From Mariprofundus sp. (GTDB lineage Bacteria; Pseudomonadota; Zetaproteobacteria; Mariprofundales; Mariprofundaceae), in the NCBI GenBank assembly GCA_030950555.1, contig JAUZRH010000186.1, forward strand, positions 1 to 35,500: 35,500 bases of DNA. The letters run 5' to 3'. The position numbers and the translations under genes were made by a program. The notes below the pieces were generated by a model. The model was not told where the DNA came from, made no database searches, and worked only from the letters and a program-made list of their open reading frames with translations. Positions 1-35,500 of the stretch are shown in pieces; the stretch's first letter is position 1; every line of letters begins with the position of its first letter.

Positions 1-167
1 CAGCTTACGGCCTATTGTTTCGTTCCCTCTGTGCTTAATCTTTGGGATTACTCCCGCCGACCCAGCTACACTTCCCGACGGATGGCTAATCCTTCTCGGG
101 ACGGGATTTTCACCCGCGAGAACAGACGACCTTGCCCGGCCGCACGGATACTTTATTATTTCCGTGA
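1..167 (-). mobile_element. Probable group II intron, 5' end (runs off window)
   Basis: Read on the minus strand, the sequence starting GTGCGGCC at 145 has the look of domain I of a bacterial group II intron. It shows the GTGCG 5' consensus, a hairpin of CGGG and CCCG arms around a TGAAAAT loop, a GGAT/ATCC hairpin, and the GAACGAAACAATAGGCC type of motif often seen upstream of intron maturase genes. It interrupts an AlbA_2-type reading frame. The 5' boundary is uncertain: protein homology stops near 167, but the GTGCG motif starts at 145, leaving about 22 bases unexplained. No maturase ORF is visible because the element leaves the window. This is recognition by eye, without a covariance-model test; the alternative is unrelated structured DNA. 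Confidence 0.5.
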
Positions 168-291
168 CCCTTAGGTTTGCCAGTGCCACCACTTCCTTCG
201 CCAACTGTTCAGGTCGAATATCATCCAGCTTGAACTCAACGCCTGAATTCTCTCCATTTGCAATTAATTCAAGCAGTTCTTGGCGCTTCAT
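168..291 (-). CDS. AlbA_2/Schlafen-like domain protein, interrupted N-terminal fragment
   Basis: The ATG at 291 is preceded by a good ribosome binding site (GAGG, 7 bases upstream). The first 41 residues begin MKRQELLELIANGENSGVEF and continue to a KLDDIRPEQLAKEVVALANL segment. This is the typical start of AlbA_2 (divergent AAA_4, Schlafen-like) putative DNA-binding or ATP-binding regulators, where ALANLRGG and a GVLLGVEDD-like strand normally follow. Here the match ends at ALANLRG, and the downstream sequence looks like a group II intron. The frame happens to stay open to the window edge, but the translated sequence is not protein-like. The gene is either split by a spliceable intron or inactivated. 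It lies 69 bases downstream of murJ on the same strand. Confidence 0.55.
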
Positions 292-360
292 GTGATTACC
301 TCTTCCTCTACAGTATTTTTCTCAAACCAGCATCAGGCGATGAGGTAAGTCGTGCTATGG

Positions 361-1947
361 TCATCTTTTTCGTAAGCCTTGCAGTAGGGCTTTTTCACCC
401 AGAATCAGTGCGGAGAGCAGAAACACAACAGCTCCGCCGGCCACGGCTGCTGTAAGCCAAAGCGCCTGCATCAACCAGTCATGCTGGGGAAAAAGCCATA
501 ATTCACTTAAACCGAGCAGGGCGCCATACATCAACAGACTGGCCAGCATCGCCGTTAGCATCCGCCGTGCACTTTTCGCATCAACAATGGAGCCATACGT
601 TTTACGCAAACGTAGAATCAGCAGCAACGCATTGACAAAAGCGGCCAACGATGTGGCCAGCGCTAGGCCGACATAAGCCCAATATTGCATCAGAACAAGA
701 GCCAAAATAATGTTCACAGCCACACTCAGCGCGGCATACTGCATCGGTGCTTTAGCATCTTTACCTGCATAACAGGCTGAAGCCAGCAGTCTAACCCAAC
801 AGAAAGCGAGCAAGCCCACGGCATAAGCTTGCAACGTTTGTGCTGTCGCCATACTGTCTGCATGGGTAAAAGCACCGCGTTCAAAGAGGGTGACAACAAT
901 CGGCTCAGCCAGATAAAAAGCCCCCACCACCGCCGGCAATGTCAGCCATGTCAGCCAGGCAAGCCCGGCGCGCAGATCATCGAGCGCAGCACCCTGATCG
1001 CCACGCGCGAGATGACCGGCGAGCGTTGGCAGCAGAGCAGTACTCATGGCAATACCAAAGAGTGCCAATGGCAGCTGCACTATACGATCGGCATAGTAGA
1101 GATAGGAGACCGCCCCGGTATCAAGCAGGGTCGCCAAAATCGTACCGACCAGAATATTTATCTGCACCGCCGCTATCGCCAGTAGCGCTGGGGCAAACAG
1201 TCGCAGCGTCTCGCCAATCGCTGCTTGTTTAAAATCGAAACTAATACGCGGCACCCAGCCGATCCGTTTCAACGCAGGGAACTGAATCAGTAGCTGCAGA
1301 GCGCCGCCAATAAGAATACCTATGGCCAGAGCAATCGTGGGATTATCAAAGAGCGGCGCCAGCACCACGGCCGCAAAGATAATCGCCACATTGAGAAGGG
1401 CTGGCGTTGCTGCCGGTACAGCAAAATTTTTATACGTGTTCAATACCGCCCAGCCCATTGCCGTTAGCGAGATCATCGCCAGATAGGGAAACATCCAGCG
1501 CGCCAGCTCCAGCGCCATCTGCCAACGCTCGGGTTCATCAGCAAAACCGGGCGCGAAGAGATACAGCAGCCACGGCATAAACAGCATACCCAATAGGGTA
1601 AACAGCAGCACCGCCAACAGTAGCAGCGTGGCCAGTGCATCGAGAAAAGAATGAGCCTCTGGCTCTCCTTGCTGACGCAGCTCGGAAAGCACAGGTACCA
1701 GTGCCACGGTAAGAGTTCCTTCAGCAAACATACGCCGAAAGAAGTTAGGCAGCTTAAAGGCGACAAAAAATGCATCCGCCAACACACCCGCACCCAATAC
1801 GCGTGCCAGAAAAATATCACGGACAAAACCTAAAATGCGCGAAATCATCGTCCAGCCACCCACTTTTGATGCCGCGCGCAGCATCACAGAGCTGGATGAG
1901 GGGGCTGATTTTAACCTCTGATTTGACTTGTCCTGTTTGCTTGCCAT
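361..1947 (-). CDS. murJ: Lipid II flippase MurJ (MviN family)
   Basis: A 528-residue polytopic membrane protein that flips lipid II across the inner membrane for peptidoglycan synthesis (family knowledge). It has the MurJ hallmark near the N-terminus (SRILGFVRDIFLARVLGAG, about residues 36-54), then FKLPNFFRRMFAEGTL, and about 14 hydrophobic segments to the C-terminus. The length is normal for the family. The ATG at 1947 is used; it adds a polar 25-residue tail before the conserved part, and an ATG 22 codons in (MLRAASKVGG) is an alternative start. The ribosome binding site is weak (GGG-rich, about 9 bases upstream). It is transcribed divergently from rpsU across a 135-base gap. No inactivating change is seen. 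Confidence 0.95.
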   Translation of the reverse strand: MASKQDKSNQRLKSAPSSSSVMLRAASKVGGWTMISRILGFVRDIFLARVLGAGVLADAFFVAFKLPNFFRRMFAEGTLTVALVPVLSELRQQGEPEAHSFLDALATLLLLAVLLFTLLGMLFMPWLLYLFAPGFADEPERWQMALELARWMFPYLAMISLTAMGWAVLNTYKNFAVPAATPALLNVAIIFAAVVLAPLFDNPTIALAIGILIGGALQLLIQFPALKRIGWVPRISFDFKQAAIGETLRLFAPALLAIAAVQINILVGTILATLLDTGAVSYLYYADRIVQLPLALFGIAMSTALLPTLAGHLARGDQGAALDDLRAGLAWLTWLTLPAVVGAFYLAEPIVVTLFERGAFTHADSMATAQTLQAYAVGLLAFCWVRLLASACYAGKDAKAPMQYAALSVAVNIILALVLMQYWAYVGLALATSLAAFVNALLLILRLRKTYGSIVDAKSARRMLTAMLASLLMYGALLGLSELWLFPQHDWLMQALWLTAAVAGGAVVFLLSALILGEKALLQGLRKR

Positions 1948-2082
1948 AATCCGCCGCCCTTTCTCACTGCCCTCTTATAGATGGGCTGGCAAACCTAGCG
2001 TTGCAATGAGAGAAGGGCGAGCCTGTTGGCGCAAGCCTTGGCAAACAGTTATTGGGTAGACCCAAAGGGGGTGATGTTTTAC

Positions 2083-2298
2083 ATGCCAGGAATTAGAGTA
2101 AACCCTGAAGAGCCTTTCGAAATCGCACTCAAGCGTTTCCGTAAACAGGTGGAAAAAGGTGGCGTAATAGCAGATTGTCGCAATCGCGAATGCTATGAGA
2201 AACCCTCAATCGCTTCTAAGCGAAAGGAAGCGGCCGCTCGCAAACGTTTAATGAAACGTCTGCGTCGTGTTCGTATGCGCGAGAACCGCGATTACTAA
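2083..2298 (+). CDS. rpsU: 30S ribosomal protein S21
   Basis: A 71-residue basic protein of the small ribosomal subunit, with the S21 pattern: an EPFEIALKRFRKQVEKGG helix, then a YEKPS turn and a Lys/Arg-rich tail. A longer frame is open from 2026, but the ATG at 2083 gives the standard S21 start (MPGIRVNPEEPF). It is also preceded by a near-perfect Shine-Dalgarno sequence GGGGGTGAT at 2067-2075, 7 bases upstream. It is the first gene of the classic macromolecular-synthesis block rpsU-(yqeY)-dnaG-rpoD, and is separated from the rest by a strong terminator. Confidence 0.95.
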   Translation: MPGIRVNPEEPFEIALKRFRKQVEKGGVIADCRNRECYEKPSIASKRKEAAARKRLMKRLRRVRMRENRDY

Positions 2299-2319
2299 AT
2301 CGCCCTCGTCTCACCATTA

Positions 2320-2356
2320 AGAAATGCCGGGCCTTGTGCTCGGCATTTCTACTTTT
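2320..2356 (+). terminator. Rho-independent terminator after rpsU
   Basis: A perfect 10-bp stem (AGAAATGCCG with CGGCATTTCT, 2320-2329 and 2341-2350) encloses an 11-base loop and is followed by ACTTTT. It lies 21 bases after the rpsU stop. Its position matches the terminator/attenuator known between rpsU and dnaG in enteric bacteria, which makes S21 more abundant than primase and sigma70. The T-run is short, so some read-through is plausible. Confidence 0.8.
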
Positions 2357-2537
2357 AATGAAGGCTCACGGAGACAAATAAACATCCCATGATGCTGGTC
2401 TAAAAGCTCGCATTATTGCGGCAATATTTTCTCAGCCCTCACTGTTCAGTGCCAATAATAAGCAAGCGGTATTGTCCCGCCCGCGACCGAGACAGCATCG
2501 CTTACTCCTCTGTGGTAAAAAAAAGATGGAGAAACCC

Positions 2538-2975
2538 ATGCAAAAAACATTACTTGATGACATGAAAGCGGCAATGAAATCTGGCGAGAAAGCAAAACTT
2601 TCGTCCATTCGCATGCTGCGTGCTGCGTTAAAAGATAAAGAGATCGAAATCGGCCATGCCTTGGATCAGGCTCAGGAACTAACTGTTGTTACTCGTCTGG
2701 TTAAACAGCGCCATGATGCTGCCAAGCAATATCTCGAGGCAGGACGTCAGGATCTACAAGAAAAAGAGTTGGCTGAAGTTGTATTTTTTCAAGCCTATCT
2801 GCCCGAACCTCTGTCTGATGCCGAGCTGACAAGCATCCTTGATCAGGCGATCAGTGACAGCGGTGCCACCAGCATGCGCGATATGGGCAAAGTGATGGCG
2901 CTGGTAAAAGCACAGGCTGAAGGACGTGCTGATATGGGCAAAGTTTCGGCTGTGATCAAGGCACGTTTAGGATAA
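2538..2975 (+). CDS. GatB/YqeY domain-containing protein
   Basis: A 145-residue protein of the YqeY family, a small helical domain related to the tail of the GatB amidotransferase subunit; its cellular role is poorly defined. Typical features are the start DDMKAAMKSGEKAKLSSIRM, the VKQRHDAAKQYLEAGRQDL helix and the ADMGKVSAVIKARL end. The frame is open upstream to 2472, but the ATG at 2538 has GGAG 6 bases upstream and gives the family's usual length (about 148). The ATG at 2526 lacks a ribosome binding site. It sits between rpsU and dnaG, a common arrangement in proteobacteria, and ends 39 bases before dnaG. Confidence 0.9.
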   Translation: MQKTLLDDMKAAMKSGEKAKLSSIRMLRAALKDKEIEIGHALDQAQELTVVTRLVKQRHDAAKQYLEAGRQDLQEKELAEVVFFQAYLPEPLSDAELTSILDQAISDSGATSMRDMGKVMALVKAQAEGRADMGKVSAVIKARLG

Positions 2976-3014
2976 GACTTGAAAATTTCCGAGTTTAGCA
3001 CTATATAACTCTTT

Positions 3015-4751
3015 ATGGCTCATTTCCCCCCATCATTGTTGGATGAAATTTTAGCGCGCAGCGATATTATCGAAATTATTGCGCGCCATGTAGCGTTGAA
3101 AAAATCCGGTGCAAACATGATAGGCTTATGCCCGTTTCATCATGAAAAAACACCCTCCTTTTCCGTTTCTGCTGACAAACAGATCTACTACTGCTTTGGC
3201 TGTGGTCAGGGTGGAAATGCCTTTAAGTTTCTACGGGAACATGATGGTTACGCTTTCCATGAAGCCGTGGAGTATCTGGCAGAAAAAGCCGGCATCCAGA
3301 TACCACAAGATACAGAGCAGCAAACCAGTGATAATGGACAACAGAAAAAACGTGATTATAGCATCTTAGAAAGTGCATCAGCCGCCATGAACAAAGCCTT
3401 ACACAGTGAGAGCGGCATAAAGGCTTGCAATTATTTGGAGAGGCGCGGCCTGCCCGCTGAGGTTATTCGTGATTATGGGCTAGGCTACACACCTGCTGGA
3501 TACGGTTTTATGAAACGGGTCTTTGGTGACAATGCCACTGTGAATACGCAACTTGAAACCGTTGGTTTGCTTTTCAAAGGTGAGCATGGTTATGGCGATC
3601 GTTTTCGTGACCGGCTCATGTTCACCATTCGTGATAGACGCGGGCGCGTCGTTGGCTTTGGCGGTCGCGTACTCGGCGAAGGTGAGCCTAAATATCTAAA
3701 CTCCGCTGAAACACCCTACTTTCATAAATCTGAGCTACTTTATGCCTACTCTGAGCACCGTGACACGATCCGAAAAAGAAAACAGCTGGTGGTTGTGGAA
3801 GGCTATATGGATGTATTGGCATTAGCCGCTCATGGTCTGAAGATTGGCCTCGCATCACTAGGCACGGCCATTGGCGAACGTCAAATCCGCGAGATTTTCC
3901 GTCTCTGTGAAACACCCGTATTTTGTTTTGACGGCGATAGAGCTGGTCGCCAGGCCGCTTGGCGCGCCTTAGAACGCATGCTGCCGCTACTCAAAGCCGA
4001 GCTTACCCCTACATTTCTCTATCTGCCCGATGGAGAGGATCCCGACTCCCTACTACAACAAGAAGGCGGAGAGATATTTAACAAACGCCTGCAAAACGAC
4101 GCCAAACCGGTTCTCGAAAGCTGGATTCTGGGGCTCAAGTTATTAGCCGGACAAGGTGCTGAAGGTCGTGCTCGAATGGCTAAAAAAGCAGATGCGATGT
4201 TAGCCACCATGACCGACCCATACTTAATGCAGGCCTGGAAGCAGGAAGCCGAACGAATCAGCGGCATCCCGCTACAGCGCCGCCGTCCTGCGGTAAAAAG
4301 TACAGAAGCAGACAGTCATCTGGTACCCGGCTTTATTCTCAACGCTATTGAAGAGCGTTTTATGGCAGGCTTAATGCAAGATACACAACGCCTAAGCCAG
4401 ATATCCGGTGCTGGATTAGATTTTTTTATTGATAAACCTAGCCTGCGCGCGTTATACTCGCGCGCTTTTTCGATGCAAGCGGATGCTGACACTCAAACTA
4501 TCGATATCGCGAGACAATTGATCCGGGAGTTTCCCGAAGATCAAAACATGATTTCTCGCTGGATAAATCAGCCAACCGTTCAAGATATAGAGTACAAAAG
4601 CCTGTTGCTGGACATGGAAGCCAACGACATCAAAAACCGAATACGGCAAGGTGTAAACCTTGGAGAGTCGGTGCAGTTGCAAACACGATTGCGCGAACTA
4701 CAGGCAGAACAACAGACACTCAAAGAACAGCTTAGTAATACAGGAGCATAA
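3015..4751 (+). CDS. dnaG: DNA primase
   Basis: A 578-residue primase that makes RNA primers at the replication fork. The N-terminal CHC2 zinc-binding domain shows Cys39, His42, Cys60 and Cys63 ([11 protein letters not shown] and CFGCGQGG). The catalytic core follows, with the TOPRIM glutamate at E262 ([12 protein letters not shown]) and the metal-binding pair D306 and D308 ([12 protein letters not shown]). The C-terminal DnaB-helicase-binding region fills residues from about 435 onward. Length is typical. No clear Shine-Dalgarno sequence precedes the ATG at 3015. The gene ends 4 bases before rpoD, and its last codons contain rpoD's ribosome binding site, so translation of the two is probably coupled. 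Confidence 0.97.
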
Positions 4752-4755
4752 CCGC

Positions 4756-6741
4756 ATGTCGAAAAATAGTCAGGAACAGGTCACCATCCGCGAACTGGGA
4801 AGCTTAATGGCCAAAGGCAAGCAAGCTGGCTTCATCACCTATGGAGAGTTAAACAAGCACCTGCCTGGTGGCCTAGTCAGCGCCGACCGTATTGAACAAC
4901 TCATCAATGTATTCACCGAAATGGGCGTGGAAGTAGTTGACCCCGAACGCGCTCCTACCGGCGCCTACGCCATGCGCAAAGACCGCCTGCGTAAAGAGGA
5001 TTCCGCCCTACGAGCCGACACATCTCAGCTGGGTACTGTTATCCGCATTGATGATCCCGTACGCATGTACTTGCGTGAAATGGGCACCGTGGAACTGCTT
5101 ACCCGTGAAGGTGAAATAGAAATAGCCCGCCGCATTGAAGAGGGACGCATGCAAGTGCATGAAGCCATCTGCCTCTGCCCTTCAACCTTCCGCGAAATCA
5201 TGCTGCTGGGTGAACGTATTATCCAGATTCGTGATGAGGCACTTGTACTCGGTGAAGAGCCTAACTTCCGAGATATTATTGACGTTGATGAAAAAGTGGT
5301 AAACTCCGCAGCCATTAAAGAGTATGAAAATCGCATGAGCCGCAGCGAAGATGAAGATGAAGATGACCCCGCAGAGTCAGAACCAAAACTGGATGGCGAG
5401 CAACTTACCCAAGCCATTAAAGCCCGCACAGCTACGCCCGATGGCACGCCCATGCAAGAGACCATCATCACCAAAGAAGAACAGCTGGAAGAAGCACTAT
5501 TCCACTTTGATACAGCGAAGAATCTACATGACAAGTTTATTGAAGTAAAAAAGAAGCTCTCTAAGCGCCCAAATGATGCAAAATTAAAGCTGCTAAGCCG
5601 CTCTGTTCTGAATGACATGCTTCTGGAACTGGTCAGCATCCCTTTTTCACCTCGCCAACTGGATAGACTTGTACAGCGTTTCAAAAATGCTGTCGAAAAG
5701 GTACGTCGTTTTGAACGCACCATCCGCGATTATGCACTTGCCGCCAAAATGCCACGCAAGTTATTTCTCGAAACATTTCCTGTCGACGAAACCAACGAAC
5801 GCTGGGTTGATGAAGTAATGAAAAAGAACCGTGATGCCAAGTGGGTAACTGCGGTTGAAGAAATTGCAGGCAAGGTCAAAGAGAACCAACGCCGCCTAAA
5901 ACGCGTTGAGCAAGAGACCGAAATGGGTGTTGTTGAGCTCAAAGATGTAGCTCGCAAATTGACCATGGGCGAAGCAAAAATGCGTCAGGCCAAACGCGAA
6001 ATGATTGAAGCTAACTTGCGTCTAGTGATCTCGATTGCCAAGAAATACACCAACCGTGGGCTCGGCTTCTTGGATCTCATTCAGGAAGGCAATATTGGCC
6101 TAATGAAAGCAGTAGAGAAATTTGAGTGGCGCCGTGGTTACAAATTCTCCACCTATGCTACATGGTGGATTCGTCAGGCAATCACCCGTTCGATTGCCGA
6201 TCAGGCGCGCACCATCCGCATCCCTGTACACATGATTGAAACCATCAATAAGATGATGCGTGTCTCTCGTCAGATTGCTCAGGAGATCGGTCGTGAACCG
6301 ACACCCGAAGAGCTAGCCGAACACCTTGAACTGCCCGTTGAAAAGGTCTTGCAGATTCTGGAAGTTGCCAAAGAACCCGTTTCACTGGAAACGCCAATCG
6401 GTGATGATGAAGATTCTCAACTGGGTGATTTTGTCGAAGATGACAAAGCCGAAAACCCCCTAGATGCGGCCATTAATGAGGCTCTGGCCGAAGCCACACT
6501 GGAAGTATTAGAAAACCTCACAGACCGTGAGCAGAAAGTGCTGCGCATGCGTTTTGGCATTGGCATGAACACCGATCATACGCTTGAAGAAGTTGGCAAA
6601 CAATTTGGTGTTACGCGCGAACGCATTCGTCAGATTGAAGCCAAGGCTCTGCGCAAACTACGCCACCCATCGCGTGCCCAGAAGCTTAAAACCTTCGCAG
6701 ATGCACCCAATGCACCGGCCAACCTAGACGGCAGTTACTAA
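4756..6741 (+). CDS. rpoD: RNA polymerase primary sigma factor RpoD (sigma70)
   Basis: A 661-residue housekeeping sigma factor. Visible in order are region 1.1 (about residues 1-80), region 1.2 ([20 protein letters not shown], about 97-116), an acidic non-conserved region (DEDEDD stretch), region 2 with the RpoD box ([20 protein letters not shown] and [20 protein letters not shown], about 412-495), region 3, and region 4 (about 587-655) with the -35-binding helix-turn-helix [20 protein letters not shown]. The frame is open upstream to 4660 inside dnaG, but the ATG at 4756 has AGGAG at 4742-4746 and gives the family N-terminus ([18 protein letters not shown]). It is the last gene of the rpsU-dnaG-rpoD block. 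No T-run terminator was found after it. Confidence 0.97.
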
Positions 6742-6803
6742 GCCAAGAGGCTGTCTCAGAATAGAGAGCGTAGCAAAGGAAAACGGAATTGTGTCGGATT
6801 TTT

Positions 6804-7020
6804 GACACCCTTCATTTTCCGGTTTACACATTAAGGCTTTCCTTAAGACGGAAAAGGCTTCGCCAAATAGTTGATCACCCTCACCCCAACCCTCTCCCTC
6901 AGGGAGAGGGGCTCAATAAAGAACACCCATGATTCATCCGGCTTATGGAAGATGAAGAGACATCTTTCAGCTGTGAGCTAACGTAAAACGTCAACTTTTT
7001 TAGAGTTGGTGAAGGATGCC
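6804..7020 (+). mobile_element. MITE copy 1 (217 bp, with probable 8-bp target duplication)
   Basis: A non-coding element bounded by inverted ends: GACACCCTTCA (6804-6814) on the left and TGAAGGATGCC (7010-7020) on the right. Ten bases on the left and eight on the right of the flanks resemble each other: GGATTTTT (6796-6803) against GGATTTTC (7021-7028), 7 of 8 identical, as expected of a target-site duplication. Inside are two blocks shared with the copies at 9788 and 33255: a palindromic CCTCACCCCAACCCTC...AGGGAGAGGG segment and a GGAAGATGAAG...GCTAACGTAAA segment. It lies 62 bases after rpoD and carries no coding sequence, so any transposase must act in trans. Confidence 0.7.
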
Positions 7021-7028
7021 GGATTTTC

Positions 7029-7340
7029 ACCCCATTTAAGGCGAATAGCAGCGTCTATATAATGACTATGGGGAAAAAATTCGGCCAATATCCGATTTTA
7101 CGCAGTCACTTTACCATTCTCGGATAGACTCCCAGTCATTCGATTCAAGCATGGCGCCCGTCATTCCCTAGGCTTAAGTCGGGAGTCCATTAAAAAACAA
7201 ACGCTCTGTTTGATTTTTCTTTTCTGCCTTTGCGGTGGAACATCGAAGACACATCAACAATAGACATTCACCCTTAATCCTTTACAGTCGTCGGAAACCA
7301 TCGGCGGGGAGAAATACCTTATTTAGCATAGCCAAGGAAG
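7029..7340. other. Intergenic stretch before the histidine kinase
   Basis: No coding sequence is supported here. The stretch holds a degenerate GTCATTCCC...GGGAGTCCA palindrome (about 7159-7190), similar to the ATTCCCG repeats found elsewhere in the window. The bases just before 7350 supply the ribosome binding site of the kinase gene. No clear promoter was identified. Confidence 0.5.
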
Positions 7341-7349
7341 GTGAATCGC

Positions 7350-9737
7350 GTGAATCATGCACATCTAAAAAACGCACAGGATCACCGATCCTCACTGTAC
7401 AGCCGAATCCTTTTAACCATTTTACCTGCAGCACTGATCGCCGTCGTTGCACTTTCCATCTTTAACTATCTTGAACTAAAACACAAAAACCTAGAAAAGT
7501 TCACCAGCATTCAAGCACAGAGCGAACAGCAAATCATCGACACCTTGAAATTAATGGATAGCAGCTACCGCATGCTAGAGACTCGATTAACCCTAGAGAT
7601 GCAAACGCACTTCCCCTTATTACTTGCAGCCTATGCCAGCGCCGGCAATAACCCTGCCAAAATGGATCTTTCCACGTTAAAAAAACAGATGGGAGAGCAA
7701 CTCAATATTTACATCATTGATGCCGATGCCGTCGTTCGCTGGTCAACCGATGATTCCGGCATAGGATTTGATTTTCATCATTATGGTCTAAATGAGCGCA
7801 TACAGACGCTTCGCATGGGCAATCGCATGGCCACTGAGCGCATCCGAACCAGCGTCGTCAACGGCCAACTCGATTATTGGATTTACCAACCCACCCCTGA
7901 TCATCACTTTATTCTAGAGATCGGCTTCAACTCCCCCAAGGCATTGCGTCAGATCGTAAAAGAGCTGGATCCACTGCATATCACTAAAAAACTGGAGCGA
8001 AGCGCTTATATTGACTCGATAAATATCTACGATGTTTTTGGACAGCAATCCAGCCATGGTGACCCCACGATAAAGCCTGATAAAAAGCGCATGGAAATGA
8101 TCCACCAGACCATGGCACAAGGCAAAATTGTTATCGATCGTCCCGAGATGGTGACTATTTATCGTTACCTTGATTTAAGGCCGATGAAAGAGTCGATCAG
8201 CAATCCCGGAAAAATCATACGCATTCAACTTAACAAACAACCGCTACATGACGCCTTGCGCACGGCAGCATTAAACAGCTTCATGACGGTATTTCTTTTC
8301 TTGGTGGCACTCTCTGCTGTCATTATCTTTCTCAGCAAGCGATTGACCCGACCCTTAAAACACCTGCGTGATACGGCGGTGGCCGTCGCTGCCGGCGAAA
8401 TGCACCAGCGAGTAAGCCTCACGGGCAGTGATGAGGTGCAGGAAGTCGCCACAGCCTTTAACCAGATGTTGGAGACCCTTGCATCCAATGAACTTCGTTT
8501 GGAACAGATGGTTGATGAGCGAACAGAGAAATTACAACAGGCAGCCTTGAACGCTGAACGACTTGAAAAAGATAAACTTCGCCTGCAAGAAGTAAGTTTA
8601 AAAGCACGCCATGCAGAGGGCTTGGGAAAAATCGCGGCTGGTGTAGCGCATCAATTTAACAATATTTTGGCCTCCATCAGTGGGAATGCCGAACTCATTG
8701 GCCTGCAAAAAGAGCTCGGCAACGATGGTCACCGCTTCTGTATTACCATCACCGATTCAGTTAATCGCGGCTCAACACTCACCCGAAATCTTCTCGCCTA
8801 TACAGGCCAAGGCTTCAGACAAGCTCGCACACTCCATGCTGGCGAAATAATCACCCATGAACTCAACGTGCTGAGCATCGGACTACCAGCGCATGCAACG
8901 GTGTCTGCTGACTGCCGCAGTGATACACCGCTGATCAGCATGGATCCAACAGAATTCAGACAGATTCTGCTCGCACTGATCAGCAATGCCGGCAAGGCCG
9001 TGGCGTTAACAGGAGGTCAAATCACTGTCGGAACGACACTAGCAAGCCTCGATGCCGCAGCGCTCGAACAACTACGTATTCACGAGGGAATGCTCGACGG
9101 GGATTATTTACAACTCACGGTAAAAGATGATGGTTGTGGTATGGATCACCATCTCGCAGCGCAGATATTTGAACCCTTTTTCACCGTAGTCCCTGTTGAT
9201 GCAGGCCTCGGTCTCTCCGCACTGCTGGGTATTGTCCAAAAACTGGGTGGCGGCATCAATGTGCAGAGCAAACTAGACCAAGGAACAGAAATTTCTATCT
9301 ATCTGCCCACCATAAGCCCCAATAATCACCAACAGAGCCAAACATCCACACCACCCACTCACAGCGCGGGCCGGTGGATACTGATTGCCGATGATGATTC
9401 ATCCCTCTTAAAAACTACCCAACAAATATTAGAAAAGCAGCACTTTAAGGTACTCACCGCAACCAATGGCGAGCAAGCCGTACAGATTTTCAAACAACAT
9501 CAGGCAGAGATTGGTGCTATCATACTCGACATGAATATGCCAAAACTGAATGGCGAACAGACCCTTGCTCGTATTCGCACGCTGGAGCAGACAACGCCCA
9601 TCTGGATTTGTAGCGGCTTTGATGAGATTTCGATTGCTTCCCATCTTTATGCCGAGGGGCTCACAGGCTTTATCCCCAAACCCTATCATAGTGCAGATCT
9701 GATCATGCCCATCCGACAATATATTCCGGCACATTAA
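7350..9737 (+). CDS. Membrane hybrid sensor histidine kinase/response regulator
   Basis: A sensor kinase of about 795 residues; positions here count from the in-frame GTG at 7341. TM1 is at about 23-42, a roughly 270-residue periplasmic sensing region follows, then TM2 (313-331) and a HAMP linker (333-386). A short coiled coil leads to a HisKA-type domain with the phospho-accepting H437 (GVAHQFNNILASI). The HATPase_c domain shows the N-box (LISNAGKA, 547-553), G1 (DDGCGMD, 596-602), F-box (EPFF) and G2 (GLGLSA). A C-terminal receiver domain has D685/D686, phospho-acceptor D730 (LDMNMP), S758 and K780 (PKPY). The GTG at 7350 is chosen because AAGGAAGG lies 8 bases upstream; the GTG at 7341 abuts that motif. 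The input signal and output are unknown. No separate response regulator gene adjoins it. Confidence 0.9.
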   Translation: MNHAHLKNAQDHRSSLYSRILLTILPAALIAVVALSIFNYLELKHKNLEKFTSIQAQSEQQIIDTLKLMDSSYRMLETRLTLEMQTHFPLLLAAYASAGNNPAKMDLSTLKKQMGEQLNIYIIDADAVVRWSTDDSGIGFDFHHYGLNERIQTLRMGNRMATERIRTSVVNGQLDYWIYQPTPDHHFILEIGFNSPKALRQIVKELDPLHITKKLERSAYIDSINIYDVFGQQSSHGDPTIKPDKKRMEMIHQTMAQGKIVIDRPEMVTIYRYLDLRPMKESISNPGKIIRIQLNKQPLHDALRTAALNSFMTVFLFLVALSAVIIFLSKRLTRPLKHLRDTAVAVAAGEMHQRVSLTGSDEVQEVATAFNQMLETLASNELRLEQMVDERTEKLQQAALNAERLEKDKLRLQEVSLKARHAEGLGKIAAGVAHQFNNILASISGNAELIGLQKELGNDGHRFCITITDSVNRGSTLTRNLLAYTGQGFRQARTLHAGEIITHELNVLSIGLPAHATVSADCRSDTPLISMDPTEFRQILLALISNAGKAVALTGGQITVGTTLASLDAAALEQLRIHEGMLDGDYLQLTVKDDGCGMDHHLAAQIFEPFFTVVPVDAGLGLSALLGIVQKLGGGINVQSKLDQGTEISIYLPTISPNNHQQSQTSTPPTHSAGRWILIADDDSSLLKTTQQILEKQHFKVLTATNGEQAVQIFKQHQAEIGAIILDMNMPKLNGEQTLARIRTLEQTTPIWICSGFDEISIASHLYAEGLTGFIPKPYHSADLIMPIRQYIPAH

Positions 9738-9787
9738 CGACATTACGATGGACGTCAATTTCACCGCAAAGAAAAGGCGTAGATATA

Positions 9788-10175
9788 GGCATCCTTCACC
9801 AGCCATAAAAAAATGTCGCCGCTCTACACAACTAGCAGATGCCTATTTAGCTTCCGAGCCAATTTCAAAACTCATGAGTGGCGATCGGCGGCTCCACTTT
9901 GGCCCATTGCCGCGCTGGTGTTCGCTCCATGGAACCTCCATACACCTCATTCCACCTCAAAAATGGACTCAAAGTGAGATTGCCGCTCATCCACCCAGAG
10001 TTTTGCAATTGGCTCTTCCGTAAGTCGGATTATCCGGGGGCGTTTTTTTTGCACGCCGAAGCTCTTGCTCCCTCTCCCTCTGGGAGAGGGTTGGGGTGAG
10101 GGGATCAACTATTTGGCGAAGTCTTTTCCGTTGTAAGAAAAGCCTTCATGTGTAAACCGAAAATTGAAGGATGCC
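9788..10175 (-). mobile_element. MITE copy 2 (388 bp, longer, no clear target duplication)
   Basis: It has perfect 11-bp terminal inverted repeats: GGCATCCTTCA (9788-9798) and TGAAGGATGCC (10165-10175). The right half matches copies 1 and 3 closely: a CTCCCTCTGGGAGAGGG palindrome with GTTGGGGTGAGG, then CAACTATTTGGCGAAG, and a TGTGTAAACCG segment. The left end (through CATAAAAAA) and the piece CTTCCGTAAG (about 10017-10026) also match. Between those two pieces lie about 155 more bases than in copy 3, with no similarity to it. The flanks (TAGATATA and GGTTTTAG) do not form a convincing duplication. Two open frames inside (from 9748 and 9878) look like chance. Confidence 0.6.
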
Positions 10176-10355
10176 GGTTTTAGAATCAAGCAGAGCGTTT
10201 CATTGAGCTGGATTTCCGACTTAACCCTCGGGAATGGCGAGCAGAGAAACGGCTTGTGAAGCGAACCCGATCAGCTCCGAAATAACGGACAACCCATACT
10301 TGAATCGCTAGATCGCATAGCGGGAACGCCGCTCAAGCTTTCCGAGGGTTTTCAA
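10176..10355. other. Gap between MITE copy 2 and jetD
   Basis: No gene. A 9-bp inverted pair (AACCCTCGG at 10223-10231 and CCGAGGGTT at 10342-10350) brackets the stretch. A fragment GATCGCATAGCGGGAACG (about 10311-10328) resembles the CTATCGCGTAGCGGGA repeats at 15874 and 26400. It contains no recognisable T-run terminator for jetD. Confidence 0.4.
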
Positions 10356-11540
10356 TCAGATGCAAGCCAGAGCACGCTGTAGATGCGTGTAGAGAATAGA
10401 CTCCTGCTCCAGCCGCACCTGCTGCCCTAGGCTGTTATGGCGCAGCGCATCATAAAGTGCTGCCTCCTCAAGCGTCAAACGAGGCAAATCTCGTAGCTGC
10501 GGGCGTGGTTCTTCTATCCACTGCTCACGGTGTGCCAGCAGGGTCGAACGATCCATCAGTAGAGAACGAGCATGCGGGATATGTGCACGCAACTGATCAA
10601 GAATAGCAAAACCGTGGGTATCAATATCACCCCAGTAATAAACCTCACAGCCCTGCAACCATGCTGCAGCCTGTGCCAACGCGTCAAAGCCATAACCCGC
10701 ACCAAAAATAAGCAGACTCTCATCGTGATCTGGAAACGCCAGGTAGTTGACCTCATTCTCCGTAATAAAAACCCGCTTCACCACCGGCCTCATCTGACGC
10801 CAAGCCTTCGCGGTAATGATAATATCTTGATCATCACCGCAAGCTAGCAGACGAATCCCTGCATCAAGGGGCCGCAAGCGCAGTTGCAATGGCTTATCTT
10901 TAAAACCATAGCGACCGGCAAATCCGGCCACGCCTGTAAAATCATCATTGATCGCATAGACCGGCAATAATAGCTCAAACAGTTCGCCCAGCACCAACCG
11001 GTGCGACTCGATAAACTTACTGTCGATACCGGGCAAACTCACCTGTCGCAGATAGATACGCGGGTTGGGATGCACCTGCATCCACTCACACACAGCAAGT
11101 AGCCGAGCCCATGATTCCTCCACCTCCAGCAGCTTTAGTGGCCGTTTAAGTAGCCACGGTGTTAAGCTCGGCAGACGAACAACCGTTTGTCTGTATAGTG
11201 TGCAGAACCTTTTCAGATCGTGGCGTTTACCGATCACCGCTACGGCCTCAGCCACTGTGGTAATCAATAGGGCTGTCGGAAGCTGTTGCTGACCTAGATT
11301 GCGGTGGTTGAAACCTTTCCACTCCAACGTCAATCCCTCTCGCTCCGCAAAGTGGCGAATCAGCTTTACCCAATCCTGCAGCTCAGCGAATGATGTTAGC
11401 ATCAGCTTCGCCGTTGGCACCCTCAAGGGCAGACGCAACGGCAAGAGATCGCTCTCACTGACCGCCGCACGACAGAGTTCGCCTTGGTTCCAATAACGTT
11501 GTAGTCGCGCCTTCAGTTCCGCGGTGCTAGTCCACTTCAC
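10356..11540 (-). CDS. jetD: Wadjet system nuclease subunit JetD (DUF3322/DUF2220)
   Basis: A 394-residue protein matching JetD, the TOPRIM-type nuclease that cleaves circular plasmid DNA after the JetABC condensin-like motor has extruded it (known for Wadjet). The N-terminal half is DUF3322-like (WTSTAELKARLQRYW at the start). The C-terminal half is DUF2220 with a TOPRIM-like centre: E261 in FITENEVN and D305/D307 in YYWGDIDTHG. The GTG at 11540 is the only start after an in-frame stop, with AAGG 9 bases upstream. It is the last gene of jetBCD, 50 bases after jetC. Catalytic residues look intact. Confidence 0.92.
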   Translation of the reverse strand: MKWTSTAELKARLQRYWNQGELCRAAVSESDLLPLRLPLRVPTAKLMLTSFAELQDWVKLIRHFAEREGLTLEWKGFNHRNLGQQQLPTALLITTVAEAVAVIGKRHDLKRFCTLYRQTVVRLPSLTPWLLKRPLKLLEVEESWARLLAVCEWMQVHPNPRIYLRQVSLPGIDSKFIESHRLVLGELFELLLPVYAINDDFTGVAGFAGRYGFKDKPLQLRLRPLDAGIRLLACGDDQDIIITAKAWRQMRPVVKRVFITENEVNYLAFPDHDESLLIFGAGYGFDALAQAAAWLQGCEVYYWGDIDTHGFAILDQLRAHIPHARSLLMDRSTLLAHREQWIEEPRPQLRDLPRLTLEEAALYDALRHNSLGQQVRLEQESILYTHLQRALACI

Positions 11541-11590
11541 CCGTCTAAGCCTTTTCGCTGCCGCAACAAGCGAGCCAGGCCATCAGCTGG

Positions 11591-14500
11591 CTAACCTTCA
11601 CGCAGCTTTTTCTCTGCCCTATAGGTGGCAATGCTTAGATTTCGTAGTTTCGAGACATTGCCGGAATCATTACTAACATAACCGACATATTGTACATGCG
11701 GCTCAATAATATGAATCTTCTGCAACGGCGTCACAATCAATAGCTGCAAATTCAATTGTTCAAACAGTTTCAACCCATACTCTGCCGACTCGTCCGAGCC
11801 ACGACCAAAAGCTTCATCAATCACTACAAACCGGAATGAGCGCGAACGCACCGTGCCCATCTCCAGACCAAACTGATAAGCCAGACTCGCCGCTAAAATG
11901 GTGTAGGCCAACTTCTCTTTCTGACCGCCCGATTTACCACCCGAATCGGCATAGTGTTCATACTCACTATCATCTTCACGCCAACGTTCGGAGGCAGCAA
12001 AGCGGAACCAGTTGCGAACATCGGTCACCTTGCGTGTCCAGCGTGCATCCAGGTCGACCAAACCTTCGCGACCGCGAAAGCGCTCAATAATTTGCTTCAC
12101 TTGGAGGAATTTTTCTTCTGAATATTGACTCTCTTCGGAGCCGGTAATACTCCCCTCAGTACAACTGCGTAATTGCTGCTGAAAGGCATGAATCTCTGAA
12201 TCGGCCGCCGATTGCGCCAGCAGCTTAATATAACGCCCGGCTGCCGCATCATAATCAATCTGCGTGAGTGACTCATTGATTCGCTCGACCCGTTCGCGAA
12301 TCGTTTCGCGTTCCATATTCAATTGGCCCTGAAAGTTGGCAATCTCACGGATGGTGTTTTCGTTCAGTAGCTCCTTAAAGCGCGCTTCAAAGCGAGGCAG
12401 GTCATCACCATCAAGCCCTTGCAGCAACTGCACATACTCATGCGTCGCCCCCAGATTTACATCGATTTCTTGCGTCTGCAGTGGATACTCTCTGTTATAT
12501 TCACTCATGGCCTTAATAATATGGTCGCGCAATCGAATAAGCTTCGCATCAAGGTTTTTCAAGCGCTTGGCCAACTCACCATCGAGCTGATGTTCATGCG
12601 CATCACACGACTCCACCTTACGCTGAATATCAGAGCCAAGGAACTCCTCACAGAGCGCATCCAACTGCGCTCTAAAAGCTAATAACTGCGCTTCGGCATC
12701 CTGCAGAAGCTGCTGTAGTTGTGTATAACTCTGGCTGGCATCACTGCGCTTCTGCTCACTTTTGGAATGTTCATCGCGTCGCTTGAGCAGCTGTTCCTCA
12801 TCCAGTGCCAACTGCTTAAGCACCTGCTGCCGCTGCTCGGCCAACAAGCGCAACTGATCTGATGCCGCCTCCAGCTTCTGCTTCTCTTCGATTAAACCTC
12901 GAATTTCCAGTGCCAGGGGCCGCCAGTTAATATCCTGAAACTCCGGATAGGCTTTAAGCTGCTGTAATAGATCAAGTTTCCGCTTTGTTTTTGCCAGCAC
13001 GCCCTGCAAGCCCGTGATATTTGTTGCCAGCGCCGCCAAGACCTTCTCTTTACGAACCGACTCCTCTTCCAGTGCAGCAATTTTCTCAGCGTTACTCCAG
13101 CCCAAGACAAAACGACGCCGATCATCCAGACGATGGCGATCATCTTTTTCATGCCGACCGCCCTGTGCTTTAATCTGCCCTGTTAACGTAACCGCGCGTG
13201 TTTCACGACGAAACTGCGCCATGGTTGTGGTGCAGGCATAATCAAAGCGTTGCCCCAACTCCGCCTGTAACCACGCATAAAAGAGAGAGTCCGGCTTCAC
13301 CTCCAACTTGTGTAACAGCGAATTTTCACTCCAACGGGATGCTGTTTGTGGCTGCGCACGCACTCGAAAATAGACCAAGCGACCATGCAATTGATTCTGA
13401 TTCACCCACTCGGCCACCTGCGTATAGTGCTCATCTGCCACCAACAGTGACAAGGCAAAATTATGCAGCAGCCGTTCGGCCGCCCCCTGCCAATCGCGCT
13501 CATTCTCACGCACCTGAATCAACTCACCGGCAAAAGGCATCGCCTCTTCATCCAGCCCCAAGGCCGCACAGAGACGACTACGAATAGCAACCTGCTGTTC
13601 ACTAATATTACTTTTGCGCTGTTTTAAACCCTTCAGCTCCAGCAGCAGCGTATCATGTTCCCGTTTACCGGCCGCCAAATCCACGCCCAGCTCATTCGCA
13701 CTATTCTGACTCTGCGCCTCTTCATCTTCCAGCCTTTGCACCATTGTCAGACAAGCATCACGGTGGCTGAGAAAACTCTCCAAGTCTTTCACCGCTGTAA
13801 GTTCCAGCTGCGCAATCAATGCATCATAACGCTCAGCCCGATGCAGAGAGCTCGCCTTCTGCCGTTCTTTTTCAGCGATCGCTGTCTCCAACTGCGCAAT
13901 ACGATCACCACCCTGATCACCAATAGCACGCTCTAACTGCCGCTCCTGCTGTCGGCCATCACGCACCTTTAGCTCCAACTGACTCATCCGCAAGCGCAAA
14001 CGCTCAAGCTCGCTATCCAGCTTCTCGATGCGTGCCATTAGCAGCGTCGACTTCACCTGTGCAAAATAGAACTGCAGCGCCTTTCGGCAGCCCTCTAGCT
14101 CTAACTTCTCACGTTCCAGCAGAGCGAACTTATGGCAGTTTTCCACCAGCGGTGTCAGTAGCGCCACCTGTTTTTTAGCAATGAGCACCGCTTTATGAGC
14201 ACGATCCAGATCATCAAAATGGGCGATTAACGCCTCCATACGCGGTCGCACATCAAACGGCTCAAGCATATGACTGCGCACAAAATCAGTCAGATTACCA
14301 ATCGACTTCATCGATACCGTCTGGTGAAATAGCTCCAACGCTTGATCGTTTTCGATACCAAAACGGCGGCGAAAATGAGCGCCATAAGGGGGAAAGGCAT
14401 CAAAAACCTCGACCCGATCATGTTTGAGCCGCTTGCGCAGCTGTGCCATATCCGTACCAAAGGAACCAAAATCTACAGCCGTCGACAGCTCACGATCCGC

Positions 14501-14962
14501 TACTGCATAAAAACGCTCAGGCTGCCCTTGTGGCTGACGAAACCAGAACACCTGCGCCAAGGTCACGGTTTGATCATAACCCTCATTATGAAACACGCCC
14601 AGGATCACCGAATAACTACCGTGATCACGTAGCGCCACCGGTTTGGCGGTTCCTACCGCTTCACTCTGCTCCGATTTATAAAAACCCAGCACATAAGAGC
14701 GCAAATCACGTTCTTTGGCGGCAGCACCGGCCGCTCTGTTGTAAGCAATACGGTGGGCAGGCACCAGTAGCGTGGTGACTGCATCGACCAGCGTTGATTT
14801 CCCCGAACCAATATCACCCGTAAGCAGACCATTTTTTCCATTCAAATAGAATGGCCATACCTTGCCATCGAAGGTACCCCAATTAAATACCTCCAGCTTC
14901 TTCAAGCGAAAACCGGTCAAGGCATCATCCGTGATAAAATCCAAATCCAACACTTGATTCAC
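11591..14962 (-). CDS. jetC: Wadjet system SMC/MukB-like ATPase JetC
   Basis: A 1123-residue SMC-like motor ATPase, the JetC subunit of type I Wadjet, which extrudes DNA loops. Walker A is at residues 49-57 (GDIGSGKST). Long Glu/Arg/Leu-rich coiled-coil arms with a central hinge-like region fill about 280-960. The ABC signature starts at 1011 (SGGQKEKLAY), and Walker B is at about 1046-1050 (VVIDE), followed by AFGRGSDES. It starts with GTG at 14962; the first bases overlap the jetB stop (GTGA), indicating translational coupling. Length and motifs are intact, so the ATPase itself does not look decayed even though JetA is missing. Confidence 0.93.
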   Translation of the reverse strand: MNQVLDLDFITDDALTGFRLKKLEVFNWGTFDGKVWPFYLNGKNGLLTGDIGSGKSTLVDAVTTLLVPAHRIAYNRAAGAAAKERDLRSYVLGFYKSEQSEAVGTAKPVALRDHGSYSVILGVFHNEGYDQTVTLAQVFWFRQPQGQPERFYAVADRELSTAVDFGSFGTDMAQLRKRLKHDRVEVFDAFPPYGAHFRRRFGIENDQALELFHQTVSMKSIGNLTDFVRSHMLEPFDVRPRMEALIAHFDDLDRAHKAVLIAKKQVALLTPLVENCHKFALLEREKLELEGCRKALQFYFAQVKSTLLMARIEKLDSELERLRLRMSQLELKVRDGRQQERQLERAIGDQGGDRIAQLETAIAEKERQKASSLHRAERYDALIAQLELTAVKDLESFLSHRDACLTMVQRLEDEEAQSQNSANELGVDLAAGKREHDTLLLELKGLKQRKSNISEQQVAIRSRLCAALGLDEEAMPFAGELIQVRENERDWQGAAERLLHNFALSLLVADEHYTQVAEWVNQNQLHGRLVYFRVRAQPQTASRWSENSLLHKLEVKPDSLFYAWLQAELGQRFDYACTTTMAQFRRETRAVTLTGQIKAQGGRHEKDDRHRLDDRRRFVLGWSNAEKIAALEEESVRKEKVLAALATNITGLQGVLAKTKRKLDLLQQLKAYPEFQDINWRPLALEIRGLIEEKQKLEAASDQLRLLAEQRQQVLKQLALDEEQLLKRRDEHSKSEQKRSDASQSYTQLQQLLQDAEAQLLAFRAQLDALCEEFLGSDIQRKVESCDAHEHQLDGELAKRLKNLDAKLIRLRDHIIKAMSEYNREYPLQTQEIDVNLGATHEYVQLLQGLDGDDLPRFEARFKELLNENTIREIANFQGQLNMERETIRERVERINESLTQIDYDAAAGRYIKLLAQSAADSEIHAFQQQLRSCTEGSITGSEESQYSEEKFLQVKQIIERFRGREGLVDLDARWTRKVTDVRNWFRFAASERWREDDSEYEHYADSGGKSGGQKEKLAYTILAASLAYQFGLEMGTVRSRSFRFVVIDEAFGRGSDESAEYGLKLFEQLNLQLLIVTPLQKIHIIEPHVQYVGYVSNDSGNVSKLRNLSIATYRAEKKLREG

Positions 14963-15585
14963 GCCTTGTCTCCTTGCGCCTGCAGTAGGGCCTGATATTC
15001 ACTTAGACGGGTATCAAACTCCGCCAACCACTGCGCATCCACAAAGGATTTAATAATGCGATGCAACTCGATCATCTTCTCAACACCGTGCAAGCGACGC
15101 GCAAAACCCATTTTAACCACTTGATTGATATAACCATCCACCTGATCAATCAAGCGCACCTCATTACTCCCCTCAGGCAGAAACACCCGAATCATCTCTA
15201 CCACTTCATCACGCGAGAGCAGTACCCGCACCTCTCCACCGCTGGCATCCGACTCCGCCATCTTCTCGCGCATCAGGGCCAACAGCAGACTCACATGAAA
15301 GGAGAGCTGTCTGCGCGCCACCAGGCGTGGCAACTTCTCATCATCGGCGCTAACTTCACGAGCCCGCAAAAAGGCATACCCTTCCGCTTCATCCAGAATC
15401 AACTCCAGACCCAGAATCTCCACATACTCGGAGACCGCCATCTGCAGCGTAAGCAGCGATTGCCACAGTCGCACCTCCGCCTCACGGTCGATCATCCCCT
15501 TGCAAAGCGCGATCACCACCATTGAAAGCTGCGGATTACGCCCAACACTCTCCTGTTGCTCATTCAGTTCCATATTGATGCCCAT
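14959..15585 (-). CDS. jetB: Wadjet system subunit JetB (DUF4194)
   Basis: A 208-residue DUF4194-type protein, the KITE (winged-helix) subunit of the Wadjet complex. It is identified from its size, its winged-helix-like composition (LLSRDEVVEMIRVFLPEG, IDQVDGYINQVVKMGFARRL) and its fixed position directly before an SMC-like jetC. The ATG at 15585 has GAGG 4 bases upstream; the ATG four codons later has worse spacing. In complete systems jetA lies just upstream. Here only a short open fragment precedes it (15640-15730), then repeats. Confidence 0.85.
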   Translation of the reverse strand: MGINMELNEQQESVGRNPQLSMVVIALCKGMIDREAEVRLWQSLLTLQMAVSEYVEILGLELILDEAEGYAFLRAREVSADDEKLPRLVARRQLSFHVSLLLALMREKMAESDASGGEVRVLLSRDEVVEMIRVFLPEGSNEVRLIDQVDGYINQVVKMGFARRLHGVEKMIELHRIIKSFVDAQWLAEFDTRLSEYQALLQAQGDKA

Positions 15586-15639
15586 TTAACCTCTATTTTA
15601 TCGCAAACCTAGCGTCTTCTACAGCCAAGGCATGGCCGC

Positions 15640-15730
15640 TTACTTCAATAAATAAGCGCTCTCAACGCTATAGATAAAACACCCCAGATCCAACTTCTCC
15701 CGCGCCAACAACGTCAAACGCTCATGCCAA
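15640..15730 (-). pseudogene. jetA: Possible C-terminal remnant of jetA
   Basis: Upstream of jetB on the same strand, an open stretch ends in TAA at 15640-15642. It encodes about 30 protein-like residues (HERLTLLAREK, then LDLGCFIYSVESAYLLK). It stops being protein-like a few codons before an in-frame TAG at 15760-15762. Its stop lies 54 bases before jetB, where jetA should end. A full JetA is several hundred residues, and only 437 bases separate jetB from the next gene, so the gene cannot be complete here. Assignment to JetA rests on position; the sequence was not compared with a family alignment. Confidence 0.45.
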
Positions 15731-15962
15731 TGAAGCCTATAGCAATACAAGTATCGCGACTACCTTTCCTCATCACTCCCTAAGACTGGAATCCATGCCT
15801 GCCTTGTCTCTTCATTCCCGCAGAGAGCCTGCCCCCACGAAGGCGTGGGGCGGGAATCCATATCAAATAAAACGCCCTATCGCGTAGCGGGAGCGTGGGA
15901 AAGAGGAAATAACAGGCTCAACCAGAATTTAAAGCATTATAGTGCAATTTCACATACTGTCC
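15731..15962. repeat. Palindrome-rich gap upstream of jetB
   Basis: This gap holds a nested palindrome: ATTCCCG (15814-15820) pairs with CGGGAAT (15851-15857) around an inner CCCCACG/CGTGGGG hairpin. It also holds a CCCTATCGCGTAGCGGGAGCG unit (about 15872-15892), whose reverse complement recurs at about 26395-26416 and 26484-26504. No coding sequence is seen. Such extragenic palindromes are common in proteobacteria. Their presence where jetA should be suggests the region was rearranged. Confidence 0.55.
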
Positions 15963-16022
15963 TCATTCAGCCTTGTGGTTTTCAAATAGTTCATAAGGGG
16001 TTTTGAAGCCTAAGCAGTTTTT
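15963..16022 (-). pseudogene. IS30-family transposase C-terminal scrap
   Basis: On the minus strand the codons right after the TAA of the 16023-18632 gene continue in the same frame as KNCLGFKTPYELFENHKAE and then TGA (15963-15965). The NCLGFKTPYE string is the near-invariant C-terminal end of IS30-family transposases (usually RPRKCLGFKTP followed by E or N and VF). Nothing else of the transposase remains. Sequence beyond the stop (GTGAAATTGCAC) may belong to the insertion sequence end. It marks an old insertion/deletion event between the jet genes and the neighbouring gene. Confidence 0.65.
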
Positions 16023-18632
16023 TTATTGCATACGTGCAAGTGGGCTTATTTTTTGCAAACGCTGACGCCAGTTAGTGGCAGCTTGTATATTGCCCGCTTT
16101 TTCTTCCAGCCTCATCATTGCGCGCAGCGCCGATTCATGATCGGGTCTCAAAATCAGAATACGTTGCAGTGCCTGGCGACGCGAAAGACCATCGGGTGCT
16201 GTATGGGCTAAGCTTTCAAACATTCGGTCGGCCAAGGCAAAGGCTGGCCAACGATCTTTAGGGTTGGCACGATGGGCTAGGCGTGCCATCTCTACCGCCC
16301 GCTTTTCATCACCATTTAACTCCGCCAGCCATACACGTACATTTAGCGCTGTCGCTACACGCGCCCGCTTAAAGGGGCTTATATCCGATGATAGCACACC
16401 GATTTCTTTGCCAGCCTGAGCATCCGCACTATGCCATGTCAGCAACCAGTGCCACATGGCCACCACATCCACACCTGAACCATAACGCACCTTAGGCAGA
16501 CTATATTCAATCACTGGCGCCCACTCATCCTGCAACTGCGTATGAAAGTCCGGAATTTCGCCCCAGTAACGCCCCAACCAACTCCACAAGCCTTCACCAC
16601 CGCTCGCCTGTTGCTGCGTTACGGCATCCATGGACTTATACCGCTCTAGCAACTGCACTGCATCCACACTGCCATCACGATAACCCACCATGGCGATACG
16701 ATATCCATCGACAAACAGGCTGGCATGATCAAACACTGAGGAAAAAGTGTGCATAATCACCTGAATCGATGCCACATCAAACTGATTCAGCGCCAACCAC
16801 TGCACAAACAAGCCGCCTCTGTTTAATCGTTCTTTAGCTCGCTGAAACTGTTGTAATGACAACAGATTAGCTCGACCCACCATATCCGGGTGAAATAGGT
16901 CACCAACAATTACATCATAATGGTGCTCATCCGTACGTAAAAAACGACGTGCATCATCATGCACGATCTTGATGTGTTTGCTAATATTGCCATTCACAGG
17001 TGCAAACCAGTTGGCCGCAGCATCAATAGCCCCTTGCGATAACTCAATAGCCGTTCGTGTAAGTCCCTCAAAGGGGAGAGAGCCGGAGGCTGTAACACCC
17101 GTACCCAGACCGAGAAATAACACGGCATGCGGATTTGGATGCAACAGCAGCGGCAGACGCGCTTGGTTTTTCTGCACGGTAACAGCAGTGGGGTCACTGG
17201 ATGCATCCATCCGCTGAAGATCAGAGAGCAGCAGACGTTGGCCATTTTCCTGTTCAACCACGTGCGTCAGTGAGACGGCATCTTCGTGCAGCGATAAGCT
17301 TGCAAAGCCAGCCATCGCTGGCAGTAACGCCGCCACTGAGGGCAGCTGCATGACTGGCACACAGAGCATCAGCAGAACAGGCAGAGCTAAGTAAAAGCGA
17401 GCATTTGAGATCCATCTCATACCGCAGAGCAGTAGCAGAAGCGCCGCCACACAGAGCGACAGTGATGTGCCTAAATAGGGAATCATGACAAAACCAGCCA
17501 GTAACGCGCCTACAGCAGAGCCCAAACTATTCACTCCGTACCACCAGCCCCCCGCTTCGGCATGCTGACGGTGAAAACGACGGGTCAATAGTGGCAGCCA
17601 TGCCCCCAGCAACAGTGTCACAGGCAGTGTAAAGAGCGCCACCATGGCGCCTTGAAACAACATAGCCATAATCAATGAAGAAAAATCGCTAGCTGCTGCC
17701 CACTGACTCAGACTAGCCAGCCCATACTGCCCAAGCACTGCGGCGAACGAGGCCAGCAAAGGCAGTAGATTCAACCATCGTGCTGCATGCATACGGGCAG
17801 CAAACAGGCTACCCAAACCAATACCAAGCAGATAAACCAAAAGCAGTAGCGCTAAAATATATTCAGTTCTCAGCAACACCATGCCATATTCACGTGTCCA
17901 CAACACTTCCAGCATCAGTGCCGCAGCACCTATACCGCCATAAGCCAGCAGATCCAACCACGGCGGTCGCAGCGTCTGAATCTTAGGCTTGCTGTTACAC
18001 ACCGCATCTGTATCAGCCGTGAGGCGAGACAGCAAGAAGAAACAGAAGGCCAGCAGCAATCCAACAGATGCCATAAGCCAGAGCGATGAGCGCCAGCCAA
18101 GCAGTGGCAACAACAGCAAAGGTAGCGTCGCACCAATAGCCCCACCGATAGCGTTTACACCATACATAGATGATAGTGGCAGATCAATAGAAGAGGCAAT
18201 GCGAAGAGCCAGCGGAAAAGCCAAGCCCATCGCTACAGCAGGCGGCAACAGCAGCAATAGCACAGAGATTCCTTGCAAGCCCTGCCAACCAGTAAGAGAT
18301 AACCCCTGCCCCCACAAAAGCAAGCCCCTATCCAACCACGGCATAGCCATAGGCAGAACCAATGCATACAGCGCAATCGCCCCTTCCAAAAGAGCCAGAT
18401 AAAAGAGTACCTGTCGTGCAGAGAAAGACATCACACGTTTAGTAAGCAAGAAACTACCAAGCCCCAGACCAAGCATAAAAGCCGTGACGGTAAAAACTAC
18501 GCCGAAGATGCTAATACCAAACATCAAGGAAAGCATTCGCGTCCACAGCACCTCATAAGCAAGCGCTGTTACACCCGTTGCACCATAAAGCAATAACAAA
18601 GATAGGATGAGTGTCTTTCTGCTTAAAATCAC
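16023..18632 (-). CDS. Fused membrane/spermidine synthase-like protein with TPR tail
   Basis: An 869-residue protein of the fused MFS/spermidine-synthase type. Residues from about 10 to 430 form roughly 12 hydrophobic segments, beginning with GATGVTALAYEVLWTRMLSL, the typical start of these proteins. A Rossmann-type spermidine-synthase-like domain follows, with LFLGLGTGVTASG, a DDARRFLRTDEHHYDVIVGD motif and FVQWLALNQFD. The tail (about 750-865) is helical and TPR-like. Whether it makes polyamines is unknown; many members lack the aminopropyltransferase residues. It starts with GTG at 18632 without a strong ribosome binding site. The stop is followed immediately and in frame by an IS30 scrap, so the present C-terminus could have been affected by that event. 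A related partial gene lies at the right edge of the window. Confidence 0.8.
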   Translation of the reverse strand: MILSRKTLILSLLLLYGATGVTALAYEVLWTRMLSLMFGISIFGVVFTVTAFMLGLGLGSFLLTKRVMSFSARQVLFYLALLEGAIALYALVLPMAMPWLDRGLLLWGQGLSLTGWQGLQGISVLLLLLPPAVAMGLAFPLALRIASSIDLPLSSMYGVNAIGGAIGATLPLLLLPLLGWRSSLWLMASVGLLLAFCFFLLSRLTADTDAVCNSKPKIQTLRPPWLDLLAYGGIGAAALMLEVLWTREYGMVLLRTEYILALLLLVYLLGIGLGSLFAARMHAARWLNLLPLLASFAAVLGQYGLASLSQWAAASDFSSLIMAMLFQGAMVALFTLPVTLLLGAWLPLLTRRFHRQHAEAGGWWYGVNSLGSAVGALLAGFVMIPYLGTSLSLCVAALLLLLCGMRWISNARFYLALPVLLMLCVPVMQLPSVAALLPAMAGFASLSLHEDAVSLTHVVEQENGQRLLLSDLQRMDASSDPTAVTVQKNQARLPLLLHPNPHAVLFLGLGTGVTASGSLPFEGLTRTAIELSQGAIDAAANWFAPVNGNISKHIKIVHDDARRFLRTDEHHYDVIVGDLFHPDMVGRANLLSLQQFQRAKERLNRGGLFVQWLALNQFDVASIQVIMHTFSSVFDHASLFVDGYRIAMVGYRDGSVDAVQLLERYKSMDAVTQQQASGGEGLWSWLGRYWGEIPDFHTQLQDEWAPVIEYSLPKVRYGSGVDVVAMWHWLLTWHSADAQAGKEIGVLSSDISPFKRARVATALNVRVWLAELNGDEKRAVEMARLAHRANPKDRWPAFALADRMFESLAHTAPDGLSRRQALQRILILRPDHESALRAMMRLEEKAGNIQAATNWRQRLQKISPLARMQ

Positions 18633-18858
18633 AAGCTAGCCGTCAGGTGAATGCCACCTGTGGTAGAGAACATGCGGGGGACGAATGAACACGCAGAAAA
18701 ATATGAAACACCTTCATCACTGCAGGGTGTATGATATAACCCGGATAAAGCCGTTGTAACAGCAATATTCAAACTCAAATAGGGAAAGTTAAAATCGTGT
18801 ATATTCGTGTTCATTCGTGGCTAAGTTTTTTATCGTTCAGATTTCTATAAAGTTCTAA

Positions 18859-19227
18859 TTACCATGGCCAAAACCAGGCGATGGCTGTCGCCGAGTGCAC
18901 ACAGGCCAGGGTCATACTAAGGCCGGCAAAAATCATATGCGGTATAAATACATTTTTATCAAAGCCCACCATGGCAATACCTAGCGTACCTGTAATCAGT
19001 AGCAGGATAAGCAGACTCAGCCCCATGGCAAAGAGAATCTGATGTTTACGTTCAACATCAACCTTGCGCTGCGGACTCACTTCATCATCACCACTAAACT
19101 GCTGCATAACTGTTTCGGCAGAAGTGGTATTGGAATCGTTCAGGGGATGCGATGTAGGCGATGCAAAAGCAAACGTTGAAGCACAAAATAGTCCGACAAA
19201 CAGGAGCAGTAGGCGCAAGCTTTTCAC
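18859..19227 (-). CDS. Uncharacterised membrane protein of the oxidase island
   Basis: A 122-residue protein not recognised as a named family. It has a signal-peptide-like start (residues 1-22, ending AFA before SP), a polar Ser/Thr-rich linker with Q/R/K-rich VSPQRKVDVERKH, then two membrane segments at about 65-85 and 93-118 ending in AIAWFWPW. Two histidines lie in or near the second membrane region (IPHM and VHSA); heme or metal binding is possible but unproven. Its ATG overlaps the preceding gene's stop (ATGA at 19224-19227), so it is the last gene of the downstream block (22132 to 18859). Confidence 0.7.
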   Translation of the reverse strand: MKSLRLLLLFVGLFCASTFAFASPTSHPLNDSNTTSAETVMQQFSGDDEVSPQRKVDVERKHQILFAMGLSLLILLLITGTLGIAMVGFDKNVFIPHMIFAGLSMTLACVHSATAIAWFWPW

Positions 19228-19445
19228 GACTTATCCTCTTCTTCAGGATCATCTCGCAGTGCCTGGCGCCAGTGCAGAATAGCCATCAGTATCATCGGCG
19301 CAAACACTAAAAAGAAAAGAAAAATAAATATAAACCACGGTGTATCAATCGACACATGCAAAAAACGGTAACTATCAACTGCCCATGCACTTATGGGAGA
19401 TAAAAGAAGCGTTATAAATAACAGCTGGCGCCATATTGTTCTCAT
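19224..19445 (-). CDS. Small membrane protein of the oxidase island
   Basis: A 73-residue protein with a signal-peptide-like N-terminus (MRTIWRQLLFITLLLSPISA), one strong membrane segment (FIFIFLFFLVFAPMILMAIL) and an acidic tail (RDDPEEEDKS). A longer frame starts at 19481, but the ATG at 19445 has AAGGAG 5 bases upstream and lies 2 bases after the SUMF1-like gene's stop. The preceding ATG at 19448 overlaps that stop. The family was not recognised. By context it is a subunit or assembly factor tied to the neighbouring cytochrome genes. Confidence 0.65.
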   Translation of the reverse strand: MRTIWRQLLFITLLLSPISAWAVDSYRFLHVSIDTPWFIFIFLFFLVFAPMILMAILHWRQALRDDPEEEDKS

Positions 19446-19447
19446 CA

Positions 19448-20485
19448 TTACTCCTTGGTCTCTTCCGTATCCATTGCGCAACGAAAACCAAAAAAGTCCG
19501 AAGCGTAATTTGGTAACGCATAATTTCTATGATATGTTGTGGTAGAGAGCGGATCACTTTTCCAAGAGCCACCACGCATCACCCGGTAGATCAGCACCTC
19601 TTTTTCATCTGAGCCACGTTGATAGTTCGGGTCTTGTAACTTAGGTGCAAATATTTCCTTTACCGCTGCCGTACCCGGATAAGGTGTAAACTCATCAGCC
19701 ACCCATTGTTGAACATTGCCTGCCATATCCATCAAGCCATAAGGGCTTGCCCCTTGAGGGTAGTGGTTTACAGCTGTGGTATGGCGCATTTTATAATAGG
19801 TATTTAGATTATCAGGGTTCATCGCACTACCCCACGGCCAGCGCCTGGCATCGGTGCCTCTAGCAGCCTTCTCCCACTCAGATTCTGAAGGCAATCGTTT
19901 ACCAACCCATGAACAGTAATCACGTGCATTATACCAAGAGATCATGGTCACTGGATTCATTGTCATCTCTGCTGAAACAACACCATCCTTCCAGTTAAGA
20001 GGGGGACGATAGTGGTTAGCCGCCACAAAAAGAGCATAAGCTGCTTGTGTTACCAGATATTTGTCCATTTTATAGGACGGCATACGCACAAGATGAGCCG
20101 GTTTGTTTTCATCATTCGTGCGAGCATCATCACTGCCCATCGTAAATACACCCGCAGGTATGGTGACCATCCAGTTCAGATCACGCCACTGCTCTTCACT
20201 AAGAAGCGCCTTTGCTTGAGCCGACGTGTAACCAGCCGCATCTCCGCCTTGATCTTCGTGCGCCTTTTGAAGGTGGATTTCTTCACCGGCCGCCCGAATA
20301 TGCTGCTCCATATCCGCCACTTCATAGCTGCTCTTTGCCTGCATTTCATCAAGCCGCAATGACCCCAACTCCATCACATGCAAAGAACCACCCACCATCG
20401 CAATCGTAATACAGCTTACTAGCGTCGCCATCAGCAGGCTTTTTCGGCGGCGTTTCTGTTGTGGGCTAATCTGCGGGCGTTTCAT
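19448..20485 (-). CDS. Membrane-anchored SUMF1/formylglycine-generating-enzyme-fold protein
   Basis: A 345-residue protein: a basic start, one membrane anchor (about 16-38), a linker, and an FGE-sulfatase/SUMF1 domain from about 107 to 340. Motifs include IPAGVFTMGSDD, KRLPSESEWEKAARG, YGLMDMAGNVQQWVADEF, VMRGGSWKS and FGFRCA. Genuine formylglycine-generating enzymes carry two active-site cysteines, in a CYRYR-like segment and in GFRC. Here the first position reads TTTYHRNYA, with no cysteine, and only the C in FRCA is kept, so sulfatase activation is unlikely. No sulfatase gene is nearby. Sitting among oxidase and cytochrome genes, it may be structural or an assembly factor (inference). Its ATG overlaps the preceding stop (20482-20485). 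Confidence 0.85.
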   Translation of the reverse strand: MKRPQISPQQKRRRKSLLMATLVSCITIAMVGGSLHVMELGSLRLDEMQAKSSYEVADMEQHIRAAGEEIHLQKAHEDQGGDAAGYTSAQAKALLSEEQWRDLNWMVTIPAGVFTMGSDDARTNDENKPAHLVRMPSYKMDKYLVTQAAYALFVAANHYRPPLNWKDGVVSAEMTMNPVTMISWYNARDYCSWVGKRLPSESEWEKAARGTDARRWPWGSAMNPDNLNTYYKMRHTTAVNHYPQGASPYGLMDMAGNVQQWVADEFTPYPGTAAVKEIFAPKLQDPNYQRGSDEKEVLIYRVMRGGSWKSDPLSTTTYHRNYALPNYASDFFGFRCAMDTEETKE

Positions 20486-21018
20486 CCGCGTGACTGACCT
20501 ACCTGCTCGCCATCATCAGGAAGGGGATCCGCATCAGGCGCCGCACCATAGCGATGCAACCAACCCGTACGACGGCGAACTAAAATTTCACCGATAAAAC
20601 CACCTACAGCACAAAATTCCATCTGTAGAATCATAAACATCACCCATAACCCCCAAGGGAGCAATTCCACACCCTCTGGCAGAACGCCATGGGTACTTTG
20701 ATAATAGCTAATAAGCAGCACTGTCAGAGGCGGAAAGTGGGCCAGATATTTACCACCAAAACCATAAATCATGCCAATAACAATACCAACAAAAACAGGC
20801 ATTAAGGTCATAGCCACAAGCCAATTTGCATTAAAAGTGGCCATGCCAACAAACCACTCCAAATGAACACCTAAAAGTTCAAGAGCGGTCTGAATCAAGG
20901 CCCCACCGACAAAAAAAGCCGTGACACCTCTTAGCCAAGTTGGCGCCCACTGTTGATGGACAACATCCATAGCTGCTTCTTTATTGATCATGACGGGTTG
21001 ATCTGCAGAGTGATTCAT
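20482..21018 (-). CDS. Polytopic membrane protein of the oxidase island
   Basis: A 178-residue protein of unrecognised family. After a soluble start of about 25 residues come roughly four membrane segments: GVTAFFVGGALIQTALELL, NWLVAMTLMPVFVGIVIGM, a weaker PPLTVLLISYY and WGLWVMFMILQMEFCAVGGF. The tail is basic then acidic. Its ATG shares one base with the stop of the cytochrome c gene (TAATG at 21018), and its own stop overlaps the start of the SUMF1-like gene, so it is translated as part of the same operon. A role in anchoring the cytochrome or in oxidase assembly is inferred from context only. Confidence 0.7.
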   Translation of the reverse strand: MNHSADQPVMINKEAAMDVVHQQWAPTWLRGVTAFFVGGALIQTALELLGVHLEWFVGMATFNANWLVAMTLMPVFVGIVIGMIYGFGGKYLAHFPPLTVLLISYYQSTHGVLPEGVELLPWGLWVMFMILQMEFCAVGGFIGEILVRRRTGWLHRYGAAPDADPLPDDGEQVGQSRG

Positions 21019-21512
21019 TAACTTCCCTTTAACTTTTTCTGTTCGGCTTTTCGTGTTTCTTCCAAATACCAGCTTCTAACCTTTAAACTAGCAAAATAAA
21101 GCGACAGCACTCTACGGTCATCTTCGGATAGCGATGCATAAGATGGCATTTTAAATTTTTCTTTTAAACGCGTAGCAAGCATCGATTGAGGATTTTTAGA
21201 GGAAAAATAGGTATACAACCACTCTTCAGAACGCAGTGAGCCAATACCATCAAGACTAGGTGCAGGGATTGTTTCATAGAGATTTTTTACAGACCATATT
21301 TTATGACAGTTACGGCACTGTAATTTTTTATACAGCGCTGCACCGCTGCGGGTCAAGGCAGCATCAGCCGTGGAGTAATAAGGCAAACCACGCTCAGAAG
21401 TATCCGGCTTAGTTGGAGAGATGAGAGATTGAACAACAGCAACCACAAACACAGCAGCGAGTGATAATATAGCTGTATTGATGACTGTCATCCATGAAAT
21501 GCGTTTTAGCAT
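21018..21512 (-). CDS. Membrane-tethered monoheme cytochrome c
   Basis: A 164-residue protein with an N-terminal signal/anchor (about 8-30) and one class-I-like cytochrome c domain. The heme attachment motif is C66-R-N-C69-H70, and the probable axial methionine is M122 in KFKMPSY. The tail is Lys/Glu-rich. It should sit on the periplasmic face of the inner membrane and pass electrons. It lies 2 bases after the CcoS-like gene in the block downstream of a cbb3-like oxidase whose CcoP-like subunit has no heme motif. It is therefore a good candidate for the missing electron-entry cytochrome (inference). Confidence 0.88.
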   Translation of the reverse strand: MLKRISWMTVINTAILSLAAVFVVAVVQSLISPTKPDTSERGLPYYSTADAALTRSGAALYKKLQCRNCHKIWSVKNLYETIPAPSLDGIGSLRSEEWLYTYFSSKNPQSMLATRLKEKFKMPSYASLSEDDRRVLSLYFASLKVRSWYLEETRKAEQKKLKGS

Positions 21513-21514
21513 AT

Positions 21515-21787
21515 TCAGTCTTGAGCTCTAGCTTCAGCTTCCCGTTCTGCCAACAACTCTGTGCGACGAGCCTCTTGTTTAGCCGTTACTTCCTGATATT
21601 TCTTAAATTCTTCAGGGCTCATTTTACTCTGATCATTATCATCAAAAACCAGATATTTAATATCTTCATCAAATTGTTCATTTCTGGCAGCCCAGCGAAT
21701 ACCAAAGACCACACCAACCAGTATAGCTGCACCACTTATCAACCAGATATAGATAGTCCAACCATCTTGCAACTCAATTCCAAACAT
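21515..21787 (-). CDS. CcoS-like cbb3 oxidase assembly protein
   Basis: A 90-residue protein with one membrane segment (WTIYIWLISGAAILVGVVFG) followed by RWAARNEQFDEDIKYLVFDD. That resembles the hallmark of CcoS (a membrane helix, then R-x-G-QFDDLE and FDDD), a factor for maturation of cbb3 oxidases. It is longer than usual CcoS because of a charged helical tail (KKYQEVTAKQEARRTELLAE). The ATG at 21787 has GGAG 6 bases upstream; a TTG at 21790 is less likely. It lies 27 bases after the preceding gene and 2 bases before the cytochrome c gene. The assignment comes from motif similarity by eye plus context. Confidence 0.6.
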   Translation of the reverse strand: MFGIELQDGWTIYIWLISGAAILVGVVFGIRWAARNEQFDEDIKYLVFDDNDQSKMSPEEFKKYQEVTAKQEARRTELLAEREAEARAQD

Positions 21788-21814
21788 CAATCACTCCTTT
21801 GTCATGCTTTATTA

Positions 21815-22132
21815 TCAGAATAAAAATCCATCAAGCAACTGTAGTGCGGCAAAAGCAATGGCTGCAAATACACCTAGTACAATCATGAGCATTAATACTT
21901 TCTCACCCGTTTTAAGCTTCGCACCCTGACCTGTACGGGCAAAGACTGCAATAATACCTAAAAACAGCACAATACCGATCATTAAAAAAATAAAAATAAA
22001 CACGCTATAACCCTGACTACGCATGCTTTCTATGCCCAAATCAAAGCTTTGCTTAACCACTTCAGCCGCCATCACGCTACTAGAGAATAGCATTGTGCAA
22101 AATAGCACTACTTTTGTTATCACTACGCGCAT
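21815..22132 (-). CDS. Small exported membrane protein of the oxidase island
   Basis: A 105-residue protein with a signal peptide (about residues 1-22, VMA before AE) and two membrane segments (VFIFIFLMIGIVLFLGIIAV and VLMLMIVLGVFAAIAFAALQ) joined by a basic loop. The family was not recognised. The frame starts at a GTG at 22138, but the ATG at 22132 has GGGG 5 bases upstream. It is the first gene of the downstream block, which runs to 18859. The ~330-base gap before it holds a palindromic repeat and the terminator of the upstream oxidase block, so this block probably has its own promoter, which was not identified. Confidence 0.65.
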   Translation of the reverse strand: MRVVITKVVLFCTMLFSSSVMAAEVVKQSFDLGIESMRSQGYSVFIFIFLMIGIVLFLGIIAVFARTGQGAKLKTGEKVLMLMIVLGVFAAIAFAALQLLDGFLF

Positions 22133-22420
22133 ACTCACCCCACTTTAGTGGCGGCAGCCTACAGCATTCCCCATCCAACTCCACCATTGCAGCGCATCAT
22201 AGTTGTCTGGGGGTGGGTCTTTAACCCCGCAGTTTTGATTTTTTCTACAGGATTAAAGTCGCCACGTGATAATTGAAACAGCATGCGTTCCCACGCAGGA
22301 GCGTGGGAACGAGAAACGCTCTTTTCCCCATCCCCAACAACAACATTCACGTATCAGAACTCGCTTGAGCAGCAGAGTAATGCTTTATTGATATAAGGGA
22401 CGATGGAGGAAAAAAAGGCA
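22133..22420. repeat. Intergenic region with REP-like palindrome
   Basis: No gene is supported; a 63-codon frame at 22159-22350 is chance. A 26-base palindrome at 22286-22311 (CGTTCCCACGC, then AGGA-type loop, GCGTGGGAACG) is an inverted copy of units at 26293-26318 and 26532-26557. A degenerate copy lies at 33130-33155. The promoter of the 22132 gene should lie here but was not found. Confidence 0.7.
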
Positions 22421-22447
22421 AAAAAAACGCCGCCCGAAGGGCGACGC
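22421..22447 (-). terminator. Terminator of the cbb3-like oxidase block
   Basis: On the minus strand, an 8-bp GC-rich stem (CGTCGCCC with GGGCGGCG, one T-G pair) with a tight TTC loop is followed by seven to eight T residues (plus-strand A-run at 22421-22427). It lies about 20 bases after the last gene of the upstream oxidase block (22467). It is a classical intrinsic terminator and separates the two blocks of the respiratory island. Confidence 0.88.
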
Positions 22448-22466
22448 TTTTCCTTAAACTACTAAC

Positions 22467-22601
22467 TTAGTGAACATTGTTACGTGGATCAGGTGTACCT
22501 TTTTTATGCTTATCAACAAACAGACCATAGATCACTGGAACGAGCAGCGCAATCGCAATAACCAAAGCGCCTGCAAATTGTGGATTATCCATATTAATCA
22601 T
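22467..22601 (-). CDS. 44-residue membrane protein ending the oxidase block (CcoQ-like position)
   Basis: A small protein (MINMDNPQFAGALVIAIALL, then VPVIYGLFVDKHKKG and a polar tail) with one membrane helix. A longer frame opens at 22706 inside the upstream gene, but the ATG at 22601 has AAGGAG 7 bases upstream, overlapping the stop of the CcoP-like gene. Single-helix proteins of this size in cbb3 operons are usually called CcoQ/FixQ. It occupies a similar operon role, but no specific CcoQ signature was recognised. The terminator follows directly. Confidence 0.65.
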   Translation of the reverse strand: MINMDNPQFAGALVIAIALLVPVIYGLFVDKHKKGTPDPRNNVH

Positions 22602-22612
22602 ATTCAATCTCC

Positions 22613-23266
22613 TTAATGTGCTATGGTGTGGTCTGGGCGCCATGTAAAGTGCGGCAGACGTTTCACAGTAATAATAACAGCGATGCAGAACAGAATAAAC
22701 CACCATACTGCAATGGTATAACCCTTATCCCACCAAGGTTGTTTGGCCAAAATAGTCCCGTCAGGCTGAATATTGAAGAAGTTCGCCTTCACAACATCTG
22801 GACCAATGATCGAATACTCTTCCAAATCAACACCTGCATGTTGCAATTCAACAATCTGCGGCGCTATCACACGCAACTGATCAAGATCAATTGGATGCTG
22901 AGCACGCTGGAATGTATAAGGAGAGTCAAAATGAGCCAATGAATCTTCAATCATCGCCATGGCCTTTTTATTTGCTGCATTATGGGTAATGGACTGATCA
23001 TTCATCACCTCTTGAACCATCGTTGAGTTCATTAATGCAACATAGTCTCCATAAATAGCGGCTGTAGGACGCTGCCCATACAAAGGTAACGTGATTGCCA
23101 TAGCCGTGAAAAAGGTCAACATTAACAGACCAATCACAGGGCGTGGAAGTGGATTGTTATTTTCAGCAATACCACCCAAACTTTCATGTTCCCACGTATG
23201 CTTTGCTTCTTTATTCTGATCCTCTGAAGTTAATGTAACCAGAGGCCTATTAAATATCCATGCCAT
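22613..23266 (-). CDS. CcoP-like oxidase subunit lacking heme c motifs
   Basis: A 217-residue protein with a soluble start, then EHESLGGIAENNNPLPRP and a membrane segment (about 43-63). This matches the N-terminus of CcoP, where an EEYDNPLPRWW-like motif precedes the first helix. A CcoP normally carries two CxxCH cytochrome c domains; here there is no CxxCH at all. Instead a region of about 120 residues (LMNSTMVQEVMND, then IDLDQLRVIAPQIVELQHAG) leads to a second membrane helix (about 182-203). The ribosome binding site GGAGG is well placed before the ATG at 23266. It sits 14 bases after the CcoO-like gene. It is probably a structural subunit of the neighbouring oxidase. Confidence 0.65.
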   Translation of the reverse strand: MAWIFNRPLVTLTSEDQNKEAKHTWEHESLGGIAENNNPLPRPVIGLLMLTFFTAMAITLPLYGQRPTAAIYGDYVALMNSTMVQEVMNDQSITHNAANKKAMAMIEDSLAHFDSPYTFQRAQHPIDLDQLRVIAPQIVELQHAGVDLEEYSIIGPDVVKANFFNIQPDGTILAKQPWWDKGYTIAVWWFILFCIAVIITVKRLPHFTWRPDHTIAH

Positions 23267-23280
23267 AATATTTCCCTCCC

Positions 23281-24222
23281 TTATTTAAGATTCAGCACAA
23301 AGTCAATCAGCATACGCGCTTCACTATCAGATGCTGGAATTGGTACTTCTGGTGGATAAATAGAGCCTTCCGCGCCTGCAGCATACGCTTTATACTCAAC
23401 ATCCCACGCTTTAAGATCAATGGTATTGCCTTCACTGTCCTTAGTGCCCCACAGATAGTCGTAGCGTGGCATAATGGAGTGTGGTTGAACCAGGCGAGGA
23501 TTAAAGAAATGCATGGTCATCCATTCACGTGATGAGTTACGTGAACCAACATGCAATAGATCCGGTGCTTTACGATCCGAACCAAATGTCGTTGGTGATT
23601 CACCATTAAAGTCACCCACCAGTGGTGGACGGCCAAATGTCTGCCAATCCTGTGTTTGCTCAGGAAGCAGGGTATGACACCACCAGCAGCCTTCACGCAC
23701 AAACATTGTTTTACCTGAACCAGCCAATGATTGTGAATCTGATGCTTTCAACACGGCATCGACATTCCATCCACGGGTTGCCGTAGCAAACTCAATGTAT
23801 GGGGTATCATCCGCATCTACACGCACTAAAAACACGCCACCTTTTTCTTCAGATGCTTCCCCAATACGACCTTTACTGGTTGATACGGCTTGAACGTTTT
23901 CACCCAGAATATTGTCGTGCGTCAAACCATTTGGAAAATGTGTTCCCGCTTTAAAAACATACGCATTGGTTTTATCAATCGCTGCGCCTGTTCTTGGATC
24001 CTTGCTTAAAACAACCTTAATGGGTTTATCTTTACCCTGCAAGAATGGATCATAATAGTTAAAACCACTCTCCCAGCCATAGGTCAACTGCTTTTCAAGC
24101 GCCACTTTTGTTGATGACATGCCTGAAATGTCGATGCCCGGCAAATATATGGTTACAAACATTGAGAAGCTCAAGGCAAAGCCAAACATCATGCAACCGA
24201 TTTTATATTCTCTAAAAGCCAC
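23281..24222 (-). CDS. CcoO-like monoheme cytochrome c subunit with long insertion
   Basis: A 313-residue protein with one N-terminal membrane helix (about 8-28) and a single heme site C179-W-W-C182-H183, with probable axial Met251 (HSIMPRY). The segment REGCWWCHTLLPEQ, then GRPPLVGDFNG, GSDRKAPDLLHVGSR and FFNPRLVQPHS follows the CcoO pattern (REGCYNCH, GPDLARVGGR, NPRNVVPES) almost element by element. Usual CcoO is about 200 residues. The excess is an insertion of roughly 110 residues between the helix and the heme (about 50-165). It starts with GTG at 24222 with GGAGG 7 bases upstream. It should accept electrons in the periplasm and pass them to the CcoN-like subunit. Confidence 0.82.
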   Translation of the reverse strand: MAFREYKIGCMMFGFALSFSMFVTIYLPGIDISGMSSTKVALEKQLTYGWESGFNYYDPFLQGKDKPIKVVLSKDPRTGAAIDKTNAYVFKAGTHFPNGLTHDNILGENVQAVSTSKGRIGEASEEKGGVFLVRVDADDTPYIEFATATRGWNVDAVLKASDSQSLAGSGKTMFVREGCWWCHTLLPEQTQDWQTFGRPPLVGDFNGESPTTFGSDRKAPDLLHVGSRNSSREWMTMHFFNPRLVQPHSIMPRYDYLWGTKDSEGNTIDLKAWDVEYKAYAAGAEGSIYPPEVPIPASDSEARMLIDFVLNLK

Positions 24223-24258
24223 GGATATTCCTCCCTTTTATAATATTAGTATGATAAC

Positions 24259-24280
24259 AGGGCCGACCCTCGTCGGCCCT
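24259..24280 (-). other. Stem-loop between the ccoN-like and ccoO-like genes
   Basis: A perfect 9-bp stem (AGGGCCGAC with GTCGGCCCT) with a 4-base loop lies in the 67-base gap. There is no T-run on the minus strand, so it is not a standard terminator. It could stabilise the 3' end of the ccoN-like message or set the ratio between subunits. Confidence 0.6.
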
Positions 24281-24289
24281 ATACTCTAT

Positions 24290-25696
24290 TTAGCGTGTAT
24301 AAGCTACTTCAACTGGCTGACGTCCAGCAGGGATCGGATTACCACAACGGGCAGTCATCACCATGTTATACATCCAGATGATATTACCGAAGAACACCAT
24401 CGTACCACCAATCCAACGAACGATCATATATGGATGCTCTGCAATCACCACGTCCACATAAGGCACCTCGTAGATCTTAGCTGCGCCCTGAATCAGGCCG
24501 GAGATAGTCATTGAGGTCCAGTAGAGGGAGAAGCCAATCAGCAACATCCAGAAGTGGAAGTTCGCCAGCGAAGCGGAGTAGAGCTTACGACGCAGCAGAA
24601 CCTGCATACCGTAATAAACCGAAGCCGCTTCAGCGAAGGTTGAGAAGCCGAGTAGTGCCAAGTGAGCATGCGCCACAATCCAGCCAGTACCATGAATATA
24701 CCAGTTAATTGCACGCGTCTGCTGGAAGCCACCCTGCATATTCAATGGAATAGCCAGCAACACACCGGTAATGGTGAATTTTATCTCAATATTAGAGACA
24801 AAGAGAGACCATTTACCCTGCATGGTCAGCAAGATATTACATACATAAGCAACCGCAGGTACCAGAATCAACACACCTTCCACCGATGCGAATGACTTCA
24901 GCCATTCTGGCAGCGGAGAGCTCATCAGATGATGGGCAGCCGGCGTTGAGTAGAATACAACAATAGACCAAAAGTGGAGATGACCCACACGATGAGAATA
25001 AAGTGGATTACCCGTGATTTTTGGCACTATGTAGTAGGTAATTGCTGCAGCCACAGGCGTAATCAGCAGACCCAAGATATTATGCGCAAACCACCAAGTC
25101 ATATATGCTTCATTCAGTCCCGTCAGATGGAAAAACTCAGGCAGATTACCAACCAAGAATACGATCACAGTCATAAACATACATGCTGCGAAAAACCAGT
25201 TAGTGGTATAAATACCCTGGGTGCGACGATTCAAAATAGTCATCCATACGTTCAATGACCAAGGAACAACCATTACAAAGGCAATATACAGATCGATAGG
25301 CCAAACATGATCTGAATATTCACGACCAGAAGTAACACCAGACCATAACAGCGCCAGCGCTAAGCAGAGGCCTACATTATAAAGTAAGCAGTTCCACACA
25401 CCCATCTTTTCAGACCATAGCTTGGTGTTACCCAGTGCGGGTGTGATATACATCATAGATGCGGCAAATGCCATGCCGATCCAACCAAAAATTACTGCAT
25501 GCACATGCACTTGGCGCATATGACCAAACTGCAATGCGTATAGACCATGATACCAATCCGGAAACGCAAGCTTAGCCGCATTAAAAGAACCGATACCAGT
25601 TCCAATAATAAACCAAGCAATAGATGATATACCAAAGAACAGCGCCGCTGTTCCTTGAGGAATATTTTCCTCTTTTGCCATTAAATACTTAAGCAT
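24290..25696 (-). CDS. cbb3-type oxidase CcoN-like catalytic subunit (heme-copper oxidase)
   Basis: A 468-residue protein with about 12 membrane helices, the catalytic subunit of a C-family heme-copper oxygen reductase. By eye alignment to CcoN, H64 (QVHVHAVIFGW) and H345 would bind the low-spin heme, H343 (VAHAHLALLG) the high-spin heme, and H205 (WWFAHN), H255 and H256 CuB. Y249, six residues before H255, matches the cross-linked tyrosine of cbb3 oxidases, which NO reductases lack, so O2 is the likely substrate. Differences from standard CcoN: PAAHH instead of AGPHH, and MQGGF where STFEGP with its conserved Glu is usual. The ATG at 25696 has a GGGGG run 10 bases upstream; an in-frame ATG at 25681 is possible. 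Confidence 0.85.
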   Translation of the reverse strand: MLKYLMAKEENIPQGTAALFFGISSIAWFIIGTGIGSFNAAKLAFPDWYHGLYALQFGHMRQVHVHAVIFGWIGMAFAASMMYITPALGNTKLWSEKMGVWNCLLYNVGLCLALALLWSGVTSGREYSDHVWPIDLYIAFVMVVPWSLNVWMTILNRRTQGIYTTNWFFAACMFMTVIVFLVGNLPEFFHLTGLNEAYMTWWFAHNILGLLITPVAAAITYYIVPKITGNPLYSHRVGHLHFWSIVVFYSTPAAHHLMSSPLPEWLKSFASVEGVLILVPAVAYVCNILLTMQGKWSLFVSNIEIKFTITGVLLAIPLNMQGGFQQTRAINWYIHGTGWIVAHAHLALLGFSTFAEAASVYYGMQVLLRRKLYSASLANFHFWMLLIGFSLYWTSMTISGLIQGAAKIYEVPYVDVVIAEHPYMIVRWIGGTMVFFGNIIWMYNMVMTARCGNPIPAGRQPVEVAYTR

Positions 25697-25725
25697 CTTT
25701 TAAAGACCCCCTATTATATTTACTA

Positions 25726-25833
25726 TTAATCATGCGATTTTTCATCATGCTGGCCTGGCATCAGTAGATACCAAGCAAACCACATGCTAGAAAATGCGAG
25801 TGTAACACCAAGAATTGAAGCTATTGTACTCAT
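25726..25833 (-). CDS. 35-residue single-helix protein upstream of ccoN-like gene
   Basis: A short gene encoding MSTIASILGVTLAFSSMWFA, then WYLLMPGQHDEKSHD and TAA. It has one membrane helix and a polar His/Asp tail. Evidence for translation is an ideal ribosome binding site: GGAGGAGTAATT directly before the ATG at 25833, built from the last codons of the upstream gene, whose stop is only 2 bases away. It lies 29 bases before the ccoN-like gene. By size and place it could be a CcoQ- or CydX-type accessory subunit; no family was recognised. Confidence 0.7.
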   Translation of the reverse strand: MSTIASILGVTLAFSSMWFAWYLLMPGQHDEKSHD

Positions 25834-25835
25834 AA

Positions 25836-26096
25836 TTACTCCTCCGCTAACCCTTCAATCATCGCGTGCTGTTTCAAGGCATAACCAAGAATCAACACAA
25901 AAGCAATCCCAAAGCTAAACATGATCCAGTCCGCTGTACCCTGATATGTCATCGGATTAAACGGATCCATAAACCACAATCCAGCCTCACCAAATGGGCC
26001 ACGGCCCACTGCAAGCAGAAATGCACAAGTAAACACGGATCCATTACCCATGCCTGTTGTCATACCTGCTATAATCGTTAACCAGATACTTTTCAT
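25836..26096 (-). CDS. Small membrane protein, first gene of the oxidase block
   Basis: An 86-residue protein with two membrane segments (IWLTIIAGMTTGMGNGSVFTCAFLL, starting at residue 4, and IMFSFGIAFVLILGYAL) joined by a Gly/Pro/Phe-rich loop (RGPFGEAGLWFMDPFNPM). The family was not recognised. The ATG at 26096 follows GGAGG with good spacing. Its stop codon is part of the ribosome binding site of the next, 35-residue gene. Its position at the head of the ccoN-ccoO-ccoP-like block implies a subunit or assembly role. Confidence 0.72.
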   Translation of the reverse strand: MKSIWLTIIAGMTTGMGNGSVFTCAFLLAVGRGPFGEAGLWFMDPFNPMTYQGTADWIMFSFGIAFVLILGYALKQHAMIEGLAEE

Positions 26097-26147
26097 TCAG
26101 CCCTCCTCTCTTTATGAATTCAACATGAATTCCTTTTAATATTAGGT

Positions 26148-26175
26148 ACGCTAGCCCAACAATTACCCTTGTCAA
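26148..26175 (-). promoter_or_regulatory. Weak promoter candidate for the oxidase block
   Basis: On the minus strand a perfect TTGACA (26170-26175) lies upstream of the first oxidase gene. With 16-base spacing the -10 position reads TAGCGT (26148-26153), only 3 of 6 matching. Two GAATTC units lie just downstream (about 26118-26133). No FNR-type TTGAT-N4-ATCAA box is present. This is a guess from consensus only. Confidence 0.22.
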
Positions 26176-26863
26176 GATTATTTCCACACACCCACCAAAA
26201 TGCTAACTGATTACGCCAAAACTCAGCTCCTTGAGAATCACTTAGAGGAACGACACATAAATAAACATTCCATTGAGATGGGAATCCATTCTCGTTCCCA
26301 CGCTCCTGCGTGGGAACGCATATTGCTTTCAGAATCTAACAGAACGTTTTTTTAGATATGGATTCCCGATGCAACCTTCGGGAAGCAAGTGGCGGCGTTC
26401 CCGCTACGCGATAGGGTTAGACAAATAAACCGTTTCTCTTGGTTTGCCCTGTCATTCCCGTGAAGACGGGAAGCAAGTAGCGGCGTTCCCGCTACGCGAT
26501 AGGGTTAGATCGATAGAGCGTTTTATTTCCGCGTTCCCACGCTCCTGCGTGGGAACGCATTGCAGAGCGCTCTTTTTGATGTGGATTCCCGATTCAACCT
26601 TCGGGAATGACGGGCGGGGGGGATCACGGCTTGTTCCGCGCACCTCGACTATGACGTAAGCTGTTGTAATCATTGTTGTCCCGTCTTAAAAGGGAAACCG
26701 CCAAACAGTGCGTCTTGAATCCGAACGCTTATGGTTCGCAGTGTGGGATACTTATTTAGTACCGCAGCCCTAACATCTCTGCTTTACTTTGTATCTTGGT
26801 GCCTTTGTGGTGAGTAAGGTTTTCTTGTGTTTGGATCTCTTTCAACGGGTCACGACAGAGCTT
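26176..26863. repeat. Gene-free, palindrome-rich region
   Basis: No coding sequence is supported. It contains two copies of the CGTTCCCACGC...GCGTGGGAACG palindrome (26293-26318 and 26532-26557). A 43-base direct repeat starting CGGGAAGCAAGT and ending GCGATAGGGTTAGA occurs at 26379-26421 and 26467-26509, differing at one base. Several ATTCCCG...CGGGAA hairpins lie at about 26362-26384, 26454-26472 and 26584-26606. From about 26615 to 26863 nothing recognisable is seen. The units recur elsewhere in the window between genes and never within them. Confidence 0.75.
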
Positions 26864-28138
26864 TTATGTAACAACATCGCACATGGCGGAGGTCAGTTGT
26901 GATAGTTCAGTAGTGGATATAACAAAGGGGGGCATTGTATAGAGTAGATGACCAAACGGTCTGAGCCATACGCCCTTGGCAATCAACTGCTTCTGTAGCG
27001 GCTCAATATCAATGCTGTCAACCATCTCAATCACACCGATCGCCCCTTTGATACGTACATCTTTCACCCGTTCACTCTGCCTGCAAGGTGCTAGCTCTTG
27101 CTCTAACTGTGCTTCGATTGCCTGCACACGCTGCTGCCAAGATGACGCTAGCAATAGATCAATACTGGCTAGGGCCACGCAACAGGCCAAGGGATTGGCC
27201 ATAAATGTTGGCCCGTGCATTAACACGCCATGGCCATCTGCATGGATGCCAGCAGAGACGTTAGCTGTGCAGAGAACAGCCGCTAGCGTCATATAACCAC
27301 CCGTTAAGGCCTTACCAACACACATAATATCCGGTGCAACTGCAGCCTGCTCACAGGCAAACATGGTACCCGTGCGACCAAAGCCTGTGGCTATCTCATC
27401 CGCAATCAGTAGCACATCATAACAGTCACATAGCTCGCGTACCTGCCGTAGGAATTCCGGCGCATAAAAACGCATGCCCCCCGCCCCCTGCACCAGCGGT
27501 TCCAAAATCACTGCGGCAATCTCATCATGATGTGCCTCGATTAGTTGCCGAAAAGAGCTTATCTGGGAATCATCCCACTGATCATCTGTTTGAGCCGTCG
27601 GTGCCTCTGCAAAATAGTGCTGTGGTAACATATCTGCAAAGAGATGGTGCATGCCGGCCAAAGGGTCACACACGCCCATCGCACCAAAGGTATCACCATG
27701 ATAACCATGGTTTATGGTTAAAAGTTTCGTTTTTTCGCTGCGCCCCTGTGCTTGCCAATATTGTAGGGCCATCTTCATGGCCACTTCCACTGCCACCGAG
27801 CCTGAATCAGCAAAAAACAGCTGTTTCATACCGCTTGGAGCTAGGGACAGGAGACGTTCGGCCAGTAGAGCAGCCGGTGCATGGGTGAGGCCCCCAAACA
27901 TCACATGGGCCATTTTTCCCAGTTGCACCTCGATGGCATGATTCAACTCCGGGACATTATAGCCATGAATCGCGCACCACCAGGAGGCCATACCATCTAT
28001 AACCTTACGCCCATCTTCAAACTGCAGATGGACTCCAGCAGCACTTTTTACAGCATAAACTGCCAGCGGGTTCTGCATTGAAGCATACGGATGCCATACA
28101 TGTGCTCGTTCAAATTCCTGCCAATCAGCCTGCATCAT
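26864..28138 (-). CDS. bioA: Adenosylmethionine-8-amino-7-oxononanoate aminotransferase
   Basis: A 424-residue PLP-dependent class III aminotransferase. It converts 8-amino-7-oxononanoate to 7,8-diaminononanoate in biotin synthesis, using S-adenosylmethionine as amino donor. BioA features are the start HVWHPYASMQNPL, GMASWWCAIHGYNVPELN, FFADSGSVAVEVAMKMA, NHGYHGDTFGAMGVCD, the PLP aspartate in LLIADEIATGFGRTG, the Schiff-base lysine in VGKALTGGYMTLA, and HGPTFMANPLACC. Length is typical. The ATG at 28138 overlaps the holA stop (ATGA), so it is co-transcribed with the leuS-lptE-holA group. No other biotin gene is in the window. Confidence 0.95.
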   Translation of the reverse strand: MMQADWQEFERAHVWHPYASMQNPLAVYAVKSAAGVHLQFEDGRKVIDGMASWWCAIHGYNVPELNHAIEVQLGKMAHVMFGGLTHAPAALLAERLLSLAPSGMKQLFFADSGSVAVEVAMKMALQYWQAQGRSEKTKLLTINHGYHGDTFGAMGVCDPLAGMHHLFADMLPQHYFAEAPTAQTDDQWDDSQISSFRQLIEAHHDEIAAVILEPLVQGAGGMRFYAPEFLRQVRELCDCYDVLLIADEIATGFGRTGTMFACEQAAVAPDIMCVGKALTGGYMTLAAVLCTANVSAGIHADGHGVLMHGPTFMANPLACCVALASIDLLLASSWQQRVQAIEAQLEQELAPCRQSERVKDVRIKGAIGVIEMVDSIDIEPLQKQLIAKGVWLRPFGHLLYTMPPFVISTTELSQLTSAMCDVVT

Positions 28139-29124
28139 ACGCCTAACCTCTCTTTTGCCACCAGATCCAGCGTTAAACGCTCCATCACCACGCCATTATC
28201 TTCTAAAGAGGCGCCTTTAATCAACTGCTCGGCCTCCGCAATGCGTGCTATGGCAAGCGATAACTCGGCACCGCGCCAACAACGTGCCTCTTCACTGACC
28301 TTTTTCCGAGCATCACCAAATATTTTAGCCGTTTGCAGCGGATTGCGATCACGCTGTGATTGATACCAGCAGAACATCAGCAACTGTTGCACACGTGTAC
28401 CAAGCCAGTAGATCATCTGTACTTCAGCCACCTGCTTTTCAGCTAATAGGTGACAGACAAGATTAATGGCATGCGCATCCCGCATCGCAACCGCGTGACA
28501 CCACGCTTCGATGGCACCCGGAGCCCGTTCACCCAGCAGATCACCCACGACATCCAGACTGATAAGCGCCCCTTCACCACCATCATAACAGAGCAGACGC
28601 TCGATCAACTGCCGGGCAACCTGACGCATGCCATACAAGCGTTCAGCCAGCCACGCTATTGATTCAGGTGCAAGTAATAAGCCTGATTTTTGAATTTCAC
28701 CGGTCAGCCAACGGCTAAAACTAGCGGCATCTGGTAGTGAAAATTCGCATTGCGCGAGCGCCCGCTCCGCTTGCATTTTTTTATGCAGCGCCTTGCGCCA
28801 TTCAATGCCCGGCGCACAGATAATCAAGCGATTGCCGGCCATCACCGAGCGACTCATCTGTAGTAGATGCTCTGTCTGCTTGACGTTAGCCGATTGCGCA
28901 TTGCGCACCAGTGCATAACACTCCGAGGGGCCAAAAAGACCACGATTACGACACGCCTCTTCAATCCGCGCCAGCTCACTCACGTCAACTCGTAAACGCG
29001 TCACATCCTTGCTGCCCTCAGCCAACAGCGCTTCCGCCGCCTCAACCAGCGCATCCTGATCTTCACCATGCAGATAGTAGCAGCAGTGCTCGGCGGGCAG
29101 CAGCCGCGCAGCTGTTATACGCAT
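28135..29124 (-). CDS. holA: DNA polymerase III subunit delta
   Basis: A 329-residue clamp-loader subunit that opens the beta clamp. Characteristic parts are YYLHGEDQDALVEAAEALL near the start, the LFGPSECYALVRNAQS strand, the domain ending FSRWLTGEIQKSGLLLAPESIAWL and the C-terminal helical domain (AIARIAEAEQLIKGASLEDN). Length fits HolA (about 340). It follows lptE by 34 bases in the common leuS-lptE-holA order and overlaps bioA downstream. Confidence 0.93.
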   Translation of the reverse strand: MRITAARLLPAEHCCYYLHGEDQDALVEAAEALLAEGSKDVTRLRVDVSELARIEEACRNRGLFGPSECYALVRNAQSANVKQTEHLLQMSRSVMAGNRLIICAPGIEWRKALHKKMQAERALAQCEFSLPDAASFSRWLTGEIQKSGLLLAPESIAWLAERLYGMRQVARQLIERLLCYDGGEGALISLDVVGDLLGERAPGAIEAWCHAVAMRDAHAINLVCHLLAEKQVAEVQMIYWLGTRVQQLLMFCWYQSQRDRNPLQTAKIFGDARKKVSEEARCWRGAELSLAIARIAEAEQLIKGASLEDNGVVMERLTLDLVAKERLGV

Positions 29125-29158
29125 AGCAGTTTATACATGTGCAAGGTAAGCCACTGGC

Positions 29159-29680
29159 TCAAAACCCTGATCGGAGTCGACCGATGGCATCCGATACCCA
29201 CTGTTTTTGTAAATCCCGCAATAACCGACTGCGTGACGCTTCGATGCTTGCCGGTCCACCCGTCACATAGATATCCCCTTGGCGTTGAAGTGAACCACTC
29301 TGCCATAGGGTTTTGCCATCCATCTCTAACATCAATCGACCAGCAACGACCATACGATACTGCGAAGCGATACCCGACAGATCATACGCTGAAGGGCGAA
29401 AATCCAGCCCTGACATCTGCAGATGTAAGAGCGCATGGTGGTGCAGATCAAGCACTGAGTCAGCCTCATTGAGCAACTGATAATCTGTTGAAGTCAGGCG
29501 TGGACGCAACAGAGCGACTAACGATGCATCAGCATTACCCACAATAGAGAGGCTATGAACCTCCGCTGGAATAGCACTCGCCCCTCCTTGACCCACAAGA
29601 TGATAACCACAAGAGCTTAACATCAGCAGCACCCATAACGACCACCGTAAACGTCGCCAGTGGGCAGAAAAGGTTTTCAT
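29159..29680 (-). CDS. lptE: LPS-assembly lipoprotein LptE
   Basis: A 173-residue outer-membrane lipoprotein that plugs the LptD channel during LPS insertion. The signal peptide ends in a lipobox LSSC followed by GYHLVGQGG, the classic LptE start. Downstream it has the LptE-like SIVGNADASLVALLRPRL and the region around QYRMVVAGRLML. A longer frame reaches 29755, but the ATG at 29680 overlaps the leuS stop (ATGA) and gives the correct lipoprotein start. Its presence implies an LPS-bearing Gram-negative host. Confidence 0.92.
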   Translation of the reverse strand: MKTFSAHWRRLRWSLWVLLMLSSCGYHLVGQGGASAIPAEVHSLSIVGNADASLVALLRPRLTSTDYQLLNEADSVLDLHHHALLHLQMSGLDFRPSAYDLSGIASQYRMVVAGRLMLEMDGKTLWQSGSLQRQGDIYVTGGPASIEASRSRLLRDLQKQWVSDAIGRLRSGF

Positions 29681-32130
29681 GCGGGCTTCACAACAATATT
29701 TAACAGACGCCCGGGCACCAGAATTACCTTCACAATCTGCATATCGACCAACCACTTTTGTACCGCGGCATTCGCTTCGGCGGCTGCCATGGCACCCTGT
29801 TGATCGATATCTTTCGCAACCTTAATTTCACCACGCTTTTTGCCTTGCACCTGCACCACCAGCGTAATTTCATGCTGCTCTAGTGCCGCTGCATCCACTT
29901 GTGGCCAATCAGCCATCACGGCCATCTGCTGCATACCGAGTAACTCGCCAAGCTCGCAGGCAAAATGTGGCACAAAGGGTGCCAGCATCGTTGCGAGTAG
30001 CTCCACACCTTCACGATAAGCCGCCTGTCCACTGGCGCCCTTGGGCTGATAATCCTGTAAATTATTCGTAAGCTCCATCAGCGCCGCAATAGCTACATTA
30101 AAGGCAAAGCCATGTTCAAAGGCATGCGTTACGCGCTGGACGGTTATATGAATGCTACGGCGCAACTGTTTTACCGCCGCGTCATCCGCCTCTCCATCGG
30201 CAACATCCAGTTTTTCCAGTAGTCGCCAGACACGCTTCAGAAACCGATGCCCACCTTCAACACCTGCGTCATTCCACTCCAGTTCTTTTTCAGGCGGTGC
30301 CGCAAACAGTGTAAACAGGCGCGCCGTATCGGCACCAAAGCGCTCAATAATAGCTTTCGGATCGACTGTATTACCTTTGGACTTGGACATTTTTGTGCCA
30401 TCTTTCAGCACCATGCCCTGTGTGAGTAGGTTTTTAAACGGTTCATCGCCGCCTTCAGCCGAGCTAAATAGACCCGCATCGCGCATCAGTTTATGATAAA
30501 AACGTGCATATAGCAGATGCAAAACGGCATGTTCCACCCCGCCTATATACTGATCAACCGGTGCCCAACGACGCATTGCATCACTGTCCAACATGCCGCT
30601 GTCGTGATTCGATGAAGTATAACGATCCATATACCAAGAGGATTCCATAAACGTATCAAAGGTATCCAGTTCACGCTCTGCCCGCTCACCACAGCGAGGA
30701 CAATCCACATAACGAAAAGCATCACACTCATTTAGCGGCGAAGCACCACCGGTCGGCTGCAAATCCGTTGGCAGTAGTACGGGCAACTGCGCATCAGGCA
30801 CAGGCACTGCACCACATTGCTGGCAATGAATCACCGGAATCGGCGCTCCCCAATAACGCTGACGTGACACTAACCAATCACGCAAACGATACTGAACACG
30901 CTCGCCCCCTTTGCCATTATCAGCCAACCATGTGGTAATCATTTGCTTTGCTTGTGCTGAGGTCAAGGCATCAAATTGAGCGGAATTGATCAACTGACCT
31001 GGCTCGGTAAACGCCGCGTCCTCAATAGGCCACTCACCCTCTAAGGGACGAATCACCTGCTTAATCGATAGCCCATATTTATGAGCAAAGTCAAAATCGC
31101 GCGCATCATGCGCCGGCACACTCATAACCGCACCCGTGCCATATCCCATCAGCACAAAATTCGCGACCCATACAGGCACTGCATCACCGGTAATGGGATG
31201 CAGCGCATAACAACCTGTTGCCATACCCTTCTTTTCCATGGTTTCGACATCGGCTTCTTTGGTCGATATTTTACTACACTCTTCCAAAAACAGGGCCAGT
31301 TCTGGGCTGTTTTCAGCCGCTTTTTTAGCCAGAGGATGGCCGGCTGCCACGGCCATATAAGTGACACCCATCAATGTATCAGGGCGGGTGGTAAACACTT
31401 CTAGCGTCTCATCTGAATCAACCATCGCGAATGACACTTCAGCACCGCTCGATTTGCCAATCCAATTTCGCTGCATGCCCACAACTTTATCAGGCCAACC
31501 ACTCAATTTATCCAGATCAGTCAATAACTCTTCGGCATAGGCGGTAATACGGATAAACCACTGTTTTAAATTTTTGCGTTGCACCGCCGTATCACAGCGC
31601 CAGCAATTTCCATCTACAACCTGCTCATTGGCCAACACCGTATGACAGGGATCACACCAATTCACTTCAGCTCGCGCTTGATAGGCCAGCCCTTTTTCCA
31701 TCAAGCGGGTAAACAACCACTGCTCCCAGCGGTAATAGGCCGGATCACAAGTAGCAATCTCACGCGACCAATCATAGGAAAGGCCTAAACGCTTTAACTG
31801 CACACGCATCTGATCGATATTGGCGTATGTCCACTCGGCAGGTGGGCGTTGGTGTTTAATCGCAGCATTTTCTGCAGGCAGTCCAAACGCATCCCAACCA
31901 ATCGGGTGTAAAACATTAAAACCATTCATGCGTTTATAACGCGCAACCGCATCGCCTAGGCAATAGTTGCGCACATGGCCCATATGCAAATTGCCCGATG
32001 GATAGGGAAACATCACCAAACAGTAATAGGACGCCCGCTCATCATCATCAACAGCTGCATCGATGCCCGATGCTTGCCACTTTTTTTGCCATTTGGCTTC
32101 AATTCCCTGTGCTTCATAACGATCAGACAC
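29677..32130 (-). CDS. leuS: Leucine-tRNA ligase
   Basis: An 817-residue class I aminoacyl-tRNA synthetase charging tRNA-Leu. The HIGH signature appears as PYPSGNLHMGH (residues 42-52), KMSKS at 580-584, and the editing domain (CP1) lies between them with TTRPDTLMGVTYMAVAAGHP. Four-cysteine zinc-like motifs are visible (CDPCHTVLANEQV with CWRCD, and CQQCGAVPVP with CPRCGE). Length is normal. It starts with GTG at 32130, with GGAG 9 bases upstream. It heads the leuS-lptE-holA-bioA group. Confidence 0.97.
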   Translation of the reverse strand: MSDRYEAQGIEAKWQKKWQASGIDAAVDDDERASYYCLVMFPYPSGNLHMGHVRNYCLGDAVARYKRMNGFNVLHPIGWDAFGLPAENAAIKHQRPPAEWTYANIDQMRVQLKRLGLSYDWSREIATCDPAYYRWEQWLFTRLMEKGLAYQARAEVNWCDPCHTVLANEQVVDGNCWRCDTAVQRKNLKQWFIRITAYAEELLTDLDKLSGWPDKVVGMQRNWIGKSSGAEVSFAMVDSDETLEVFTTRPDTLMGVTYMAVAAGHPLAKKAAENSPELALFLEECSKISTKEADVETMEKKGMATGCYALHPITGDAVPVWVANFVLMGYGTGAVMSVPAHDARDFDFAHKYGLSIKQVIRPLEGEWPIEDAAFTEPGQLINSAQFDALTSAQAKQMITTWLADNGKGGERVQYRLRDWLVSRQRYWGAPIPVIHCQQCGAVPVPDAQLPVLLPTDLQPTGGASPLNECDAFRYVDCPRCGERAERELDTFDTFMESSWYMDRYTSSNHDSGMLDSDAMRRWAPVDQYIGGVEHAVLHLLYARFYHKLMRDAGLFSSAEGGDEPFKNLLTQGMVLKDGTKMSKSKGNTVDPKAIIERFGADTARLFTLFAAPPEKELEWNDAGVEGGHRFLKRVWRLLEKLDVADGEADDAAVKQLRRSIHITVQRVTHAFEHGFAFNVAIAALMELTNNLQDYQPKGASGQAAYREGVELLATMLAPFVPHFACELGELLGMQQMAVMADWPQVDAAALEQHEITLVVQVQGKKRGEIKVAKDIDQQGAMAAAEANAAVQKWLVDMQIVKVILVPGRLLNIVVKPA

Positions 32131-32359
32131 CTGCGATGACTCCTTAAAGCTTTAGAAAGAATAGGTATTTAACAATATCGATGATACCAGTCCTTTCCAT
32201 AACGCTTACTCAAAATAGAGGCGGATAATGAGGGCAGAAGCACCAGATGAAAAGGAGTAATATTATCAAAAACAGAAAACAGTAAGCATGTTATCGACGA
32301 GCCCGACTATTACGACTATCTTTTCACGATTATATCACTTACATTTCAATGGAGTACCC

Positions 32360-33091
32360 ATGAAGCATCCCCATCAATGGCACAAAATTATTTTACTATT
32401 GCCCCTATTCGCCCTGAGCAGCTGTGCTAGCATCATAGATAACGTCAACGCCACCCCCTCACATCATCTAGCAAATAAGGATGCTTCGCATTCGAACAAA
32501 AGCATTGCTTATCGCATCAAACGAATCGACCAAGCGAGTGATCGCATGACCGCGCGCAATGACATCATGCACGAATTGATTCAGACATCTAATCAAACGT
32601 GCGAACATATTCTCTCCAAGCTCCCCAAACAGATCAAACGGTGGAATATAGAGAGCGAAAAAAGCAATAATAGCTCACTACTCGAAGATACAATCGAACG
32701 TAGAAAATTTGATAATGTTGACCCATCGCTTGCCTTGCAACAGTCCATTTTCACCCATCCAGCCAAACAAGAACTGGCTCGTGCTATCACTGCTATGATC
32801 AAAAAGAATCGTTATCAACTCTATCTAACACTCAGAAACCGCGAAGATATGGATATTAGCCAATACTCTCTAAAACAAGCCCTGCAAAATCTAGTGACTT
32901 ATCAGCACGCCTGCTCAGTGGAACAAGGCATCTCTGACTTAGCCCTCGCCTCCACACAACAACATACCACCATCGAAGAAAAACAAGCACAGATAGAGTC
33001 ACTGATCAAACTGCGTCAAACACTCATCGAACAGCGACTGGGTACGCAGGCCATCCAACAACAAATTGATGCCATCATTATGTCCAAATAA
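32360..33091 (+). CDS. Uncharacterised lipoprotein
   Basis: A 243-residue protein with a lipoprotein signal peptide (MKHPHQWHKIILLLPLFALS and lipobox LSSC, Cys22). The mature part is polar and helical: an R/K/D-rich region around 50-150 and a C-terminal coiled coil (about 195-240, EEKQAQIESLIKLRQTLIEQ). No family was recognised. The frame opens at 32288, but the ATG at 32360 has GGAG 5 bases upstream and directly precedes the signal peptide. It is transcribed divergently from leuS across 229 bases. Two Cys (residue 77 in SNQTCEHIL and one near 188 in QHACSVEQG) could form a disulfide. Codon use looks more A/T-rich than its neighbours. Confidence 0.75.
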   Translation: MKHPHQWHKIILLLPLFALSSCASIIDNVNATPSHHLANKDASHSNKSIAYRIKRIDQASDRMTARNDIMHELIQTSNQTCEHILSKLPKQIKRWNIESEKSNNSSLLEDTIERRKFDNVDPSLALQQSIFTHPAKQELARAITAMIKKNRYQLYLTLRNREDMDISQYSLKQALQNLVTYQHACSVEQGISDLALASTQQHTTIEEKQAQIESLIKLRQTLIEQRLGTQAIQQQIDAIIMSK

Positions 33092-33246
33092 CTGGCATAT
33101 AAACATGCAGAATCTGTCGCAGCCATATGCATTCCCACGCAGGAGCATGGGAACGAGAAGCAGAGCGTTTCAGATATGTATTCCCGATTAAACCTTCGGG
33201 AATGACGATCTGGAGTCTGATTGATTCGGGCAGCCTAAAAATAACC
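33092..33246. repeat. REP-like palindromes after the lipoprotein gene
   Basis: A degenerate copy of the CGTTCCCACGC palindrome family (about 33130-33155, ATTCCCACGC...GCATGGGAACG) and an ATTCCCG...CGGGAAT hairpin (33180-33203) follow the lipoprotein stop. No T-run terminator accompanies them. Confidence 0.6.
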
Positions 33247-33254
33247 CTATTTTA

Positions 33255-33483
33255 GGCATCCTTCACCAACTATAAAAAATAGTTAACGCTTTACGTTACC
33301 TCGCAGCTTAAAGATATCGCTTCATCTTCCGTAAGCCGTTTTAATCATGGCCGTTTTTTATTGCCCCCCTCACCCCAACCCTCTTCCTCCGGGAGAGGGT
33401 TGGGGTGAGGGGGGCAACTATTTGGCGAAGCCTTTTCCGTATGAAGGAAAGCCTTAATGTGTGAACCGGAAATGAAGCATGCC
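33255..33483 (-). mobile_element. MITE copy 3 (229 bp, with probable 8-bp target duplication)
   Basis: Bounded by GGCATCCTTCA (33255-33265) and TGAAGCATGCC (33473-33483), 10 of 11 complementary. Flanks are CTATTTTA (33247-33254) and CTATTTTT (33484-33491), 7 of 8 identical, as for a target-site duplication. It is the reverse orientation of copy 1 and contains both shared blocks in the same order. Its central palindrome is the most complete of the three: CCTCACCCCAACCCTC and GAGGGTTGGGGTGAGG arms. Non-coding. Confidence 0.75.
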
Positions 33484-33514
33484 CTATTTTTTTACAATCT
33501 ACTTACGACATGAC

Positions 33515-33549
33515 AAAAAAACGGCACCTCGTTAGAGATGCCTTTTTTT
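33515..33549 (-). terminator. Bidirectional intrinsic terminator after the secreted-protein gene
   Basis: An 8-bp stem (GGCACCTC with GAGATGCC, one G-T pair, 33523-33530 and 33535-33542) with a 4-base loop is flanked by seven A (33515-33521) and seven T (33543-33549). It therefore works in both directions. It lies 25 bases beyond the stop of the 33574-34083 gene and could also end transcription coming from the lipoprotein side. Confidence 0.88.
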
Positions 33550-33573
33550 ATATTATGTTTAAATACTTAGCGA

Positions 33574-34083
33574 TTAGAGCCCAAAAACTTGCCTCATCTT
33601 ACCAGGCTCAGGTATTGCAGCACCACCGTTACCGCCAGTGGTTCCATCCGCACAAACACATGAAGCAACACCCGGTGGGCAGATACAACTTGGGCCTGGT
33701 GCAGGAGCTGGTGGAGTAACGTCATCGGGAGGCGTAATAACCACAGGGGGTGTCTCTTCTGGCACTTCAGGTGGCTTAGGCGCTTCAGCACACTTACCAG
33801 CATAATCACCACTATGATCTTCTAAATAAGACGTAAGATCAGAGCTCTTGATCTCCTTAGTCTTACCATCTGGATGACCCGCACTAACATGACAGACTTT
33901 AACTTTATCTGCTTTGTTTTTATCTGCTTTATCTTTCTTGTCTTTCTTGTCTTTGTCTGCCTTGTCTTTATCTGAGTCTGCTACAGCAGAAGCAACATTT
34001 AAGCTCACACCAGTATCAATCAGACTAAACGAAAAAACAAAAGCCACAACAAATATAGCTGCAAGCAATCTCTTTAACTTCAT
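33574..34083 (-). CDS. Secreted Asp/Lys- and Pro-rich protein with a CH(V)-x-GDYxGxC module
   Basis: A 169-residue exported protein with a signal peptide (MKLKRLLAAIFVVAFVFSFS, likely cleaved near ASA-VADS). A repetitive Asp/Lys tract (DKDKADKDKKDKKDKADK) follows. A module beginning VKVCHVSAGHPDGKTKEI and ending SGDYAGKC resembles the small VCHxPPGNP...HGDYxGxC modules of extracellular bacterial proteins. A Pro-rich stretch and a Cys/Gly-rich tail (SCICPPGVASCVCADGTTGG) complete it. A GTG at 34107 opens the frame, but the ATG at 34083 has GGAG 6 bases upstream. It is not a PEP-CTERM protein: after IPEP there is no membrane helix. Function unknown; possibly cell-surface or metal-related. Confidence 0.75.
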   Translation of the reverse strand: MKLKRLLAAIFVVAFVFSFSLIDTGVSLNVASAVADSDKDKADKDKKDKKDKADKNKADKVKVCHVSAGHPDGKTKEIKSSDLTSYLEDHSGDYAGKCAEAPKPPEVPEETPPVVITPPDDVTPPAPAPGPSCICPPGVASCVCADGTTGGNGGAAIPEPGKMRQVFGL

Positions 34084-34134
34084 TAACCTCTCCTTTTTTA
34101 TCTTCACGATATGTTTAGGTTAGATAACCCTCTA

Positions 34135-34196
34135 GCCCCTATGGGCAGAGCATAACTATTTAACTATTGACAGCAAGTGCAATAAATGCCCCTATG
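34135..34196 (-). promoter_or_regulatory. Candidate promoter flanked by direct repeats (for the secreted-protein gene)
   Basis: On the minus strand TTGCTG (34171-34176) and TATGCT (34149-34154) are spaced 16 bases, a fair sigma70-type match. The nonamer GCCCCTATG (plus-strand reading) occurs twice, at 34188-34196 just upstream of the -35 and at 34135-34143 close to the expected start point. The copies are 53 bases apart, about five helical turns. This resembles a two-site operator. No regulator is identified. Confidence 0.35.
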
Positions 34197-34264
34197 AGAC
34201 ACATAGACACAGTTCCCCTAAAAAAAGACGCTACAACTGCTTTTTACTAACGACTCTCATCACA

Positions 34265-35500
34265 CTACTTTAACAGCTCCAATTGCTCTGCCATGACCTT
34301 CTCTTTTTCACCCAAGCGCATCGCCTGCATAACGTCGGCCTCGGCCCGTGCATCATGCCCTAAGGCTCGATTGCTCAGGGCCCGGTAAAAATACGCTTTG
34401 CGCCGATTTTTACCATACGTCTTAATATATTCATTCAAATTCAGCAATGCCTGTTCATAGCGGTGTAGCTTCACTTGTAGGCGTCCAATGCGAAAACTTG
34501 CATCCTGATCTTCCGGGTCGATGGCCAACTCGTGGTTAAAACTATTCAGTGCCAACTCATTTTCACCGAGCACTTCGTAACTTACGCCCAGATTATAATA
34601 AGCATTATCGTGCGCTGGCTCTTTCTGTAGCACCGTCTTAAAAACCGTAATGGCTTCCGCATAACGATCAAGCTTCATTAATTGATAAGCATAAGCATGC
34701 ATATCACGGACTCTTTTCTTCACATCCCTACGTGCTTTGCGCAGCTCCAGTTCGGCCAACTCTTTTTTGTGATCCAGCTGTTTATGACGTAGAAGCCTCT
34801 CCCATCGCCGTGTGATGCTGGCGTTCCCCAGCCGCTCATGCACTTGCGCTAAAAGGTCTGCTGGAAACGAGGCGGAAAGCTCAGGCAGGGCCTGTTCTAT
34901 TTCAGTCATATCAAAGTGGGCTCGCAATCGTTTTTTAAACGCTGGAATACCACTCTCTTGCAAGCTGGCAATTTCAAACTCCAGCGCAGGATAATCTGCC
35001 GTATTCACAACCCCTTCGCTATTACCAATCAAAGAGAATGCATCGGTTGTCATCAGATGATAAGGCAGCCACTCACTCATGATATCGTGCTTCGCCATTA
35101 AATTTTCGCGCAGTTGTGGTTGCGATATTACCGCCTGCTGTTGAGCCATGGTTAGCGGCTGATCAGAAGCAATCAGTAAAAAATAGGCGGACTTCACATA
35201 GAGCACCGCACAATGCTTAAAGCTTTTCTGTAGTGAGCGAAGAATAATATCACTACCCGCATCACCAATGCGCGAGTCCATCCACGTCACATAGACACCA
35301 TCACGCTTGAGCCTCCCTTTGACATCATCAAAAAAGTTCTTTGTATAGAGCTTGGAGGAGCTAAAATAGAGTGGTGTGGTTACTGTATTCAGAATGAGTG
35401 AATACCGTTCTGCTCCCGCCTTCACATAATGAATCGCATCATCCACAACAATGTTTACATGCGGATTACTTTCAATGGCAAAATTCCACTGGGCCATACG
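34265..35500 (-). CDS. Spermidine synthase-like/TPR protein, C-terminal part (runs off window)
   Basis: The frame stays open to the window edge, so at least 411 residues are present; the ATG at 35497 is internal. The N-terminal part visible is the second half of a spermidine-synthase-like Rossmann domain (VNIVVDDAIHYVKAGAERYS, LILNTVTTPLYFSSSKLYTK, NFFDDVKGRLKRDGVYVTWM). After a linker of about 130 residues with an RK-rich helix come TPR repeats (AYYNLGVSYEVLGENELAL, ASFRIGRLQVKLHRYEQALL, KAYFYRALSNRALGHDARA). The same domain order occurs in the 16023-18632 gene, so a membrane N-terminus probably lies beyond the edge. It stops in TAG at 34265-34267. Confidence 0.75.
   Translation of the reverse strand, partial: RMAQWNFAIESNPHVNIVVDDAIHYVKAGAERYSLILNTVTTPLYFSSSKLYTKNFFDDVKGRLKRDGVYVTWMDSRIGDAGSDIILRSLQKSFKHCAVLYVKSAYFLLIASDQPLTMAQQQAVISQPQLRENLMAKHDIMSEWLPYHLMTTDAFSLIGNSEGVVNTADYPALEFEIASLQESGIPAFKKRLRAHFDMTEIEQALPELSASFPADLLAQVHERLGNASITRRWERLLRHKQLDHKKELAELELRKARRDVKKRVRDMHAYAYQLMKLDRYAEAITVFKTVLQKEPAHDNAYYNLGVSYEVLGENELALNSFNHELAIDPEDQDASFRIGRLQVKLHRYEQALLNLNEYIKTYGKNRRKAYFYRALSNRALGHDARAEADVMQAMRLGEKEKVMAEQLELLK

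Follow-up and report, generated by a model that had tools for sequence, protein, structure and literature searches.

Results

Three mini-elements in the window

The window, meaning the whole stretch of 35,500 nucleotides analysed here, belongs to a 2.58-Mb draft genome of 316 contigs (G000), in which it is contig C97. It carries three intergenic elements that align with one another over their full length and are bounded by terminal inverted repeats (TIRs) of two types, termed R and L. The elements and associated features are as follows.

6796..6803, left target duplication of copy 1, GGATTTTT, 7/8 bases the same as 7021-7028
6804..7020, minus strand, MITE copy 1, 217 bp (direct reading, BLAST and alignment); R-type end at 6804-6814 (GACACCCTTCA, 2 mismatches), L-type end (B) at 7010-7020
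6878..6910, shorter form of the CCCTCACCCCAACCCTC-type internal palindrome in copy 1
7021..7028, right target duplication of copy 1, GGATTTTC (direct reading)
9788..10175, plus strand, MITE copy 2, 388 bp with the nested element included; L end at 9788-9798, R end at 10165-10175
9856..10015, 160-bp element of a different family nested in copy 2 (GAGCCAATTTCAAAACTC...GAGTTTTGCAATTGGCTC), with TTCC at 9852-9855 and 10016-10019 (direct reading)
33247..33254, left target duplication of copy 3, CTATTTTA, 7/8 identical to the right copy
33255..33483, plus strand, MITE copy 3, 229 bp; L end at 33255-33265, R end at 33473-33483
33361..33417, long internal hairpin of copy 3, CCCTCACCCCAACCCTC.../...GAGGGTTGGGGTGAGGG, with 27-bp arms, 96% complementary, and a 3-nt gap
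33484..33491, right target duplication of copy 3, CTATTTTT

These positions agree with the preliminary description of this DNA, as do the shared block order and the opposite orientations of copies 1 and 3; in the alignment, copy 1 is inverted relative to both copies 2 and 3. The claim that none of the elements encodes protein was likewise borne out: none of the window copies contains a plausible gene. The 11-base TIR GGCATCCTTCA is exact at four of the six element ends (7010-7020, 9788-9798, 10165-10175 and 33255-33265), and occurs with one mismatch at 33473-33483 and with two at 6804-6814. The 8-bp target duplications were absent from the preliminary description, even though its range of 6796-7028 spans one of them. 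No such duplication is left in the checked flanks of copy 2. The extra length of copy 2 is accounted for by a different inverted-repeat element of 160 bp, which has inserted at 9856-10015; without this nested element the copy has the usual length of the family. Elements of the family span 105-390 bp and lack a transposase gene, and the predicted folding of the whole element has a z of -8.1.

Copy number and end types

The window genome contains well over a hundred copies of this short, gene-less mobile element. With copy 3 as the BLAST query, 87 matches were obtained in that genome, and the 11-base TIR with at most one mismatch occurs at 348 sites in the 2.58-Mb draft, compared to 6 for a reversed-pattern control. 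The earlier count of three copies in 27 kb is correct for the window but a large undercount for the genome; the preliminary description had the kind of element right and erred in scale alone. Many contigs of the draft stop near TIR sites, which is expected from a short-read assembly.

The ends found in the window genome fall into three kinds, A (GGCATCCTTCATATAACCCCAAAAGTAGTTGACAC), B (GGCATCCTTCACCAACTATAAAAAATAGTTAACGC) and C (GGCATCCTTCATTTTCCGGTTTACACATTAAGGC). Types A and B, with a TTRAC motif 28 nt in, make up the L type, and type C, with TTTACAC 19 nt in, is the R type. The usual unit, B...C, is ~228 bp, lengthened to ~290 bp where there is a doubled central palindrome. In about 33 copies, an additional 100-bp A module lies outside B and provides a second L end. 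For A-B...C composites on contigs C1, C29, C67 and C93, it is the outer A and C ends that the 8-bp duplication borders, so A can serve as the working L end instead of B. Rfam covariance models at their gathering score gave no match to the element.

Evidence for transposition

The interpretation of these repeats as MITEs survived the refutation test set out in the preliminary description, as similarity ends at the TIRs and does not extend beyond them. Of the 29 complete copies sampled from the window genome, 8 carry a perfect 8-bp target duplication and 10 have one that matches at 7 or more of 8 bases, with 0.6 expected from shuffles; fully identical flanks occur at length 8 and at hardly any other length. 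In addition, empty sites were identified for the copy at C200:11272-11491. When its flanks are joined with a single copy of the duplication GCTTTCGG, they align without gaps across the junction to two element-free places in the same genome, on contigs C191 and C99. A copy from Desulfamplus (L289:14175-14302) has repeat-borne empty sites in L300 and L307. These empty sites are paralogous, being element-free copies of a repeat elsewhere in the genome, and only inspected alignments were relied on, as some junction-spanning matches are artefacts of adjacent copies (e.g. C1). Transposition is well supported because exact 8-bp duplications occur together with repeat-borne unfilled target sites. With TIRs that bound the similarity, a fixed 8-bp duplication, a paralogous empty site and no internal transposase gene, all three elements are identified as copies of a MITE, a non-autonomous DNA transposon.

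Distribution and conserved asymmetry of the ends

The MITE unit is present in none of 22 sampled genomes of the same genus, where the few matches involve nothing but the internal palindrome. Used as query, the A end matches over its terminal 38-45 bp in other genera of Mariprofundaceae. The window genome is placed in this family by inference, as G062 and G068, which share its family, correspond to two records named Mariprofundaceae (L264 and L220, respectively). The A-end pattern was found at 59 loci across Mariprofundaceae MAGs, Desulfobulbaceae, Desulfobacteraceae, Desulfamplus, the Bathymodiolus puteoserpentis methanotrophic symbiont and an unclassified Pseudomonadota MAG. In Desulfamplus magnetovallimortis (Desulfobacterota), there are 272 exact GGCATCCTTCAT sites compared to 1 for the control, most sampled copies are 105-106 bp, and the 8-bp duplication is exact in 35 of 47; there too, identical flanks are almost always 8 bp long. 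The distribution is thus patchy, absent from 22 congeners and present in other genera and phyla, and the family appears to have spread horizontally.

The two ends are asymmetric in the same way across lineages. The TTKACAC motif starts ~19 nt from the R end and ~28 nt from the L end, and these offsets (19,28) hold for 40/47, 12/13, 16/16 and 7/7 elements in four groups. The consensus ends agree between lineages, but the interiors differ, each lineage having its own palindrome. Within the DNA that was read, the palindromes mostly adjoin these ends, with 74 in the window genome lying within 300 bp of a TIR and 6 elsewhere; as the DNA examined was chosen around the ends, this proximity is no more than suggestive.

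Other repeats nearby

Several further repeats were observed alongside this first family. The nested element in copy 2 represents a second MITE-like family of ~160 bp with ends GAGCCAATTKCAAAACTC/GAGTTTTGCAATTGGCTC, seen at 9856-10015 in the window, on contigs C178, C187 and C205, and at locus L405; it has inserted repeatedly into the first family and shows a 4-bp duplication, TTCC, in the window copy. A third family, with ends AGGGCCACGGAAAGAATAAA/TTTATTCTTTCCGYGGCCCT, is very abundant and often nested in the first (C155, C249, C217, C187 and many other contigs of the window genome). The fourth, GTAACTACTCAGCACC...CTGAGTAGTTAC, is common to the window genome (C22, C23, C31, C56, C64 and C286) and another Mariprofundaceae genus (L198, L206 and L212); it starts with GTAA, and in that respect its sequence appears IS66-like. 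The palindrome GTTCCCACGCWSSWGCGTGGGAAC has stand-alone copies in the window at 22283-22316, 26289-26328, 26527-26560 and 33121-33159, and a similar palindrome lies inside the first family in related Mariprofundaceae MAGs. At L093:1240-1410 (contig C84 of the window genome), an inverted repeat, GGGGTCATGTCTTGCAAT...ATTGCAAGACCTGACCCC, adjoins a type A end of the first family.

A candidate autonomous partner

The preliminary description attributed movement to an unidentified transposase. This has been improved in part, as a plausible partner gene occurs in pieces in another phylum, although no intact copy was found. In Desulfamplus sp. nS315bin3 (G107), an ORF at L396:2163-2675 begins 150 nt inward of an R end and is preceded by a GGAGG-type ribosome site; this R-end ORF, on contig C133, encodes 171 residues with weak helix-turn-helix similarity and runs to the contig end. 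On contigs C88 and C279 of the same genome, the 3′ part of a gene precedes an L end, and its product ends in a transposase-like manner (SSAMVECINSIIRPYLN...FYHNHRRYRSGER). These two gene parts, L397:376-801 and L353:116-649, stop ~115-125 nt inside their L ends and share 77% identity with each other. Because the R end precedes the N-terminal ORF and the L ends follow the 3′ part of the gene, the polarity of the partner is R at the 5′ side and L at the 3′ side. As the N-terminal and C-terminal pieces are on separate contigs, and the L-end gene copy on C279 is interrupted by an ISAs1 element, we can only infer that the pieces belong to one gene.

Neither the R-end nor the L-end pieces are recognised by any transposase model of Pfam or NCBIfam, which sets them apart from ISL3, IS256, IS1595 and IS30, in a comparison whose sensitivity is limited because the pieces are partial; they also match no solved structure. 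A structure model of the C-terminal piece was discarded at a mean pLDDT of 37. Relatives of the pieces were found neither in plasmid, phage and viral collections nor in the portion of the window genome examined, approximately one third, and no intact autonomous copy was recovered. By our own reading of its residue pattern, as opposed to a database result, the partner would be a DDE enzyme. The autonomous partner of the MITE family is probably an unclassified DDE-type IS.

Other leads to a transposase were followed and rejected. The identical interiors at the contig ends of C23 and C286 are a different nested element, the GTAACTACTCAGCACC...CTGAGTAGTTAC family, and not an autonomous IS. A TIR at a contig end followed by a ribosome-site-like stretch (L241; contig C41 of G109) was considered as an IS edge, and no further copy of it was found. 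A solo R-type end, GGCATCCTTCATATCCTGATTGACACTTT, on contig C107 of the window genome (L406, minus strand, outer base ~2153 from the locus start) lies directly upstream of an nhaD-like antiporter gene and was rejected as a transposase lead; it is possibly a decayed copy that supplies a promoter element.

Discussion

Our analysis supports with good confidence an overall explanation in which the window elements are non-autonomous MITEs with R and L ends and 8-bp duplications, mobilised by an IS partner. The MITE would move by cut-and-paste or a similar DDE mechanism, with the transposase acting in trans on two non-identical ends. The R end consists of GGCATCCTTCAT, 6 nt and GTTKACAC, and the L end of GGCATCCTTCAT, 15 nt and GTTKACAC. 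Insertion takes place into A+T-rich DNA, with 8 bp duplicated, and the interior is free to vary; in the window genome it holds the CCCTCACCCCAACCCTC palindrome and, in some copies, the 100-bp module with a second L end. The partner would be an IS with a transposase gene oriented from R (5′) to L (3′), as the pieces in the Desulfamplus MAG suggest, and this IS or an unassembled homologue may have mobilised the copies in the window genome. What was observed, and what the scheme builds on, are the repeats with their ends and 8-bp duplications, the empty sites, the high copy number and the occurrence of the ends in other lineages.

The identity of the mobilising enzyme admits alternatives. The partner transposase could belong to the IS30 family, given that an unusual GGCATCCTTCAAATTCTGTTGACA end at C155:411 in the window genome lies near an IS30-like fragment, matched by NF033563 at C155:3-197 with an E of 1.6e-7. 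This match does not reach the curated cut-off and spans 66 of the 267 positions, and another MITE, of the third family, sits between the end and the gene fragment (C155:3-411). IS30 elements duplicate 2-3 bp, compared to the 8 bp found here, and the gene pieces flanked by both end types in the Desulfamplus MAG have no IS30 match, which together make an IS30 partner very improbable. A better, albeit still unlikely, candidate is an enzyme of some other known IS family, such as ISL3, IS256, IS1595 or similar, that was missed in draft assemblies. These families have GG-starting ends and 8-bp duplications, both compatible with the elements here, and draft assemblies lose multi-copy repeats. Against this, the window genome gave no match to the profiles of ISL3 or IS1595. 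Searches of genomes bearing the MITE family, which covered ISL3 (12 genomes) and IS256 (14 genomes), returned few elements, and those examined lack the MITE TIR. From these profile searches, which for IS1595 covered the window genome, and from these TIR-lacking elements, ISL3, IS1595 and IS256 were rejected as partners.

A different kind of explanation sees the repeat as a REP/BIME-type palindromic repeat or a structured RNA that is spread otherwise, rather than as a transposon. The strong hairpin (z = -8.1) and the occurrence of the internal palindrome alone in other genomes would fit such an origin. The defined TIRs, 8-bp duplications, gap-free empty sites and lack of an Rfam match contradict it, as does the conservation of the ends from one phylum to another alongside differing palindromes. 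We regard this explanation as already refuted for the whole element and give it almost no credence, although the internal palindrome may be a REP-type passenger repeat.

Prokaryotic type II MITEs resemble IS in their terminal repeats only (PMC10969869). Like them, the family described here is short, non-coding, intergenic and high in copy number, with TIRs, target duplications and an internal hairpin, and similarity between lineages is found only at the ends. It differs in that its parental IS is apparently of no recognised family, and in that its ends are asymmetric, conserved and common to Zetaproteobacteria, Gammaproteobacteria and Desulfobacterota. In its size range, size variability and copy-number class, the family is similar to Chunjie of Geobacter uraniireducens (178-235 bp; reviewed in PMC10969869), a likeness of description and not of sequence. 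The hupL MITE of Ca. Thiomargarita nelsonii, with 19-bp inverted repeats and 10-bp direct repeats (PMC4853749), is also a high-copy element of an environmental bacterium with no ISfinder parent; its 10-bp repeats, compared to 8 bp here, set it apart by description rather than by sequence. QMITE1 and QMITE2 of Coxiella burnetii are high-copy MITEs with truncated REP-like derivatives (PMC5896051, PMC10969869), features shared with the family here, and belong to another host; this comparison too is descriptive and not sequence-based.

The earlier view that the family is undescribed fits what could be checked, as there is no Rfam match and the TIR and palindrome have no relevant match in open-access full text. 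The family is apparently undescribed, a provisional status because ISfinder and most subscription papers were outside this scope. As a MITE it is an ordinary kind of element, set off by its cross-phylum asymmetric end pair and apparently unclassified partner. A broader proposal, which we offer tentatively and consider possible rather than likely, is that the ends define a previously unclassified DDE IS family. Its mini-elements would have entered two or more phyla and reached very high copy numbers there, shuttling lineage-specific palindromes while the ends stayed constant.

That Mariprofundaceae, Desulfobacterota and gammaproteobacterial genomes have this end pair in common suggests a phylum-crossing mobile system that is unrecognised by the profile libraries of routine annotation. 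The MITE family helps to explain assembly fragmentation in the MAGs that bear it. It may also explain the abundance of certain palindromes in environmental bacteria, as most sampled copies adjoin MITE ends in these hosts.
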